In this document: positions 1 to 64,000 of the stretch, piece after piece | Position numbering within the stretch: position 1 is the first letter of the stretch | How the letters are laid out: each line of letters begins with the position of its first letter | Assembly (NCBI GenBank): GCA_022482815.1 | Contig: JAKVOM010000001.1 | Location: 1,364,001-1,428,000, forward strand | Direction: 5' to 3' | Origin: Acidaminococcus sp. | GTDB lineage: Bacteria; Bacillota; Negativicutes; Acidaminococcales; Acidaminococcaceae | Length of the DNA: 64,000 nt | Program-made: the position numbers and the translations under genes | Notes under the pieces: generated by a model | Told to the model about the DNA's origin: nothing | Seen by the model: the letters and a program-made list of their open reading frames with translations, nothing else | Databases searched by the model: none

Positions 1-113
1 TGCGCGCGGTTTTTACCTGGCATACTGACAGAAACTTTTTTCCTCTTGCCGGTCAGCGGGTCTTTATACATTTCCCGGAATGCGTAACCTGTTTTAGTTT
101 TCTCTATCCACAT
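1..113 (-). CDS. Tyrosine recombinase (phage/ICE integrase), N-terminal fragment cut by window edge
   Basis: About 37 codons are visible, reading off the left edge. The translation starts MWIEKTKTGYAFREMYKDPL and continues with a Lys/Arg-rich turn ending in SMPGKNRA. This is the pattern of the arm-type DNA-binding domain (a three-stranded sheet binding integrase arm sites) at the start of Firmicute phage and ICE integrases. The start ATG at 111-113 follows a GGAAGG-type ribosome site. It overlaps the end of the upstream membrane-protein gene by about 20 bases, so the two are probably co-transcribed. The catalytic domain (R..HxxR..Y) lies outside the window, so activity cannot be judged. Family assignment rests on the N-terminal domain only. 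Confidence 0.7.
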   Translation of the reverse strand, partial: MWIEKTKTGYAFREMYKDPLTGKRKKVSVSMPGKNRA

Positions 114-471
114 TGTTACCTTCCTTTCTCCACATTGCAAGGATAACAAAGATTATCACGTGGACTACATAGAGACGAATAGGAAGAATGAATACAGGGA
201 AAGAATATAAAATCGGATGCTTTACTTCAATGTCCCGTAGGCGCTTTGCAACTAGCACCCATTCAGCGACATCAAACAGGAAATAGACGATAAACGCGGG
301 CAACAACTGACTAGCATTAAATAGCTGCGTCCGGTAGGCATTGTCTATACAATACAGAATAAAAACATACACGACATTTTGCACTAAAAATCCTATTCCC
401 GGCTTACGTCTCAATTTAAAATTAAATGGCGAAAACAGTGTATCAAAAGTTTCCTTTGCTCCTTTATTCAT
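94..471 (-). CDS. Small membrane protein of prophage lysogeny module (DUF805-like)
   Basis: 125 aa with three to four hydrophobic segments (roughly residues 27-45, 54-72, 88-115) and an AKRLRD stretch after the second. That stretch recalls the RR-x-x-D turn of DUF805 membrane proteins, but similarity is weak. A strong AGGAGG site precedes the ATG at 471. It sits between the repressor operon and the integrase, where Firmicute prophages and ICEs often carry small accessory membrane proteins such as superinfection-exclusion factors. Its function is unknown; exclusion would be a guess from position. Confidence 0.6.
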   Translation of the reverse strand: MNKGAKETFDTLFSPFNFKLRRKPGIGFLVQNVVYVFILYCIDNAYRTQLFNASQLLPAFIVYFLFDVAEWVLVAKRLRDIEVKHPILYSFPVFILPIRLYVVHVIIFVILAMWRKEGNNVDREN

Positions 472-497
472 TTTTCCTCCTATTAATCAAAAGGTGA

Positions 498-607
498 TAT
501 AATAATCACGTAGACTGCATCCGTTAATTCGGGGACTGATCTATGCGGCCTTCCTGTAAAGGCGGACTGTCTTAGACGTGTTGCTGACGAGCAATGCGTC
601 TTTTTTT
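498..607 (+). ncRNA. Candidate prophage small RNA (extended -10 promoter plus strong terminator)
   Basis: An extended -10 (TG-A-TATAAT at 495-503) lies inside a short inverted repeat (GTGAT/ATCAC, 494-509). About 70 bases on is a 12-bp stem (574-585 with 590-601, two G-U pairs, GACG loop) followed by seven T residues. A second small hairpin (GCCTT/AAGGC) lies between them near 548-562. No ORF fits on this strand, and the flanking genes are on the other strand. An RNA of about 95-100 nt starting near 510 is therefore predicted. The run of T exists only in the plus direction, so the hairpin is not the terminator of the flanking minus-strand gene. Confidence 0.5.
574..607 (+). terminator. Intrinsic terminator of the candidate small RNA
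   Basis: AGACGTGTTGCT pairs with AGCAATGCGTCT around a four-base loop, followed by TTTTTTT. The T-run supports termination only on the plus strand. Confidence 0.8.
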
Positions 608-619
608 ATTTCAGTAACT

Positions 620-958
620 TTAATACCCTTCCTTCCATATCGTTCTGAGATAGACGTAAAGTACAACTGTATAAAATACTGCTTCCCATACATAGAAAAC
701 ACGGAAGAAGATATACGGAATGTTCCTGATAAAAACAGAAATTAAAATCGCTACACCGTTTTTAAAAGCTACATCAACAATGGGGTGATTCTTTATTCTT
801 ATAAATATCGTACAGCTCCATAAACCGGCCGAACACGCCAAAATAAGACGGCCTCGCGGTGGACTGTAATTCATAGCTCCGTACAGCCAGATGAAAGGTA
901 TAGCTATTTGTGAGAGAAGCAGAACAGCTAACATAAATTTTCCCCACAAGTCTTTCAT
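620..958 (-). CDS. Small membrane protein, prophage accessory gene
   Basis: 112 aa, mostly hydrophobic, with three to four predicted membrane segments (about residues 7-30, 35-52, 67-85, 90-108). There is no recognisable catalytic motif. AGGAGG lies directly upstream of the ATG at 958. It begins 8 bases after the end of the ImmA-like gene, so it is probably translated from the repressor-immA transcript. No family recognised. Confidence 0.6.
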   Translation of the reverse strand: MKDLWGKFMLAVLLLSQIAIPFIWLYGAMNYSPPRGRLILACSAGLWSCTIFIRIKNHPIVDVAFKNGVAILISVFIRNIPYIFFRVFYVWEAVFYTVVLYVYLRTIWKEGY

Positions 959-966
959 AGCTCCTC

Positions 967-1236
967 CTAAATAACCTTGTAAAAGAAATCGATCCCTTTT
1001 AATGAGACACTTTTTGTATTTTCCCGGACGTCTTTTTCAATCTTAGTAGCATCTGTTTTTTCTGTTGTGAAGTCGGCACGGATAATATGGGCTAGTTCGT
1101 GGACAACGGCAGCTTGTTTTTTGACTGGTGATAATGATGCACGGACAACTATTGTAATACTGTCGTCCGCGTTCAATACAGATAAAGCATCGATACCGCC
1201 AGGGAGCTTGGATGATTGTAGAACATTAACGGTCAA
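967..1236 (-). CDS. ImmA/IrrE-type metalloprotease, short form
   Basis: 89 aa carrying VVHELAHI, the HExxH zinc-protease signature of ImmA/IrrE proteins, which relieve repression by cutting the partner XRE repressor. The start is a TTG (1234-1236) with AGAAGGA eight bases upstream, overlapping the repressor stop codon (TTGA). Translation is therefore coupled to the repressor, as expected for an anti-repressor pair. The protein is about half the length of ICEBs1 ImmA, but the core fold around the motif is present. The role as anti-repressor is inferred from family and neighbourhood. Confidence 0.75.
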   Translation of the reverse strand: MTVNVLQSSKLPGGIDALSVLNADDSITIVVRASLSPVKKQAAVVHELAHIIRADFTTEKTDATKIEKDVRENTKSVSLKGIDFFYKVI

Positions 1237-1622
1237 GACTTATCCTTCTCTCTTTGTTTTAAGTAGATAATGTAATTGTATGCTTCTTTCATACTTTCTG
1301 GGGGTAAATCTTGGGACGCTTTAAAAAGCATTCTCAATCCTTCGTTGGTCCTTAGCTTTTCAGCAAGCGCGGCTGTATCGTCGTTTGTATAGTAGTGCTT
1401 CCCTTCGTGGGCTTCGACTAAATCCGCTTTATTAATGCCAAAGTATTTAGCCATCTTTTCAATCTTATCAATACGCGGGTAAGCATGACCGTTTACCCAA
1501 TCCGAAAAAGTCGAATACTTGAAGCCTAGATCATCACAGATTTTATGCCTGTCTATTCCTTTCAATGCCATATAGTATTGAATGTTCTTAGCCATTATCG
1601 TTTTATTACCTAAACCGCCCAT
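1233..1622 (-). CDS. CI-like XRE-family prophage repressor
   Basis: 129 aa. The N-terminal helix-turn-helix (about residues 10-65) contains GIDRHKICDDLGFKYSTFSD, a classical recognition helix. The C-terminal region is short and helical and lacks a LexA-type S24 protease domain, so derepression probably depends on the ImmA-like partner. The start at 1622 is chosen over the longer upstream reading because AGGAGG lies eight bases before it and the extra 30 codons would run through the operators. It faces the Cro-like gene across a region with at least three operator-like repeats and probably represses both promoters. Confidence 0.85.
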   Translation of the reverse strand: MGGLGNKTIMAKNIQYYMALKGIDRHKICDDLGFKYSTFSDWVNGHAYPRIDKIEKMAKYFGINKADLVEAHEGKHYYTNDDTAALAEKLRTNEGLRMLFKASQDLPPESMKEAYNYIIYLKQREKDKS

Positions 1623-1650
1623 TTTAACGCCTCCTTCTGTACCAAAATTA

Positions 1651-1665
1651 TACGGTAAATCCGTA
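1651..1665. promoter_or_regulatory. Operator-like inverted repeat O1 (repressor binding site)
   Basis: TACGGTAAATCCGTA is a 5-5-5 palindrome. It is one of four similar 15-mers around the divergent repressor/cro promoters. Confidence 0.7.
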
Positions 1666-1692
1666 AAATTTTCAACGGGCCAGACAAAAAAA

Positions 1693-1707
1693 TACGGTTT
1701 AACCGTT
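1693..1707. promoter_or_regulatory. Operator-like inverted repeat O2
   Basis: TACGGTTTAACCGTT, matching O1 in the half sites (ACGG/CCGT). It lies between the divergent genes. Confidence 0.7.
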
Positions 1708-1712
1708 GACAT

Positions 1713-1727
1713 TACGATTTAATCGCA
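1713..1727. promoter_or_regulatory. Operator-like inverted repeat O3
   Basis: TACGATTTAATCGCA, spaced 20 bases centre to centre from O2, so both could be occupied on nearly the same DNA face. Confidence 0.65.
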
Positions 1728-1757
1728 CTAGAATAGGGAGCATAGGAGGTGAAAAAC

Positions 1758-1952
1758 ATGGAAGGATATACGTTGAAAGCATTACGTGTTATGAAAAACT
1801 TGACTCAATATGAAGCGGGAAAACTAGTCGGAGTCTCGGAGGACACGTGGTCTAACTGGGAACGGAAGAAGACTTTCCCGGATGTACCGCACATCAAGGC
1901 TATCGAAAAAGCATTTAACGTGCCGTACAACAATATTATTTTTTTACCCTAA
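1758..1952 (+). CDS. Cro-like XRE-family regulator
   Basis: 64 aa, almost entirely one helix-turn-helix domain (LTQYEAGKLVGVSEDTWSNW). The ATG at 1758 is the start because AGGAGG ends eight bases before it. The in-frame GTG at 1749 overlaps that ribosome site. It is divergent from the CI-like repressor and opens the rightward early transcript, the standard Cro position. Only one more short gene follows before the element breaks off. Confidence 0.85.
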   Translation: MEGYTLKALRVMKNLTQYEAGKLVGVSEDTWSNWERKKTFPDVPHIKAIEKAFNVPYNNIIFLP

Positions 1953-1955
1953 TAT

Positions 1956-1970
1956 TACGGTTTAATCGTA
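1956..1970. promoter_or_regulatory. Operator-like inverted repeat O4
   Basis: TACGGTTTAATCGTA lies between the Cro-like gene and the next small gene, outside the divergent promoter region. It may control the downstream gene or help looping. Confidence 0.6.
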
Positions 1971-1987
1971 AAAAAGGAGCGGAGCCA

Positions 1988-2191
1988 ATGAAAGGAAAAA
2001 TGAAGCGGATTATATGCACTGACGGAACTTACATCAATCCAAAGACAATATTAGAACTGCGAAGAGAACCCTCGAAAAGGAAATTCGGTTATCGGATTGT
2101 TGCGGTGCTAGATGATGTAACCGTTAAAGACGGTTTTAATCGTAAAATACCGTGGGTCGCACGGAAATCTACGCCTGTGGAGAGAGTGTAA
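1988..2191 (+). CDS. Small hypothetical prophage protein, C-terminus possibly of transposon origin
   Basis: 67 aa, basic, starting MKGKMKRIICTDGTYINPKT after a GGAGCGGAG ribosome site. No family is recognised for the first 55 residues. The last residues (KSTPVERV) and the bases that follow resemble the 3' end of a TnpB gene running into an IS200/IS605 right end. The reading frame may therefore be a chimera of a phage gene and a transposon remnant. Existence as a gene is supported by spacing after cro and by the ribosome site; function unknown. Confidence 0.5.
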   Translation: MKGKMKRIICTDGTYINPKTILELRREPSKRKFGYRIVAVLDDVTVKDGFNRKIPWVARKSTPVERV

Positions 2192-2275
2192 GTCGTCGCA
2201 ACTCTTCGGAGTCAGAGGTGCTGTTCTCGTTGAAACAGGAAGCTCCCGCCTCTATAGGCGGGGGTACGTTCACAT
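2160..2275 (+). mobile_element. Remnant right end of an IS200/IS605-family element (TnpB/omega-RNA 3' end)
   Basis: After a TnpB-like tail come GAAACAGGAAG and a stem-loop (CCCGCC tctata GGCGGG at 2244-2263), ending in TTCAC at 2269-2273. This architecture is typical of IS200/IS605 right ends and of the 3' portion of the omega RNA that guides TnpB. No tnpA or tnpB body is present, so it is a solo end. It differs in sequence from the intact element at 26741-28520 and thus belongs to another subfamily. Confidence 0.5.
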
Positions 2276-2370
2276 AGTGCTGAATACGTGAAAACTTCCG
2301 TACACGCTCATACTTTGGATATGAGAAGGTTTAGCTAATTATGCTAAGAACTTATCACAAATAAAAATAA

Positions 2371-2405
2371 AACGGCTCATATCTAAAATATGAAGGCCGT
2401 TTTTC
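2371..2405 (+). terminator. Intrinsic terminator in prophage/alr intergenic region
   Basis: AACGGC plus TCATAT pair with ATATGA plus GCCGTT around a short loop, followed by TTTT. The 2192-2686 stretch otherwise holds the IS remnant, a TTAGC/GCTAA hairpin near 2332 and the alr promoter. Confidence 0.65.
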
Positions 2406-2482
2406 TCTCAAAATACGCTAAAAAGTTTTCCTCGATTTGTCAGAAAACAATTTTGATAATGATTGTAGATTAACACAATTTT

Positions 2483-2511
2483 TTGTGCTATGATTAGGGA
2501 CGTGTTATAAT
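2483..2511 (+). promoter_or_regulatory. Probable sigma-70 promoter for alr
   Basis: TTGTGC at 2483-2488, 17-base spacer, and an extended -10 TG-T-TATAAT ending at 2511. This predicts a leader of about 170 bases before alr. Confidence 0.6.
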
Positions 2512-2686
2512 TTTAGATGCAAAGACCTTCTAAAATATTTTCTATTCCCTATGAACAGCTTTGTAAGTTTTCCCTATTATTCCCCTATTTCTTATAGGAC
2601 AAAACTCTACAAGCGCTTATCAGGCGGATTGAAAGGAAAAATCCCACCCCATCCGCCAATTTTATAAAAGAACGGTGGCAAAGCAT

Positions 2687-3838
2687 ATGAGAGCAAGAAA
2701 TGTCTGGGCAGAAGTTGATTTGTCCGCTATTGCCCATAACGTTCAGGTGACGCGAAAGGTACTGAAGCCGGATACCAAGATTTGTGCCGTCGTCAAGGCG
2801 GATGCTTATGGTCATGGGGCCGTTCCTGTGGCTACAGCGGCGCTGGCGGCCGGGGTCAATTATCTGGCAGTCTCTATGACCCAGGAGGCCATTGAGCTGC
2901 GCGAAGCCGGTATTATGGCACCAATCCTGATTCTGGGGACGATGACGGAAGAACATGAAAAAGCTCTTGTTGACTATAACATCACGCAGACCGTCTATGA
3001 CCTTGCTGTGGCGAAGGAACTTTCCGCTGCGGCCTTGCAGGAAAATAAGGTTGCCAAGGTTCATCTGGCCGTTGATACGGGCATGAACCGTATCGGCTGC
3101 CGTCCGGAAGAAGCTGCCGATTTGGCAGAAGCCATCAGCCGTCTTCCTCATGTGGAACTGGAAGGCATGTTCTCTCATTTTGCCAGTGCCGATGAAGCCG
3201 ATAAAAGTTTTGCCAACCTGCAGTACTCCCGTTTTAAACAGGCCTATGATGATATCAAGGCGCGGGGAATCAATATTCCGCTTGCGCATCTCGATAATAG
3301 TGCCGGCATTACGGAAATGCCCGGTTCCGAATTCAACATGGTGCGTCAGGGCATAACGCTGTATGGATTGTGGCCTTCCGATGAAGTACATAGGAACCTC
3401 GATATTCGTCCGGCCCTCAGCCTGAAGGCAGAAGTTGTCTTTGTCAAGGACGTACCGGCCGGTGAAAAGATTGGCTACGGCTGCACCTATGAAACCAAAA
3501 AGCCGAGAAAGATTGCCACGCTGCCTTTGGGTTATGCCGATGGCTACAGCCGCGCTCTTTCCAATAAGGGATATATTACTATTCGCGGCTACAAGGCTCC
3601 TATTGTTGGTCGTATCTGCATGGACCAGTTTATGGCTGATGTGACCGATGTTCCCAATGTGCATAAGGGGGATGAAGCGGTTATCTTTGGACCGGGTGGT
3701 GTTTCTCTGGAGACCATTGCCAAGTGGACGAATACGATTCCTTACGAGCTGATGTGTCTTCTCAGCACGCGCGTTCCGAGAAAATATACGTATCAATATA
3801 CGATCCGGCACTATGTCGATAATCGTTTTCAATCATAA
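2687..3838 (+). CDS. alr: Alanine racemase
   Basis: About 383 aa. It interconverts L- and D-alanine with PLP and supplies D-alanine for peptidoglycan. The PLP lysine is in AVVKADAYGHG near residue 35. The C-terminal domain carries IGYGCTY, the catalytic-tyrosine region, and RICMDQFMADVT. Length matches the family. The ATG at 2687 is preferred, with GGTGG eight bases before it; a GTG at 2675 would add four residues and cannot be excluded. A glycolate/lactate oxidase gene follows after 29 bases, probably on the same transcript. Confidence 0.95.
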   Translation: MRARNVWAEVDLSAIAHNVQVTRKVLKPDTKICAVVKADAYGHGAVPVATAALAAGVNYLAVSMTQEAIELREAGIMAPILILGTMTEEHEKALVDYNITQTVYDLAVAKELSAAALQENKVAKVHLAVDTGMNRIGCRPEEAADLAEAISRLPHVELEGMFSHFASADEADKSFANLQYSRFKQAYDDIKARGINIPLAHLDNSAGITEMPGSEFNMVRQGITLYGLWPSDEVHRNLDIRPALSLKAEVVFVKDVPAGEKIGYGCTYETKKPRKIATLPLGYADGYSRALSNKGYITIRGYKAPIVGRICMDQFMADVTDVPNVHKGDEAVIFGPGGVSLETIAKWTNTIPYELMCLLSTRVPRKYTYQYTIRHYVDNRFQS

Positions 3839-3867
3839 GATTCATAGCAGAAAGGTAGTAGAGAAGT

Positions 3868-5268
3868 ATGGAAAAGTACAATCCGGTGACTCCGGAGATT
3901 ATCGCAAAACTGAAGGAAATTGTAGGAGAGAAGAACGTCATTACCGACCCCAACGGTCTGGAAACCTATAAGACGGATCAGGAAACCGATCCGCATCTGT
4001 TCCATACGCCGGAAGCGGTTGTTTCTCCCGAAACGACCGAGCAGGTGTCTGCCATTATGAAACTGGCTAATGCCTGTGGCTTCTCCGTAACGCCTCGCAG
4101 CGGCGGTACGAGCGTATCTGACGGTGCCATTGCTGTCTATGGCGGCATCGTTATGCTGATGGAACGCATGAACAAGATTGAAAAAGTGGATTCCAAGGGC
4201 ATGTACATGGTTGTACAGGCCGGCGTCCGTACGCTTGATGTCCAGCAGGCCGCCAAAAAAGAAGGCATGTTCTATGCAGGCGATCCCTGCAGTGCTGACA
4301 GCTGTCTGATTGGCGGAAACCTGGCTACCAATGCCGGCGGTGACAAAGCGGTTCGTTATGGAACGACCCGCAATCAGGTTTATGCCATCGAAGTCGTGCT
4401 TCCGACGGGTGAGATTGCCCATTTGGGTGCCCGTACCAAGAAGAATACAACAGGTTACTGCCTGGACCAGCTTGTTCTTGGCAGCGAAGGTACCCTCGGA
4501 ATTATTACCCGCGCTACACTGAAGCTGCTTCCTTTGGCTCCTTATCGTTCCGATGTACTTCTGGTATTTACGGATTCCCGCAAAGCAACAAGTATCGTGC
4601 CGGTTCTTTTAAAGGCTGGACTGAATCCTACGAGCGTTGAATTTATGGACAATGGTTTTGTCCGTGCTTCCAGTGATTATTCCAAGTTCCGTCTGACTCA
4701 CTATGATGACGGCTCTTACGTCATTTTGACCATCGAAACATTCGATGAGGACGAAATGGATAAAAAACTGGTGAAGGTGGACGAACTGGCCCGTGAAAAC
4801 GGGGCTGTCGAAGTCTCTATGGCCGATGACCGCGTGTGGACGCTGCGTAAGAACTGCCTTGAGGGTACGCGGGTATTGAGCCGTGTCAGCACATCGGACG
4901 ACTTTGTGGTGCCTCTCGATAAGATTGCGGATACGATTATGGACCTGTCTACGCTGGCCCAGGATTATCCGTTCCGTATCTTTACGCTGGCCCATGCCGG
5001 TGACGGCAACCTTCACTTCAATATCCTGAAGGGTGACCTGTCCGATGAAGAATGGGAAAACAGCCTCAATGACTTCCATGCAAAAGCCTATCGGTATGTG
5101 TATGACCAGGGTGGTCTTCTGAGCGGCGAACACGGTATCGGTGCGAAGAAGATTCGCCAGCTTCAGGCAATGACCGACCCGGGACAGATGCTGATGATGA
5201 AGACGATTAAGCGGGCATTGGATCCGCTGGATGTGCTCAATCCGGGCAAGGTAATAGCAAGATACTAA
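3868..5268 (+). CDS. FAD-linked 2-hydroxyacid oxidase/dehydrogenase, GlcD family (glycolate or D-lactate)
   Basis: 466 aa. The N-terminal FAD-binding type 4 domain contains RSGGTSVSDGA and the C-terminal FAD-oxidase domain contains HAGDGNLHFN and LSGEHGIGAKK, both diagnostic of the GlcD/D-lactate dehydrogenase family. These flavoproteins oxidise 2-hydroxyacids and, in anaerobes, often pass electrons to an electron-transferring flavoprotein. No EtfAB or GlcE/GlcF partner is next to it here, so substrate and acceptor are open. It is likely co-transcribed with alr and ends at a very strong terminator. Confidence 0.85.
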   Translation: MEKYNPVTPEIIAKLKEIVGEKNVITDPNGLETYKTDQETDPHLFHTPEAVVSPETTEQVSAIMKLANACGFSVTPRSGGTSVSDGAIAVYGGIVMLMERMNKIEKVDSKGMYMVVQAGVRTLDVQQAAKKEGMFYAGDPCSADSCLIGGNLATNAGGDKAVRYGTTRNQVYAIEVVLPTGEIAHLGARTKKNTTGYCLDQLVLGSEGTLGIITRATLKLLPLAPYRSDVLLVFTDSRKATSIVPVLLKAGLNPTSVEFMDNGFVRASSDYSKFRLTHYDDGSYVILTIETFDEDEMDKKLVKVDELARENGAVEVSMADDRVWTLRKNCLEGTRVLSRVSTSDDFVVPLDKIADTIMDLSTLAQDYPFRIFTLAHAGDGNLHFNILKGDLSDEEWENSLNDFHAKAYRYVYDQGGLLSGEHGIGAKKIRQLQAMTDPGQMLMMKTIKRALDPLDVLNPGKVIARY

Positions 5269-5275
5269 AAAATTG

Positions 5276-5318
5276 GGGACTGTGAAAAAATGATTTCATT
5301 TTTTCACAGTCCCTTTTT
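5276..5318 (+). terminator. Strong intrinsic terminator after the GlcD-family gene
   Basis: GGGACTGTGAAAAAATGA pairs with its full complement, followed by CCCTTTTT. The stem is about 18 bp with a very short loop. Confidence 0.9.
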
Positions 5319-5462
5319 CGCATTCCGCTGCTCGCCGTCCGCAGTCCGCCCGTGGATGCAAAATTGGCCGGGCAATTTTGCCCTGAACTTATGAAAATAG
5401 TTCTTGAATTTCGTACAAAAGTTGGAACGGAGCTAAATGCCATATGCCATATGCCAAAAGCG
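5319..5462. repeat. Mosaic intergenic repeat, copy 1
   Basis: The segment starts directly at the terminator T-run with CGCATTCCG and includes CCGTCCGCAGTCCGCC, GTGGATGCAAAATTG and a tandem ATGCCATATGCCATATGCC. Matching pieces recur at 43350-43530 and 45743-45960. No gene is visible in 5319-5500. Confidence 0.55.
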
Positions 5463-5497
5463 CCTTTTTAACTTCTCACTTTATGCTGAAAAGACCA

Positions 5498-5527
5498 TAA
5501 AAAAAGCACCGCCAGCGCGGTGCTTTT
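5498..5527 (-). terminator. Terminator hairpin downstream of the SRP RNA
   Basis: GCACCGC cagc GCGGTGC, flanked by A-runs on the left (T-run on the minus strand). It is placed to end the tRNA-Ser/SRP RNA transcript. Confidence 0.75.
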
Positions 5528-5537
5528 GCCTTATTTT

Positions 5538-5664
5538 CTCAGCGGGCTGCAGCAGCAGGCGTCCCTGCGGCACACAAGGTTATCTGCTTATTGCTGCTTC
5601 CTTCCGGACCTGACAAGGTTCACAGGACCTCATTGCGCAGGACCTCCCGCTGCAGTCCGCTGAG
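5538..5664 (-). ncRNA. ffs: Signal recognition particle RNA (small bacterial type, 4.5S/scRNA)
   Basis: The minus strand carries the conserved domain IV core, GTCAGGTCCGGAAGGAAGCA, with the tetraloop and asymmetric loop that bind Ffh. The ends (CTCAGCGG and CCGCTGAG) close the molecule into one long hairpin of about 127 nt. It acts with Ffh in co-translational membrane targeting. It lies downstream of tRNA-Ser with a shared terminator at 5498-5527 and probably a shared promoter at 5866-5894. Exact ends are estimated from the closing stem. Confidence 0.95.
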
Positions 5665-5710
5665 AAAATAAAGAAGTTAAAATAAAAGCCGCTTTCGCGG
5701 CGGAAATTCA

Positions 5711-5800
5711 TGGCGGAGAGTGAGGGATTCGAACCCTCGATACGGTAACCCGTATACACGCTTTCCAGGCGTGCTCCTTCAACCACTCGGACAACTCTCC
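5711..5800 (-). tRNA. tRNA-Ser (anticodon GGA)
   Basis: 90 nt on the minus strand. The acceptor stem GGAGAGT/ACTCTCC is followed by encoded GCCA. The anticodon loop CTGGAAA gives GGA, reading UCC/UCU. A long variable arm (TATACGGGTTACCGTATCG) is typical of class II serine tRNAs, and the T-arm GGTTCGAATCC is intact. Confidence 0.97.
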
Positions 5801-5865
5801 AGGTTAAAGAAATTAGTAAAACATGTTCAATTTTGTACAGTCTTTGAAAAACAACTGCGAGAACT

Positions 5866-5894
5866 AGTATATAGGATAATTCGCCCTCTGTCAA
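5866..5894 (-). promoter_or_regulatory. Consensus sigma-70 promoter for tRNA-Ser and SRP RNA
   Basis: On the minus strand TTGACA (5889-5894), exactly 17 bases, then TATACT (5866-5871). This near-perfect promoter suits stable RNA genes. Confidence 0.85.
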
Positions 5895-5970
5895 GTAAAA
5901 ATATTATTTTTATAAGGAGCATACTGCTTGGTTATAAAATTTGGTCTGACTATGCTGCTAATACTGCAAG

Positions 5971-6000
5971 TTGAATTTTCCTATATAAACACGGTATAAT
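5971..6000 (+). promoter_or_regulatory. Probable promoter of the dnaX operon
   Basis: TTGAAT, 18-base spacer, TATAAT ending at 6000, about 70 bases before the dnaX start. Confidence 0.65.
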
Positions 6001-6070
6001 ACCAAAGTAAAGCTCAATCAAACGTTAGATACTTTGATGTAAGATATTTTAAAAAGAAGGGATGGGGTCC

Positions 6071-7963
6071 ATGGCATACGTAGCACTATATCGAACTTGG
6101 CGGCCGCAGGATTTTTCTGAAATCGTCGGGCAGGACCACATCAAGACGGCATTGACAAATGCCCTGGAAACTGGCAAAATTTCTCATGCCTACTTGTTTA
6201 CAGGACCGCGTGGTACCGGTAAGACGAGTACAGCCAGGATTCTTGCCAAAGCACTGAACTGCGAAAAGGGACCAACGATTCATCCCTGCAACGAGTGCGA
6301 ACAGTGCCGGGAAATCTCCGAAGGAAATTCAGCCGACGTTATTGAAATCGATGCGGCGAGTAACCGTGGTATCGATGAAATCAGGCAGCTGCGGGATCAG
6401 GTCCATTTTGCACCGGTCTCCGGACGCTACAAGATCTATATCATCGACGAAGTCCATATGATTACGACGGAAGCCTTTAACGCCTTGTTAAAGACGCTGG
6501 AGGAACCGCCCGAACATGTCGTCTTCATCATGGCTACGACGGAACCGCAGAAGGTGCCGATTACCATTCAGTCCCGTGTGCAGCGGTATGATTTTCGGCG
6601 GGTAACGGTGGATGAAATCACAGCCCACCTTGAGAAAGTGGCCAGGGGCAGCGACATCAAGGCTGAGCCCGATGCACTGCGGCTCATTGCCATTCAGTCT
6701 GACGGAGGACTGCGTGATGCTGTCAGCCTGCTTGATCAGTGCAGCGTAATGGCAAGTCCGATTACTGCCCAGACCGTGCGTCAGGTACTTGGCAGCGTAG
6801 GCCGTGAAATACTGCGGAAACTTGTGGCTGCGATCGGTCAGCGGGACCTGTCGGCAGCACTCAATCTCCTGACGCAGCTTACCAATGAAGGTAAAGATGT
6901 CACTCAAATCTTGACAGAACTGTTGGAGTATTTGCGGGCACTCCTGTTGTTTCAGGCTGACCCTGCCTATCAGGAAATTTACCTGACGGATACGAAAGAA
7001 AACCTGGAACCGCTGGCAAAGCTTTATTCCCGTGAAAGGATTATCGGGGCAACCCGGCGCATCCACGATGCAATTCAGGCTGTAAAAAATTCGACGCGGC
7101 GGAAAATCGTCACAGAGCTTTGTTTGTTTGATCTTTGCCGTGAAGAAGAGCCTTCTGTCGATGCGCTCGTAAACCGTGTCAAGGAATTGGAACAGGAAGT
7201 ACAGAATCTCAGCGGGGGTATGCCGCCGCTGCAGACGTATACGCCTCCTGTGCGTCAGACTCCGGTTTACACACCGCCTGAGCCGGCACCACGGCCCTTT
7301 GTGACGTCTGCTCCTAAAGCAGCTTCGGCAGCACCGGCGCCTGCTTCAGGTGCAAGTATATCCCCAAAAGATGTGGCTGGTGCTGAGGCAGAAAAGAAAC
7401 CGAAGCCGGCACCCGTGCCAGGTAACCCGCAGCATGCCGCACAGCCTGCTCCAATCGTACCCGGAGATTTGGCACATGGCCAGCAGCTGTGGCGCTATGT
7501 GTATGAGGGACTTAAGAAAAGGCGGAAACGCACTTTCCTTGTGTATGCCGAGATGGCTCGCGTGCTTGCTTTTGATGGTACTACCCTGACGGTGGGCGTG
7601 ACCACTCATACGTCCAAGGAGCGGATTGAAGAAATCGATTTTCGGAATCTGCTTCTTGAAATTTTAAAGGAAGGTGCCGGACGGGATATTGAGCTTTCCG
7701 TCGTACTTACAGATGGCTCCACACCGACGCCTGTCGTATCGCGCCCGCGGCCGCAGGCCGCACCTAAGGCAGCACCTGCCGCGGTAAAAAAAGCACCGCA
7801 GCCGGCTCCTCAGACAGAAACGAAGCCGGCACCGAAAGCAGCCCCGAAGGCAGAGGTGCCCGAGGCGCAGAAGAAATCAGAGGTACAAACCGACTATCCT
7901 GAGCTGGTCAAAAAGGCCCAGCAGGTTTTTGGCGGTACAGTTAAAGAAGAATCAGAATCATAA
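6071..7963 (+). CDS. dnaX: DNA polymerase III subunits gamma/tau
   Basis: 630 aa. The clamp-loader AAA+ ATPase loads the beta clamp. The sequence shows AYVALYRTWRP at the start, Walker A GPRGTGKTS (about residue 45), a four-Cys zinc module (CEKGPTIHPCNECEQC), the DEVH Walker B and an SRVQRYDF sensor region. The C-terminal third is Pro/Ala-rich (about 390-460 and 550-610) flanking a conserved domain, as in tau. The ATG at 6071 is preferred over 6062 because the AGAAGG ribosome site abuts the latter. It is followed 13 bases on by ybaB, then recR, the common dnaX-ybaB-recR operon. Confidence 0.95.
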   Translation: MAYVALYRTWRPQDFSEIVGQDHIKTALTNALETGKISHAYLFTGPRGTGKTSTARILAKALNCEKGPTIHPCNECEQCREISEGNSADVIEIDAASNRGIDEIRQLRDQVHFAPVSGRYKIYIIDEVHMITTEAFNALLKTLEEPPEHVVFIMATTEPQKVPITIQSRVQRYDFRRVTVDEITAHLEKVARGSDIKAEPDALRLIAIQSDGGLRDAVSLLDQCSVMASPITAQTVRQVLGSVGREILRKLVAAIGQRDLSAALNLLTQLTNEGKDVTQILTELLEYLRALLLFQADPAYQEIYLTDTKENLEPLAKLYSRERIIGATRRIHDAIQAVKNSTRRKIVTELCLFDLCREEEPSVDALVNRVKELEQEVQNLSGGMPPLQTYTPPVRQTPVYTPPEPAPRPFVTSAPKAASAAPAPASGASISPKDVAGAEAEKKPKPAPVPGNPQHAAQPAPIVPGDLAHGQQLWRYVYEGLKKRRKRTFLVYAEMARVLAFDGTTLTVGVTTHTSKERIEEIDFRNLLLEILKEGAGRDIELSVVLTDGSTPTPVVSRPRPQAAPKAAPAAVKKAPQPAPQTETKPAPKAAPKAEVPEAQKKSEVQTDYPELVKKAQQVFGGTVKEESES

Positions 7964-7976
7964 GGAGGAAATTACA

Positions 7977-8309
7977 ATGTATAGAGGCGGAATGGGAATG
8001 AATAACATGCAGGGAATGCTGAAAAAGGTTCAAAAAATGCAGAACCAGATGCTCAAACTGCAGGAAGAATTAAAGGAAAGAACTGTGGAAGCTACGGCCG
8101 GCGGCGAAGCCGTAAAGGTTGTCGTGAACGGCAGCAAGAATATTGTCAGCCTGACTATCGCTCCGGACGCGGTTGATCCTGACGATGTGGAAATGCTGCA
8201 GGATATGCTCGTTACGGCTATCAATGATGCCATGAAGAAAGTGGATGAAATGACCGAATCGGAAATGAGCAAGGTTACGGGCGGCATGAAGCTGCCGGGA
8301 ATGTTCTGA
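7977..8309 (+). CDS. ybaB: YbaB/EbfC nucleoid-associated protein
   Basis: 110 aa with the family pattern: a Met/Gln/Lys-rich N-terminal helix (GMLKKVQKMQNQM), then TVEATAGGEAVKVVVNG and a C-terminal helix. It binds DNA as a dimer with a tweezer fold. The start at 7977 follows GGAGG; a longer frame into dnaX is not needed. It lies between dnaX and recR, its usual place. Confidence 0.93.
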   Translation: MYRGGMGMNNMQGMLKKVQKMQNQMLKLQEELKERTVEATAGGEAVKVVVNGSKNIVSLTIAPDAVDPDDVEMLQDMLVTAINDAMKKVDEMTESEMSKVTGGMKLPGMF

Positions 8310-8316
8310 TTCCGTC

Positions 8317-8913
8317 ATGCGTATGGTCAAATCCCTGGCCCGGCTGCATGAACAGCTGCGCAAGCTGCCGGGTATCGGGTCTAAAACAGCGCTGCGGCTG
8401 GCTTACCACGTCCTCGATATGGATGAGAGAGATGTGGAGCAGCTGGCCCAGGCCTTGCTGGATGTAAAGAAACGTGTCCATTTATGCGAAACGTGCTTCA
8501 ATCTCTGCGAGGGCTCACAGTGTGAGATTTGTGAAGATAAGGAGCGGGACCGCAGCCTGGTCTGTGTGGTTGAACAGCCGCAGGATGTAGCGGCAATGGA
8601 ACGTACCAAAGGGTATAACGGACTTTATCACGTCCTGCACGGCGTTCTTTCACCGCTCGATGGGGTAGGTCCGGATCAGCTGAAAATCAAGGAACTCATG
8701 CGGCGGCTCCAGAGCGGGGAAATCAAGGAAGTCATTTTGGCTACCAATTCCGACGTGGAAGGGGAAGCAACCGCGGCTTATCTGGCAGGTCTCATTCGTC
8801 CGACAGGTGTTAAAGTCAGCCGTATTGCTCACGGTCTTCCCATGGGTGGGGATCTTGAGTATGCCGACGAACTGACCTTGTATAAAGCGCTGGAGAATCG
8901 GCGGGAGCTGTGA
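8317..8913 (+). CDS. recR: Recombination protein RecR
   Basis: 198 aa, normal length. The N-terminal helix-hairpin-helix is LRKLPGIGSKTALRLAYHVL. A four-cysteine zinc finger (CETCFNLCEGSQCEIC) and a Toprim domain (VVEQPQDVAAMERT and ATNSDVEGEATAAYL) follow. RecR acts with RecO/RecF in loading RecA at gaps. It starts 7 bases after ybaB and ends before the terminator at 8998. Confidence 0.96.
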   Translation: MRMVKSLARLHEQLRKLPGIGSKTALRLAYHVLDMDERDVEQLAQALLDVKKRVHLCETCFNLCEGSQCEICEDKERDRSLVCVVEQPQDVAAMERTKGYNGLYHVLHGVLSPLDGVGPDQLKIKELMRRLQSGEIKEVILATNSDVEGEATAAYLAGLIRPTGVKVSRIAHGLPMGGDLEYADELTLYKALENRREL

Positions 8914-8997
8914 GCGATTATCCGCAATGGATGTTCGTGTCAGCTGCACTCTCCGGGCCCACTTTACTTATGCTTTACGATAAGCTAAAATATCATG

Positions 8998-9019
8998 ATT
9001 AGACACGTCTGATTTTTTT
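8998..9019 (+). terminator. Intrinsic terminator after recR
   Basis: ATTAGA cacg TCTGAT followed by TTTTTTTA. It ends the dnaX-ybaB-recR operon. Confidence 0.65.
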
Positions 9020-9041
9020 ATTGACAGAAAGGCAGAAAAAC

Positions 9042-9287
9042 ATGGAAGTATGGCTTTTTGGAGTGCTGGCGCTCGTCGGTCTCTTCATCGTAATTAACTT
9101 TTTTTCTTTGTCGATTAAACTGCTTTGGAACGGCATTGTCGGCATGATCTTGCTGTGGCTCTTCAACATGGTAGGTTCACTTGCCGGACTGCACCTTGAA
9201 ATCAACGCGGTTACGGCCTTGGTAGCGGGCTTTTTTGGCGTTCCCGGTGTAATTTTTATGCTGCTTTACCAGATGTTGATGCAATAA
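9042..9287 (+). CDS. BofA-like membrane protein (pro-sigmaK processing inhibitor family)
   Basis: 81 aa with two to three membrane helices and the family pattern ending in a Gly/Pro-rich loop (LVAGFFGVPGVIFMLL). In Bacillus BofA inhibits the SpoIVFB protease during sporulation. Negativicutes such as this mostly do not sporulate but keep the recR-bofA neighbourhood. The ATG at 9042 with GAAAGG upstream is preferred over the TTG at 9021. It is immediately followed by the GtrA-like gene (TAAATG). Role here unknown. Confidence 0.8.
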   Translation: MEVWLFGVLALVGLFIVINFFSLSIKLLWNGIVGMILLWLFNMVGSLAGLHLEINAVTALVAGFFGVPGVIFMLLYQMLMQ

Positions 9288-9686
9288 ATGATTCATTTTA
9301 AAAAATCTGACAGTGAACGTGTCCGCATCCTCTGCTACCTGATGATTGGAGGAACGGCAGCGCTTTTTGAATGGAGTCTGGTTTATCTCTTTGCCGTTGT
9401 ACTGGCCTGGAATTATTTGTTTTCAACGGCGCTGGCATACTTGTGTTCTACGGTTTGCCATTACATAGCCACCAATATTTTTGTATTTGACAGCGGAGTC
9501 CGTTATGGAAAGAAGAAGGAATTTTCCCTGGTTCTTCTTGTTTCCACAATGGGCCTCGTTTTTAATGTGCTGCTCATGCGCATTTTTGTCGGAGCCATGG
9601 GGTTTGGCGTCATGCCTTCAAAAATCGCGGCATCTGCCATTGTGACAGTATGGAATTACTGCTCCAGGAAAAAATGGATTTATTAA
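9288..9686 (+). CDS. GtrA-family membrane protein
   Basis: 132 aa, four transmembrane helices, with the family hallmarks F(L/V)..G...(A/L)FEW near the first helix and a C-terminal NY..RKKWIY. GtrA-like proteins are thought to move undecaprenyl-linked sugars across the membrane in O-antigen or wall glycosylation. The start codon directly follows the BofA stop codon. A lipid kinase and an LTA-synthase-like gene come next, so a role in lipid-linked polymer or glycolipid synthesis is plausible inference. Confidence 0.8.
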   Translation: MIHFKKSDSERVRILCYLMIGGTAALFEWSLVYLFAVVLAWNYLFSTALAYLCSTVCHYIATNIFVFDSGVRYGKKKEFSLVLLVSTMGLVFNVLLMRIFVGAMGFGVMPSKIAASAIVTVWNYCSRKKWIY

Positions 9687-9706
9687 AGGAGTCGTATTAG
9701 TGCATT

Positions 9707-10651
9707 ATGCTTCGCAAGAGAGTAGACATCAAAAAATTCAATAAAGTATATCTTGTACATAACCACAGTGCGGGGAAACAAAGTTTTTTTGCTGGTCTGC
9801 AAAATAACGTGATGCATCTTGTTGACGAATGTACCGAATTATATGGACCAACCCGGTTTGAATACTCAAGGATTCATACGTTTCGGGAAGCACAGGAAGT
9901 GGCCCGCAAGATTTGTGCCGAAAAGGCAGATTGGGTGATTGTGGCAGGCGGCGACGGGACGCTGCGGGCTATTGCGGAGGTCATGATTGAGGAAAATTAC
10001 ATGCCGTATATCAGCGTATACCCGTCCGGTACTGTGAACCTCGTCGCCAAGGAACTGGCCCAGAAGACCGATGTCGATCAGTGGATGTTTCATGTCAGTA
10101 AGGGAGTGACAGTGCCCGTCTGGCTGGGAAAGGCCAATGACCGCATTTTCCTGACAGTTGCCGGAATCGGTGTCGATTCCATGGTGGTCGATAATGTTAC
10201 GCCCGAGGAAAAAAAATATCTTTCAACCTTGGCTTATGTCAGACAAAGCGGGAAGGTGGCAGGCAATGAAATGCTGCTGCATTCCTGGAAATACAAGTTT
10301 AAAGTCATGATTGACAATGATGGAATCTGGCGTGAGGCCAGTTCTGTCATCGTTACGAAAAGCCGCTATTATGCAGGTCGTTTTTCTCTTGTCAACGGCG
10401 GTTCTCTTTCAAATCCTGCCCTCTATGTATGTCTCTTTAAGAAAAATCGCTGCGTCGACTTTCTGCGTTACACAGCGCTCATAGCAGCCGATATGCTGTC
10501 ATTGGATAAAACTGTTGAAATTTGCAAGGCCAAGGAAGTTCAGATCCGCTGCAACGTCAAAAATTTTGCCGCCGAGCTGGACGGAGATTCAGTTGTGACA
10601 TCCCCGCTTTCGATTTCCCTGCTGCCGACGCCGCTCAATTTTATCTCTTAA
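9707..10651 (+). CDS. Diacylglycerol/lipid kinase family protein (YegS/BmrU/DgkB type)
   Basis: 314 aa. The catalytic domain shows NHSAGK near residue 21, the nucleotide-binding GGDGTLRAI near residue 85 and PSGTVNLVAKEL, a variant of the usual GTANDLAR. The C-terminal domain has AGIGVDSMVVDN and ends AELDGDS. These kinases phosphorylate diacylglycerol or related lipids. Diacylglycerol is the by-product when LTA-synthase-type enzymes use phosphatidylglycerol, and such an enzyme is encoded next door, so DAG recycling is a reasonable inference. Confidence 0.88.
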   Translation: MLRKRVDIKKFNKVYLVHNHSAGKQSFFAGLQNNVMHLVDECTELYGPTRFEYSRIHTFREAQEVARKICAEKADWVIVAGGDGTLRAIAEVMIEENYMPYISVYPSGTVNLVAKELAQKTDVDQWMFHVSKGVTVPVWLGKANDRIFLTVAGIGVDSMVVDNVTPEEKKYLSTLAYVRQSGKVAGNEMLLHSWKYKFKVMIDNDGIWREASSVIVTKSRYYAGRFSLVNGGSLSNPALYVCLFKKNRCVDFLRYTALIAADMLSLDKTVEICKAKEVQIRCNVKNFAAELDGDSVVTSPLSISLLPTPLNFIS

Positions 10652-10667
10652 AGAATAGAGGTTTGCT

Positions 10668-12704
10668 GTGAAGATTAAGCTTATTGCTGCGCTTCTCGTA
10701 CTGATTTGTTTTGGCGTGGAGTACGGGATGGCCTGGAATTTTCTGCAGGAGATTGTTCCTTTCCCCTGGTCGGAATTTTGGTATAAGACGCTGAATGCTT
10801 TTTTGCGGGACGTCTTGCTGATTGGGGTAGGGCTGCTGCTGTATTCCAGAAGAGGCCGGATTCGTGACCGGGCAAAACGCTATTTCCCGGTCGTCGTCAT
10901 CGGCATTATGTACCTGCTGGATGCCTGGTTCATGGTGACGTACATCGAGATGGACTGGGGTTTTATGACAACTTTGTCCGTCCTGGCCGGGCTTTTTAAT
11001 AATATCGTTATTGTCCTTGTTACGGCGATGTGTTATCATCACTGGCCCAACAAGGGGATGAAGGTTCTTTATTTCCTGATTTATTTCGCAACCGGTTTCA
11101 TTATGCTTGGTGATGCGGTCTATTTCTGGAATACATCCATGCACATTGAAAGTGTGCTCTTTGAGAATCTGAATTATTACGCGGCTAAGGGAATTCTGTC
11201 TACAACGGAGCCTTGGAAAATAGGTCTCTTCGCTGTGCTGCTTGTCGTGCTGGCCGCTCTTTTCCGGGTTACGCGGCCGCACAAGAAGAAACCAAACTTG
11301 CCATGGTCCCTCTTGTGTGTCGTGATGTTCGGATTGGGACTGAACCTGACATATCTTCTCTGCCGTGAGGCTGTGTATCAGGCGCTGATTACCGCACCGG
11401 ATATTGATATCGAAGGCGAACTTGAAAAGACCCGTAAAGTGACTCGCGACGGCATTGTTTACCCGATTAACGTGAACTTTGTGCAGAAGGCTCTTTTTAA
11501 GACAGATAAAGTTGTCCATGATCCGAGCGAATACAAGAAGCGGGAACTCACGGAGAAAGATGTCCGTGTGCTGACCAGACTCGGTATCCTGCCGAAACAG
11601 GAAGCCGTTCTTCGGAAAAAGCCGGCCTATGACCGTGTGGTTATGCTGATCCTCGAATCAGTGCACCGTGACTATATCCATTACTACAATCCGGTGATTC
11701 CGGCGGAAACAACGCCTTATCTTGACTCCCTCGTGGCAAAGTATCCTCACATGGATCACTATTATTCGTCGGCTGTCCCGACAACACAGGGCCTCAATGC
11801 GACTTTCCGTTCCCAGCTTATTTACGACGGAGATTTGCCGGGCGAGCATCAGCCTTCCTTGTTCCGTTCTTTGTCCCTGTTTGATTATCCGGGAACTTTT
11901 CTCAGTGCTTCGAGCCGGTATTATAACAACGAGTATCGGGAATATCCGAAACAATTCGGCATGGATACGTACCTTGCAAAGGAAGACCTGGGGAAGATGG
12001 GATATACGGGAGCCAGCGGATGGGGTTTCCATAATGATGTGATGTACGACGCGACACTGAAATTCCTTGAAGCAAATCGCGGAAGTAAATTTTTCCTCGT
12101 GACCAAGACGCTGGATATGCACCAGCCGTACCCGTATTATGGCATCGGCTATGAAGATATGCCTGAGAAAGTGCGTGACCAGGGAACCGCGACAGTCTGC
12201 GGTATGTACTGGGTAGACCAGACATTGAAGCACTTCTTTGAGGAAGCTGAAAAAGAGGGCTTTATGGATGAGCGTACCTTGTTTATTATCACGAGTGACC
12301 ACAATCCGCATTCCGGCGGCGAATATAAAAAGCTGGTGGAAAAAGCGCAGGATAAACAAAGTGTTGCACCTATCCCTCTGATTTTTGTCAGCAAAAACCT
12401 GGAGCCTCTGAAAACGCTTGAAAGTACCGATTACGCCAGCCAGGAAGACCTGGCGCCGACATTGCTTGCCCTGCTGTCGCTTCCGGTTCCGGAAGAGTTC
12501 ATGGGGCGCAACTTGCTGCAGCCGGCAGAGCACCCATATGCTCTGGGGTATTTTGGCGGAAAAGCCTATTATTATTCCGCCGACTTGAATGTAATTTCAA
12601 CGCTTGATGAAGCAGTACCCGATATGGAAGAAAAGGATGCAATTGCCAACTATATCATGTATAATTACATCGAGCGTCATCTGAAGTATACACCGCCCCG
12701 TTAA
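10668..12704 (+). CDS. LTA-synthase-like sulfatase-fold transferase
   Basis: 678 aa. Five N-terminal membrane helices (within residues 1-215) precede a large extracytoplasmic alkaline-phosphatase-fold domain. Key sites are LILESVHRDYI (metal Glu), PTTQGLNATF (nucleophile Thr) and ITSDHNPHSGGE (metal Asp-His), the arrangement of LtaS and phosphoglycerol/phosphoethanolamine transferases. The start is GTG at 10668 after AGAGG. Substrate may be phosphatidylglycerol or phosphatidylethanolamine, decorating a glycolipid, LPS or periplasmic glycan. Diderm Firmicutes are not known for classical LTA, so the acceptor is uncertain. Confidence 0.82.
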   Translation: MKIKLIAALLVLICFGVEYGMAWNFLQEIVPFPWSEFWYKTLNAFLRDVLLIGVGLLLYSRRGRIRDRAKRYFPVVVIGIMYLLDAWFMVTYIEMDWGFMTTLSVLAGLFNNIVIVLVTAMCYHHWPNKGMKVLYFLIYFATGFIMLGDAVYFWNTSMHIESVLFENLNYYAAKGILSTTEPWKIGLFAVLLVVLAALFRVTRPHKKKPNLPWSLLCVVMFGLGLNLTYLLCREAVYQALITAPDIDIEGELEKTRKVTRDGIVYPINVNFVQKALFKTDKVVHDPSEYKKRELTEKDVRVLTRLGILPKQEAVLRKKPAYDRVVMLILESVHRDYIHYYNPVIPAETTPYLDSLVAKYPHMDHYYSSAVPTTQGLNATFRSQLIYDGDLPGEHQPSLFRSLSLFDYPGTFLSASSRYYNNEYREYPKQFGMDTYLAKEDLGKMGYTGASGWGFHNDVMYDATLKFLEANRGSKFFLVTKTLDMHQPYPYYGIGYEDMPEKVRDQGTATVCGMYWVDQTLKHFFEEAEKEGFMDERTLFIITSDHNPHSGGEYKKLVEKAQDKQSVAPIPLIFVSKNLEPLKTLESTDYASQEDLAPTLLALLSLPVPEEFMGRNLLQPAEHPYALGYFGGKAYYYSADLNVISTLDEAVPDMEEKDAIANYIMYNYIERHLKYTPPR

Positions 12705-12770
12705 GGGCGACATCTTGTAAAGAGGAAAAATCTCATTTGTTTTTCCGTTGATTCATAACGATATAAGGGA

Positions 12771-12821
12771 GGAGCCGTTCTGGTGGGACCACCCATCGGA
12801 AGGGCTTCTTTTTTTTTGCGT
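12771..12821 (+). terminator. Composite terminator upstream of the MATE gene
   Basis: GGAGCC pairs with GGCTTC and encloses an inner GGTGG/CCACC hairpin; nine T follow. It ends the LTA-synthase-like transcript. Confidence 0.6.
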
Positions 12822-12842
12822 GAGAAAGAAAGGAGATCCTTC

Positions 12843-14189
12843 ATGCCATTAACTCAGCCACAAACTTTCAAGGGACGCCTGAAACGCATCCTCCGCGTCA
12901 TGGTGCCTGTACTTATTACCCAACTTGCCATTAATGGAATGAATCTGTCTGATACAATTATGTCCGGACATGCCGGCACTGCCGACCTTGCCGGTGTGGC
13001 TATCGGAGCCAATATCTGGATGCCTATTTTTACAGGACTGAATGGAATTTTGCAGGCATTGACTCCCATCGTTGCCAATTATCGCGGTGCCAAAGCTTTT
13101 TCGAAAATATCCGGCGCTGTCTTCAGCGGTCTTGTGATGGCCGTGTGTCTGGCCGTTTTTACGATTATGGCAGGTATCCTGAAACTTGACGATGTGCTGT
13201 CTTTGATGAGCCTGGCCCCGGACGTGCACGAAATCGCTTTCACGTATTTAAGCTATGTGGCGTGCGGCATTTTGCCCCTTTTTGGTGCCAGTATCCTGCG
13301 TTCTTTCGTGGATACAATGGGATACACGCACATTACAATGCGGCTCTTTTTGCTGACAATGCCGGTAAACTGCTTCTTGAATTATCTCTTTATCTTTGGC
13401 AAACTGGGCCTTCCGCAGATGGGCGGCGCCGGAGCGGGCGTGGGCACGGCGATTACGTGCTGGCTGCTCTTTTTAAGCTTTGCTTATTTAGTCAATCGGC
13501 TTTCCGTTTTTAAAGCTTTTCATGTGTTTCGCAGCAGCGGTTTTTCCCTGAGTCACATTCATGAGCATTTGCGGGTCGGCATTCCGATGGGTGTTTCCAT
13601 TTTTCTCGAAACCAGCATCTTCGGTGTGGAGTGTCTTTTTGTTTCCAAATTCGGAACCATCGCCGTGGCAGCCAATCAGGCAGCTATGAGCTTTACGAAC
13701 CTGCTCTACATGGTACCGCTTAGTTTCTCCCTGTCCCTGACGATTATTGTGGGGGCATTTGTAGGAGCAAAGGATTATGCGTCAGCCCGGCTGTACGCCC
13801 GGACCGGCAGAATTACCAACTTTATGATCGGCTTTTCCTTTGCCGTGTTTTTGTACTTGTGCCGGCCGCTTATCGCTCTCTTATATACCCATGATCCTGT
13901 CATGATGCAGCCCATTCAGCATTTCCTGACGTTTGCCGTCTGCTTCCAGTTGTGCGACAGTGCAGCGGCTCCTATCCAGGGCACGCTCCGCGGCTACAAG
14001 GATGTTAAAGCTACCTTCTACTCTTCTCTTGCCGCGTACTGGCTCATTTCCCTGCCTTGCGGGCTGATGCTGGACAATATCTTTCACTTTGGACCGGACG
14101 GATACTGGGTGGGTCTTATTGTCGGTATCTTCTTTTCAGCCCTGTTCCTGACGCTGCGGCTGCGGTATATCGAAAGAAAATATCGGTAA
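12843..14189 (+). CDS. MATE-family multidrug/Na+ antiporter
   Basis: 448 aa with 12 membrane helices in two homologous halves. The first half shows VPVLITQLAINGMNLSDTIM and the second VGIPMGVSIFLETSIFG, the paired motifs of MATE transporters (NorM/DinF type). It exports cationic drugs or metabolites in exchange for Na+ or H+. The start at 12843 has AAGGAG eight bases upstream; the ORF extension to 12783 crosses the terminator and is rejected. It stands alone between a terminator and the PheC-like gene. Substrate unknown. Confidence 0.9.
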   Translation: MPLTQPQTFKGRLKRILRVMVPVLITQLAINGMNLSDTIMSGHAGTADLAGVAIGANIWMPIFTGLNGILQALTPIVANYRGAKAFSKISGAVFSGLVMAVCLAVFTIMAGILKLDDVLSLMSLAPDVHEIAFTYLSYVACGILPLFGASILRSFVDTMGYTHITMRLFLLTMPVNCFLNYLFIFGKLGLPQMGGAGAGVGTAITCWLLFLSFAYLVNRLSVFKAFHVFRSSGFSLSHIHEHLRVGIPMGVSIFLETSIFGVECLFVSKFGTIAVAANQAAMSFTNLLYMVPLSFSLSLTIIVGAFVGAKDYASARLYARTGRITNFMIGFSFAVFLYLCRPLIALLYTHDPVMMQPIQHFLTFAVCFQLCDSAAAPIQGTLRGYKDVKATFYSSLAAYWLISLPCGLMLDNIFHFGPDGYWVGLIVGIFFSALFLTLRLRYIERKYR

Positions 14190-14333
14190 TTTGCTAAAAA
14201 TACTTGAATTTTTCGCCTTGATTTGTTACGCTAAATTACAAATGCAGGATGATATATATACGAAAAACAAGAAACTGTAATGTATATTACAAATCCTGCA
14301 AAATGTAGTGTAGAAGCAAGGGAGGAAAGTTTT

Positions 14334-15122
14334 ATGAAATTGAACTGGAAGAAATGTGGAACGGCAGTCGTATTATCGGCAGTCATGATGCTCGGAACGA
14401 TGGGCTCGGCCTTTGCCGGCAAGTTGGAGGATATTGCGGCACGCGGAACCATCCGGGTCGGTACAACCGGGGACTATCGCCCGATGTCCTATAAGAATAA
14501 GGACACAGGCAAGTACGAAGGCTTTGATGCGGAGCTTGCTGAAAAGCTGGCTGATTCCCTGCATGTAAAAGTAGAGTACGTTCCAACGACGTGGAAGACG
14601 CTCTCCCAGGATACAAAAGACGGCAAGTTTGATTTGGCCCTGTGCGGAATCACCCGCACCTTTGACCGCGAACGGACTCTAACGATGTCCGACGGTTATC
14701 TGCTCTTTGGTAAGACCATTCTCTGCCGGGCCAAGGACGCAGGTAAATTCAAGAGCCTTGCTGATATCAATAAACCGGAAGTCAAAGTCATGGTAAACCC
14801 CGGCGGTACGAATGAAAAATTCGCCCGGGCCAACCTGCCGAAGGCAACGCTTCTTGTTCATGAGCAAAATGCCGAGATTCCGGGGCTTGTCGGGGACGGT
14901 AAAGCGGACATCATGATCACGGAAACGATGGAAGCCCGGAAATACGTGAAACTCAATGATAAACTGGCAGCACCGCTGGTTGACAGTCCTTTCACAAAGA
15001 GCCGCTTCGGTGCGCTGATGGCCAAAGGCGACCAGGACTTCCTGAACTATGTGAACTTCTTCATGGCCGAAATGGAAACAAATGGCACCATGGATCAGCT
15101 CGAAAAGAAATATATTGATTAA
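14334..15122 (+). CDS. Periplasmic solute-binding-fold protein, PheC (cyclohexadienyl dehydratase)-like
   Basis: 262 aa with a signal peptide (KLNWKKCGTAVVLSAVMMLG, cleavage after SAFA). The mature part begins RGTIRVGTTGDYRPMSYK and later has VMVNPGGTNEKFARANL. This last motif is characteristic of the cyclohexadienyl (arogenate/prephenate) dehydratase branch of the family 3 solute-binding fold. No ABC permease or ATPase gene is adjacent, which fits a periplasmic enzyme better than a transporter receptor. An amino-acid-binding protein working with a distant ABC system remains possible. It has its own strong terminator at 15151-15200. Confidence 0.75.
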   Translation: MKLNWKKCGTAVVLSAVMMLGTMGSAFAGKLEDIAARGTIRVGTTGDYRPMSYKNKDTGKYEGFDAELAEKLADSLHVKVEYVPTTWKTLSQDTKDGKFDLALCGITRTFDRERTLTMSDGYLLFGKTILCRAKDAGKFKSLADINKPEVKVMVNPGGTNEKFARANLPKATLLVHEQNAEIPGLVGDGKADIMITETMEARKYVKLNDKLAAPLVDSPFTKSRFGALMAKGDQDFLNYVNFFMAEMETNGTMDQLEKKYID

Positions 15123-15150
15123 TAACAGTCTTTGCTGCAAGGCTGAATAA

Positions 15151-15200
15151 AAAATACCGTTGAAACATTGCTGAAAAGCTTGTTTCAACGGTATTTTTAT
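15151..15200 (+). terminator. Intrinsic terminator after the PheC-like gene
   Basis: AAATACCGTTGAAACA and TGTTTCAACGGTATTT form a 16-bp stem followed by TTAT. The 15201-15494 stretch is very AT-rich and shows no gene. Confidence 0.9.
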
Positions 15201-15494
15201 TTCATTTCTGGTCATCTGAAATAGAGAATAGTGTTAAAACAGGTCGAACTCATCTATTTGTCCTACTTTAAACGACAGAGGAGATTTTCTGTTATTAAGT
15301 ACAATACGACTAGGAAGAAGCATTCTATGTTCAATATTTTAAATAGAAAATTATAAATCAGTTAATAAACTGAAAAAGAAAAAATATGTATCTATTTAAC
15401 AATTAATGAACTAAAAGAAATGAGAAAAACAATAAAGTGTAAAAATATATTTGGATAAGAGAAAAAATAGTAGGAAAAGTCTAAAAACTTTATA

Positions 15495-15523
15495 TTGACG
15501 ACAAAATAATATAGTAGTACAAT
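15495..15523 (+). promoter_or_regulatory. Sigma-70 promoter of the catabolic operon
   Basis: TTGACG, exactly 17 bases, TACAAT. An operator-like word (AATGTAGGATGTTT, 15527-15540) lies just downstream and would overlap the transcription start, suggesting repression. Confidence 0.75.
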
Positions 15524-15582
15524 TCAAATGTAGGATGTTTGAACAAATAAACAACAAGCACTAATAAAGGCAGGCGAGACCG

Positions 15583-16584
15583 ATGATGAAGTTTGGCATC
15601 GAAACAGAAATTGTTCATTTGCTTTTCCAAAATAAACGGATTGATGCAAAGGGCTTTATTAAGAAAGCTGCTGAATTTGGATATGATGGTGTCATTCTTA
15701 ATACGGTAGAGAAAAAGAACCTTCGCGAAGGGTTGGGAACTATCGGTAAGGATACAACAGAAAATCTGACAGAAATTAGAGATCTCTTAAGAAAGTACCA
15801 TTTGTACGTGGAAATCGATACGCGGGGAACTGATTATGACCACATTTGTCATATTCTCTCTGTAGCAGAGTTTTTAGGGGCAGAACGGATTCGGACTTTT
15901 ATTATGGGTGATGCCTCTACCTACAGTGACAGTAAATTGGGCGGTGATTTTTCTATAGAAAATATCCGGCATGGAATCGAGGATATCAAGAAAATCATTC
16001 CTGAATTGAAGAAAAGAAGGATCTTTCTTCAATTGGAGAACCACGAACTTGAAACTGCAGAAGAAATGAAGGCTATTATGGATGAAATTAATAGCCCTTG
16101 GGTGGGCATCTTATTTGATCCCGGCAATTATTTGAATGCGTGGCAAGATCCTCTTGATGCGTTAAATGTGATTGCACCGTATGTCAATGCAACTCATATG
16201 AAGGACGTACTGGTTTGCATGAATGGGGATGAGCCTGTAATTACCGGCGCAATGACTGGTAAAGGCAGTGTGAATCAGAAGGCAATCCTTCGCAAACTGC
16301 TGCAGGATACCTGCATCCAGCGGTTAAATATTGAAGGCGGTTACTTATATACCGGCGGATTTAGCAGACCAAGAGGGACTGGCGGCACAAGTGAATTTAA
16401 GGGAACTTTTGCTGTTAAGGAACCGCCTGTACCGGCTGATGAGGTTCTGCCAAATGATTATTATTTATATGATGGACCGCTGCTGGATAAACTGATGCAG
16501 GAGCAAATGGAAAATATGAGAATGAGTATTTTGTATTATAAAAATTTGATTCGAGAACTTGAAAAAGAAAAGGAGAGGATGTAA
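15583..16584 (+). CDS. Sugar-phosphate isomerase/epimerase-like TIM-barrel protein (AP_endonuc_2 fold)
   Basis: 333 aa. The barrel metal ligands are visible: FLQLENHE, ILFDPGNY, NATHMKD and LNIEGG, giving the E/D/H/E set of xylose-isomerase-like enzymes (hydroxypyruvate isomerase, IolE, tagatose/psicose epimerases). The C-terminal 30 residues form a charged helix. It is first in an operon with a RidA-like protein (next base after its stop), a Na+ symporter and a 2-oxoacid oxidoreductase. It likely isomerises or dehydrates a keto or hydroxy acid intermediate; substrate unknown. Confidence 0.8.
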   Translation: MMKFGIETEIVHLLFQNKRIDAKGFIKKAAEFGYDGVILNTVEKKNLREGLGTIGKDTTENLTEIRDLLRKYHLYVEIDTRGTDYDHICHILSVAEFLGAERIRTFIMGDASTYSDSKLGGDFSIENIRHGIEDIKKIIPELKKRRIFLQLENHELETAEEMKAIMDEINSPWVGILFDPGNYLNAWQDPLDALNVIAPYVNATHMKDVLVCMNGDEPVITGAMTGKGSVNQKAILRKLLQDTCIQRLNIEGGYLYTGGFSRPRGTGGTSEFKGTFAVKEPPVPADEVLPNDYYLYDGPLLDKLMQEQMENMRMSILYYKNLIRELEKEKERM

Positions 16585-16971
16585 ATGAAAAAATTTGCAA
16601 TCAATGATGAGGAGCATCTGGGTCCCGCTTATGGCCCTTACTCCGAAGCCCTTGTAGTAGATAAGTTCTTCTATACGGGCATGATCGGTTCCTGTGGCAA
16701 GGAAGGAAAACTTCCGGAGTCTGTGTATGAACAGACAAAACAAATCTTTGCTAATACGGAACTCCTTTTGAAAAAAGCTGGTGGTTCTCTGGCCGATCTT
16801 GTTAATGTCACTGTGTTTATGGCTGACCTTTCCGAATTCGACGAGATGAATCGAGCTTACAAGGAATGCCTGACGCAGAAGCCGTTTCCGGCACGTGCGA
16901 CTGTGGCTGCAAAAGAACTTCTTCCTGGCGTGAAGGTTGAGATGATTCTTACTGCCTACATAGATGAGTGA
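16585..16971 (+). CDS. RidA/YjgF-family reactive imine or enamine deaminase
   Basis: 128 aa with the family's GPYSEALVVDKFFYTG start, the NTELLLKKAGGSLADLVNVTVF helix and the C-terminal FPARATVAAKELLPGVKVEM, which includes the conserved Arg that binds the substrate carboxylate. RidA proteins hydrolyse 2-imino acids to 2-oxoacids. The ATG follows the preceding stop codon directly, so expression is tightly coupled. Together with the OCD remnant downstream and the 2-oxoacid oxidoreductase it points to amino-acid-like substrates. Confidence 0.88.
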   Translation: MKKFAINDEEHLGPAYGPYSEALVVDKFFYTGMIGSCGKEGKLPESVYEQTKQIFANTELLLKKAGGSLADLVNVTVFMADLSEFDEMNRAYKECLTQKPFPARATVAAKELLPGVKVEMILTAYIDE

Positions 16972-16990
16972 ATGCTAAAGGAGAAAGAAT

Positions 16991-18421
16991 ATGTTTACAG
17001 GTTTGGATTACATAGTCATAGCCCTATATGTAGTTGCTCTCGCAGCTGTAGGCTGGTACGCAGCAAGCAAGGTTAAAAATGCCAGCGATTTTTTGACCGC
17101 AAATCATGGGCTTGGACTGATCGTAATGATTGGTTCACTGGCTGGTGCGGCTATCGGAGCCGTAGGAACTATTGGCCTTGCCTCTGATGTATATACGATT
17201 GGCGTCAGCGGGTATTGGCAGATTATTGGTTGGAATGCTGGTTGGCTGCTCCTGGCTATCATGGCCAAGCGAGTATGGGAAACGGGTGCTTCCAGTATTG
17301 CCGATATTTTCGGAAAAGCTTGCGGACGTACTACCCGTCTTGTGGCTTCTCTGGCCTGCCTGGGATTTTCTGTCCCGGCTCTGGCTTCTCAGCTCGTTGG
17401 TCTGGGCAATATGTTTAATACCGTTTTTACAACGGTTGGAATCAATCTTGATTATAAGGTAGCGGTTATCATTCTTTCCATCGTGATGATTATCGCAGTA
17501 TTCCGTGGCGGTCTTTATTCTTCAGCCTATAGCGGAACCTTCAACTTTTTCATTCTGGGAATTGTGTTTGTCATTTGTTTGCCGCTGTTTACTTGTAAGG
17601 CAGCAGGAGGTGTGGAGCAGGCATTTAACAACATTTCAGTATTACCCCCCAAGGCATTGAGCTTATTTACGGGAATTTCAGCATCGGCTATTATAGGAAT
17701 GTTTGTTAAGTTTGCTTTTGTGGCATCTACCAATATTGCATATGTAGGAAATACGTTAGCGGCAAAAGACGCAAAGACTGCAAGGAATGGATCGTATGGG
17801 GGAATTATTTCATACTTCGTAATTCCTGGGATTATCGTGTTTTCCATATTGGCATTAAGAAGCGTTTTTCCAGGTGTTGAGAATACGGATGGAATTTTAA
17901 CTTATGTATTTGTTCAGATTTTTCCATCCGGTATCCGTGGACTTTCTATCGTAGCTCTGATTGCTGTAGTACTTTCAACAGCAGTAATCTGGGTACAAAA
18001 CTCAGGAAAGATTACGGGCAGCGATATATACACTTACTTTAAGCCTGATGCTTCTGATCACGAAGTCTTGATGGTTTCCCGTGTATTCACGATTATCTGG
18101 AGTATTGCAGCCATCATTATGGCAATGTACGTTCCCAAAATCATGGTAATGTATAGTTACACTTCTACCTTGTATGGTTCCAGTATGTTTTTCCCTCTCG
18201 TGTTTTTGTTGTACTGGAAAGGCGTTACAAAATACGGTCTTATGGCGGGCATGGTGGTCGGAATGGTTTCTTCCATTCTGGATATGTTCCTGCACTTCGG
18301 CGGGACCATTGACCCGGTTATAGTTGGGAGCTGTTTAAACGGAATTACGGTAGTCATTGTAAGTTTGCTGACACGTGGCAGCGGGACTGTTGGAGAAACG
18401 TCCGCTGTAGAATCTAAGTAA
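16991..18421 (+). CDS. Sodium:solute symporter (SSS family)
   Basis: 476 aa, about 12-13 membrane helices, starting MFTGLDYIVIALYVVALAAV. The first helices carry KVKNASDFLTANHGLG, the SSS signature region that precedes the sodium site, and ISASAIIGMFVKFAFVAS occurs mid-protein. SSS members carry proline, pantothenate, sugars or carboxylates with Na+. Location between the RidA-like gene and the oxidoreductase genes marks it as the likely uptake system of the pathway. Substrate not predictable. Confidence 0.9.
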   Translation: MFTGLDYIVIALYVVALAAVGWYAASKVKNASDFLTANHGLGLIVMIGSLAGAAIGAVGTIGLASDVYTIGVSGYWQIIGWNAGWLLLAIMAKRVWETGASSIADIFGKACGRTTRLVASLACLGFSVPALASQLVGLGNMFNTVFTTVGINLDYKVAVIILSIVMIIAVFRGGLYSSAYSGTFNFFILGIVFVICLPLFTCKAAGGVEQAFNNISVLPPKALSLFTGISASAIIGMFVKFAFVASTNIAYVGNTLAAKDAKTARNGSYGGIISYFVIPGIIVFSILALRSVFPGVENTDGILTYVFVQIFPSGIRGLSIVALIAVVLSTAVIWVQNSGKITGSDIYTYFKPDASDHEVLMVSRVFTIIWSIAAIIMAMYVPKIMVMYSYTSTLYGSSMFFPLVFLLYWKGVTKYGLMAGMVVGMVSSILDMFLHFGGTIDPVIVGSCLNGITVVIVSLLTRGSGTVGETSAVESK

Positions 18422-18440
18422 ATTGTTTTTTTTACATTAA

Positions 18441-18454
18441 ATTGTAGGACATTA
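18441..18454. promoter_or_regulatory. Operator-like word shared with the FadR-type regulator promoter
   Basis: ATTGTAGGACATTA differs at one base from ATTGTAGAACATTA at 24212-24225. It lies in the 80-base gap before the ferredoxin gene, next to a possible TATGAT -10. Confidence 0.45.
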
Positions 18455-18501
18455 GAATAATAGTATGATAGACATAATTATAACTAAGGAGGTTTTCTGT
18501 C

Positions 18502-18699
18502 ATGGCAAAAGCAACAACCAATACGGAATTGTGCAAGGGATGCAGATTATGTGTGGGTGTATGCCCAAGAAAGGCCATTATCCCTTTGACGACTGTCAAC
18601 AAGAAGGGCTACGAAATCATTAAAGTAGACCAGGAATTGTGCATTGGCTGCGGCATGTGCTACAAAATGTGCCCGGACAACGTATTTACGATCGAGTGA
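18502..18699 (+). CDS. 2-oxoacid:ferredoxin oxidoreductase, delta (ferredoxin-like) subunit
   Basis: 65 aa with two complete [4Fe-4S] motifs, CKGCRLCVGVCP and CIGCGMCYKMCP. It passes electrons from the TPP-bearing beta subunit to free ferredoxin. The short length is typical of KorD/VorD-type delta subunits. A strong AAGGAGG site precedes the ATG. It is first of the consecutive delta-alpha-beta-gamma set. Confidence 0.92.
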   Translation: MAKATTNTELCKGCRLCVGVCPRKAIIPLTTVNKKGYEIIKVDQELCIGCGMCYKMCPDNVFTIE

Positions 18700-18719
18700 G
18701 TTGAAAGGAGAAAAACGAG

Positions 18720-19805
18720 ATGAGTAAAGACTACGTATTGATGAAAGGCAATGAGGCGATTGCTGAGGCCGCCCTGCGTGCTGGCTGCCGTTTCTATGCC
18801 GGTTACCCAATTACTCCGCAAAGTGAAATCCTTGAATACATGTCTGATCACATGGAAGAACGCGGCGGCATCTTTATTCAGGGAGAAAATGAAATTGCCA
18901 GTATGAGCATGTTATTCGGAGCTTCTGCTGCTGGTGCACGCGTTATGTCCAGTTCTTCCGGGCCAGGCTTTGATCTGAAACAGGAAGAAATTTCTTATTT
19001 GCAGTCCAACTGCCTGCCTGCTGTTCTGGTGAACGCTATGCGTTATGGCACTGGTGATGGTGAAATTACTGCCGGTCAGGATTCCTACTGGGTTTCTACT
19101 CGGGGCGGCGGACATGGCGACAGCCGCCAAATTGTATTGGCACCGGCTTCTGTTAATGAATGTGCCCAGTTGACCTATGAAGCTTTTGATCTTGCCGAAA
19201 AGTACCGCACCGTTGTTGAAATTCTGAGTGATGGTGCTATTAGCCAGATGATTGAAAAATGCACGCTGCCTGAACCGAAGGAACACGACATTAACCAATA
19301 TGATGAATGGACGCTGCAAGGCAGACCATTAAATGGCAGACATGTAAAACATAACAATTACACGAACCGAATTGGTCATCCTGCTTATACGAAGATGATG
19401 AGAGAAAAGTATAAGGCAATGTTTGAAAACGAACAGCGTTGGGAAGAAGTAGAAACGAAAGATGCGGAACTGGTTCTCGTTGCCTATGGCATTTCTTCTC
19501 GCGTCTGCAAATCCGCCGTTCGTGAAGCTCGTAAGAACGGAATGAAGATTGGTCTTATCCGTCCGATTTCTGTATGGCCTTATCCGAGAAAAGCATTTGA
19601 AAAAATGCCAGATTCCGTTAAGGGATACGTTACCGTTGAAATGAGTATTTCTTCCCAGATGGGTGAAGATATTCTTCTTGCGATGAAGCACAGCAAACCT
19701 TTGTATGGTTATCTGACGGCCGTGAATATTCCTACTACGGAAGGCATTGTTGATTTTTGTAAGGATGTCCTGGCGGGTAAAGTTGAAGCGATGGAGGTAA
19801 TGTAA
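18720..19805 (+). CDS. 2-oxoacid:ferredoxin oxidoreductase, alpha subunit (VorB/KorA type)
   Basis: 361 aa. VLMKGNEAIAEAALRAGCRF and YAGYPITPQSEILEYM are the family opening, followed by FIQGENEIASMSM and GARVMSSSSGPGFDLKQEE. The C-terminal transketolase-like domain has SRVCKSAVREARKNGMKIG. Sequence is nearest in style to VorB/KorA (branched 2-oxoacid or 2-oxoglutarate). However, the segment after SSGPG (MRYGTGDGEITAGQDSYW) departs from common VorB, so the substrate is open. It binds the 2-oxoacid and CoA-side partner in the complex. Confidence 0.9.
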   Translation: MSKDYVLMKGNEAIAEAALRAGCRFYAGYPITPQSEILEYMSDHMEERGGIFIQGENEIASMSMLFGASAAGARVMSSSSGPGFDLKQEEISYLQSNCLPAVLVNAMRYGTGDGEITAGQDSYWVSTRGGGHGDSRQIVLAPASVNECAQLTYEAFDLAEKYRTVVEILSDGAISQMIEKCTLPEPKEHDINQYDEWTLQGRPLNGRHVKHNNYTNRIGHPAYTKMMREKYKAMFENEQRWEEVETKDAELVLVAYGISSRVCKSAVREARKNGMKIGLIRPISVWPYPRKAFEKMPDSVKGYVTVEMSISSQMGEDILLAMKHSKPLYGYLTAVNIPTTEGIVDFCKDVLAGKVEAMEVM

Positions 19806-19806
19806 A

Positions 19807-20547
19807 GTGGCTACTTATAAGAAACCGGAAGCAATCGTCAAATCTGTCGGATATTGCGGGGGCTGCGGCCACGGGATTATCCAACGCCTGATTGCTGAAT
19901 CCATTCAAGAACTTGGACTGCAGGATCAGGTCATTGAATGCTGTGATATTGCTTGTTCCGAATGGTCTCTTGATGCTTTGAACTATGATGCGATTGCTGG
20001 CCCTCATGGCAGAGTTGTATCGGTGGCAACGGGCATTAAAAAGGTCCGTCCCGATAAGACCGTTTATGTTCATGCCGGTGATGGCAGCTCCTATGTTATT
20101 GGCCTGACTGAGACGACATATGCAGCTGTTCGTGATATTCCGATTACGGTCATTGTTGTCAATAATGGCATTTTTGGTATGACCGGCGGCCAGATGAACC
20201 TCGCTACGACCCTTGTTGGTGACCGTACCGTCAGCAGCAAGAAGGGCCGTAAACTTGAAACAATGGGGCATCCGGTAGATATGCTGAAATCTTTCCAAAA
20301 CTATGATGTGGAATTCCTGGCTCGTGGTGCTCTGTATGATGTGAAGCACATCGAGGAGACCAAGAAATATATCAAACACGGTTTTGAAAATCAGATGCAG
20401 AACAAGGGCTTTTCAATGATTGAAGTACTTTCTCCGTGCCCGACCAACTGGAAGCTTTCTCCGGTCGACGCCATGAAGAAAATTAAAGAAGAAAATGAAA
20501 AGGTATTCCCACTGGGTATCTATACTGATCGCGGAGGTAAGAAATAA
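19807..20547 (+). CDS. 2-oxoacid:ferredoxin oxidoreductase, beta (TPP-binding) subunit
   Basis: 246 aa. CGGCGHGIIQRL near residue 18 is the first CxxC of the [4Fe-4S] site. The TPP/Mg motif is HAGDGSSYVIGLTE through VVNNGIFGMTGGQM. Start is GTG at 19807 with GGAGG ten bases upstream. Together with alpha, gamma and delta it oxidatively decarboxylates a 2-oxoacid to acyl-CoA and reduces ferredoxin. It overlaps the gamma gene by one base (TAATG). Confidence 0.92.
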   Translation: MATYKKPEAIVKSVGYCGGCGHGIIQRLIAESIQELGLQDQVIECCDIACSEWSLDALNYDAIAGPHGRVVSVATGIKKVRPDKTVYVHAGDGSSYVIGLTETTYAAVRDIPITVIVVNNGIFGMTGGQMNLATTLVGDRTVSSKKGRKLETMGHPVDMLKSFQNYDVEFLARGALYDVKHIEETKKYIKHGFENQMQNKGFSMIEVLSPCPTNWKLSPVDAMKKIKEENEKVFPLGIYTDRGGKK

Positions 20548-21086
20548 TGGCTGACATTATTTTAGCTGGATTCGGCGGACAAGGTATTTTGACGGCTGGC
20601 AAGATTTTAATCAACGTAGCCGCTGAACATGGTAAAAACATTTGCTGGACTTCTTCATATGGCGCAGAGATGCGTGGTGGTACTGCCAGCTGCAGCATTG
20701 TCATCTCAGATGAAGAAATTGGTAGTCCCTATCCTTCCAAACTGGACATCCTGTTTGCAATGAATGAACCTTCTTATCATAAGTTCATTGGTCAGGTGCG
20801 TGATGGCGGATATGTCATCGTCAATTCTTCCCTTATGGCAAAAGATATCGAATATCCGAAGAACGTAAAAGTCTTTACGGTAGATGCTACGGATATTGCC
20901 AATGAAGTCGGTAACACCAGAGGCGCTAACTTGGTTATGCTGGGCACCATGATGAAAGCAACCAAGCTGCTTGATCCGAAGAGCTTTGGTGAAGGTCTGA
21001 ACGCTTACTTTGAAAAGAAGAAGAGAAATACCCCGTCCAACCTTCAATGCTACAACCTGGGTATTGAAAAATCTGTTGAAAAATAA
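20547..21086 (+). CDS. 2-oxoacid:ferredoxin oxidoreductase, gamma subunit
   Basis: 179 aa. LAGFGGQGILTAGKIL at the start and SSYGAEMRGGTASC are hallmark motifs of the gamma domain, which forms the CoA-binding part of the complex. Start overlaps the beta stop codon, so the two are translationally coupled. Normal length. Confidence 0.92.
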   Translation: MADIILAGFGGQGILTAGKILINVAAEHGKNICWTSSYGAEMRGGTASCSIVISDEEIGSPYPSKLDILFAMNEPSYHKFIGQVRDGGYVIVNSSLMAKDIEYPKNVKVFTVDATDIANEVGNTRGANLVMLGTMMKATKLLDPKSFGEGLNAYFEKKKRNTPSNLQCYNLGIEKSVEK

Positions 21087-21101
21087 AAGGAAAGATATCC
21101 T

Positions 21102-21959
21102 ATGGCTGAAGTGAAGAATCAATCCAAAACCAATCTTTATATCAGGGAAGTGGCTTACCTTTTGGTAGGGTGCGCCCTCTACGCCTTATCAGTTGTGCTG
21201 TTTATGGACCGAATCCATCTTATTCCTGGCAGTGTAACGGGAATTGCTGTTATCGTCAAAGCCCTTTTCCATTTTCCCATTGGGGCCGTAAACGTAGCTA
21301 TTAACGTCCCCCTTATCTTAGTAGCTATGTTTTTTCTCGGTAAAAAGATGTTGGTCTACACGGTGATTACGATTTTGAGCACTTCAGCCATGATGGATTA
21401 TCTGGCCTTTCTTCCTCCAATGACCACTGATTTTATGCTGGCAAGCATTTTCGGTGGAATCCTGATGGGCATTGGGCTCGGAATGATCCTGAAGGTGGGA
21501 GCCACCACGGGTGGAACTACCGTCATTGGTAGATTGATTGTACGCAAACACCCTCACATACAAATTGGTTACATCCTGATGGCTGGTGATTTCATCATTA
21601 TCACGGTTGGCTCCTTCCTCCTCAGGGATTGGAATCTGATGCTCTACTCCTTAATTAACCTTTATATTTGCTCGATTATCAATAACAAAGTCATTTATGC
21701 ATCAAATCAGAAAATCATATCTTTCATCCACTCCGAAAGATATGAAGAAGTTGCAGGTCGACTGAAAGACGAACTGCATTGCAAAATAGACTTAATTCCC
21801 AGAAATAAAGATTTTGTCTGCTACATAGACCGGTCGGAATACGACAAGATGAAAAAAATAGTTAGTGCAGCAGATGAAAATGCCGTCTGTGCTGCGGTCA
21901 ATGTAGACTATTCATTCGGAGCACTCGGCAAACCATTTACTTTTGGTGTCGGGAAATAG
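21102..21959 (+). CDS. YitT-family membrane protein (DUF161 + DUF2179)
   Basis: 285 aa. Five to six membrane helices in the first 195 residues include GSVTGIAVIVKALFHFPIGA and KVGATTGGTTVIGRLI, the YitT pattern. A soluble C-terminal DUF2179 domain follows (SERYEEVAGRLKDELHCKID). The family's function is unknown; small-molecule transport is often suggested. It lies 15 bases after the gamma subunit and closes the first operon before a terminator at 21965. Confidence 0.82.
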   Translation: MAEVKNQSKTNLYIREVAYLLVGCALYALSVVLFMDRIHLIPGSVTGIAVIVKALFHFPIGAVNVAINVPLILVAMFFLGKKMLVYTVITILSTSAMMDYLAFLPPMTTDFMLASIFGGILMGIGLGMILKVGATTGGTTVIGRLIVRKHPHIQIGYILMAGDFIIITVGSFLLRDWNLMLYSLINLYICSIINNKVIYASNQKIISFIHSERYEEVAGRLKDELHCKIDLIPRNKDFVCYIDRSEYDKMKKIVSAADENAVCAAVNVDYSFGALGKPFTFGVGK

Positions 21960-21964
21960 ATAGC

Positions 21965-22005
21965 AGCACTTAGGGGGATCTCTTTTCCTTCTAAGTGCTT
22001 TCTTT
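21965..22005 (+). terminator. Terminator between the yitT-like and CoA-transferase genes
   Basis: AGCACTTAG pairs with CTAAGTGCT and is followed by TTCTTTT. The 17-base loop is long, so partial read-through into the CoA-transferase gene is possible. Confidence 0.6.
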
Positions 22006-22044
22006 TAGAAATCAATCATTTTTATTTCCTCAGGAGGAAAAATT

Positions 22045-23241
22045 ATGAATTTACAAGATAAACCCCTTTCTGGTGTGCGTGTTTTGGATTTAACCCATGC
22101 TTACAGCGGTCCATTCTGTACTATGCATTTGGCTGATCAAGGGGCAGAGGTTATTAAAGTTGAAGTCCCCGGCAAGGGAGATCAAAGCAGGTTCTGGGCT
22201 CCTTTTAAAAACGGTGCCAGCGGTTATTACGCATACATCAATCGGAATAAGTATGGTATTTCCTTGAACCTGAAAACACCTGAAGGCAAGGAAATTTTTA
22301 AGAAGCTGGTCGCAAAGGTTGATGTTGTTGTAGAAAATTTTCGGGTCGGAACTATGGAAAAACTGGGACTTGGGTATGACGTCCTGAAGCAAATTAACCC
22401 CGGGCTGATTTATGCCTCTATTTCCGGCTTTGGGCTGAAAGGGGAGATGGCTTCCCGTCCTGCTTATGACATCATCGCCCAGGCCATGGGCGGCATGATG
22501 AGTATGACTGGCTTCGGCGAAAAATTCACCAAAGTAGGCCCTGCAATTGCCGATAACTATTCCGGCACTTACCTGTCACTTGGGATTGTGATGGCTTTGT
22601 ATCAGAAGAGCCGTACCGGACTTGGCAGGCGTGTAGACGTATCCATGTTAGATACGATTTTCTCCATTTTGGAAACGGGTGTTGTCGAATATACCTTGAA
22701 CGGCCATGTATCAGAGCCGATGGGCAACCGGGATCCTGGCATTGCTCCTTTTGATTCGTTCGAAGCTAAGGACGGTGGCTTTGTAATGGCGTGTGGAACC
22801 GACCGTTTTTGGAATGCCCTTTGTGACATTATGGAAAATCCGGAACTGAAAGCGGATTCGCGGTTTACGACAAATCAGGGCCGGTTCGACAATTATGCAG
22901 AATTAAAGCCGATTATTACGGCATGGACAACCCGGTTTACCGTCGATGAATTGGAACCAAAGTTCATTGGAGCCAATATTCCTTTTGGACGGATTCTGAG
23001 AATGGATGCTGTCTGCAAACAGCAGGTTCTGCGCGACCGCAATATGCTCTGGAAGGTCCACGATCCAGGGATCGGGGAGGATATTGAAATCCCGGGAACT
23101 CCTATCAAGATGCATGGCTGCATCGATGCCCCCGAAAGACCGGCGCCGGCAGTAGGAGAACATACAGAGAAGATTCTGAAGGAATATCTTCAAATGTCAA
23201 CTGACGAAATTGAAGCTGTTCGCGAAAGAGGAGCAATTTAA
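22045..23241 (+). CDS. Class III CoA-transferase (CaiB/BaiF family)
   Basis: 398 aa, normal length. The opening GVRVLDLTHAYSGPFCTMHL and ADQGAEVIKVE bind CoA. The catalytic Asp lies in RPAYDIIAQAMGGMMS near residue 150. Family III enzymes move CoA between carboxylic acids (formyl/oxalyl, carnitine, bile acids, aromatic acids). With the oxidoreductase upstream it may recycle CoA from the acyl-CoA product onto an incoming acid. Specific acids unknown. GGAGG upstream of the ATG. Confidence 0.9.
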   Translation: MNLQDKPLSGVRVLDLTHAYSGPFCTMHLADQGAEVIKVEVPGKGDQSRFWAPFKNGASGYYAYINRNKYGISLNLKTPEGKEIFKKLVAKVDVVVENFRVGTMEKLGLGYDVLKQINPGLIYASISGFGLKGEMASRPAYDIIAQAMGGMMSMTGFGEKFTKVGPAIADNYSGTYLSLGIVMALYQKSRTGLGRRVDVSMLDTIFSILETGVVEYTLNGHVSEPMGNRDPGIAPFDSFEAKDGGFVMACGTDRFWNALCDIMENPELKADSRFTTNQGRFDNYAELKPIITAWTTRFTVDELEPKFIGANIPFGRILRMDAVCKQQVLRDRNMLWKVHDPGIGEDIEIPGTPIKMHGCIDAPERPAPAVGEHTEKILKEYLQMSTDEIEAVRERGAI

Positions 23242-23274
23242 CGAGCATTCTGTTGAGAGAGGAAGGAAAATTAC

Positions 23275-24060
23275 ATGGTCAATATTATGTTATTGCTGAT
23301 AGCTTTCCTGTCATCTGTCATCGGAAACATTTGCGGCGTAGGCGGCGGGGTTTTCATGAAACCTGTGGTGGATCTTTCAGGGATAGCAAGCGTATCTCTG
23401 GCAAGTTTTTTGTCTGGTGTGACTGTCCTTGCTATGACTGGTTACTCTACATTTAAAAATTTAAGCGCGAAAAACAATACGGTTAATGTTTCGGCTGTCG
23501 CTCCACTTTCATTAGGTGCGGCTGTTGGCGGTGTAGTTGGAAAATACCTGTTTGAAATGATTAAAAGCCAAAGTGCCTTTCCTGACAGGGTTGGAGCGGT
23601 GCAGGCGGTTTGTCTTGGACTTGTGGTTCTTGGTACTGCACTTTATACGCTCTGCAAAAAAAATATTCGGACTCTTCATTTGCAGAATCGCATAACATCT
23701 GTAATTATAGGTGTTGTCCTCGGAATCTTTTCCAGTTTTCTCGGTATTGGCGGCGGACCTATTGACTTGGTAGTTCTCCAGTTTTTCTTTTCCATGCCAA
23801 CAAAAATGGCTGTTCAGAATTCTTTGTTCACGATTTTGTTCAGCCAGATTTTCAGTTTGATTTATACAGTAGCTTCTGGAAATGTACCAGAATTTCAGGT
23901 CGCCGCGTTAGTGCTGATGATTGCCGGAGGCATTGCTGGTGGTGCAGCAGGAAGAAAGATATCCAAAGATCTTAGCGGTGAGGTCATTGACAAACTTTTT
24001 ATCGGACTTCTTGCTGTGATCTTATTAATATGTGTCCGCAATTTCTTTAAATATGTTTGA
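23275..24060 (+). CDS. TauE/SafE-family membrane transporter
   Basis: 261 aa with eight hydrophobic segments and the duplicated family signature, NICGVGGGVFMKP near residue 20 and SSFLGIGGGPIDLV near residue 160. Members export organic acids, sulfite or sulfonates. It follows the CoA-transferase by 33 bases and may release the end product of the pathway. Product identity is inference only. Confidence 0.88.
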   Translation: MVNIMLLLIAFLSSVIGNICGVGGGVFMKPVVDLSGIASVSLASFLSGVTVLAMTGYSTFKNLSAKNNTVNVSAVAPLSLGAAVGGVVGKYLFEMIKSQSAFPDRVGAVQAVCLGLVVLGTALYTLCKKNIRTLHLQNRITSVIIGVVLGIFSSFLGIGGGPIDLVVLQFFFSMPTKMAVQNSLFTILFSQIFSLIYTVASGNVPEFQVAALVLMIAGGIAGGAAGRKISKDLSGEVIDKLFIGLLAVILLICVRNFFKYV

Positions 24061-24134
24061 CACAGTAGCTGCTCTATAAATTTTCTATTTGGTTTTAAAA
24101 ATCTGTAGATAGCATCCGAGTACAGTCAGCCTGT

Positions 24135-24155
24135 TTTAGACTGAATACGTCTAAA
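24135..24155. promoter_or_regulatory. Inverted repeat upstream of FadR-type regulator (IR1)
   Basis: TTTAGAC, 7 bases, GTCTAAA. There is no T-run, so it is not a terminator. It adjoins IR2. Confidence 0.5.
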
Positions 24156-24156
24156 G

Positions 24157-24177
24157 TGTGTATCTGTACGATACACA
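24157..24177. promoter_or_regulatory. Inverted repeat upstream of FadR-type regulator (IR2)
   Basis: TGTGTATC, 5 bases, GATACACA: a perfect 8-bp dyad one base after IR1. Dyads of this size are typical GntR-family operators. Confidence 0.55.
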
Positions 24178-24211
24178 TCACCATAAAGATATACTAATAA
24201 CCTTTGTTCGG

Positions 24212-24236
24212 ATTGTAGAACATTATGTTATAATGT
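24212..24236. promoter_or_regulatory. Operator-like dyad overlapping the regulator's -10 box (IR3)
   Basis: ACATTAT GTT ATAATGT (24220-24236) is a perfect 7-3-7 palindrome that contains a TATAAT -10 box (24229-24234). It starts inside the ATTGTAGAACATTA word shared with 18441-18454. Autoregulation is the likely role. Confidence 0.6.
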
Positions 24237-24262
24237 GAGAAATATAATGTACGAGGTGTGAA

Positions 24263-24952
24263 ATGGTACAGCTAAAGAAACCAAGACGTTCTACGCTGCC
24301 GGCGCAGATTGTCTCTCAAATGGAAAATTTAATCAAGACTGGAGCCTGGCCTGTTGGAGAAAAAATTCCCAGTGAGATGGAATTAATGGAAACCCTTGGC
24401 GTCAGCCGCAATACAGTCAGGGAAGCAACTTTGTCTCTGGTTCACTCAGGGTTATTAAGAGCAATTCCGGGAGACGGAACTTACGTAATTGCAGCTGACC
24501 GCCTGGACGCCGCGCTGCAGTCACGGTTTCGTGATGCCAAATTTCGAGATGTTATTGAAGTGCGGTATGCTCTCGAAGTGACTACGGTTCAGCTTGCGGC
24601 TGAATTTTCCGAAGAAGAGGATATTCAAAAGTTAGCAGAAATAAAAGAGAGATGGAACAGTGCCAATCCGACTTCTCCGGAATTTGTTGAATGCGATATG
24701 GAGTTTCATACGCAGATTGCTAAGATGTCTCACAATAAATTGATGTTTGATTTGTATAACTCATGTGACAGCTTTATTAGAGATGCGATTAAGGCTTATC
24801 AGGTAAAAGCCAGTAATTACTGGCAAAAAGATGAGCATACTGAATTGTATGAGGGTATCCGTCATCATGATGTGCCTAGAGCAGTCAAGGCCATACGTAT
24901 GATTTTGGATGAAGAACGTGCACTTTTTAAAAAATTTGATTTATTTGATTGA
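24263..24952 (+). CDS. GntR-family transcriptional regulator, FadR/FCD subfamily
   Basis: 229 aa. The winged helix is LPAQIVSQMENLIKTGAWPV through LGVSRNTVREATLSLVHSG (residues 15-75). The FCD effector domain has DMEFHTQIA and a later DEHTELYEGIRHHD, giving the Asp/His metal site common in regulators that sense small carboxylic acids. It is downstream of the transporter, with three inverted repeats in its upstream region. It probably controls the island, released by a carboxylate substrate or intermediate. Confidence 0.9.
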   Translation: MVQLKKPRRSTLPAQIVSQMENLIKTGAWPVGEKIPSEMELMETLGVSRNTVREATLSLVHSGLLRAIPGDGTYVIAADRLDAALQSRFRDAKFRDVIEVRYALEVTTVQLAAEFSEEEDIQKLAEIKERWNSANPTSPEFVECDMEFHTQIAKMSHNKLMFDLYNSCDSFIRDAIKAYQVKASNYWQKDEHTELYEGIRHHDVPRAVKAIRMILDEERALFKKFDLFD

Positions 24953-24998
24953 ATTTTAAGCCGTGTTGTATTTGTGAACAAAAAGGAGGATGGCAGTT

Positions 24999-25217
24999 AT
25001 GCCACATATCAGTTTGACATTATATAAGGGGCGTAAAGAAGAAGATTTAAAAGCAATTGCAAATGAATTAAGGGATAGTTTGAAGAAATGGTGGCCTGAT
25101 CCGGAAGAAGCTGTTTCCGTTTCCATTGCAGAAACCACAAAGGAAGATTTTGTAAAAGACGTGAAAATGAAAACGAAGAATGATAAGCTTATTCTTCGTT
25201 CGAGCGTAATAAAGTAA
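24999..25217 (+). CDS. 4-oxalocrotonate tautomerase-like protein
   Basis: 72 aa. The start ATG at 24999 (AAAAGGAGG nine bases upstream) gives Met-Pro-His-Ile, so Met removal leaves the N-terminal proline that is the catalytic base of this superfamily. The upstream in-frame ATG at 24990 abuts the ribosome site and would bury that proline. These enzymes interconvert keto and enol forms of 2-oxoacids. It lies 46 bases after the regulator and is followed by a terminator. Confidence 0.8.
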   Translation: MPHISLTLYKGRKEEDLKAIANELRDSLKKWWPDPEEAVSVSIAETTKEDFVKDVKMKTKNDKLILRSSVIK

Positions 25218-25222
25218 AGTAG

Positions 25223-25257
25223 AAACAGTGGAAGGGATACCCTTGCCACTGTTTTTA
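25223..25257 (+). terminator. Intrinsic terminator after the tautomerase gene
   Basis: AAACAGTGG and CCACTGTTT stem, with an inner AAGGG/CCCTT hairpin, followed by TTATTTT. Confidence 0.85.
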
Positions 25258-25281
25258 TTTTAGATTGGGGAGTAAAGAGAA

Positions 25282-25461
25282 ATGTTATTACTGTCGAAAA
25301 AGGATATGCAGCAAGTCTTCAGCATGCGTGATGCCATCAAAGCCAATAAGAAAGCATTTGCTATGATTTCAACTGGTCAATTTCAGATGCCTCTCCGTAC
25401 GCAGATTACAGCAAGGGAAATTTATTGTCGTGCTGCAGGAATTGGAACAATTTGGAGTTAA
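25282..25461 (+). pseudogene. Ornithine cyclodeaminase family remnant with internal deletion
   Basis: The frame reads MLLLSKKDMQQVFSMRDAIK, then AFAMISTGQFQMPLRTQI, which is the N-terminus of ornithine cyclodeaminase/mu-crystallin proteins. It continues without a break into TAREIYCRAAGIGTIWS and a stop, which matches their extreme C-terminus. About 260 internal residues, including the NAD-binding Rossmann domain, are missing. A ribosome-like GGGGAGTAAAGAG precedes the ATG. The 59-residue product cannot be an active enzyme. It sits inside the catabolic island and suggests an imine-forming step once encoded here. Confidence 0.75.
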
Positions 25462-25475
25462 ATTTCAATATGAAA

Positions 25476-25526
25476 ACTCCCTTCTAAACGACCTCGATTT
25501 GGTCGGTTTAGAAGGGAGTCCTTTTC
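25476..25526 (+). terminator. Large hairpin terminator after the OCD remnant
   Basis: An 18-bp perfect stem (ACTCCCTTCTAAACGACC and complement) with a 7-base loop, then CCTTTT. It sits at the convergent end with the chromate transporter genes and marks the right end of the island. Confidence 0.85.
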
Positions 25527-25588
25527 GTAAGAAATCAATAATCTGTCAGGGAATTAATATTAAAAAATTATTCAATTTTTATTATTTC

Positions 25589-26158
25589 TCAGCTGCCGAA
25601 GTGAAAAACAACACCCACAACTGCAGCCATGGCTAACCACGCTACAGGGTGCACTTTTTTAAATTTGGTGGTTAAGAATAACAAGATGATGGCAAGAAGA
25701 ATTCGAGGCCAGATCAGGGCAGACGTAATTGAATGGCTTGCCTGCCAGATTTCAGGCTGGATCAGGGTGACTCTGCCTACGAGTACACATGCTGCGGCAA
25801 TCAGTCCGCAGGAAGCGGCCCGCAGTCCATACATTCCGGATTTTACATAGAAGTTATCGCCAAACTTTTTAAGCACAGAATAGACCATGATGATGACAAT
25901 CACAGAAGGGGTGACGAGCCCGATGGTTGCACTCAGTACCCCCGGAATGCCCTGGATGTGGTAACCGACGTAAGTAGCCGTGTTGATTCCTATCGGTCCC
26001 GGCGTGGATTCAGAAACGGCAATCATATTCAGCAGATCATTCTGAGTGAACCAACCGGTTCTTTCCGCCAGCTTGGAAAGGAACGGAATCGTGGCCATAC
26101 CGCCGCCAATGGCAAAAAGGCCGATTTTAAAATACTCATAAAAAAGGGAAAACAGCAT
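25589..26158 (-). CDS. Chromate transporter (CHR family), second half-protein
   Basis: 189 aa single-CHR-domain membrane protein: YFKIGLFAIGGGMATIPFL and MIAVSESTPGPIGINTATYV are the family motifs. Short CHR genes occur as adjacent pairs whose products together correspond to one full-length ChrA. Its ATG overlaps the stop of the upstream partner (TAATG). Real substrate may be another oxyanion; many anaerobes carry such pairs without chromate resistance. Confidence 0.87.
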   Translation of the reverse strand: MLFSLFYEYFKIGLFAIGGGMATIPFLSKLAERTGWFTQNDLLNMIAVSESTPGPIGINTATYVGYHIQGIPGVLSATIGLVTPSVIVIIMVYSVLKKFGDNFYVKSGMYGLRAASCGLIAAACVLVGRVTLIQPEIWQASHSITSALIWPRILLAIILLFLTTKFKKVHPVAWLAMAAVVGVVFHFGS

Positions 26159-26697
26159 TACTGTTCACCTCCGAGTTTTTTTGTCAGAACTCCGATAACG
26201 CCGGCCAGCACTACGAGCCAGGCAGGGGAAATATCCGTCAGCATATTGATGAACATGACGGCCAGGAAAATAAGAAAGGTGATTTTATCTATGACTGCTT
26301 TTTTGAGAAGCTTGATCACGGCTTGCAGAATCAAAATGCAGACGCAGACGCGGATGCCTGCAAAAGCGTCTTTGACAAGCGTGTACTCTGCAAAATTCGT
26401 CAGAAAAGCAGCGATAACGGTAATGATAACCATGGAGGGAAAAATGACTCCCAGTGTGGCAGCAATTCCCCCGGGAATTCCCTTTTCCTTGAGACCGATA
26501 AAAGTGGCTGTATTTACGGCAATGATTCCCGGTGTACATTGCCCCACCGCGTAGTAGTCAGCCAGTTCTTCATCGGTTGCCCAGTGATATTTATTAACGA
26601 CTTCCGCCTGCAGAATGGGGAGCATGGCGTATCCTCCGCCGAAGGTAACGGCTCCCATACGGGCAAAGACGGTAAAAAGCTGTACATATTTGTTCAA
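26158..26697 (-). CDS. Chromate transporter (CHR family), first half-protein
   Basis: 179 aa, paired with the gene downstream. Motifs are FARMGAVTFGGGYAMLPIL and YAVGQCTPGIIAVNTATF. Start is TTG (26695-26697) with GGAGG eight bases upstream. The IS200/IS605 right end lies about 45 bases upstream of the start, so native promoter sequence may have been separated from the gene by the insertion. Confidence 0.87.
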   Translation of the reverse strand: MNKYVQLFTVFARMGAVTFGGGYAMLPILQAEVVNKYHWATDEELADYYAVGQCTPGIIAVNTATFIGLKEKGIPGGIAATLGVIFPSMVIITVIAAFLTNFAEYTLVKDAFAGIRVCVCILILQAVIKLLKKAVIDKITFLIFLAVMFINMLTDISPAWLVVLAGVIGVLTKKLGGEQ

Positions 26698-26740
26698 TCA
26701 AAACACCTCCACAATGGCTAATATAACACGGGTGTAAAAC

Positions 26741-26880
26741 TCTTTGACATCCTCCCACGAATAAATTCGAGGGATTCCTGAGTGACTAACGCCCTCTGCT
26801 ACCTTGCGATAGTCTTACGAGGACTCCTGCAGATGGACGATGCCCCGCCCAGTATTGTTTACTTCAGGCCGATTCAAGTA
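26741..26880 (-). ncRNA. Predicted omega RNA scaffold (TnpB guide RNA) at the IS right end
   Basis: The 3' end of tnpB and the following non-coding right end, closed by the terminal hairpin near 26749-26776, correspond to where omega RNA is made in this family. The guide would come from bases just left of about 26745. Predicted from family knowledge and position only. Confidence 0.45.
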
Positions 26881-27979
26881 TTCGCAGGCCTTCCTGATGG
26901 ATATTACGGGCAGCATTCCTGTCCCTGTCATGATGCGAACCACAGGCAGGGCAAACCCATTCGCGAATTCGGAGATTTTTCATCTCAGGATTCTTATAGC
27001 TGCATTCCGAGCAGAGTTGGCTGGACGGGAAGTATGGATCTACTTTAACGATTCTTGTACCAACCTGCCTGCCTACATAAGCGAGGATATTCTCGAACTC
27101 AGAAAGCCCGTAGTCCATAACCTTTTTCCCGTGGCCTTTCTGCATGAACTTCATATTCAAGTCCTCAAGACAGATGACTGCGTAGCGGGAGCATAATTCT
27201 CTTGCCAACTGCCAGTGAAAAGCATTACGCTGATTCGCAATCCTACGATGCAGACGAGCCAATTCCTGGCGAGCCCTGCACCGATTGTTTGACTGCATAC
27301 GTTTCCTGGACAGCTTGCGACTGGCACGGGCAATTTCGTTCCTGGCTTTGCGGAAAAATCCTGGTTCCCGGATATCTTCCTCCGGATTTTCAGCTATGAG
27401 CATTTTGCCATTGAAACCGAAATCGAAGCCGACGCTTTTACCTGTTCGTGCTCCTACTTCGACATCCGGCAATTCGCAGGTGAAATAGAGATAGATATCA
27501 CCAAGACTGTCCCGTTTGATAGTCAATGTCTTAATCTTGCCTTCGATGGTACGGCTTTTCGCATAGCGGTATTTCTGTTTTGCGATATAGACAATACCAT
27601 GTTCCTGATCCAGTTTCCAGCCAGCCTGTTTGAGCGTATAGGATTTATACTTTCGCACCTTGCGGAATCCTGGTGGTGCCGTCTTCCGCTCCCGCTTCAG
27701 GTTTTCCCAGAAAAGCTTATAGCCCCTGTCAATGCGTTGAGTAACGTCTTGCAAGGCTTGCGAGCCTATCTCTTTCAGATAAGCAAAACGCGGTATTTTC
27801 TTAAGCTTCGTGAGATGCTTCTGGAGCGCATAGAGGTTCAAGGACTTATGGTACAGTTTCCAATATCTCTTATGCAGGGCGATGCAATGGTTATAGGCCA
27901 TTCCGGCAGCATTAATCTGCCGATGCAGCTTTTTGTTCCGCTTAGCACGGAACAGCTTGAACCCGAATGTCCTGACCAT
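26864..27979 (-). CDS. tnpB: TnpB, RNA-guided endonuclease of IS200/IS605 element
   Basis: 371 aa, full length. RuvC residues are present: Asp in VGFDFGFNGKM, Glu in ICLEDLNMKFM and Asp in HHDRDRNAARNI. The zinc ribbon has two CxxC pairs (CSEC and CPAC) between the last two. The N-terminal helix-turn-helix begins MVRTFGFKLFRAKRNKK. It starts 6 bases after tnpA with its own GGGGTG site. All catalytic residues look intact, so this copy may be an active nuclease even if its partner TnpA is impaired. Confidence 0.92.
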   Translation of the reverse strand: MVRTFGFKLFRAKRNKKLHRQINAAGMAYNHCIALHKRYWKLYHKSLNLYALQKHLTKLKKIPRFAYLKEIGSQALQDVTQRIDRGYKLFWENLKRERKTAPPGFRKVRKYKSYTLKQAGWKLDQEHGIVYIAKQKYRYAKSRTIEGKIKTLTIKRDSLGDIYLYFTCELPDVEVGARTGKSVGFDFGFNGKMLIAENPEEDIREPGFFRKARNEIARASRKLSRKRMQSNNRCRARQELARLHRRIANQRNAFHWQLARELCSRYAVICLEDLNMKFMQKGHGKKVMDYGLSEFENILAYVGRQVGTRIVKVDPYFPSSQLCSECSYKNPEMKNLRIREWVCPACGSHHDRDRNAARNIHQEGLRILESA

Positions 27980-27985
27980 TGCTTT

Positions 27986-28387
27986 TCACCCCCTGGTTTT
28001 TTGAGTATCCACATAGCGTTTAATCGTTTCGCTGCTAACATTGCCGGCCGTCGAAACAAAATAGCTCCTGGTCCATAATGACGACATACCACTCAGTTGA
28101 GGAAATTCATCTCGAAGCCGATGAGAGGAAGCTCCTTTCACCTTCCTCATAATTTCGGCAGGGGATTGCTTCGGCCAGCACCTTAAAAACAAATACACAT
28201 GGTCGATATGGCATTCCATGGCAAGGATTTCAATTTTGAGTTCCTCGCATATCTGCCGTGTCAGCTCCTTGAATCTCTCCTCGACATGAGGAATCAAGAA
28301 TATCTTGCGGCGGTATTTGGGACAGAATACAAAATGATAGTTGATGAAAGATACTGTTGTTTTTGTCCTGAAATATTTATTTTCCAT
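27986..28387 (-). CDS. tnpA: TnpA, IS200-type Y1 transposase with altered HUH motif
   Basis: 133 aa from the ATG at 28387. Family pattern: SFINYHFVFCPKYRRKIF, ECHIDHVYLFL, the KGASSHRLR helix, LWTRSYF and the catalytic-Tyr helix SSETIKRYVDTQ. The metal-binding HUH motif, normally His-hydrophobic-His, reads His-Val-Tyr here (codons CAT GTG TAT). The second metal ligand is thus changed. Tyr could conceivably still bind metal, but reduced activity is expected. Otherwise full length. Confidence 0.88.
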   Translation of the reverse strand: MENKYFRTKTTVSFINYHFVFCPKYRRKIFLIPHVEERFKELTRQICEELKIEILAMECHIDHVYLFLRCWPKQSPAEIMRKVKGASSHRLRDEFPQLSGMSSLWTRSYFVSTAGNVSSETIKRYVDTQKTRG

Positions 28388-28608
28388 GATATTAATATAA
28401 CACGTTAGTAGATAAAAGCAATTAAACATCTACGAGCATGCAAAATATCATTTCGTTTTTAGTGGACGAGTTTCATCCCATGGTTAAAACCAAGGACTTT
28501 CACTCGCTGGGGATTTGTAAATCTGTAAAATAGTAGTGAATTTTTTGCATGAAATATACTTTGATATGTTACACTTGATAGATAGAAAATAAAAGGGGAG
28601 GGAACTAT

Positions 28609-29220
28609 ATGCAAAAGGAACTTCCTTATTTTTCCATAGAAGGTGCATTTGGCGGCAGTCAGGCGTGGTTTATCAATGATAATTGGATGAAAATTGGCGG
28701 CTGTGCCGCCGTAACGGCCTGCGACTGCAGTATTTATTTCTCTTTATATAAGAATCGCCCTTTGGCATATCCTGGTGCCCGGAAAGAAATGACTCGCCGG
28801 GAGTATATTGCCCTGGGCATGAAAATGAAACCCTATCTTCGGCCTCGTTTCATGGGTATCGATCGCCTGGAAATCTATGAAGAAGGTTTTTCGCATTATT
28901 TGGAGGATCAGGGCGTAAGGGACATCGTTATCACAGGATTTGACGGCAGCCGTCCTTACGAAGATGCGCTTGCCGTCGTAAAAAAGCAGATTGATGCCGG
29001 GTGGCCGGTACCTGTGCTGACGCTTAAACACAGGGAACCTTCCTTTGCTAACCTTGTCTGGCATTGGTATCTGTTGACGGGCTACGACAATTTTGAAGAC
29101 GTGTGCGCTGTCAAAGTGACGACCTATGGTACCTGGCGCTGGCTGGATCTGAAGGAACTATGGCATACCGGTCACCGGAGAAAAGGCGGATTAATTTTAT
29201 TTACCGAAAAAGATTTCTGA
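28609..29220 (+). CDS. C39-like cysteine peptidase-fold protein
   Basis: 203 aa, no signal peptide. KIGGCAAVTACD (Cys near residue 32) and a distant HWYLLTGYDNFED (His near residue 153) followed by TYGTWRWLDLKELW fit the Cys-His-(Asp/Asn) layout of the peptidase C39-like superfamily. Identity to a named family cannot be claimed. It stands alone between the IS element and wecA, with GGGGAGG before the ATG. Alternative: a non-catalytic papain-fold protein. Confidence 0.5.
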   Translation: MQKELPYFSIEGAFGGSQAWFINDNWMKIGGCAAVTACDCSIYFSLYKNRPLAYPGARKEMTRREYIALGMKMKPYLRPRFMGIDRLEIYEEGFSHYLEDQGVRDIVITGFDGSRPYEDALAVVKKQIDAGWPVPVLTLKHREPSFANLVWHWYLLTGYDNFEDVCAVKVTTYGTWRWLDLKELWHTGHRRKGGLILFTEKDF

Positions 29221-29328
29221 GGGCATACGTTTTGAGTTAGGAGCAAGGGGATTCAGGTATGATTCTGTCAGTCAAAAATGGCTCGTCACTACTGATTATT
29301 TTTGTACACTTTTCTTTTGTATTTCTGG

Positions 29329-29355
29329 TTGAATTTACCCCCAATATGCTATAAT
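29329..29355 (+). promoter_or_regulatory. Probable promoter of wecA
   Basis: Extended -10 TG-C-TATAAT (29347-29355) with TTGAAT upstream at a short 15-base spacing. Confidence 0.5.
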
Positions 29356-29416
29356 GTAGTATATTGTGCAATAAAATAAAATATCTGCGCGGAAATTTCC
29401 GCAGAAGGGGATTTTT

Positions 29417-30427
29417 GTGAAACCATATCTTGTGGCTTTAGGGCTGTCCCTGCTCATCAGCTGGGCCCTGACGCCGGCCGTAAAAAGACTGGCGTTTCGG
29501 CTGGGAGCGGTAGACAGGCCGAATGCCCGTAAAGTACATCATAGAATTATGCCCCGCATGGGCGGTCTTGCTATTGTAATAGGATTTATGGCTGCTGCCC
29601 TGACCACGATGGAACTTACCAAGGATGTGATTGGTATTTTACTGGGAGGCTGCGCTATTGCCGCTGTCGGCATTGCAGACGATATGTTCCAGCTTTCGGC
29701 AAAGGTCAAGCTCGTGGGGCAGATCGTGGCAGCCTTGATACCGGTCTTGTTCGGCATACGGATTGAATGGCTGAACAATCCGTGGGGCGGCTATTTTTAT
29801 TTAGATTATTTGTCGGTGCCTTTTACTATTTTCTGGATTGTCAGCTTTACTAACGTTGTCAACCTGATTGATGGGTTGGATGGGCTGGCAGCCGGTGTTT
29901 CTGTCATTGCTTCCGTTACCATTATTATGGTCGCCCTGCAGCAGGGACTGTACTCTGTGGCGATTATTACGGCTTCACTTGCCGGCGGAATTATCGGTTT
30001 TATCCGTTATAATTTCAATCCGGCTACCATTTTTATGGGAGATACGGGCAGTCTGTTCCTGGGTTATATGCTGGGAGCCATCTCTATTTTTGGTGCCGTC
30101 AAGAGTGCCGCGACGATTGCACTTCTGGTTCCGGCCATTGCCCTGGGACTTCCTATCATGGATACGGCTTTTGCCATTGTTCGTCGTTATAAAAATAACC
30201 GGCCGATTTTTCAGCCCGATAAAGGACATATTCATCACCGCCTGCTGGCCATGGGATTCAGCCAGCGCCAGGCCGTGATATTCATGTATTTGATCAGTGC
30301 CGGACTTTGCCTGACTGCCGTTTTGCTGACGGAAGTCGATGGCGTCTATGCCATCATTTTACTGGTCGTCCTGGTTGCTTTCATCTTTATTGGAGCTAAA
30401 AAAATTGGCATTTTGAAAGATCGTTGA
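29417..30427 (+). CDS. wecA: Undecaprenyl-phosphate GlcNAc-1-phosphate transferase (WecA/TagO family)
   Basis: 336 aa, about 11 membrane helices. Motifs: GIADDMFQL (Mg-binding DD), NLIDGLDGLAAG, FNPATIFMGDTGSL and the cytoplasmic HIHHRLLAMG, all diagnostic of the polyprenyl-phosphate hexosamine-1-P transferase family. It starts lipid-linked synthesis of O-antigen, enterobacterial-common-antigen-like or wall polymers. Start GTG with AGAAGGGG upstream. It is followed by WecB, consistent with ManNAc-containing glycans. Confidence 0.93.
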   Translation: MKPYLVALGLSLLISWALTPAVKRLAFRLGAVDRPNARKVHHRIMPRMGGLAIVIGFMAAALTTMELTKDVIGILLGGCAIAAVGIADDMFQLSAKVKLVGQIVAALIPVLFGIRIEWLNNPWGGYFYLDYLSVPFTIFWIVSFTNVVNLIDGLDGLAAGVSVIASVTIIMVALQQGLYSVAIITASLAGGIIGFIRYNFNPATIFMGDTGSLFLGYMLGAISIFGAVKSAATIALLVPAIALGLPIMDTAFAIVRRYKNNRPIFQPDKGHIHHRLLAMGFSQRQAVIFMYLISAGLCLTAVLLTEVDGVYAIILLVVLVAFIFIGAKKIGILKDR

Positions 30428-30453
30428 TAAATTTTAGAAACGGGGAGAAAAGT

Positions 30454-31614
30454 ATGAGTAAACTCAAAGTCATGACAATTTTTGGGACGCGTCCTGAAGC
30501 CATCAAGATGTGCCCGCTTGTCCTGGAAATGAGAAAATTTCCGGAGTATTTGGAACCGATTGTAGCGGTTACTGCGCAGCATCGGGAAATGCTGGACCAG
30601 GTACTCAATCTTTTTGATATCAAGCCGGATTATGACCTGAATATCATGACGGCCGGCCAGACCCTGTATGATGTGACCTGCCGTGCCCTGATGGGACTTA
30701 AAGATGTATTGGAACAGGCCAAACCGGATATTGTTCTGGTTCATGGTGATACCACTACTACTTTTGTGGGAGCACTGGCTTCCTTCTATAAGCAGATTCC
30801 TGTCGGCCACGTGGAAGCAGGACTGCGTACGGGCAACAAATATTCTCCCTTCCCCGAGGAGATGAACCGGAAGCTGACTGCATCGCTTACGGATTTTCAT
30901 TTTTCCCCGACTTCTACAGCCAAGGCCAATCTGTTAAGAGAAAATGTGCCGGAAGAAAATATTTATGTAACGGGCAATACGGTCATTGATGCCCTGCAGA
31001 CAACGGTGAAAGAAAACTTTGACTTCCATAACCCGAAACTGGAAGCGGCCATTCGTTCCGACCATAAGCTGATCCTGATGACGACACACCGCCGTGAGAA
31101 CCTGGGTGCCCCGATGCGCCACGTCTATCAGGCACTTAAGGAAGTATTGAAAGATAATCCGACGGTGGAAGCAATTTTCCCGATGCATAAGAATCCTAAG
31201 GTACGGGAAGTAGCTGAAGCGGTTCTTGGCAAGATGGATCGTGTTCATCTTCTGGAACCGATGGATTATGAACCGTTTGTCAATTTGATGGCCAGAGTCG
31301 ATATTGTTCTGACGGATTCCGGCGGAATCCAGGAAGAAGCTCCGGCCCTGGGCAAACCGGTTCTGGTACTGAGAAATACGACGGAGCGCCCGGAGGCGGT
31401 CACGGCCGGTACTGTTAAATTGATAGGAACCGGCAAGGAAGATGTCTATGCCGCTACGTGTCGTCTCCTTAATGATGAAAAATATTATCGGGCTATGTCC
31501 GAAGCCGTGAACCCTTACGGCGACGGTAAAGCTTCCCGGAGGATTGTCAGTTATCTGCTGCATTCCCACGGATTCCCGGTGGAACAGATGCCCGAATTTA
31601 ACGGCGGAAAATAA
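30454..31614 (+). CDS. wecB: UDP-N-acetylglucosamine 2-epimerase (non-hydrolysing)
   Basis: 386 aa. LKVMTIFGTRPEAIKMCPL at the start, VHGDTTTTFVGALASF, GHVEAGLRTGNKYSPFPEEM and SGGIQEEAPALGKPVLVLR are classic WecB/MnaA motifs. It converts UDP-GlcNAc to UDP-ManNAc. The ATG at 30454 follows GGGGAG. The ATP synthase genes begin directly after it. Confidence 0.96.
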   Translation: MSKLKVMTIFGTRPEAIKMCPLVLEMRKFPEYLEPIVAVTAQHREMLDQVLNLFDIKPDYDLNIMTAGQTLYDVTCRALMGLKDVLEQAKPDIVLVHGDTTTTFVGALASFYKQIPVGHVEAGLRTGNKYSPFPEEMNRKLTASLTDFHFSPTSTAKANLLRENVPEENIYVTGNTVIDALQTTVKENFDFHNPKLEAAIRSDHKLILMTTHRRENLGAPMRHVYQALKEVLKDNPTVEAIFPMHKNPKVREVAEAVLGKMDRVHLLEPMDYEPFVNLMARVDIVLTDSGGIQEEAPALGKPVLVLRNTTERPEAVTAGTVKLIGTGKEDVYAATCRLLNDEKYYRAMSEAVNPYGDGKASRRIVSYLLHSHGFPVEQMPEFNGGK

Positions 31615-31619
31615 AGCGG

Positions 31620-32039
31620 ATGAAAGCGCTTTTTACTGGTGGAAGGACGAAAGAAGACAGGGGTAAGTCAGGACTAAAATCTCAGCTGACCAGGCTTTTT
31701 AAGCGTCAGCTGATCGTTGCGGCCGTGGTCACAGTGGTGCTGGCAGCTGTCTTCCGGAGTCATCTTCTTACAATTGTACTTGCTGTAGGCGCCGGCGTAT
31801 GTGATAATTTTCTGTTTCTCTCCGGCATTGACAGGGGAATGCAGCTGGTGCCGGCAAAATCGGCGGCTTATATGCGCTGGGTCATGGTAAAGCGTATTGC
31901 TATGCTGCTTGCTTTTACGCTGCTGGCTCTTTTTTTGAAGGCAGGGCCGGCGTATGTGTTAGTCACCTATCTTGTTTTTTATGTATGCCTGATTATCCAT
32001 ATGGCCGCATTGGGCATTCATGTGAAAAGTAAAAATTGA
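31620..32039 (+). CDS. atpI: ATP synthase protein I (AtpI-like)
   Basis: 139 aa, four hydrophobic segments in the last 110 residues and a basic N-terminus. Sequence similarity to AtpI is weak, but the position just before atpB and the topology fit the assembly factor for the c ring. It begins 5 bases after the wecB stop, so wecA-wecB-atp may share transcripts. Confidence 0.65.
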   Translation: MKALFTGGRTKEDRGKSGLKSQLTRLFKRQLIVAAVVTVVLAAVFRSHLLTIVLAVGAGVCDNFLFLSGIDRGMQLVPAKSAAYMRWVMVKRIAMLLAFTLLALFLKAGPAYVLVTYLVFYVCLIIHMAALGIHVKSKN

Positions 32040-32066
32040 AGGGTAAAAATTGAAAGGAGTGATTGT

Positions 32067-32765
32067 ATGGGTATTGCGGAAGCCGCAGGTTCCGAAATCA
32101 TCCACTATGGAACTACCGAAGTCATGCCTGATGTAGTCGTCAACATGCAGACCATCTACATGTCCTGGCTGACGATGCTGATTGTTGCGGTTGTTGTCTT
32201 TGCTGCAACGCGCCGCGTCGAGCTGATTCCTCACGGGATTCAGAACTTTGTGGAAATGTTTATCGAATGGCTGGATAAACTGATGGATGCAAACCTGGGC
32301 ATCGAAGGACGGCGTATGGCAACACCGTTTGTGATCACCTTGTTCTTATACATCTTTGTTGGTAATGAGCTCGGTATGCTGCCGTCTATTTTCGTGCATT
32401 TGTCTTCTCCGACAAATGACATCAACGTAGCCCTGGGACTTTCCATTACAGTGGCAGTTGCCGCCTACATTTTCGGCTGCATCAAACAGGGACCAAGATA
32501 TTTTAAACATTTGATTTCCCCGTTTGCCCTGATGCTGCCGCTGAATATCCTGGAGGAACTGGCCAAGCCTCTGACCATGGCGCTGCGTCTTTTCGGTAAT
32601 ATTCTGGCCGGAGAAATCCTGCTCGGCGTGCTGTACCAACTGGTGCCGTTTGTAGTGCCGAATATCTGGATTGGTTTCAGCTTGATTATCGGATTCCTGC
32701 AGGCATTTATCTTCACGATGCTGACGATTATTGCCCTGGCTCCGATTTTCAAGACGAAATATTAA
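32067..32765 (+). CDS. atpB: ATP synthase subunit a
   Basis: 232 aa, five to six membrane helices. LEELAKPLTMALRLFGNILAGEIL carries the essential Arg of helix 4, followed by the C-terminal IIGFLQAFIFTMLTIIAL. It forms the ion half-channels against the c ring. The ribosome site AAAGGAG precedes the ATG. Confidence 0.95.
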   Translation: MGIAEAAGSEIIHYGTTEVMPDVVVNMQTIYMSWLTMLIVAVVVFAATRRVELIPHGIQNFVEMFIEWLDKLMDANLGIEGRRMATPFVITLFLYIFVGNELGMLPSIFVHLSSPTNDINVALGLSITVAVAAYIFGCIKQGPRYFKHLISPFALMLPLNILEELAKPLTMALRLFGNILAGEILLGVLYQLVPFVVPNIWIGFSLIIGFLQAFIFTMLTIIALAPIFKTKY

Positions 32766-32804
32766 TTTGAATCTACTCCTGTTGAGAGGAAAGGAAAAGA
32801 AAAA

Positions 32805-33062
32805 ATGATTGACAACAATACTTTGATTATCATTGTTTCCATTATTGGCGCTGCCGCTATCGGCGTAGGCGCCTCCATTGCCGCAACCCGCGGTGACTCC
32901 AACGTAGCCCAGAAGGCTTTGGAATGCATGGCCCGTCAGCCTGAGCAGGCTGGTAACTTCCAGGTCAACATGCTGATTGCTATCGGCCTTGTTGAATCTA
33001 TTCCTATCATTGCTTCCGTTATTGCCATTGTGCTGATTTTTGCAAACCCCTTTACAAAGTAA
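32805..33062 (+). CDS. atpE: ATP synthase subunit c
   Basis: 85 aa hairpin. The loop ARQPE (43-47) anchors the alignment: Glu64-Ser65 in GLVESIP is the ion-binding carboxylate. Asp31 in RGDSNVAQ falls at the position of Gln32 in Na+-type rings and of the second Glu in two-carboxylate rings such as that of Fusobacterium nucleatum. Ion specificity is therefore an open and interesting question. AGGAAAGGAA precedes the ATG. Confidence 0.95.
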   Translation: MIDNNTLIIIVSIIGAAAIGVGASIAATRGDSNVAQKALECMARQPEQAGNFQVNMLIAIGLVESIPIIASVIAIVLIFANPFTK

Positions 33063-33096
33063 GGTTTCCGGAAGGGAAGGAAAGGAAGTGTAAGGC

Positions 33097-33588
33097 TTGG
33101 TAAGTATCAACTACACGTTAATTGCGCAGATTGTCAATTTCTTGATTCTTTTATGGATCCTGGCAAAATTTGCTTATAAACCGTTGCTGAAAGCGATGGA
33201 TGACCGCCGTATGCGGATTGTCAAGGATATGGACAATGCCGAGAATGCCAGAAAAGATGCCGAAGCTTTGAAACAGCAGTATGTCGATAAGATGAAAGAC
33301 GCCAAGAAAGAGGCTAATGCAATCATTGCCAAGGCAAATGCCCAGGCTCAGCAGATTCATGACGAAATGCTGGCTCAGGCCCAGAAAGAACGGGAAGAAA
33401 TTTTAAACTCCGGACGTGACCGCGTGGAAGCGGAAAGAAAGAAAGCGCTTCTGGATGTGCGTGAACAAGTCATTGCTCTCAGTACGGAAATTGCCGGGCG
33501 CGTGCTGGAACAGAAACTGACCAGTCAGGCCGATCAAGATTTAGTGGCCCGCGTGACGGATAAAACTCTGGCGGAGAAAAATAAATAA
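33097..33588 (+). CDS. atpF: ATP synthase subunit b
   Basis: 163 aa. One N-terminal membrane helix (YTLIAQIVNFLILLWILAKF) is followed by a long charged coiled coil forming the peripheral stalk. The start is TTG at 33097 with AAGGAAG upstream. Length is normal, and it carries no delta domain at its C-terminus. Confidence 0.93.
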   Translation: MVSINYTLIAQIVNFLILLWILAKFAYKPLLKAMDDRRMRIVKDMDNAENARKDAEALKQQYVDKMKDAKKEANAIIAKANAQAQQIHDEMLAQAQKEREEILNSGRDRVEAERKKALLDVREQVIALSTEIAGRVLEQKLTSQADQDLVARVTDKTLAEKNK

Positions 33589-33594
33589 GGGCTT

Positions 33595-35493
33595 TTGACA
33601 GCTCTTTGGAGGCAGTTGGATAAACAAATGGAAACGACGGATAGAAGAGAACTCTGGAAACAGATCCTGGAGCGTCTGCATATAACGGATGATGACCGGA
33701 AGCTGTTTCCTGCGGGACCTGATTTGCCTGTGTCCATTACGACGGCCAGACCGCTTGAAGAAGGAGAGGAAAGTCTCCTGCTGAGCCTTTTGAACGAAAA
33801 ATTCGGCAAAAAGGTTGTTGTCACAAAGCAGGAAGTGGATGCTTCTCTCGTTGGCGGTATTATTGTCCGCTATGGAGATCATGTTTTTGACGCCTCGATG
33901 AAGCGTCAGCTGGAAAAAATGGACCAACTGATGCAGCAGATTCATCTGGATGCCGGGAACACCGCAGGAACTGAAGGCCTCACTGAAGCTCTTACCAAAG
34001 GGCTCCAGCAATATGATAATCATGTAAATCTGGAAGAAATCGGTGTCGTTCGTACCGTCGGTGACGGTATCTGTACCGCAACGGGTCTCGGCGGCGCTAT
34101 GTCGGGAGAACTTGTCGCCCTTCGTGACGGTGTCTACGGTATGGTGCAGAACCTGTGGCCTGAAGAAGTGGGTATCGTACTTTTGGGCGGTGCCGATAAG
34201 ATTAAAGAAGGCGACATCGTCCGGCGCACGGACAGAGTTATGAGTATCCCTGTTGGCGAGGAAATGCTGGGACGAATTGTCGATCCTTTGGGCAAACCTC
34301 TGGATGGCCGCGGTGCAATTAAAGCCACTGAATACAGACCGATTGAACATCAGGCTCCGGGCATTGCCGCACGTGAACCTGTAAAGGTGCCGCTGCAGAC
34401 CGGTATCAAAGCTGTTGATGCCCTGGTTCCTATCGGGCGGGGCCAGCGTGAATTGATTATCGGCGACAGAGGTACCGGTAAAACGGCTATTGCCGTGGAT
34501 ACCATCCTCAATCAGAAAGATCAAAATGTAATTTGTATTTATGTTGCCATCGGGCAAAAGGCTTCTTCCGTAGCCCGGCTGGCACGTACCTTTGAAAAGT
34601 ATGGAGCTGCTTCATACACGATTGTCATCGCTGCGACGGCAGCCGATACGGCTCCTATGCAGTATCTGGCACCGTATGCCGGTGCTGCTGTGGGAGAATT
34701 TTTCATGGATCAGGGCAAGGATGTCCTGATCGTGTATGATGATTTGAGCAAACATGCCGTGGCCTATCGTGCCATGAGCCTGCTGCTGCGCCGTCCGCCC
34801 GGACGTGAAGCGTATCCTGGCGACGTGTTCTACCTGCATTCCCGTCTGTTGGAACGGGCCTGCCGGAGAAATAAGGCACACGGCGGCGGGTCCATGACGG
34901 CATTGCCGATTATTGAGACTCAGGCCGGCGACGTCAGCGGATACATTCCGACAAACGTAATTTCCATTACGGACGGCCAGATTTATCTGGAAACGGATCT
35001 CTTTAACTCTGGTGTACGGCCTGCTATCAATGCCGGACTTTCCGTATCCCGTGTCGGCGGTTCTGCCCAGACCAAGGCTATGAAGTCCGTGGCAGGCACG
35101 CTGCGTCTGACCCTGGCTCAGTACCGTGAACTGGCAGCCTTTGCCCAGTTTGGATCTGACCTCGACAAAATGACGAAGATGCAGCTCGATCGCGGCGCCC
35201 GCGTGACGGAAATGCTTAAACAGCCGCAGTATCAGCCGCTTTCCATGGAGGAACAGGTCATCAGCCTCTATGCTGTGACCAATGGATTCCTGGATGCGTT
35301 CCCGCAGGAAGACGTGACGCGCTATGAAAAGGAAATGCTGAATTACATCAATGCTCATTACGGAGCTATTCCTGTGGCAATTAAGCGGGATGGAAAGCTG
35401 ACGGATGAAACCAAGGCTTCCCTTGAAGAAGCTTTGAACGAATTCTCCAAGCTGTTTGAACCGACCGATACGGACGAGTTGAAGAAGGGATAA
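33595..35493 (+). CDS. atpA: ATP synthase delta(C-terminal domain)-alpha fusion
   Basis: 632 aa in one uninterrupted frame. Residues about 45-115 match the C-terminal domain of the delta subunit: [20 protein letters not shown] followed by [18 protein letters not shown]. From about residue 123 a complete alpha subunit follows: [20 protein letters not shown]-loop [11 protein letters not shown] near 290, [15 protein letters not shown]. The roughly 105-residue helical N-terminal domain of delta, which binds alpha, is absent, and no separate atpH exists. Start is TTG at 33595 or a nearby codon (ATG 33628 possible). No convincing internal start for alpha is seen. Confidence 0.9.
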
Positions 35494-35497
35494 ACAA

Positions 35498-36409
35498 ATG
35501 GCAAACACGAGTGGAATTCGGGCCCACATGAAAAGTGTAGGCAGTATTGGGAAAATTACCGGAGCTATGCAGATGGTTGCTTCCGCAAGAATGCACCAGG
35601 CAGAACAGCGCGCCAATGCCAGTCTGCCTTTTGCCGTTAAACTGAAGGAACTGCTGCAGGAAGCAATCAGTGACCCTTCCGTACTGGCCCACTTGGATCC
35701 GGTTAAAAACCCGCTGCTTGAACAGCGTCCTGTCTACAAGACGGCGTATATTGTGATTGGTTCTGACAAGGGACTTGCCGGAGCTTACAACAGCAATGTG
35801 GTGAAACATACGGCAATCGAACTGAGAGGCCGGGAGAATTCTCCCCTCATTGCTGTCGGGAAGCAGATGCGTATCGGCCTGGAACATCGCGCATTCAATG
35901 TAGTTCGGACGTGGAATGGTTTTTCCGAAAAGCCGACTTTCGAGGCGGCAGAGGAAGTGGCCGATTACGTTTCGAGTATGTACATTCATCATGAAGTGGA
36001 TGAAGTCGATATTATTTATACGTATTTTAAATCCCCGATGGTGCAGATTCCGCGCACGGTGACGCTCCTTCCCATCAAAGCAAAATTCGGCGAAGAAGAT
36101 GAGGAAGAAAGAGCACAGATGGTGTGGGATACCAAGGACAGTACGGACTTTACGACCATTATCTATGAACCGGCTGCGGGGGAAATGCTTCCTTACCTGG
36201 CTCAATATTATCTGCGGAGCCAGATTTTTACCGCGTTCATCCAGAGTGCTGCCAGTGAACTGGCGGCCCGTATGACGGCCATGACTACGGCTACGGATAA
36301 CGCAAATACGCTTTTGGGCAAGCTGCGCATTCATTATCAGAAAGTGCGGCAGTCCAGTATCACAACAGAAATCAATGAAATTGTAGGCGGTGCTGAGGCG
36401 CTGAAGTAA
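35498..36409 (+). CDS. atpG: ATP synthase subunit gamma
   Basis: 303 aa. N-terminal GIRAHMKSVGSIGKITGAMQ with MVASARMHQAE and C-terminal ARMTAMTTATDNANTLLGKL are the rotor coiled coil. GSDKGLAGAYNSN is the Rossmann-like core. It is slightly longer than usual because of an acidic insertion (KFGEEDEEERAQM). Starts 4 bases after the fusion gene. Confidence 0.95.
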   Translation: MANTSGIRAHMKSVGSIGKITGAMQMVASARMHQAEQRANASLPFAVKLKELLQEAISDPSVLAHLDPVKNPLLEQRPVYKTAYIVIGSDKGLAGAYNSNVVKHTAIELRGRENSPLIAVGKQMRIGLEHRAFNVVRTWNGFSEKPTFEAAEEVADYVSSMYIHHEVDEVDIIYTYFKSPMVQIPRTVTLLPIKAKFGEEDEEERAQMVWDTKDSTDFTTIIYEPAAGEMLPYLAQYYLRSQIFTAFIQSAASELAARMTAMTTATDNANTLLGKLRIHYQKVRQSSITTEINEIVGGAEALK

Positions 36410-36424
36410 GCAATCGATGAGCAA

Positions 36425-36490
36425 GCTGCTGTCCTGTTTTTTTCTTCGGGAGCTGAGCAGGACGTAAATGCCGAATCAGTTGGGAGCAGC
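36425..36490 (+). other. Intercistronic stem-loop structure between atpG and atpD
   Basis: Nested complementary arms GCTGCT...AGCAGC (36425-36430/36485-36490) and GTCCTG...CAGGAC (36431-36436/36458-36463) lie in the 114-base gap. Other atp gaps in the operon are much shorter. It might affect mRNA processing or stability; nothing coding is seen. Confidence 0.35.
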
Positions 36491-36508
36491 AAAGCATCGG
36501 TTCTGTAA

Positions 36509-38002
<1,494 letters not shown>

Positions 38003-38003
38003 T

Positions 38004-38441
38004 ATGGCAAAACTAATGAGTCTTGAAGTGCTGACTCCGGATCGTTATTTGGTACAGCGTAAAGATATTTCCTATGTGTTGCTGAATACGGTAACCGGGG
38101 GTGTCGGTATCCTGGCCAATCATGGTCCGATGGTTGCGGTACTGAGTGAAGGCACATTAAAGTTGCAGGATAAGGATAACCATGTTATTCTAGTATACGT
38201 AGAAGGTGGATTCGCGGAAGTGAAGGATAACAAGGTCGTTATCCTGACCCCGAGAGCCCAGAAGGCGGAGAATATCGACGTTGCAAAATATGAGGGCATC
38301 CGGGACGAAGCTCTGCGGAGACTGGAGCATCCTGATGCATTGACGGATATTGAACATACGGAAAAGGTGTTGAGGCGGGCGCAGGCCAGGCTGAAGACGG
38401 CTTCACTGTTGAACAAAGTGGAACCGTTCCAGATTCCCTGA
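38004..38441 (+). CDS. atpC: ATP synthase subunit epsilon
   Basis: 145 aa. N-terminal beta-sandwich (SLEVLTPDRYLVQRKDISYV, GILANHGPMVAVL) and C-terminal two-helix domain (ALRRLEHPDALTDIEHTEKV). It is the last atp subunit and starts one base after the beta stop. Confidence 0.95.
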   Translation: MAKLMSLEVLTPDRYLVQRKDISYVLLNTVTGGVGILANHGPMVAVLSEGTLKLQDKDNHVILVYVEGGFAEVKDNKVVILTPRAQKAENIDVAKYEGIRDEALRRLEHPDALTDIEHTEKVLRRAQARLKTASLLNKVEPFQIP

Positions 38442-38491
38442 GATGAGGGAAAGAGCCGGGTGGCATGGGCTCGAAAAGGGGGACAGCCGCC

Positions 38492-38680
38492 ATGGATTTC
38501 ATCAGCAAAATGGCTGTCAGTAAGATGGGACAGCTGCGAGCTGAACTTGTAGAGCTCAACGAGCGGCTGCTCGTTGCAACGACAGAAGAACAAAAAAGAA
38601 CGCTTAAAAAGACGATTCAGGAAAAGGAAACCTATTACAATATTCTTGCGGATCGAATTCGGGTTCATTCGTCATTTTGA
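38492..38680 (+). CDS. Small helical hypothetical protein
   Basis: 62 aa, charged and almost wholly helical (RAELVELNERLLVATTEEQK), with no membrane segment. AAAGGGGG lies before the ATG at 38492. It lies between atpC and the terminator at 38700, so it is probably the last gene of the ATP synthase transcript. Not recognised. Confidence 0.55.
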   Translation: MDFISKMAVSKMGQLRAELVELNERLLVATTEEQKRTLKKTIQEKETYYNILADRIRVHSSF

Positions 38681-38699
38681 GCCAAAGTGACCACAATAG

Positions 38700-38745
38700 A
38701 GGAGCTGTGGGGAAATGGATATCATTTCCCCGCAGCTCTTTCTTT
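38700..38745 (+). terminator. Terminator of the ATP synthase operon
   Basis: GAGCTGTGGGGAAATG pairs with CATTTCCCCGCAGCTC (one G-U) around GATAT, then TTTCTTT. Confidence 0.9.
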
Positions 38746-38749
38746 ACAT

Positions 38750-38840
38750 AGGCAAACCGACACAGGAGGTTTGCTATTCTTCTATAACCTCCTTTCACGC
38801 TACGCAGTGGCGTCGAAAGGGACCACGAAGTGGTGGAGGA
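38750..38840. repeat. Palindromic intergenic element
   Basis: Three consecutive hairpins: GCAAACC/GGTTTGC (38753-38774), ACGCTAC gca GTGGCGT within a TTTC/GAAA stem (38793-38818), and ACCAC gaa GTGGT (38822-38834). An outer CCTCC/GGAGG pair encloses the last two. No gene is seen in 38746-39037. Confidence 0.5.
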
Positions 38841-38941
38841 TAGCCGGGAACTAGGGCAAACTGACGCAGGAGTGCGGAAAAGCTGCCAGCGGCGGCGCAG
38901 ACCGAGGGACGCGGCCTGCCACAGCCATCTTTTTCACCTTA

Positions 38942-38970
38942 TTTTCAAGCACTCCCAACTATGGTATAAT
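38942..38970 (+). promoter_or_regulatory. Probable promoter for the 39038-murA-mreB transcript
   Basis: TTTTCA, 17 bases, extended -10 TG-G-TATAAT ending at 38970. Confidence 0.6.
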
Positions 38971-39037
38971 TATCAAGATATAGCTAAAAGCAATAAAGAA
39001 ATACCCGTAAACTTTGGGGGAGAGGGGGCCGTCCAGG

Positions 39038-39469
39038 TTGCAAGGGTTTTTAAGTGTTGCCGTGCTGTGTGTACTTGTCGCGTTTGTGATTCATGATACG
39101 AAGAAAATTGGAATCCGGCATCGAAACTTCTGGATTGTTTCGACCGCGTTGTTTTTTCCGACGATTTTCTTGTATTTGATCCGCCGTTATCAGTTTATTC
39201 ACCAGGGACCGCTTTCTAAGCGGCAGATTCGTGAAATCCTGAAGAGGAAAAGGTCAAGAATTCGGCGGGAGAGGGCTGAAAATCAGCGGCGTACCTGGGA
39301 AAAGCAGCAGCACGCAAAGAAAAAAGAAAATCCGCAGGCTTATCTGGAAGAAAAAGAAAAAATCCGTCGTTCACGGGAAGAGATGCGTCAGAAGTTGGAT
39401 GCTGAGCTTCAGAGCCAACAGCAGCGTCATCAAAAACGGATAGGCCTGACAAATGAAAAACGTAAATGA
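39038..39469 (+). CDS. Membrane-anchored basic coiled-coil hypothetical protein
   Basis: 143 aa. Two hydrophobic segments (about 3-18 and 34-52) are followed by about 85 residues very rich in Arg, Lys, Glu and Gln with strong helical and coiled-coil character. Start is taken as TTG 39038, with AGAGGGGG about ten bases upstream; no ATG fits. It is upstream of murA and mreB and may belong to wall growth, but no family is recognised. Confidence 0.5.
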
Positions 39470-39492
39470 GCAGTGAAAGGTGTGGAAATAGC

Positions 39493-40752
39493 GTGGAAAA
39501 ACTGATCGTAAAGGGAGGGCATCGCCTCAAGGGGACGGTGCGGGTAAGCGGCGCTAAAAACGCAGTGCTGCCGATTATTGCAGCCTCCGTGCTTGGAACC
39601 GAGGGCAGCAAGATTAACGAAGTTCCCGAATTGGATGATGTAAGCACGATCTGTAAAGTGTTGGAATGTCTGGGGTTGAAAGTAGATCGCTCCGAACCCC
39701 ATGTCCTTAAAATCGATAGTCATAATGTAACGGGGTGGGAAGCTCCTTATGATCTTGTAAGCACCATGCGTGCTTCTTTTTTGGTAATGGGTTCCCTTCT
39801 TGCCCGCGTGGGCAGAGCGAAAATTTCGCTTCCCGGCGGCTGCGCCATCGGGACGCGTCCGATTGATATCCACTTGAAAGGTTTTGAAGCCCTGGGTGCC
39901 AAAATAAAACAAGAGTATGGCAGTGTGGAAGCATCAGCTCCGCATGGTCTCACCGGCACGACCATCTATCTTGATTTCCCGAGCGTAGGTGCGACGGAAA
40001 ACCTTATGATGGCAGCTTCGATGGCAAAGGGTACAACGATTATTGAAAATGCGGCACAGGAGCCGGAAATTGTCGACCTGGCCAACTACATCAATGTCAT
40101 GGGCGGCAAGGTCAGAGGTGCCGGTACAACGGCCATCCGCATCGATGGCGTGGAAAGTATGAAGGGCGGAGAACATACCGTTATTCCCGACCGGATTGAA
40201 GCCGGAACCTTTATGGTTGCCGGTGCCATGACGCAGGGGGATATCGTCGTTGAAAATGTTCTCTGCGAACACTTGAAACCGCTGATTGCCAAGCTGCGCG
40301 AAGCAGGCTGCACCGTAGAGGAAGGCATTGATGATGTTCATGTGATCGGGCCGCGTGAACTGAAACCGATTATTATCAAGACGATGCCGTATCCTGGCTT
40401 CCCGACAGATATGCAGGCCCAGGTCATGGCGATGATGTGCATTGCCAAGGGACAGAGTTCCGTATTGGAAACGGTTTTTGAAAATCGCTTCATGCATGTG
40501 GATGAGCTGCTCCGTATGGGTGCAAATATCAAGACGAGCGGCGGTCGTGCGGCTTTGATTGAAGGTGTACCTAAACTGTATGGCTGTCAGGTTCGGGCCA
40601 CGGACCTGCGGGCCGGTGCGGCGATGGTGCTTGCCGGACTCGTGGCTGACGGAACCACTGAAATTACGGATATTTATCATATTGACCGTGGTTATGAAAA
40701 CCTTGTCAGTAAGTTTACAAAGCTGGGCGCCGATATCCAGCGTGTAGGGTAA
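39493..40752 (+). CDS. murA: UDP-N-acetylglucosamine 1-carboxyvinyltransferase
   Basis: 419 aa. First committed step of peptidoglycan synthesis. [20 protein letters not shown] at the start, and [19 protein letters not shown] with the catalytic, fosfomycin-reactive Cys near residue 117. The C-terminal half has [14 protein letters not shown] and [16 protein letters not shown] at 39493 is the most likely start; the ORF extends to 39466, but that overlaps the previous gene without a ribosome site. Confidence 0.95.
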
Positions 40753-40758
40753 GCAGGT

Positions 40759-41799
40759 ATGAAACTTTTTGAAAATGGCTTTTTAAGTCAGCTGTTCACG
40801 AATGTGGACGTGGGAATTGACTTGGGAACGGCTAACTTGCTTCTTTTTCTCAAAGAAAAAGGAATCGTATTCAATGAACCTTCTGTCGTAGCAATCGATA
40901 AAAGTAACGGTAAGGTTGTGGCAGTCGGACGCAAGGCTCATGAGATGCTTGGCAAGACACCGGATAACATTAAAGTGATTCATCCGCTCTCCGGCGGGGT
41001 AGTCGCCGATTATGAAGCTACACAGGGAATGCTGAGCAGTGTGCTGACAAAAATTGTCGGGCGCAATCTGTTCTTCAAGCCGCGGGTGATGGTCTGTGTG
41101 CCGACGGGGATTACCAATGTAGAACGCCGGGCCGTCAAAGAGGCCTGCATCCAGGCCGGGGCCGCAAAGGCGTTTCTTATCGAAGAACCGCTGGCTGCTG
41201 CCATCGGGGCAGGCATTGATGTCCAGGAACCGATGGGCCATATGGTCGTCAATATCGGTGGGGGCACGACGGATGCTGCCGTGATCAGTTTGGGCAGTAT
41301 TGTTGCTTCCAGTGCCCTTCGGATAGGCGGAAGCCGGTTTGATGAAGCAATCGTACGCTATATGAAAAAAGACCTGAATATCCAGGTCGGGGAAGATATG
41401 GCGGAAGATATCAAGAAAAGGATTGGCACGGTAAGCCGTCTGGGGCGGCATGGTGATATGGCGATCCGAGGACGTGATATGATTACGGGCCTTCCGACGA
41501 CGTTGCGGATGACGAGCCGGGATACCATGCGGGCTATGACTGAGCCGGTCGGTATGATTTTGGGGTGTATCCAGTCCGTCTTTGAAAAAACGCCTCCGCA
41601 GCTGGCTGCGGACATCCTGGAAACCGGGATTATCCTGACCGGAGGAGGGGCTCTTCTGGAAGGACTGGCCGATGTCATCCAATCGGATATGCATGTGCGG
41701 ACCAAGGTGGCCGAAAATCCTCTCGAATGTGTAGTCAGAGGGGCAGGACAGGCGCTGGACAATCCGCTCGTCATGGAAATGCTCTTGGAAGAAAACTAA
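40759..41799 (+). CDS. mreB: Rod-shape-determining protein, MreB family
   Basis: 346 aa actin-fold ATPase. VDVGIDLGTANLLLFLKEKG (phosphate 1), NIGGGTTDAAVISLG (phosphate 2) and ILTGGGALLEGLADVI (adenosine) are visible. It polymerises under the membrane and guides lateral wall synthesis. Located 6 bases after murA. MreC and MreD are not in the window. Confidence 0.95.
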   Translation: MKLFENGFLSQLFTNVDVGIDLGTANLLLFLKEKGIVFNEPSVVAIDKSNGKVVAVGRKAHEMLGKTPDNIKVIHPLSGGVVADYEATQGMLSSVLTKIVGRNLFFKPRVMVCVPTGITNVERRAVKEACIQAGAAKAFLIEEPLAAAIGAGIDVQEPMGHMVVNIGGGTTDAAVISLGSIVASSALRIGGSRFDEAIVRYMKKDLNIQVGEDMAEDIKKRIGTVSRLGRHGDMAIRGRDMITGLPTTLRMTSRDTMRAMTEPVGMILGCIQSVFEKTPPQLAADILETGIILTGGGALLEGLADVIQSDMHVRTKVAENPLECVVRGAGQALDNPLVMEMLLEEN

Positions 41800-41809
41800 A
41801 AAATTACGG

Positions 41810-41918
41810 GGACGCGCTCTAAGGAACCAATGCTGAGGCAGCTTGGATTTGCGCGAGATGCGTGAAGACAAGTCGCCGGAAGATTTTCACGATTGGCTCT
41901 TCGACGTGCGTCCTTTTT
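41810..41918 (+). ncRNA. Candidate structured RNA or leader (three-way junction ending in a T-run)
   Basis: GGACGCGC (41810-41817) pairs with GTGCGTCC (41906-41913), directly followed by TTTTT. Inside are CCAATGCTG agg CAGCTTGG (41827-41846) and CGTGAA...TTCACG (41861-41891). The result is a closed multi-helix structure whose outer stem is also a terminator stem. It lies between mreB and an exported-protein gene whose ribosome site follows immediately. It could be a plain terminator with internal branches or a riboswitch-like leader. No known class was recognised. Confidence 0.4.
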
Positions 41919-41937
41919 ATGTGTAGGAGTGAGAAAA

Positions 41938-43344
41938 TTGCAGTTGCGAGTGCAAAAATGGCTGAATCGGGCGATTTTGACAGCCGTTTTGTGCGGATTG
42001 CCTTTTACTTCCGTACAAGCTGCTAAAATCAGTCAGATGCGCGGCGGTGTCAAAGATACGCGCGCCCGTATCGTCATGAATATCGATGAGCCGATTACAT
42101 ATAAGGCTGAAACTTCAGGAAAAAAATTAACGGTATTGTTTAATGGCAGCACGGATCGTACGCGCACCGTACGGCTGCGGGACAAACGGATTCGTCAAGC
42201 TGTGCTGGAGCCTGCAGGGAAGAAGAGCCGCCTGGTGATCACATTTCGGGTTCCTGTACCGGAATATAAAATTTTTCTGCTGAAGAAGCCACATAGAATT
42301 GTCATCGATTTTCCGAAATCAGGCAGTCAGTCCACTTCGGCTGGAAACGCTGTTCTCAAGGGAGTCTATTATAAAGAGGATTCTGTCAACATGGGAGCCG
42401 GTAATGTCAACACCTATGTCCTTACTGTCACGCCAAAGAGCGCATACCGTCTGGATTTTATTCCCGGATATGGGCATACCATCCAAAAGGGTACTCTGAC
42501 CAGGATTGCCCGCCGTTCCGGGGCCAAGGCCCTAATCAACGCATCCTATTTTGATAGTGATATCTGGGTCGTCGGCAATCTCAAAATCAAGAATAAATGG
42601 CTGGGAATGGAATCCACTCCGAGAACGGGACTTGTAATTCGCAAGAACGGAACGGTTACGATTCTTCCGAAACTTGCTTTTTCAGGGACTGTGACCCGGA
42701 AAGACGGTCAGTCCATGGAAATCAACGGACTTAACCGGATGCGGCTGGAAAATGAACTCATCTATTTTAATAACGGATATGATGATTCCACTGATACAAA
42801 TCAGTACGGAACCGAAGTGGCAGTCCGTAATGGCAAAGCCATCAACAAGGGCAAAGGGAATATGAAGATGTTCTGGAACATGGTGGTACTTTCCGGCAAC
42901 GGACCGGCGGCTTCCTTCTTAAATGGTATCAATATCAATGATCCCGTAAAGATTGTTACGACGCTGGGCAATGCTGAGGCAGATGCCGCACCTTCTGTCG
43001 GGACGGCAGGCCCGATGCTGGTCTATGACGGGGCCGTTCATGTCACAAGCGCAGAGGAAGAAATCGCATCTGATATTGCCTATGGAAGAGCACCGCGCAC
43101 AGGAGTCGGTGTGAAACGCGACGGGACAGTTCTTCTCGTGGTAGCAGATGGCCGCTCGAGTTCGAGTGCCGGTATGACGTTAAATGAATTTGCACGTTAT
43201 TTCGTAAGACTTGGGGCTGATCGGGCAATGAACTTTGACGGCGGAGGATCCAGTGAAATGGTCGTGAAAGGCATCGTCATGAATTCTCCTTCCGACGGCA
43301 AAGAAAGACCGGTGCGGGTCGCACTGGGCTTATTGCCAAAATAA
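41938..43344 (+). CDS. Exported phosphodiester glycosidase-like protein with N-terminal AMIN-like domain
   Basis: 468 aa. Start TTG 41938 with TAGGAG eight bases upstream; a signal peptide follows (cleavage near VQAAK). Residues 25-120 look like an AMIN-type beta domain (ARIVMNIDEPITYKAE, HRIVIDFP). Residues 130-468 carry NAGPA/phosphodiester glycosidase motifs: INASYFD, GPMLVYDG and AMNFDGGGSSEMVV near the end. Such proteins remove or hydrolyse glycosyl phosphodiesters, and AMIN-like domains bind envelope structures. A periplasmic wall or lipid-glycan role is inferred. Confidence 0.8.
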   Translation: MQLRVQKWLNRAILTAVLCGLPFTSVQAAKISQMRGGVKDTRARIVMNIDEPITYKAETSGKKLTVLFNGSTDRTRTVRLRDKRIRQAVLEPAGKKSRLVITFRVPVPEYKIFLLKKPHRIVIDFPKSGSQSTSAGNAVLKGVYYKEDSVNMGAGNVNTYVLTVTPKSAYRLDFIPGYGHTIQKGTLTRIARRSGAKALINASYFDSDIWVVGNLKIKNKWLGMESTPRTGLVIRKNGTVTILPKLAFSGTVTRKDGQSMEINGLNRMRLENELIYFNNGYDDSTDTNQYGTEVAVRNGKAINKGKGNMKMFWNMVVLSGNGPAASFLNGININDPVKIVTTLGNAEADAAPSVGTAGPMLVYDGAVHVTSAEEEIASDIAYGRAPRTGVGVKRDGTVLLVVADGRSSSSAGMTLNEFARYFVRLGADRAMNFDGGGSSEMVVKGIVMNSPSDGKERPVRVALGLLPK

Positions 43345-43349
43345 AAGAC

Positions 43350-43530
43350 GCAGGTCGCCGGCCGCTCATTCTGCAGCCCGCCTGTGGAAGCAAAATTGCT
43401 GACGCAATTTTACATCGACCATTTGATTGTGCAAGCCGGTTAAAAATATCATCACGACTGTACTAACTTCTAACCACTCACCACTAATCACTCTGACTGT
43501 TTTTTGCCGCTTGCATCACGTGCAAGCTTC
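43350..43530. repeat. Mosaic intergenic repeat, copy 2
   Basis: GCAGCCCGCCTGTGGAAGC followed by AAAATTG matches copy 1 (5340-5370) at most positions. A run of CTAACCACTCACCACTAATC words matches copy 3. No gene is seen in the gap. Confidence 0.5.
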
Positions 43531-43576
43531 GATATATAATAAACTAATAGGGAAATCATGGAGGAGGGAAATGACC

Positions 43577-43879
43577 ATGATGGAGAGAATTAGAAAATAT
43601 CATAAAAAAATTTGGGCGGGAGCCCTTTTAATTGCAGCCTTGGCGGTGGGAATTTGTTCGGCAGCCGGCAAAGCTCAGACAAGCAGTCTGTCCGGACAAG
43701 TTGTGTCAGTTGTTTCCGTGGGTACGACAGTATCTGAAGGAACTGTGCTCGTCTCCGTTAAGACACTGGCAGGCAGTGCTCCGGCCGCTCGTGCCAACTG
43801 CAGCGGTAAAGTTGTTTCCGTAAAGGTAACACCGGGCAGCCAGGTACAGGCTGGTCAAGTCGTAGCGGAAATTCAGTAA
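43577..43879 (+). CDS. Small exported protein with lipoyl/biotinyl-like barrel domain
   Basis: 100 aa. A short cytoplasmic start (MMERIRKYHKK), a hydrophobic signal or anchor (IWAGALLIAALAVGICSA) and a single-hybrid-type domain follow (LSGQVVSVVSVGTTVSEGTV, then GKVVSVKVTPGSQVQAGQVV). The lysine motif (MKM) used for lipoyl or biotin attachment is missing. It therefore resembles the barrel of HlyD-type adaptors rather than a carrier. Start chosen at 43577, eight bases after AGGAGGG. Possible partner of the adjacent S55 peptidase; function unknown. Confidence 0.65.
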   Translation: MMERIRKYHKKIWAGALLIAALAVGICSAAGKAQTSSLSGQVVSVVSVGTTVSEGTVLVSVKTLAGSAPAARANCSGKVVSVKVTPGSQVQAGQVVAEIQ

Positions 43880-43890
43880 GTTGAAGGTAA

Positions 43891-43929
43891 AAAAGGGCTG
43901 CAGCAGAGCTAATTTGTTGCAGCTCTTTG
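43891..43929 (+). terminator. Hairpin terminator after the lipoyl-fold gene
   Basis: AGGGCTGCAGCA and TGTTGCAGCTCT pair, followed by TTTGT. Confidence 0.6.
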
Positions 43930-43961
43930 TATGTTGTAAGGAATAACAGGAGGACAAGAAC

Positions 43962-45689
43962 GTGCGTTACTGGAAAAGGATCCTCATTATGGCCGCCGCA
44001 CTTGTTATGCTTGCTATGGCAGTATGCTCTGCGGCGATTCCGACGATTGCCGTAGAGGAATTGCAGGCCGGTATGAAAGGATACGGCAAAACTGTTTTTA
44101 AGGGGAACACCATTGAGACCTTTGATGTCGAAGTGTTGGGCGTGACCGGGTCGGAAACGGGCGGCTACAATATACTGATCAAGGCATCGGGAGACAATCT
44201 CGAAAAAAATGGCGGTATTTCCCAGGGCATGAGCGGCAGCCCCGTCTTTATCGATGGAAGGCTTGCCGGGGCCGTAGCTTATGGGCAGGCTTTTTCCGAT
44301 CCTAACTATTGCTTTTTGACACCGATCAATGAAATGCTGAAGATGCTTGATGAAACAGATCCGCGCCCTTCCGTATTTCTGCCAAAGAGTACGCCGCTGA
44401 TGGTCAGCGGGTTTTCGGCGGATGGTCTGGCCCATCTGAACGAGCGTCTGGCCCCGTTTGGTCTGACGTCATATGCGGTACCGACGGGTACCCAGAACCT
44501 GGACCAGACAACACTGGAACCGGGCAGCTCCGTCGGTGTTTCGCTGGTGCGCGGGGATATGACAATCGGTGCCATCGGAACCGTGACATGGACCGATGAT
44601 GAAGGTCATGTCCTGGCGTTCGGGCATCCGTTCCTGCAGCATGGTACGTCCGACTATTTTATGACAAATGCCTGGATTTACGCGGCAGTCCCGAATATTC
44701 AGAGTGCATTCAAAGTAGGCTCCCTGGGAGCTACGATTGGCAGAATCTGTGAAGATCGGCTGACCGGTGTGGCCGGTATCGAGGGCGAAAATGCTAAAAT
44801 CATCCCCATGTACGTTTCGGCTACGGATAATGACCGGGGCATTCATAAATCGACCAATGTGCAGCTTGTGACGGATGAAGATCTGGTGCCGACCCTTGTG
44901 GACGGCGTCGCTTATAATGCCGTCAGCATTGCTAAGGACAGAAAGGGAGGCGGCACCAGCCGCGTCCGCTTTACAGTCACTGCACAGGGCGAAAAGCAGG
45001 GGCCAATCCGTCTGCGCCGTGAAAACATGTTCTACAGCAGCAAGGATATCGGCAAAGTAACGAATTCGGAATTGAATCTGGCCATGGATATGCTGATGAA
45101 TAATCGGTTTGATACGGTCAAAATTTTTGATATCAATGTCGATGTGGAAACCTCTTCCAATTGTCAGGTTGCCGAACTGGTCGGTGCTTCTATTCCGCGA
45201 AAAGCGGTAGTACAGGGCGGTGATCTGCCAATCAAGCTGACTTTCAAGCCCTATCGTTCAGACGAGATTACGCGCATCATTCACTTTAAAGTGCCGGATA
45301 AACAACCGCCCGGAAAGATGCGTCTCATTGTCCGCAGCGGCAATGCGACCAAGTGGATTCAGAGTGCGATTTCCAAGCAGAATAAGGGATCCGGCTCGGA
45401 TAACGGGGGAAATTCGGATCTGCAGGATGAAGAAGAAAGTATGAGTACGGGTTCCCAAAAAGAACTCAAGGATTTTCTTGACGATTTCAATGCGATGGAC
45501 GCCAACAACGAAATTGTTGTGGATTTGGCCCAGGATATTGACTCAATGTCAAGGGATGGTCTCAATTCAAAGAGCCTTGCAGCCGGTCTTTCTTCTCTTT
45601 TGAAGGGCAGTGCCAACAAACAAAAATATACGATGGACTTTATCATTTCCGGTGAAACCAGTATCACGGCAAATGTAAAAGCAAAGTAA
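43962..45689 (+). CDS. SpoIVB-type (S55) serine peptidase domain protein
   Basis: 575 aa, GTG start after AGGAGG. A signal peptide ends near CSAAIP. GGISQGMSGSPVFIDGRLAG holds the catalytic Ser and HVLAFGHPFLQHG the conserved S55 core. The N-terminal PDZ-like segment of Bacillus SpoIVB is not obvious. The C-terminal 200 residues form a different beta-rich region and a low-complexity Gly/Ser/Asn linker near 480-500. In sporulators SpoIVB cuts SpoIVFA. Here the context is envelope genes, so a periplasmic signalling or processing role is inferred. Confidence 0.82.
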   Translation: MRYWKRILIMAAALVMLAMAVCSAAIPTIAVEELQAGMKGYGKTVFKGNTIETFDVEVLGVTGSETGGYNILIKASGDNLEKNGGISQGMSGSPVFIDGRLAGAVAYGQAFSDPNYCFLTPINEMLKMLDETDPRPSVFLPKSTPLMVSGFSADGLAHLNERLAPFGLTSYAVPTGTQNLDQTTLEPGSSVGVSLVRGDMTIGAIGTVTWTDDEGHVLAFGHPFLQHGTSDYFMTNAWIYAAVPNIQSAFKVGSLGATIGRICEDRLTGVAGIEGENAKIIPMYVSATDNDRGIHKSTNVQLVTDEDLVPTLVDGVAYNAVSIAKDRKGGGTSRVRFTVTAQGEKQGPIRLRRENMFYSSKDIGKVTNSELNLAMDMLMNNRFDTVKIFDINVDVETSSNCQVAELVGASIPRKAVVQGGDLPIKLTFKPYRSDEITRIIHFKVPDKQPPGKMRLIVRSGNATKWIQSAISKQNKGSGSDNGGNSDLQDEEESMSTGSQKELKDFLDDFNAMDANNEIVVDLAQDIDSMSRDGLNSKSLAAGLSSLLKGSANKQKYTMDFIISGETSITANVKAK

Positions 45690-45691
45690 AT

Positions 45692-45743
45692 AAAAATGAG
45701 CTATGAAACAACGAATAATTGTTGTCTCATAGCTCATTTTTCG
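45692..45743 (+). terminator. Strong terminator after the S55 peptidase gene
   Basis: AAAATGAGCTATGA-ACAAC pairs with GTTGT-TCATAGCTCATTTT, then TTCG. One bulge in a stem of about 19 bp. Confidence 0.9.
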
Positions 45744-45965
45744 CATTCCGTCGTCCTCCGTCCGCATCCCTCTGCCGAAGGCCAACGAACTGCCAGATGC
45801 AATTTATCTCAAGAATTCCGTTAAGAAAAATGCCCGCACTAGCGTACTAACCACCACTCACTAACCACCAACCACTCTTGGCTGTTGGCCGGCCAAATGC
45901 CATATGCGATTTTGCTGCTAACAGCAGCTGCCTGCAATCTGCTAACGGCTAGTTGTTGCTCTTCT
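45738..45965. repeat. Mosaic intergenic repeat, copy 3
   Basis: It starts TTTTTCGCATTCCG straight after a terminator, as in copy 1, then CTCCGTCCGCA, GATGCAATTT, a CTAACCACCACTCACTAACC run and AATGCCATATGC. The 45744-46185 gap has no gene. It also carries a TATAAT at 46086-46091 without a clear -35 that may serve mlaE. Confidence 0.55.
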
Positions 45966-46185
45966 TCATGAAATATTCCTTTTTCTGATGTACAATTCCC
46001 TATGTGCTGGGGCTGATTGTACTGCTAACTGAATGTTTTTGAATTGATTTTAGCAAGATTTCAAGAAAATTTCACCAAAATGCGGTATAATAGCAAACAT
46101 AAGTACTTATGGAAGCGGAATCTGGCCTTACGATATGTTTTATTTAGTGGATATTCTTTCCGCGTCCATTAAAAGGAGTCATGCT

Positions 46186-46968
46186 ATGAGTTTGAATCAG
46201 CTCTGCCGCTGGATGGGGAAAAGGGTCAATTATGCCTGTGTTTCTACCGGCCGCATTATGAACTTGTTCCTGGATACGTGTTCCGTGGCAGCACGGGCGA
46301 ATCCTCGGGAAATTTTGCGCCAGATGTCAAAACTGGGCGCTGATTCTCTGCCCATTGTCAGTATGACGAGTATGTGTACCGGAATGGTACTTTCCGTACA
46401 GACTGCCAAGGAGTTTGTCCGCTTTGGTGCAGCCGATTCGGTAGGCGGTATCGTAGCGATTGCCATGGGACGCGAACTGGCCCCGATTCTGGCCGGTGTT
46501 GTCGTGGCCGGGCGTATCGGAGCTGCTATCGCGGCTGAAATCGGTACGATGAAGGTGACGGAACAAATTGACGCGCTGCGCGTCATGGCGACAAGTCCGA
46601 CTCAGTATCTTGTAGCACCGCGCTTCATTGCAATTGTACTGATGATGCCGATTCTGGTCATTTACGCCAACCTGGTCGGAGATATTGGCGGCGGCCTCGT
46701 GGCGATGAACTACGCAGGTATCGGTTCTCATATGTTTATAGAATCTATCCGCGGTTTCATTGAGGCATGGGATATTATCGGCGGCCTGATTAAGGGAGCC
46801 GTTTTCGGCGCTATTATTGCCATTATCGGCTGTCATAAAGGACTCAACGCCCAGCAGGGTGCCGAAGGTGTAGGTAAGGCAACAACGGCGTCCGTGGTGC
46901 TTTCCATTATTTTGATTTTTATTTTTAACTATTTCTTGTCCGTAATTTTGTATGTAAATGGAGGCTGA
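46186..46968 (+). CDS. mlaE: MlaE-family ABC permease (phospholipid transport)
   Basis: 260 aa, five to six membrane helices. Motifs include TSMCTGMVLSVQTAKEFVRF, GRELAPILAGVVVAGRIGAA and IAAEIGTMKVTEQIDALRVM, typical of MlaE. Start at 46186 with AAGGAG eight bases before. It forms the inner-membrane core for MlaF and MlaD. Gene order mlaE-mlaF-mlaD without mlaA, mlaB or mlaC matches the minimal diderm-Firmicute system described in Veillonella. Confidence 0.93.
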   Translation: MSLNQLCRWMGKRVNYACVSTGRIMNLFLDTCSVAARANPREILRQMSKLGADSLPIVSMTSMCTGMVLSVQTAKEFVRFGAADSVGGIVAIAMGRELAPILAGVVVAGRIGAAIAAEIGTMKVTEQIDALRVMATSPTQYLVAPRFIAIVLMMPILVIYANLVGDIGGGLVAMNYAGIGSHMFIESIRGFIEAWDIIGGLIKGAVFGAIIAIIGCHKGLNAQQGAEGVGKATTASVVLSIILIFIFNYFLSVILYVNGG

Positions 46969-46969
46969 C

Positions 46970-47731
46970 ATGGCAGATCCTGTGATTGAATTCAAGGAAG
47001 TTGACATGAGATTCGGCCCCAAGATTATTCTTGACCACGTCAGTTTTTCCGTGAATCCCGGCGAAACGGTTGCGATTATCGGTCCCAGCGGTACGGGCAA
47101 AAGTACGACACTGAAACTCATTATCGGGCTTTTGAAGCCGCAGGGCGGAGACGTAATCATTGAGGGTCAGAAGGTCAACGACTTTAACGAAAAGCAGTGG
47201 AATGAACTGCGCCGGCACATGGGTATGGTCTTTCAGTATTCGGCACTGTTTGATTTCCTTGATGTAGAAGAAAACGTGGCCTTCGGGCTGCGTCAGCATA
47301 CAAATATGAGCGATGATATGATTCGCCTGCGTGTAAGGAAACTGCTTTCCCAGGTAGGGATGGAAGGCAGTGAGAGACTGTATCCTGCGGAACTTTCCGG
47401 CGGTATGAAGAAACGGGTCGGACTGGCAAGGGCACTTGCCCTTGATCCGGACATTATCTTGTATGATGAACCGACGGCAGGCCTTGATCCCATCATGGCT
47501 TCCAATATCAGTCAATTGATTCTGGATACTAAAAAAGAACGCGGCATTGCTTCTATTCTTGTTACCCACGACATGGCTTCGGCCTTTCTTTGTGCTGACA
47601 GGATCTTGCTCCTGAACGAGGGGAAAATCGTGTTCAGCGGCAGCGTAGAAGAAGCAAAACATACAAAACAACCGCTCGTCAGAGCGTTTATCCGCAGTGA
47701 CCTTTTTGAAGATCAACCGGCGAAAGGATGA
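46970..47731 (+). CDS. mlaF: MlaF-family ABC ATPase
   Basis: 253 aa. Walker A GPSGTGKSTTLKL, signature LSGGMKKRVGLARALA, Walker B IILYDEPTAGLD and switch LVTHDM. The start at 46970 has GGAGG just upstream, overlapping the end of mlaE. Energises lipid transfer by the MlaE-MlaD complex. Confidence 0.95.
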   Translation: MADPVIEFKEVDMRFGPKIILDHVSFSVNPGETVAIIGPSGTGKSTTLKLIIGLLKPQGGDVIIEGQKVNDFNEKQWNELRRHMGMVFQYSALFDFLDVEENVAFGLRQHTNMSDDMIRLRVRKLLSQVGMEGSERLYPAELSGGMKKRVGLARALALDPDIILYDEPTAGLDPIMASNISQLILDTKKERGIASILVTHDMASAFLCADRILLLNEGKIVFSGSVEEAKHTKQPLVRAFIRSDLFEDQPAKG

Positions 47732-47742
47732 GGGAGTATAAG

Positions 47743-48996
47743 ATGAAAGCAGATGAAGCAAAAGTAGGTGCGGTGACATTAGGCGGTTTTGTCATTCTGG
47801 CACTGATGCTGACGTTTCTTGGAATATTTAGTTTCACAAAGGGAAGCTATACGCTGAATGTAATATTTGATAATGTCAATGGCCTCAAAACGGGCAATGA
47901 AGTTCGTTTTGCCGGTGTGCCGATTGGAAAGGTCTCTGATATTCTTGTGGACGGTTCCAAGGTCAAAGTCATTATGAAAATTGACGAGAAGCAAAAGGTG
48001 CCTCGTAATTCCCAGTTTGGTATCGGGATGGACGGCGTCATGGGTACGAAGTTTGTAACGATTTCGCCTCCTGAGATTGCCACGGGCATCAGCTTCCGCG
48101 ATGGTGAGACCATCACGGGACAATCCACTTCCGACGTGGATAAAATGATGCAGACCACAGAAAAAGTCATGGAAAAGCTGGGTGATGTCGCCGATGCTTT
48201 CAGCAATGTGTTCGGGGACAAGGATGTACAGCTTGCGATGCGGCAGGGATTCATCCAGACCGGTGAAGTGACAAAGAACCTGAATGCATTCACGAAGGCA
48301 CTTGCCCAGATGGCTCAGGATAACCAGGGCGATATCAAGACCATGGTCAGCCAGATGAAGGACATGACGGTGCATATGAACAGCATCGTAACCCAGGCTG
48401 ATGCCAATGGAGCTACCGGCCAGAACGTAGCAGCCATGGCTGCGAATATGAAGGACGCCAGCGAGAAAATCAAAAATACGGCTGAATCTCTTCAGAACGT
48501 CGTAACCGATGCTTCTGTTCAAAAAGATTTGAAAGATACGATCCACAACGCGGCAGAGACGAGTGACAAGGCCAATCGGATCATGGGTGCCTTCACCGAC
48601 GCAAAGCTGCGCACGGATATCATGTATAACGATAAGGAAAGCAAGTGGCGCGCTGACGTAGGGGCCGAGATGCCGCTGCGCAACGATGATTTTATTTACT
48701 TGGGCATTTCCGATGTCGGCGATGATGACGATCTGGATCTGAGTTATAACAAACGACTGAGCCATTCCCTCTGGGGACGTGTCGGTGTCATTGAAGGCGA
48801 CTTCGGCGTTGGTGCTGATTGGTGGGTTTCTCCTAAGGTGAAACTCTTTACGGATTATTATGATTTCAATGACGGTAAACTGAAAGTAGGTGCGGAGTGG
48901 GCATTCAGTCCCAAAATTTCCCTGATTGGGGAAAGCATGGACGTGCTGGATGATGCTTCCAACCATACTTACGTTGGTTTACGGGCACGTTTCTAA
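47743..48996 (+). CDS. mlaD: MlaD-type MCE protein with C-terminal outer-membrane barrel
   Basis: 417 aa. An N-terminal membrane helix (VGAVTLGGFVILALMLTFLG) leads into the MCE domain (residues about 33-110: NGLKTGNEVRFAGVPIGKVS, FVTISPPE). A long helical segment (about 125-290) follows. The last 115 residues have alternating beta strands (LWGRVGVIEGDFGVGADWWV, KVKLFTDYYDFNDGKLKVGA) ending in a terminal Phe (GLRARF), like an outer-membrane barrel. This MCE-plus-barrel layout could span the whole envelope, as reported for Veillonella MlaD. Confidence 0.9.
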   Translation: MKADEAKVGAVTLGGFVILALMLTFLGIFSFTKGSYTLNVIFDNVNGLKTGNEVRFAGVPIGKVSDILVDGSKVKVIMKIDEKQKVPRNSQFGIGMDGVMGTKFVTISPPEIATGISFRDGETITGQSTSDVDKMMQTTEKVMEKLGDVADAFSNVFGDKDVQLAMRQGFIQTGEVTKNLNAFTKALAQMAQDNQGDIKTMVSQMKDMTVHMNSIVTQADANGATGQNVAAMAANMKDASEKIKNTAESLQNVVTDASVQKDLKDTIHNAAETSDKANRIMGAFTDAKLRTDIMYNDKESKWRADVGAEMPLRNDDFIYLGISDVGDDDDLDLSYNKRLSHSLWGRVGVIEGDFGVGADWWVSPKVKLFTDYYDFNDGKLKVGAEWAFSPKISLIGESMDVLDDASNHTYVGLRARF

Positions 48997-49019
48997 ATTT
49001 AAATTCTGTGTGAGTTTGG

Positions 49020-49048
49020 TTGACTTTAGCATGTTGAATGTTTATAAT
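49020..49048 (+). promoter_or_regulatory. Sigma-70 promoter of the TolC-family gene
   Basis: TTGACT, exactly 17 bases, TATAAT. About 45 bases upstream of the start codon. Confidence 0.8.
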
Positions 49049-49094
49049 GATTTATACTGACTAAGCAGTCAGATTCATAGGAGGGTATAAAACC

Positions 49095-50414
49095 GTGAAG
49101 TGGATTCCTAAGAAAAAGACGATTTTGAGCACGCTTGTGTTAAGTGCATTAACGTTAAATGCGGTATGGGCAGCTACTCCGAATACCGTAAGTTTGGATC
49201 TCAATAAAGCAGTCCGGATGGCGTTGGAAAATAACTCCGATGTCAAGATTTCCGGACGCGAACTGGAAGCCGCAGAGGCTGAAGTGGATCAGGCCAAGGG
49301 CGCTCGCTGGGGCACGATCGATTTTGCTCACAGCACGGGCCGGAATATGACCTACCGCGAGCTGGGAGGTGCTTCCTACAGGTCTCCGGTGAGCAAGAAC
49401 TCCAGCATTAACACCGTAAGCATCCAGGTACCTATCTATACCGGCGGGCAGCTCGAAGGTCAGATTGAACGGGCTGAACGGAATCTGGATTACTACAAAT
49501 ACGGGATGAGCAGTTCTTATCAGACGGCTCGTTATAATGCAGTCAAGGGCTATTATGACGTCCTGGAAGCTGCGAATACAGTTCAGCTTGATAAGGAAAC
49601 CGTGGACCGTCTCGCTGAGCACTTAAAGAATACAGAAGCACAATTCAATGTAGGTGTTTCTGCAAAAGTAGATGTGCTGCGTTCCCAGGTGGAACTGGTA
49701 GATGCACAGCAGACGCTGACCCAGGATCAGAACAGCTACGAGGTAGCCGTTGCAACCTTGAATAATGTCATCGGACTGCCGACGGAAACCCGTCTTAACT
49801 TGAGCCAGGGTCTTGAATACAAGCCTAATGATTATACATTGGATAACTGCCTGACGTATGCAATGATGAATCGTCCGGAAATCCATCAGGCTGAAGCTTC
49901 CGTGAAGATGGCTGAAGCTGACCAGAAGATTGCAAACGGTGCTACGCTGCCGAGCATTTACTTTGATGCTGATAACCGGTGGGGCGATGATCACTTCCCC
50001 GGGAAAGATAAGTACGACTGGTCCATTGGAGTCACGTTGAACTTCAATATCTGGGACTACGGCGTGAATGCGGCTAAGATTCGCGAAGCCAAGGCCAACG
50101 TTGAAAAGGCTCAGGAAAGCTATCGCCAGATTTCCGATCAGGTGAGACTGGCTGTTCGTACGAACTACCTCAGCATGCGCGAAGCTGAAAAGCGCATCAA
50201 GACAACGGAAGTTGCTGTTGCGGAAGCTGAAGAAGATTACCGTATCGCTCAGCTCCGTTATCAGGCCGGCGTGGGCACGAACACCGACGTTATCGATGCT
50301 TCGGTTGCCCTGACTACCGCAAAGAACAACTACATTACAGCTCTCTATGACTACAATACCTCCTGGGCACTGCTTGAACAGTCCATGGGTGTTCCGACGG
50401 ACATGGAAGAGTAA
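49095..50414 (+). CDS. tolC: TolC-family outer-membrane efflux protein
   Basis: 439 aa. Signal peptide (STLVLSALTLNAVWA), then a duplicated helical and beta architecture (DLNKAVRMALENNSDVKISG; NCLTYAMMNRPEIHQAEASV). The C-terminal half has LRYQAGVGTNTDVIDASVAL, the second-repeat signature. Trimeric channel-tunnel used by efflux pumps and type I secretion. Own promoter and terminator; no pump genes adjacent. Confidence 0.92.
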   Translation: MKWIPKKKTILSTLVLSALTLNAVWAATPNTVSLDLNKAVRMALENNSDVKISGRELEAAEAEVDQAKGARWGTIDFAHSTGRNMTYRELGGASYRSPVSKNSSINTVSIQVPIYTGGQLEGQIERAERNLDYYKYGMSSSYQTARYNAVKGYYDVLEAANTVQLDKETVDRLAEHLKNTEAQFNVGVSAKVDVLRSQVELVDAQQTLTQDQNSYEVAVATLNNVIGLPTETRLNLSQGLEYKPNDYTLDNCLTYAMMNRPEIHQAEASVKMAEADQKIANGATLPSIYFDADNRWGDDHFPGKDKYDWSIGVTLNFNIWDYGVNAAKIREAKANVEKAQESYRQISDQVRLAVRTNYLSMREAEKRIKTTEVAVAEAEEDYRIAQLRYQAGVGTNTDVIDASVALTTAKNNYITALYDYNTSWALLEQSMGVPTDMEE

Positions 50415-50426
50415 TAAAAAGAATTC

Positions 50427-50461
50427 GAGCATATCGACTTTGTGTCGATATGCTCTTTTTT
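50427..50461 (+). terminator. Terminator after tolC
   Basis: GAGCATATCGAC ttTgt GTCGATATGCTC followed by six T. Confidence 0.9.
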
Positions 50462-50722
50462 GTGTGGCAAACCGGGAGGCTGCCATCCTACCCTTTATGA
50501 ATGATTTCTTTCATTGTTTCTTCATTTTTATGCGTTATTCTGTTATAAAAAAGTATAATCATAAAAAACCGGCACGGTTTACATTTTCTTTATCTTTGTG
50601 AAAAAATCGTGTTTTACTGTATTTTTATTTTTTAATTGCTCTGAGTCTGATATACTATGATTAATTGATTGGAAGTTGTTTAAACCAAAAAATCAGTGTT
50701 TCCACGAATGGGGAGGACACAG

Positions 50723-53700
50723 ATGCGGTTCCGAATGAAAAAATGGCTGCCTGTCTGTGCAATCGTTCTTGTCAGTGCTCATTTGGTTGTGTGGAAGGTC
50801 GTACTTCCCAAGGGACTTGAGCAGGCAAAACCGTTTATCGAGCAGACGGCTGAAGCATATATCAACGGAAAACTGCATATTGAAAAGATTGAAGCCAGCC
50901 CTGACTTAAGCTTTACGGTGAGGGAGGCTTCTTTGCGCGATGAAAACGGTACACTCATTGCCCATGTGCCTGCTCTGTCTTTTTACGTGAATCCCCTGCG
51001 CCTTTTGACCGGCGGAGGGGCTTTTGGCACGGTCTCCACAATTACCCTTGACCATCCCAGTGTCAATATGGTCATGGATGATCAGGATAAATGGAATGTG
51101 GAGCATTTGCTGAAGGATACGGGCAGCAGCAACACGGACTTCAAGGGACGCGTCTACATAAAAGAAGGAACGCTGAATCTTTTAACGCCCTTTGGCAGCT
51201 GGCAGGTCGGTGCAGACGGCAGTATTGATCTTGCGAGGAACCCCGACTATGGCCTGAATATCGACGTTTCCTACAAAGATCAATCCATCAGGCTGGCAGG
51301 CCTCATTAACAGCAAGGGACAAGGAGAAGTCACGGCTTCTTCCGATGCGCTGACGGTAGATGATTTCTCCGCACTGGTCGGCCATTATGTACCGCTTACG
51401 GAGACTCGCGGGAATATTCGCGGGCTTACCCTGACCTGGACCAATAATGATGAAGGCAGTCGTCTTTCAGGTAAAGTCGAGGCAGATCCATTGGAAACGC
51501 ATTACAGCTACCAGGGAAATGATTTGCCGATTCGTCTTTCCGGCGGTATTTCTTTTGATAATGCGGACCTGACCTTTGACCAGATGCAGGCTGCACTGGC
51601 CGGGCAGAACGTAACACTCAACGGGGAACTGAATATCAATGATACGAAGAATCCTGTAATGAAAGCTTTCAAAGTCACGCTTCATGACTTTGATCCGGGC
51701 GCCCTGCTGCTGGATATTCCTGTGAGCGGAGCTTTAAATGGTTCGCTGGTTCTTAATGGTTCCAGGGATGATTTGAAGGCGGACGGCGAGATTACCTCGG
51801 ATGTACTGACAGTCAAAGACTGGGAGTTTGAGCGAGTTCGTATCCCTATTGGAACGGCACCTCATACTTTTGTGATTACAAACGGTTCGGCGGATACGGC
51901 CGGCGGCCACGCTGTTATTTCTGCAACCTATGACTGGGAAAATCACGCGGCTGCGGCTTCCCTGAATTTAGATACCGTTAATATCGGTACTTTTGTGCCT
52001 AAGGCCGGAAATCTGATGGCGAGCGGCTCGCTCTATGCGGCGGGAACTTATGAAAATGAAGCCCTGTCCCTTGAAGCAATCGGGGATGACCTGACGCTTT
52101 CCTGGAACGGGCTGACGCTGCAAAATCTGAGGGCCCAGGCTGTGATTGAAAAAGACCAGATGACGGTAAACCATCTTTCCGCTTATACGAAGGACGGCGG
52201 CATCATTACGGCACAGGGAAGTCTTGCCGGTGACGCTTTGACCGGGGATGCTTATTTGACGGATATACCGATTTCTCCGTTCCTGGCCTACGCAGGCCAG
52301 GAAGGCGACGGGCTTTTGTCGGCGCACGTGATGGCCGGCGGCACGCTGGACGATCCGGAAGGCAAAGTTGCCTTTTCCCTGCGGGATGCGTCTTTTAAGG
52401 GCGTCATTACCCGGGAGGCCCACGGCATGGTCGGATGGAAAAACCATGTAGCAACCTTCATGAACGTAGAATTTAATCCGCCTCAGGGACGGCATCATCT
52501 CGATGGTACTATAGACCTTTCAGGGTCTGAGCCCATCCTTGATATGACGCTTGTTACGACAGGCGTTCGTCTTGAACCGTTCAGTGAAGCTTTCCATTCG
52601 CCGTATCCGGTGACAGGCAATCTGACGAATACCATCCAGGTGCAGGGCCCGCTGTCGAACCCGACCTTTAACGGTCATGTCCGTGCCTATGATGGTTCTT
52701 TCAATAAATTCCTGGTCGATGAAATCGCCGGGGACTATACGTATGACGGGTCGGTGCTTCAGCTTAAAAACTTCAAGATGAAGGCCCTGACTGCGGAAGC
52801 CACATTCTCCGGGCAGATTGGGCGCGATGGGCGCCTGAATCTCGGTGTGGACGCCCAGGGTGTACGGCTGCAGCGCCTGCCTTGGTTCAAGGAATATGTC
52901 GATCTGGCGGGCAGTGTCAATTTCAGCGGTGCTGTAAGCGGCACGGTTGGGAGACCTCTTTTCAACGGTGTTCTTTCTTCTGATTCGGTTTTTGTCAACG
53001 GAGAAGAATTTACCGGTGTGGCACTCAGCCTTTCCAGCAGCGGCGGCCATGTTAACGATTTTGAAGGTTCTTTCCAGCAGAAAGCCGGAGGGGATTATTT
53101 CCTGACACTGCACTTTGATTTTGACCAGAAATTATTCCAGTGGACAGCCGATGTCGAAAAGGGAAATATTCGTTCTCTCCTCAAAATTGGCGGTCTCGAT
53201 TGGAATGTAGATGGTCTCTTGTCCGGCCGGATTGAACTGAATAAAGAGGGCCGGGGAACCGGTATGACTATTATCGGCAAGGTCGAAGACGGCGTTGTGA
53301 GCGGAGTTCCGTTCTCGTCTGCTGATTTTGACCTGTTCACGAGACGTGGTTACTGGGAAATTCGCAAACTTGAAGCCCATGAGACCGGCGGCGGTATGCT
53401 GGCCGCACAAGGCAATTTCGATGTGCGCAAGAAGACGATGAATCTCGAAGTAGCCGCTAACCAGATTAATCCAAAGCTGTTGACGGTGACGATGAAGGAT
53501 CCCCCGGAAGTCGGTGGTAAGATGAATGTTGCCGCACAGCTGAAGGGCACCTTTGATGATCCGCAGGGCAACTTCTCCCTGGAAGTGAATAACGGTTCTG
53601 TCAGCGGAGTTTCCTTCGATGATATTTACGGTATGGCTACGCTGAGAAACGGCATGTTCAAGGTGGATCAGCTGCTCGCTCAGCGGGATGTCTATAAAAT

Positions 53701-55048
53701 CTCCGCTTACGGAACTTTCCCTCTGGATCTGCTGCGCAGAGAAAGCGAGAGAAGGAATCCGGGCGCACGGATGGATCTTGAATTCCATCTGGATAATGCT
53801 AACCTGGATATCCTGCCGACCATGACGAAGTATGTGCAGTGGGCTTCCGGTCCGCTGAAGGGTAATGTCTCACTGACGGGTACGCTTGAAAATTATGCGC
53901 TCGACGGGTCTGTGGATCTCGATGACGGAACGATTAAATTCCGCGGTATCAATAATACCTTTGATCACATCAAGCTCCATACTTCTTTTGAAGGCGATAA
54001 GATTTTACTCAAGGAATTTTCGGCTGTAACCGGAGATAACGGCAAAGGGTCGATTACTGCATCCGGCAACTATCAGCTGCACGGCGGTGACATGCCTTAC
54101 AGTCTGGTTATGAATGTAAAGGATGTCGAGCTGGATTCCAAGCTCATCGGCGGTAAATTTAACGGCAACTTCTCCGTTACCCAAAAAGACAGTATGCCGT
54201 TTATTTCCGGGAATGCAAAGGCGGAAGATCTCTATATCGGAATTACTTCCATTCCGGACTTTGGGCCGGGCGGTTCTCCGAAAGGACTGGATCTTAATAT
54301 TGATTTGGGCGACGACATCCATTTGCACTCTTCTTCGTTCTACGATATCTGGGCCAAAGGGAAACTTCATGTCCTGGGTACGACATCCTATCCGGAAATT
54401 GACGGCGCCATCCAGGTGACGAAGGGGAATCTCAATTATCTCAATACACCTTTCAATATCGGGTACGGCCTGGTTTCCTGGCCGAAAGCAGGAACCTTTG
54501 TTCCTTTCCTTGATATGAAGGCAATGGCACGGCTTGGTCAGTACGCCATCTTTGCTACGGCCGAAGGTCCTCTTTCCCTGGATAAACTTCATATCAGGCT
54601 CACCAGTGATCCGCCGCAGAATGAAGATACGCTGAAGCGTTTCCTGACATTGAAAACAGATAGTGAAGACTTGACGTCGGATAACTGGATGACACTGGTG
54701 GATGCCGGCATTCAGCTGAGTTATCTTTCCGATGTGGAAGATATTATCAAACAAGCTCTGCAGCTTGATGAGCTGCGTGTGTACAGCGGCAGCCTCCAGA
54801 GCGGCATTGGCTTCTCTATCAGTTCCAATCGGGCAAGCGAGGTCGTCGGTGAAGACCGGCGGCAGTACAACTGGCTGGCAGCCCGGTATTTCGGGCGCAA
54901 CCTGCGGATTGGTTACACAGCCAGCTTCGATGGACAGGATACGAGCATTTTTGCCGAATACAATCTGGGCCGGAATTGGAATTTCAGTATTTCGGAAGAC
55001 GAAGATCAGAATAAATGGTATGGGCTTCAGTATCATACAAAGTTCTGA
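50723..55048 (+). CDS. tamB: TamB/AsmA-like envelope lipid-transfer protein
   Basis: 1441 aa. One N-terminal membrane anchor (WLPVCAIVLVSAHLVVWKVV), then about 1,400 residues of repeating beta strands of the TamB groove type (repeated 'L.G.G.I' strands). The C-terminal DUF490 domain includes LNYLNTPFNIGYGLVSWPKA and ends YGLQYHTKF. Spans the periplasm and is thought to carry phospholipids to the outer membrane. Start 50723 follows GGGGAGG. bamA lies downstream. Length is normal for TamB. Confidence 0.92.
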   Translation: MRFRMKKWLPVCAIVLVSAHLVVWKVVLPKGLEQAKPFIEQTAEAYINGKLHIEKIEASPDLSFTVREASLRDENGTLIAHVPALSFYVNPLRLLTGGGAFGTVSTITLDHPSVNMVMDDQDKWNVEHLLKDTGSSNTDFKGRVYIKEGTLNLLTPFGSWQVGADGSIDLARNPDYGLNIDVSYKDQSIRLAGLINSKGQGEVTASSDALTVDDFSALVGHYVPLTETRGNIRGLTLTWTNNDEGSRLSGKVEADPLETHYSYQGNDLPIRLSGGISFDNADLTFDQMQAALAGQNVTLNGELNINDTKNPVMKAFKVTLHDFDPGALLLDIPVSGALNGSLVLNGSRDDLKADGEITSDVLTVKDWEFERVRIPIGTAPHTFVITNGSADTAGGHAVISATYDWENHAAAASLNLDTVNIGTFVPKAGNLMASGSLYAAGTYENEALSLEAIGDDLTLSWNGLTLQNLRAQAVIEKDQMTVNHLSAYTKDGGIITAQGSLAGDALTGDAYLTDIPISPFLAYAGQEGDGLLSAHVMAGGTLDDPEGKVAFSLRDASFKGVITREAHGMVGWKNHVATFMNVEFNPPQGRHHLDGTIDLSGSEPILDMTLVTTGVRLEPFSEAFHSPYPVTGNLTNTIQVQGPLSNPTFNGHVRAYDGSFNKFLVDEIAGDYTYDGSVLQLKNFKMKALTAEATFSGQIGRDGRLNLGVDAQGVRLQRLPWFKEYVDLAGSVNFSGAVSGTVGRPLFNGVLSSDSVFVNGEEFTGVALSLSSSGGHVNDFEGSFQQKAGGDYFLTLHFDFDQKLFQWTADVEKGNIRSLLKIGGLDWNVDGLLSGRIELNKEGRGTGMTIIGKVEDGVVSGVPFSSADFDLFTRRGYWEIRKLEAHETGGGMLAAQGNFDVRKKTMNLEVAANQINPKLLTVTMKDPPEVGGKMNVAAQLKGTFDDPQGNFSLEVNNGSVSGVSFDDIYGMATLRNGMFKVDQLLAQRDVYKISAYGTFPLDLLRRESERRNPGARMDLEFHLDNANLDILPTMTKYVQWASGPLKGNVSLTGTLENYALDGSVDLDDGTIKFRGINNTFDHIKLHTSFEGDKILLKEFSAVTGDNGKGSITASGNYQLHGGDMPYSLVMNVKDVELDSKLIGGKFNGNFSVTQKDSMPFISGNAKAEDLYIGITSIPDFGPGGSPKGLDLNIDLGDDIHLHSSSFYDIWAKGKLHVLGTTSYPEIDGAIQVTKGNLNYLNTPFNIGYGLVSWPKAGTFVPFLDMKAMARLGQYAIFATAEGPLSLDKLHIRLTSDPPQNEDTLKRFLTLKTDSEDLTSDNWMTLVDAGIQLSYLSDVEDIIKQALQLDELRVYSGSLQSGIGFSISSNRASEVVGEDRRQYNWLAARYFGRNLRIGYTASFDGQDTSIFAEYNLGRNWNFSISEDEDQNKWYGLQYHTKF

Positions 55049-55432
55049 TGATAATCATTGTCCGGATGAGGTTGTTTTCGAAGCGGCACTGCCGTTGCCC
55101 CATGGGGGCACTGCTGGTTCTGTGTCGGATTTTCTTTGATTCGCAGACAGCAAGATGCCAAATCAGGGTCAATGGTTTGTGCCTGCTTCTTGAAAAATAA
55201 ATATCAATATAATGTGACCTGCTTCTGCAGCTGGCCGCTTTCACAAATCCAAAGGAAGTGTTGTGGAATGATTTTTTGATTTTCTCTTTTTGTCTTGGAA
55301 AAGCCTGTTTCTTTGAATCAGAGCAAGAAACAATTGCAAAGTTTTTGTAAATATTCCGTTAAATTTCCCACCTCTTTCCGAGCGTTGACTAGTAATTTTG
55401 AGGGAGAGAGGGTATAATTAGAAGGTATAACT

Positions 55433-55497
55433 TGACCGGGCCGGGGATGCCCGGTCAGCAGGAATACTGATTTAACATTCAAAAACAAAAATCAGTA
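55433..55497 (+). promoter_or_regulatory. Structured 5' leader of bamA (two hairpins)
   Basis: TGACCGGGC/GCCCGGTCA (55433-55457) and TACTGATTT/AAATCAGTA (55465-55497), 8-base spacing, no T-run. A TATAAT at 55413-55418 lies just upstream and would place both in the bamA mRNA leader. A CTCCTCCC at 55500-55507 could mask the AGGGGG ribosome site. The rest of 55049-55564 is AT-rich with no gene. Confidence 0.45.
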
Positions 55498-55564
55498 GCT
55501 CCTCCCGGGAATCGCGGATGAGTCCATCGGTTCTCAATTTTAACCGTTAAGCAGGGGGTTATGT

Positions 55565-57823
55565 ATGAATACAAATTTGCATTGGCGCCGGCTTTCCTTA
55601 GCTGTCGCAGCGTCCTTGGTACTGGCGGCACCGGCTTATGCTGAAGTGTCCCATAGTCAGGATATTACGCTTGCTGGCCGTAAAACGACTGAAAATGCTC
55701 AAGCTCCGACTGGAACGATTACGGTTTCCCCGGAGGAAAAGGCAGCATTGGAAGCGCCGGCTACTTCGCAGGTACAAGGTACAACTACAACGACTACGAG
55801 TACCACAAGTACCGCTCAGACGAGTACTGATGCATCTCAAGCCACGGAGTCCACTTCTCAGGAAAATGGGGAGAATAAACCTGTTTACCGTGAAGTGCGC
55901 CGCAATGGTATTACCTATATCGAAAAGGTCGGTAAGGAACAACTTGAGAAGGAACATAAGGAGCAAGTTGTTGAGGATGAACAGATGCTGGCCCGTCTGC
56001 AGCAGCAGAAGGAAATCGCCGAAGCACAGCAGAAACAGGAACCTGGTCTCAGTGCCATGAACCCCGGTTCTGATGCGGCGGTTGTCAATGAATATGAAAA
56101 GCTGGCCAAGCAGGTCGCTCCGTATGAAAATCTGACAATCACAAAGATTACATTCGAAGGCAACAAGAATGAAGAAACGAGCGGTCTCAATGATGCACTC
56201 AAGATGACTGCCGGAACCAAGTTCACTTCGGCGGGCCTGCAGGATGATATCCGGTCGCTTTATGAGACGGGCTGGTTCTATGATATTGTCCCGACTTTTA
56301 ACCGCGTGCCGGAAGGTCTCCAGATTGTCTATCACGTAGCCGAAAACCCGATCTTGACGGAACTGGAAGTCGAGGGCAATACCAAGATTTCCACCCACGA
56401 TATCAAAAAAGCTATGAACCTGAAAGAAGGTCAGGTCGTTAACGCCCGTGACGTCAACATCGGCGCGCGCAAAGTCGAAAATCTTTATGCTGAGCAGGGC
56501 TATATTCTTGCTAAAGTAGCCGATGTTCGTATGCTGCCGGATGGTCATCTGATCCTGGAAGTAGCTGAAGGCGTGATTGAAGACTTCCGCGTCAAAGGCA
56601 ACACGAAGACGAAGGATTATGTAGTGATTCGTGAAATGCGCATGAAGAAGGGTGATCCTTTCAATGCCAAGCTGGCTCGCCGTTCCATGCAGAAGATTTA
56701 CAACCTGGGCTTCTTTGAAGATGTAAACATTCGTCTGAACCCGGGCCAGATGCCGAATACGGTATCGGTCGAAATTTCCGTAGTAGAACAGAGTACCGGT
56801 ACGTTTGGTATCGGTGCCGGCTACAGTGATGCTGATGGTTTCCTCGGTATGGTGACCATCGGTGATAAGAACTTCCGCGGCACCGGCGACAGCCTTAATG
56901 CCCGTTGGGAATTCGGCGGAGACGATGAAACCAATACGAACTTCGAAGTTTCTTACATCAAACCGTGGATTGACGATAAAGAAACCACGATGGCGCTCTC
57001 CTTCTATAACATGACGAACGAGTACGCCGACTATGACCGCGACGGCGACGAAATTGCCCGTTACTATAAGAAGAGAATCGGTGAAGAAATCACCTTCAGC
57101 CGCGTGACGGACAACGAATTCATTACGAACCAGATTACGTTGAAAAACCGTGATGATAAATATAAGGACACGGTCGACGGATATAACTACAACCAGTACT
57201 TTGAAGGCGTCGATGACGGCGTGTTCAAGGGCGATGATGTAGCTCACAAGAGAAGAGAGAAAAACTTCGGTACGACTCGCAGTATTACCTTTGCCCGTAT
57301 CCTCGATACGCGTGACAACATCTTTGATCCGCGCGAAGGTAAGAGAACTGCTTACTCCGTAGAATGGGCAAGCTTCGGCGGCGACTTTACCTTCGAAAAA
57401 TATCAGGCTGACTACCGGTACTATTATCGTATGGGTAAGGATAATGTCTGGGCCCTCAACCTCGGTATCGGGTATGCAAACGGCGATATGCCTTTGTCCC
57501 AGCGCTTTGCTGTCGGCGGCAGTGAATTCCTCCGCGGCTATCGTGATGACCAGTTCAAAGGCAACAGTATGCTGAAAGGCTCGCTGGAATACCGCTTCCC
57601 GATCTTCAAACAGGTACAGGGCGTTACCTTCACGGATGCCGGTTACGCCTGGAGTAAGGATTATGACGAAACCGACTTCGATCTGAGCGATTTGAAGTAT
57701 ACGGTTGGTCTGGGCCTGCGCATCAATTCTCCGCTCGGCCCGATTCGCCTGGATTACGGTTATCGTCTGGATGGTTCTGACCGCGGCGGCCGGTTCCACT
57801 TCAGCTTTGGCGGTCAGTTCTAA
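55565..57823 (+). CDS. bamA: BamA/Omp85 outer-membrane assembly protein
   Basis: 752 aa. Signal peptide (cleaved near PAYAEV), a Thr/Ser/Gln-rich linker (about 45-95) and a charged helical stretch (100-160). Three POTRA repeats follow (about 190-415; e.g. LTELEVEGNTKISTHDIKKA, EDFRVKGNTKTKDYVVI), then a 16-strand barrel with RFAVGGSEFLRGYRDDQFKG (the VRGF-like motif, here LRGY) and a C-terminal FSFGGQF. Three POTRAs rather than five, and the long linker, fit diderm Firmicute BamA. Inserts beta-barrel proteins. Confidence 0.95.
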   Translation: MNTNLHWRRLSLAVAASLVLAAPAYAEVSHSQDITLAGRKTTENAQAPTGTITVSPEEKAALEAPATSQVQGTTTTTTSTTSTAQTSTDASQATESTSQENGENKPVYREVRRNGITYIEKVGKEQLEKEHKEQVVEDEQMLARLQQQKEIAEAQQKQEPGLSAMNPGSDAAVVNEYEKLAKQVAPYENLTITKITFEGNKNEETSGLNDALKMTAGTKFTSAGLQDDIRSLYETGWFYDIVPTFNRVPEGLQIVYHVAENPILTELEVEGNTKISTHDIKKAMNLKEGQVVNARDVNIGARKVENLYAEQGYILAKVADVRMLPDGHLILEVAEGVIEDFRVKGNTKTKDYVVIREMRMKKGDPFNAKLARRSMQKIYNLGFFEDVNIRLNPGQMPNTVSVEISVVEQSTGTFGIGAGYSDADGFLGMVTIGDKNFRGTGDSLNARWEFGGDDETNTNFEVSYIKPWIDDKETTMALSFYNMTNEYADYDRDGDEIARYYKKRIGEEITFSRVTDNEFITNQITLKNRDDKYKDTVDGYNYNQYFEGVDDGVFKGDDVAHKRREKNFGTTRSITFARILDTRDNIFDPREGKRTAYSVEWASFGGDFTFEKYQADYRYYYRMGKDNVWALNLGIGYANGDMPLSQRFAVGGSEFLRGYRDDQFKGNSMLKGSLEYRFPIFKQVQGVTFTDAGYAWSKDYDETDFDLSDLKYTVGLGLRINSPLGPIRLDYGYRLDGSDRGGRFHFSFGGQF

Positions 57824-57853
57824 TAAGATTACGAGGAAGTAGGGATAAAGAAA

Positions 57854-58333
57854 ATGATAGAGTTTGCCAAGAAAAAGAATGTAAAAGTTGTTTCATTGGC
57901 AATTGCAGCAATTTTTGTCATTGGTGCTTTTGCTATTGCCGTAAGAGGAGCCGCTCTGACTGGTTCCGCCGGCGATGCAAACAACTCTGCCATTGGCAAA
58001 ATAAACTATTCTGCCGCACTGGCAGGCGCACCTGGTATGGATGAAGCCCGTACCAAGATTCAGCAGGCCGGCGAAGACGGCAGAAAAGAATATGAAGAGA
58101 AAAGTAAGGATATGAGCGATGCCGATAAGCAGCAGCTCTATACCGACATCCAAAAGAAAATCCTGGATACGCAGGAAGAAGCCATCGCACCACTGAAAAA
58201 ACAAGTGGATGAAGCGATTGTATCTGTCAGCAAGACAAAGGGCCTTATCGTAGTCGTTTCCGATAAGGCAGTTGTCTATGGCGGTACGGATGTGACACAG
58301 GATGTGCTGGCCGCTATGAAGAAACAGAAATAA
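57854..58333 (+). CDS. OmpH/Skp-like periplasmic chaperone, paralogue 1
   Basis: 159 aa. N-terminal signal anchor (VKVVSLAIAAIFVIGAFAIA), then IGKINYSAALAGAPGMDEAR and a coiled coil. The C-terminal strand VVVSDKAVVYGGTDVTQDVL is the OmpH/Skp family ending. Skp trimers hold unfolded outer-membrane proteins. Directly after bamA. Confidence 0.85.
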   Translation: MIEFAKKKNVKVVSLAIAAIFVIGAFAIAVRGAALTGSAGDANNSAIGKINYSAALAGAPGMDEARTKIQQAGEDGRKEYEEKSKDMSDADKQQLYTDIQKKILDTQEEAIAPLKKQVDEAIVSVSKTKGLIVVVSDKAVVYGGTDVTQDVLAAMKKQK

Positions 58334-58357
58334 GGACGGCGGCAGGGGGAGGCGCCT

Positions 58358-59293
58358 ATGCGAAAGCTTAAGCTTGTTTGCCTCATTATGGCAGCGGCGC
58401 TTTTTCTTGGCGGGTGCGGTGCTTTGAGCCGTTACTTGCCATTTGGGCGCCAGCCGGTCAAATTTGCTGTAGTAGATTGGGACCGCCTGGTGAAAGAACA
58501 CCCGAATTACAAAAAGTGGCAGGCTAAGCAGCAAACCTTGGAATCCGCAAAGAAAATGCGGGATAAGCAGCTTCAAAATGGGCGTCAGCAGCTTGCCATC
58601 CTGAGCAAAATGAAAAGTCTGAACACGGCCGGGAAGAATCAGTTTGCCCGTGCCAAGTTCGCGGCTCAGATTGCTGAAAAGCAGGCGCAGGAGCAGGATG
58701 CCTTGAATAAAAAACAGGAATCTTTGATGGCTGCGGCCGAAGAAAAGGTCAAGGCTGACCGGGAAGCTCTGGAAGAGGAGTACCGGGTTCCGCTCTTTAA
58801 TCTCCGTCTGAAACTTGGCACACTGAAGATGACCAAGGAGTCCCAGCAGGCACTTCTGCAGGAACAATCCGAACTGCTTGAAAAAAGGCGGCAGGCAATC
58901 GAGGCGATTGAAGCTAAAAAAAGAGCCTATATTGCAGAGCAAATGGCAGACGATGTGGCTGCCAGCAGGGCTCGTATTGCTGCCTATGGACAGTCGCTTG
59001 CCGAGGCCCAGGCAGAAAAGGATACAGGTCTCAGCCTGAAAGACGGAAAGGGATTCCAGCCCGGTGAAAAAGAGCTGGATCAGCTGATTCAGTCTATGGA
59101 TAACCAAATCCAGAAGCAGGCAGAAGAAGAACAGAAGCTGCGTGATGAAATCGACAGTGATATTCTGAGCGCCATCAAGAAAGTAAATCTGACCCGGAAA
59201 TACACCTTGATATTCCGGAATCCCCGTGCCAATATCAGTGCGGACGATATTACGGATGAGGTTAGTCTCGAGGTCAAAAAAATAGTATACTAA
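58358..59293 (+). CDS. Lipoprotein with long coiled coil, OmpH/Skp-like paralogue 2
   Basis: 311 aa. Lipobox FLGGCGALS (Cys about residue 21), then FAVVDWDRLVKEHPNYKKWQ, an OmpH-like start. A very long Lys/Gln/Glu-rich coiled coil (about 60-260) follows, and a closing strand (YTLIFRNPRANISADDITDE) as in Skp. Twice the usual Skp length. Lipid anchoring could tether the holdase to the inner or outer membrane. Confidence 0.75.
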   Translation: MRKLKLVCLIMAAALFLGGCGALSRYLPFGRQPVKFAVVDWDRLVKEHPNYKKWQAKQQTLESAKKMRDKQLQNGRQQLAILSKMKSLNTAGKNQFARAKFAAQIAEKQAQEQDALNKKQESLMAAAEEKVKADREALEEEYRVPLFNLRLKLGTLKMTKESQQALLQEQSELLEKRRQAIEAIEAKKRAYIAEQMADDVAASRARIAAYGQSLAEAQAEKDTGLSLKDGKGFQPGEKELDQLIQSMDNQIQKQAEEEQKLRDEIDSDILSAIKKVNLTRKYTLIFRNPRANISADDITDEVSLEVKKIVY

Positions 59294-59307
59294 GAGGGAT
59301 TACAAAC

Positions 59308-59712
59308 ATGAAAAAAATTTTAGCAGTTGGCATGATTGTTACCGCTTTATTTGCATTTGGCTGCGGCCGCAACCCACAGTTCGGTGTCGTGGATATGCAA
59401 AAAGTAGAAACCGAAAGTGAAGTCTTCAAGAACGCAACCAAGGAACTGCAGGAAAAAGGTAAGGCTGCAGAAGAATCCTTCAAGCAGGAAATCCAGGGTA
59501 AGAGTGAAGACGAGCAAAAGAAGATTTACACGCAGAAGAACAACGAAATGATGACTGCCAAAGCGGAAGCTCAGAACAAGGTAAAAGCAAGCTTTGAATC
59601 GGCTGTGTCTGAAGTCGCAAAGCAAAAGAACCTGAGTGCTGTCCTGATTAAGGAAGCTGTTCCTCAGGGCGGTGTTGATGTAACGGACGACGTAATCAAA
59701 GCAATGAAATAA
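59308..59712 (+). CDS. OmpH/Skp-like lipoprotein, paralogue 3
   Basis: 134 aa. Lipobox FAFGCGRN, then FGVVDMQKVETESEVFKNAT, a coiled coil and the closing LSAVLIKEAVPQGGVDVTDD, matching paralogue 1 (GGTDVTQDVL). Third consecutive Skp-like gene after bamA; ends at a terminator (59723-59746). Confidence 0.82.
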   Translation: MKKILAVGMIVTALFAFGCGRNPQFGVVDMQKVETESEVFKNATKELQEKGKAAEESFKQEIQGKSEDEQKKIYTQKNNEMMTAKAEAQNKVKASFESAVSEVAKQKNLSAVLIKEAVPQGGVDVTDDVIKAMK

Positions 59713-59722
59713 AGAATGGAAG

Positions 59723-59746
59723 GGCGAACAGGGGGTTCGCCTTTTT
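59723..59746 (+). terminator. Terminator between Skp-like genes and lpxD
   Basis: GGCGAAC agggg GTTCGCC then TTTTT. The hairpin is short, so some read-through into lpxD is likely. Confidence 0.75.
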
Positions 59747-59776
59747 CCAATTCCAAAATGAGAAAGGATGCTGAAT

Positions 59777-60808
59777 ATGGAAAAAACGCTGCAGGAACTG
59801 GCCACACTACTACATGGTACCATTGTACAGGGGGATCCGAAGATGGTAATCAGCGGAGTAAACGGCCTCGAGGAAGCACGTCCCGGAGAAATCTCTTTTG
59901 CGGTTCCTCCGTATCTGGAAGTTGCCGGACAATCAAAGGCAGGTGCTATTCTCATTCCTGAAGATGGGGAACTTAAAGGTCCGCAGGCACTGATTCGGGT
60001 AGCTAACCCGCGTGCTGCCTTTGCCGACCTGCTGACGCTGTTCCGTCCGCCTGAATCGATCGAACGGAAAGTCAGTCCCTACGCTTTTGTCCATCCTACG
60101 GCAAAAGTTGGCAGCAATGTGGCCATCATGCCTTTTGCCTATGTGGCGGAAGATGCTGAGATTGGTGATAATACCGTCATTTATCCGCACGTGTACGTAG
60201 GCCGCCACGTCAAAGTCGGCAAAGACTGCACGCTCTATCCGAGTGCTGTTGTGCGTGAAGACTGCGTACTGGGCGACCGTGTCATTCTGCAGGCAGGCTG
60301 CTCCATCGGCGGTGATGGGTTCGGTTACATTACGACGAACGGGAAGCATACCAAAGTACTGCAGACCGGTAACGTAGTATTGGAAGATGATGTGGAAATT
60401 GGCTGCAATACCTGCGTCGACCGGGCTACCGTGGACAGTACAATTGTTGGTAAGGGTACCAAAATTGATAATCTTGTTCACATTGGTCATAATGACATTA
60501 TCGGCGAAAATTGTATCCTTGTAGCTCATGTCGGTATTTCCGGCAGCGTGACCATCGGTCATAATACGACTTTTGGCGGTCAGGCTGCTACGGCAGGCCA
60601 TTTGAAAGTAGGCAGTAACTGCACGCTGGCGGCTCGTTCGGGTGTCATCAGCGACATTCCGGATAATATGGTTATGGCCGGATTTCCGGCGCAGCCGCAT
60701 CTGGAATGGCTGCGCATGATGGCTAACCAGCGTAAAATCGGTGACCTTGTTAAAAAAGTCCGCAAGCTCGAAAAAGCAATCAGCGAGCTGCAGCTGGAAG
60801 AAAAGTAA
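59777..60808 (+). CDS. lpxD: UDP-3-O-acylglucosamine N-acyltransferase
   Basis: 343 aa. N-terminal uridine-binding domain, left-handed beta helix with many hexapeptide repeats (VGSNVAIMPFAYVAEDAEIG) and the catalytic His region DNLVHIGHNDIIGENC. C-terminal helix at 320-343. Adds the second 3-hydroxyacyl chain to the lipid A precursor. Start 59777 has AAAGGA eight bases before. Confidence 0.95.
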   Translation: MEKTLQELATLLHGTIVQGDPKMVISGVNGLEEARPGEISFAVPPYLEVAGQSKAGAILIPEDGELKGPQALIRVANPRAAFADLLTLFRPPESIERKVSPYAFVHPTAKVGSNVAIMPFAYVAEDAEIGDNTVIYPHVYVGRHVKVGKDCTLYPSAVVREDCVLGDRVILQAGCSIGGDGFGYITTNGKHTKVLQTGNVVLEDDVEIGCNTCVDRATVDSTIVGKGTKIDNLVHIGHNDIIGENCILVAHVGISGSVTIGHNTTFGGQAATAGHLKVGSNCTLAARSGVISDIPDNMVMAGFPAQPHLEWLRMMANQRKIGDLVKKVRKLEKAISELQLEEK

Positions 60809-60821
60809 AAGAGGTTTTCTT

Positions 60822-61430
60822 ATGAACAAAAAAATGATGATCGTCATGGCAGCCGCCCTTACAGCGGCTTTGCCTTATGCGGCAGAAGCAAAAACGACTC
60901 CGTCGGGGGTTAGTGGCGTCATCAATACTCCTTCCGCGTACACGGGACATGTCGGCCGGTTATCCATCGGTTATGATATGACGAAGGATGAACAAAATCT
61001 GCGCGGAAACGTGACGCTGCCGCTGGGACTGCAGGTAGCAGGCAGTCGTGTGGATCCGAAGCACGGAGATATCTACAGTACGGTAAGTGCCAAGTGGAAT
61101 CTGATCAAGGAAACTCCCATCACGCCGGCGATCGCAGTCGGCGGAGATGATCTCGGCGATGAAAAAGACCGGCGCGGGTACATCGTTGCCAGCAAGGCGC
61201 TGCCTTATGGTATCAAAATTCATGGCGGTATTGGGACGGACCAATACAAGCATGGATTCGGAGCTCTCGAAAAAGATATCAAACTGGGCAGTCAGACGAT
61301 GACGCTTATGGGTGAATATGACGGCAGTCATTTCAACTATGGCGCGTCGCTGCCGCTTGCTAAATTCACTACGGCTGAAATCGGCGTTCGTACACATCAC
61401 CTCTACGGGAATTTGAATTTTACTTTTTGA
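60822..61430 (+). CDS. Small outer-membrane barrel-like protein (YjbH-like fold)
   Basis: 202 aa. Signal peptide (MIVMAAALTAALPYAAEA), then VSGVINTPSAYTGHVGRLSI and alternating strands to a terminal Phe (YGNLNFTF), as in integral outer-membrane proteins. The first mature segment recalls YjbH/CsgG-associated proteins, weakly. It lies between lpxD and the acyltransferase. Start 60822; the longer ORF runs into lpxD. Confidence 0.6.
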   Translation: MNKKMMIVMAAALTAALPYAAEAKTTPSGVSGVINTPSAYTGHVGRLSIGYDMTKDEQNLRGNVTLPLGLQVAGSRVDPKHGDIYSTVSAKWNLIKETPITPAIAVGGDDLGDEKDRRGYIVASKALPYGIKIHGGIGTDQYKHGFGALEKDIKLGSQTMTLMGEYDGSHFNYGASLPLAKFTTAEIGVRTHHLYGNLNFTF

Positions 61431-61447
61431 AAAAAATAGCAAAGTGC

Positions 61448-61486
61448 CCGGTGGTGAGTGCTTGGCCGCTCGTCACCGGTTTTTTA
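61448..61486 (+). terminator. Terminator after the small outer-membrane protein gene
   Basis: CCGGTGGTGAG and CTCGTCACCGG pair with one or two mismatches, then TTTTTT. The 61487-61614 leader of the acyltransferase gene holds a further AAAGC.../GCTTT hairpin. Confidence 0.7.
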
Positions 61487-61614
61487 TGAAGGGGTCTGAC
61501 AAATCCTGAAAAGCGAATCTGTAAGACCTGCAATGCACAGGCATGGTTCAAGGGGCTTTTCAATGATCTGATAGCTTTCAGATTGCCTGTCAATTTGATA
61601 AGGGAGGGGACGCA

Positions 61615-62514
61615 ATGCTTGCGTATAACCTCGTAAAAATGATAAGCCGAATTGTGTGCGCTCAGCCGCAGTGCCTTAACAGGGCACTTGCTTCCGCTGT
61701 CGGTGAGCTTGGCTGGCATGTGGTTCCGGCGTGGCGGCAGTATATGGCCGTTCAGAACATTAAGGAATGTCTTGGTGTACCAGAAGCAGAAGCCCGGCGT
61801 ATTGCCAAGGAAAGTGTGACCCGTTTCGGACGGATGCTGGTGGAAGTACTTCGGTATCCCCTTATTACCAAGGACAATTTCCGCGAGCTTGTTCATTTTG
61901 AAGGATTGGAATATCTGGAGCAGGCTTATGCCGAAGGACACGGCGTCATCATGTGTACGGCACATTATGGCAACTGGGAGATGCTGGGCGCGTCGATGGC
62001 GCTCCTTGGTTATCCGATTTTGTCCATCACCCGTAAACAAAATAACGGGGACATGGACCGCTTCATCAATGACTACCGGCAGATGGTCGGTCAGCACGTG
62101 ACGTATAATCACGGTAATAACAGCATGCTGACTATCGGACGGTATCTCAAGGAAAAACATCTGGTAGGAATTTTGTATGACCAGGATTCGGCCCATACAG
62201 GCGAACACCTTGAATTTTTTGGCAAGCCTTCCCGCGTACCTGACGGGGCGGCACATCTGGCGAGAGTCTTTAAAGCGCCGATTGTGCCTCTTTTTATGCA
62301 CAACAATGACGACGGCACACTGACCGCTGTCATCCATCCTCCTCTCCATGCTGTAAAGACAGCTGACCGCAAAGAGAATGTTCATGTTATAATGAGAGAG
62401 TTGATAGCGATTGCGGAAGATGAAATCCGCCGTGACCCTGCCATGTGGTTTTGGGTTCACGATCGTTGGAAGGATGGACGGGAGAGATATAAAAAATATA
62501 AGGAAGGTGTCTGA
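61615..62514 (+). CDS. lpxL: Lipid A acyltransferase, LpxL/HtrB family
   Basis: 299 aa. Catalytic HYGNWE motif (His-x4-Glu, near residue 120), then ILSITRKQNNGDMDRFINDY and LVGILYDQDS. Adds secondary acyl chains to Kdo-lipid A precursors. Basic C-terminus (RWKDGRERYKKYKEG). Located 5 bases before lpxC. Confidence 0.9.
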   Translation: MLAYNLVKMISRIVCAQPQCLNRALASAVGELGWHVVPAWRQYMAVQNIKECLGVPEAEARRIAKESVTRFGRMLVEVLRYPLITKDNFRELVHFEGLEYLEQAYAEGHGVIMCTAHYGNWEMLGASMALLGYPILSITRKQNNGDMDRFINDYRQMVGQHVTYNHGNNSMLTIGRYLKEKHLVGILYDQDSAHTGEHLEFFGKPSRVPDGAAHLARVFKAPIVPLFMHNNDDGTLTAVIHPPLHAVKTADRKENVHVIMRELIAIAEDEIRRDPAMWFWVHDRWKDGRERYKKYKEGV

Positions 62515-62519
62515 CCCTG

Positions 62520-63848
62520 ATGATTACAGAAAAACAACACACTTTGCTGGGGCCGGTATCTTGTGACGGGGTAGGTCTTCATTCGGGAAAACTCGTGAAG
62601 ATGACATTGGTTCCGGCACCGGTGGATACAGGTATTGTATTTGTCAGAACAGATTTGGACGGAAGGCCGACAGTCAAGGCGTCGGCTGAGAATGTTTCCG
62701 ATACGACACGAGCGACTACGCTCTCGCAGAATGGTGCCAAAGTAACCACTATCGAACACGTCATGGCAGCGCTTGCTATCCTGAAAATCGATAACTGTTA
62801 CATTGAAATGGACAGCGCAGAGCCTCCCGTAGGGGATGGCAGTGCCAAGGGATTTATCGATCCTATCCTCAAGGTTGGGATAAAGGAACAGGAAAAGGCC
62901 CGATGCGTTTATGATATCGACCACGCCTTTAGTCACTATGATGGGGACCGCTCCATTGTCGTGCTTCCGTACAACGGGTTCCGCATTACCTTTACTTCCA
63001 TCAATCCTCATCCGCTTTTGGGAACTCAGGTGATGGACATTGAGGATCAGGGCGATGCCCTCGCCAAAGAAGTGGGACCGGCACGGACCGTGGCCTTTGA
63101 AGAAGAAATTGCCCAGCTTCAAAAAATGGGACTGGGTTTGGGCGGCAACCTGGATAATGTGGTAGTCTTCAGTAAAGATGGCATCCTTTCCAAGCCGCGC
63201 TTTAAAGATGAACTGATTCGCCATAAGATTCTGGATGTAATCGGTGATATGTATCTGCTTGGACCGATTCACGCGCATATCATCTGCATGAAATCCGGTC
63301 ATGCTTTTAATGACAACGTTTCGCGGCAGATTGCCGCTTACAGAAAAAAGCAGGAACACAAATCTCGTCATACCGTGTGTTCCCAGGAGATTAAGACAAG
63401 GAGTAAGAACATGATTACGTTAGGCATTCAAGAAATTCAAAAAATCCTTCCCCATCGTTACCCGATGCTGCTCGTTGACCGCATTGTCGAACTGGAACCG
63501 ATGAAACGTGCCGTCGGCATCAAAAATATCACCTTCAATGAACCGCAGTTTATGGGACATTTCCCAAACAACCCGATTATGCCGGGCGTGCTGCTGATTG
63601 AAGCTATGGCTCAGGTCGGCGGCGTTACGCTGCTGTATCCGGAAGAAAACCGCGGCAAGATTGCTGTTTTCGGCAAGATTGACAAAGTTCGTTTCCGCCG
63701 TCCGATCAAACCGGGCGATCAGCTGGTAACGACGGCAATCATTACCAAAATCAAAGGAACTATGGGTGTAGCTCATTGTGAAGGTACTGTAGATGGAGAA
63801 CCTGCCTGCGAGGGAGATTTCTTCTTTGCACTCACGGACAATAAGTAA
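62520..63848 (+). CDS. lpxC: LpxC-FabZ fusion: UDP-3-O-acyl-GlcNAc deacetylase + 3-hydroxyacyl-ACP dehydratase
   Basis: 442 aa. Residues 1-278 are LpxC: KQHTLLGPVSCDGVGLHSGK, zinc ligand in TIEHVMAALAIL, and KILDVIGDMYLLG with a final HAFNDNVSRQIA. A 20-residue basic linker (KSRHTVCSQEIKTRSKN) leads to complete FabZ (299-442): ILPHRYPMLLVDRIVEL and FMGHFPNNPIMPGVLLIEAM with catalytic His and Glu. An ATG at 63411 with AAGGAG seven bases upstream would allow separate FabZ as well. Fusions of this kind are known from Bacteroidota. Confidence 0.95.
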   Translation: MITEKQHTLLGPVSCDGVGLHSGKLVKMTLVPAPVDTGIVFVRTDLDGRPTVKASAENVSDTTRATTLSQNGAKVTTIEHVMAALAILKIDNCYIEMDSAEPPVGDGSAKGFIDPILKVGIKEQEKARCVYDIDHAFSHYDGDRSIVVLPYNGFRITFTSINPHPLLGTQVMDIEDQGDALAKEVGPARTVAFEEEIAQLQKMGLGLGGNLDNVVVFSKDGILSKPRFKDELIRHKILDVIGDMYLLGPIHAHIICMKSGHAFNDNVSRQIAAYRKKQEHKSRHTVCSQEIKTRSKNMITLGIQEIQKILPHRYPMLLVDRIVELEPMKRAVGIKNITFNEPQFMGHFPNNPIMPGVLLIEAMAQVGGVTLLYPEENRGKIAVFGKIDKVRFRRPIKPGDQLVTTAIITKIKGTMGVAHCEGTVDGEPACEGDFFFALTDNK

Positions 63849-63863
63849 GGGGGAGTGATTTGA

Positions 63864-64000
63864 ATGGCAGATTCTAGTATGATACATGATACGGCAATCA
63901 TCGCACCTGGTGCTGAGATAGGTCCTAATGTAAAAATCGGCCCATATGCCATTATTGGCGAACACGTTAAAATCGGGGAAGGTACAATCATTCACCCGCA
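63864..64000 (+). CDS. lpxA: UDP-N-acetylglucosamine acyltransferase, 5' part (cut by window edge)
   Basis: 45 codons visible: [20 protein letters not shown] followed by hexapeptide repeats ([21 protein letters not shown]). This is the start of LpxA, first enzyme of lipid A synthesis. GGGGGAG precedes the ATG. Its place after lpxC/fabZ is the usual order. Confidence 0.9.

Follow-up and report, generated by a model that had tools for sequence, protein, structure and literature searches.

A second carboxylate in a probably proton-coupled ATP synthase c subunit of Acidaminococcus, encoded next to a delta-alpha subunit fusion

Results

The analysed stretch of DNA (hereafter the window; 64,000 nucleotides of contig JAKVOM010000001.1) belongs to an Acidaminococcus genome assembled as one contig of 3,057,042 bases (G000), whose closest relatives that carry a genus name come from Acidaminococcus, at 95% (an uncultured species) and 86% (A. 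fermentans). It carries an F-type ATP synthase (atp) gene cluster on the plus strand, in which the genes for a, c, b, a delta-alpha fusion, gamma, beta and epsilon follow one another. The first gene, atpB (32067-32765), encodes the 232-aa a subunit with the stator ion channel (TIGR01131, 131.3 bits, cut-off 102.6), which was also aligned to the Bacillus PS3 a subunit. It is followed by the c subunit gene atpE (32805-33062, 85 aa) and by atpF (33097-33588) for the 163-aa b subunit (TIGR01144, 117.3 bits, cut-off 65.5; Pfam ATP-synt_B). The next open reading frame (33595-35493, 632 aa) matches both the OSCP and the alpha profile and encodes a fusion of the delta C-terminal domain (CTD) with the alpha subunit. 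The genes atpG (gamma, 35498-36409; Pfam ATP-synt), atpD (beta, 36524-38002; Pfam ATP-synt_ab) and atpC (epsilon, 38004-38441; Pfam ATP-synt_DE_N) complete the cluster. Elsewhere in the window, the minus strand contains two open reading frames (26864-28429) that by eye resemble a TnpB-type protein of 371 aa and a small, 147-aa transposase of the TnpA type.

With 62.1 bits against TIGR01260 (ATP_synt_c, cut-off 43.95), two predicted helices (residues 4-44 and 46-80), the loop ARQPE and adjoining a and b genes, atpE shows the features of an F-type c subunit. In phmmer alignments to the chains of solved c rings, Asp31 (codon GAC, 32895-32897) pairs with Gln32 of Ilyobacter tartaricus (1yce), and with Glu32 of Fusobacterium nucleatum (3zk1). 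By superposition of the predicted fold it corresponds to mycobacterial residue 32 (Asp); in the Bacillus PS3 ring, read via the alignment of a Negativicutes relative, Asn occupies this position. Glu64, the ion-carrying carboxylate, and Ser65 in helix 2 (32994-32999) pair with the Glu-Ser of 1yce and 3zk1. The preliminary description, which had placed an Asp at the Na+-ligand position, is borne out here; the gap-free alignment it had reported holds from Asp31 onward, while gaps are present N-terminal of this residue. In the two solved Na+ rings, Thr-Gly-Ile-Tyr occupies the positions of the following residues Ile66-Pro67-Ile68-Ile69 (33000-33011), making Ile66 the equivalent of Thr67 and Ile69 that of Tyr70. 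On the inner helix, two residues N-terminal of Asp31, lies the basic Arg29 (32889-32891), which, judged by helix phase, probably faces the ring lumen.

The fold model of atpE is a single hairpin (mean pLDDT 84.6, pTM 0.56). Superposed on the M. phlei c subunit (4v1f; 85 aligned, rmsd 2.2, Z 9.8), model residues 1-85 match 2-86 of that chain, which brings position 31 onto 32 and 64 onto 65. Na+ rings superpose about equally well (3zk1, Z 9.6; 1yce, Z 9.4; best value 9.9), so the fold of atpE cannot tell the coupling ion. Unrelated helical proteins also score (4cqi, Z 8.0; 4j11, Z 7.3); Z values alone therefore prove little and the argument is carried by the sequence alignment. A plain Foldseek search with the model gave no match at an E value of 0.001 or better.

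The mycobacterial rings (M. phlei 4v1f, M. smegmatis 7nkk; 31-32% identity) share the Asp-Glu carboxylate pair at equivalent positions, but have Ala-Ala-Tyr after Glu65 where atpE has Ser-Ile-Pro. For the mycobacterial bedaquiline site, Asp32 is printed beside Glu65 in a figure legend of PMC5874750. The F. nucleatum Na+ c11 ring (3zk1) likewise has a second carboxylate at 32 and Glu-Ser in helix 2; unlike it, atpE has no counterpart of Thr67 or Tyr70 and no complete GxGxGxGxG motif. In the Bacillus PS3 c subunit (1wu0, 6n2d), GIGNG aligns with GIGDG of the Negativicutes relative and Glu-x-x-Pro in helix 2 is common to both, whereas Asn replaces Asp and Ala replaces the Ser after Glu.

In order to place Asp31 within the class, 200 Negativicutes genomes were searched with TIGR01260 (196 matches) and 63 genomes of the order with P0001 (57 matches), together representing 216 different genomes. 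We read 122 c subunits from 120 genomes and 78 genera; these combine the best-scoring matches, a selection made to cover many genera and those from 32 genomes picked mainly for weak or missing matches (28 of the 32 had one), and are not a random sample. Nine rows were left out as possible duplicates (131 rows with them); they comprise a second copy of the window's c subunit and L005-L012, a set of named records. The survey of Negativicutes c subunits proposed in the preliminary description, run here in part, shows Asp31 to be ordinary in the class: of the 122 sequences, 92 have Asp and 30 have Asn at this position. Glu64 is invariant (122/122), and position 65 is Ser (84) or Ala (38). Further residues are Ile (62), Met (36), Val (19) or Leu (5) at position 66, Pro (110), Ala (11) or Cys (1) at position 67, and Ile (111), Leu (10) or Met (1) at position 69. 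No c subunit among the 122 carries Gln or Glu at position 31, a polar side chain at position 66 or Tyr at position 69. Asp and Asn have been swapped several times at position 31 in the Negativicutes: on a rapidly built tree of 119 a subunits, part of which is unresolved, they require ten changes, a pattern expected of near-equivalent states, with just five independent pairs on well-supported (starred) branches. Each of the nine Acidaminococcus genomes read encodes Arg or Lys at residue 29; across the class, Lys, Arg or His stands there in 23 of the 122 c subunits.

The genome encodes a subunit of the OAD_beta family (the Pfam family to which beta subunits of Na+ decarboxylases belong; the assignment is at family level) as well as RnfC. 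In the Buckel review, the glutaconyl-CoA decarboxylase and Rnf of A. fermentans are described as Na+ pumps. An OAD_beta-type subunit was detected in 171 of the 200 class genomes. Among the 29 genomes without a match, 20 are listed, and the c subunit was read in 14 of these, with Asp in 12 and Asn in two, so Asp31 does not track OAD_beta.

Apart from the atp cluster, the genome contains V-type ATPase genes, clustered at about 717972-726417 of G000:C1 (L113 3973-12418). Here, subunit I was called by V_ATPase_I, K by alignment, A and B by side matches and the rest by order and length. The K subunit (C1:720158-720634), a protein separate from atpE, agrees with NtpK of the Enterococcus hirae Na+ V-ATPase (2bl2) at L61, T64, Q65, Y68, Q110 and E139, retaining LPGTQG.Y; the list of E. 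hirae Na+ ligands was taken from Mulkidjanian 2008, and all of L61, T64, Q65, Q110 and E139 together with Tyr68 are present. Since the K subunit keeps these ligands, a sodium cycle would have an outlet other than the F-type enzyme. V_ATPase_I exceeded its cut-off in 20 of the 200 class genomes, including all eight Acidaminococcus genomes drawn. Four of five further K subunits read carry the same motifs as that of the genome, and the fifth has Ile in place of the Leu that precedes PGTQGIY, with the Gln and Glu retained.

In the fused frame at 33595-35493, positions 104-170 of the 172-position OSCP profile match aa 45-111, corresponding to the delta CTD, and a full alpha subunit matches aa 128-621. 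The delta CTD thus stands in frame before alpha, and the delta N-terminal domain (NTD) is absent. No other delta was found in G000, where the fusion is the sole OSCP match of the one-contig genome, and the fused alpha is the sole alpha over the cut-off in G000 and in eight other family genomes checked. About 44 residues precede the delta domain (about 33 if counted from ATG 33628). The fold model of the fused N-terminal part (mean pLDDT 51.7) is too weak to use. Translation of the window fusion may start at ATG 33628 rather than at the start of the frame; the gene also has a TTG with GGAGG three bases upstream, ATG 33628 lying further on. Across 21 different fused frames, an ATG near the fused start has a Shine-Dalgarno match of 5-8 bases in 19, and no such matched ATG was found near the fused start of L005. 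Release of a free alpha subunit from an internal ribosome site is not supported, as start codons at the junction of these 21 frames show weak matches in comparison (0-5 bases, with 5 bases only in L006 and L054).

The same fusion occurs in four of six related named records read (L005-L008, A. fermentans included), whereas delta and alpha are separate in L009 and L012 (Allisonella). In the order, 54 of 63 genomes gave an OSCP match. Within the Acidaminococcaceae, nine of 59 genomes had no match; by its sequence signature, the fusion was found in every one of the 50 with a delta match. With two exceptions, these matches start no further upstream than profile position 76; in G107 and G055 the match extends beyond that point only by reading through stop codons. 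Open frames of 609 aa or more hold 45 of the 50 matches; the remaining five (G192, G168, G209, G211, G214) have frames of 252-471 aa, of which, judged from their coordinates, those of G192, G168 and G209 reach the end of a contig. The class-wide draw gave a weak, C-terminal-type OSCP match in 41 of 44 family genomes, and outside the family a strong match (E 1.8e-39 or better) in 154 of 155 matched genomes. The lone exception (G194, L196), from family f14, carries a gene cluster with the delta-alpha fusion in a 625-aa frame. Its a subunit and its delta domain both group with genus g9 of the Acidaminococcaceae, which suggests horizontal transfer, and the fusion cluster was probably acquired in this way.

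A further arrangement was observed in family f4 (INTERMEDIATE; L184 = G144, L185 = G215), where the gene for a full delta (197-aa frame) precedes one for a separate small protein. This small protein (frames of 122 and 120 aa) holds a second delta CTD, and its stop overlaps the alpha start. Its own start resembles the alpha N-terminal helix, scoring 11.5 and 10.1 bits with a profile of 24-residue alpha starts, for which the best shuffled control reached 7.8 among the 825 that scored. One fused protein of the Acidaminococcaceae scored 12.6, the Acidaminococcus ones listed fell below zero and the remaining fused proteins of the family were within the range of the shuffles. The extra N-terminal residues of a few relatives look like a second alpha N-terminal helix.

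The f4 arrangement is a possible intermediate of the fusion. A tandem duplication running from the delta CTD through the alpha N-terminus, followed by fusion and loss of the full delta, would yield all three states. In the delta CTD tree, the f4 small proteins join the Acidaminococcaceae domains (support 83/0, which is weak), so the tree agrees weakly with an origin by tandem duplication. Holding fused and small rows together gave a p-AU of 0.126, a value that says little because the group is badly named: rows labelled 'other' and some labelled 'small' come from Acidaminococcaceae loci too short to show alpha. The natural delta-alpha fusion of A. fermentans, with the delta NTD missing, is already in print (Ueno 2025). 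We found no mention of its spread across the family, of the f4 intermediate or of the f14 transfer in the parts of that study read or in the literature searched.

Discussion

Taken together, these data favor a proton-coupled c subunit, to which we assign a probability of roughly 0.8. Glu64 would take up and release the transported proton. Asp31, on the inner helix, would point at the site of Glu64 and most likely be permanently protonated, acting like the Asn of related enzymes by donating a hydrogen bond to Glu64 and carrying no ion itself. The protonation state of Asp31, its hydrogen bond and H+ as the coupling ion are what we infer; the residues, their alignment, their distribution in the class members read and the lack of the Na+ positions are what we observe. 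As in H+-type two-carboxylate rings of the mycobacterial kind, a second inner-helix carboxylate faces the Glu and is not accompanied by the Na+-type pair at positions 67 and 70. Of the residues that mark Na+-type rings, the Glu65 and Ser/Thr66 equivalents are present as Glu64 and Ser65; the residue at 32 is an acid, neither Gln nor Glu; the polar residue (Ser, Thr, Gln or Arg) at 67 is replaced by Ile66, and Tyr70, which stabilises the carboxylate, by Ile69. According to Mulkidjanian 2008, the Thr67 position is polar in all predicted Na+ enzymes and Leu, Ile or Val in predicted H+ enzymes. Schulz 2013 argues that the second carboxylate is constitutively protonated and energetically like Gln or Asn, and names the double-carboxylate rings of M. 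tuberculosis and S. pneumoniae as H+-driven. From its sequence, the Asp31-Glu64 pair appears to belong to a known kind of site and, with Ile66 and Ile69, to the proton side.

The preliminary description had proposed a two-carboxylate site at Asp31 and Glu64 with relevance to Na+. The site itself is plausible and equals mycobacterial Asp32/Glu65; its link to Na+ finds no support, given Ile66 and Ile69 at the Na+ positions and the presence of Asp31 in genomes without detected OAD_beta. An acid at the Gln32 position alone does not mean a sodium motor, although this shortcut is tempting. Several points count against the proton reading nevertheless. Glu64, Ser65 and the acid at 31 form part of a Na+ ligand set, 36 of the 122 sequences have Met at position 66, a residue unnamed in the published rule, an OAD_beta-type subunit is present in the majority of the class genomes searched (171 of 200), and butyrate-producing anaerobes are drawn as making ATP from Na+ in the Buckel review. 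Moreover, sequence rules for the coupling ion can be wrong, since the N-type ring of B. pseudomallei (second Glu, Thr62, Tyr66) is H+-selective though it was predicted to use Na+. The literature passages and listings examined yielded no experiments on the Acidaminococcus c ring, and searches on Na+ binding by Negativicutes ATP synthase c subunits and on the Veillonella c subunit and sodium found none either.

A Na+-coupled ring resembling that of F. nucleatum, with Asp31 taking the part of Glu32, would fit the acid at the Gln32 position next to Glu-Ser, the OAD_beta subunit and RnfC of the genome and the Na+ dependence of the A. fermentans Rnf given in the Buckel review. In F. nucleatum, the Glu32-Glu65 ring is Na+-driven with Glu32 protonated throughout (Schulz 2013). 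We consider this reading unlikely, as the Thr67 and Tyr70 equivalents are Ile here and hydrophobic in all 122 c subunits, the full Na+ set occurs in none of them, and Asp31 persists in 12 of the 14 c subunits from genomes lacking a detected OAD_beta. A promiscuous ring, carrying either H+ or Na+ as pH and Na+ concentration dictate, is quite unlikely too: the partial ligand set of Asp31, Glu64 and Ser65 is what it would start from, and the two-carboxylate ring of Methanosarcina acetivorans is coupled to both ions according to the same paper (Schulz 2013), but Ile66 and the lost Tyr argue against Na+ binding.

Very improbable, in our view, is a charged Asp31 that pairs with the basic residue 29 and serves the structure of the ring in place of the ion site. 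The raw count in the Acidaminococcaceae is strong, with Asp31 in all 18 rows that have Lys, Arg or His at 29 and Asn in 14 of the 18 others (36 rows). This charge pair, however, is unsupported by independent pairs on the tree, of which starred branches hold four; the sign test gave a median p of 1, and with so small a number of pairs 0.05 cannot be attained. Additionally, one sequence outside the family combines K29 with N31, and helix residues i and i+2 should face opposite sides.

As a c-subunit finding, the proton-coupled ring with Asp31 is ordinary; the surrounding gene cluster is not. Among solved chains, 9jc1 gives the best match to the fused region. This delta-alpha chain of 580 aa occurs three times in its entry and, from its name and length, would be the PS3 construct of Ueno et al. 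In that work, removal of the delta NTD and fusion of the delta CTD to PS3 alpha led to up to three stalks and a subunits and to an H+/ATP ratio of 5.8. The window fusion has the same layout as this engineered deltaDeltaN-alpha FoF1, with the delta CTD on the N-terminus of alpha, no delta NTD, no other delta and no unfused alpha; unlike the construct, it is natural and has extra residues before the delta domain. Ueno 2025 also calls the A. fermentans enzyme very likely multi-stalk and cites two more UniProt entries.

It is conceivable, at a little short of even odds, that the Acidaminococcaceae F-type enzyme is a natural multi-stalk synthase with up to three b2 stalks and a subunits, a proton-type c ring and a raised H+/ATP ratio, operating in Acidaminococcus next to a V-type Na+ cycle. 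Each of the three alpha subunits would carry its own delta CTD, and the higher H+/ATP ratio of such an enzyme would allow it to make ATP when the proton motive force is low. Should the native complex turn out to have several stalks, this family of anaerobes would already rely on the device by which engineering doubled the H+/ATP ratio, and what has been proposed in print for A. fermentans could be tested in many relatives. One genome pairs a probable H+ F-type enzyme bearing the fusion with a V-type ATPase of sodium signature, and a division of labour in which the V-type enzyme handles Na+ and the F-type enzyme H+ would be consistent with both.

Among the other genomes of the survey, one (G061) encodes three different c subunits (L132, L143, L144), two of which have the loop RKPE or KKPE, not RQPE.
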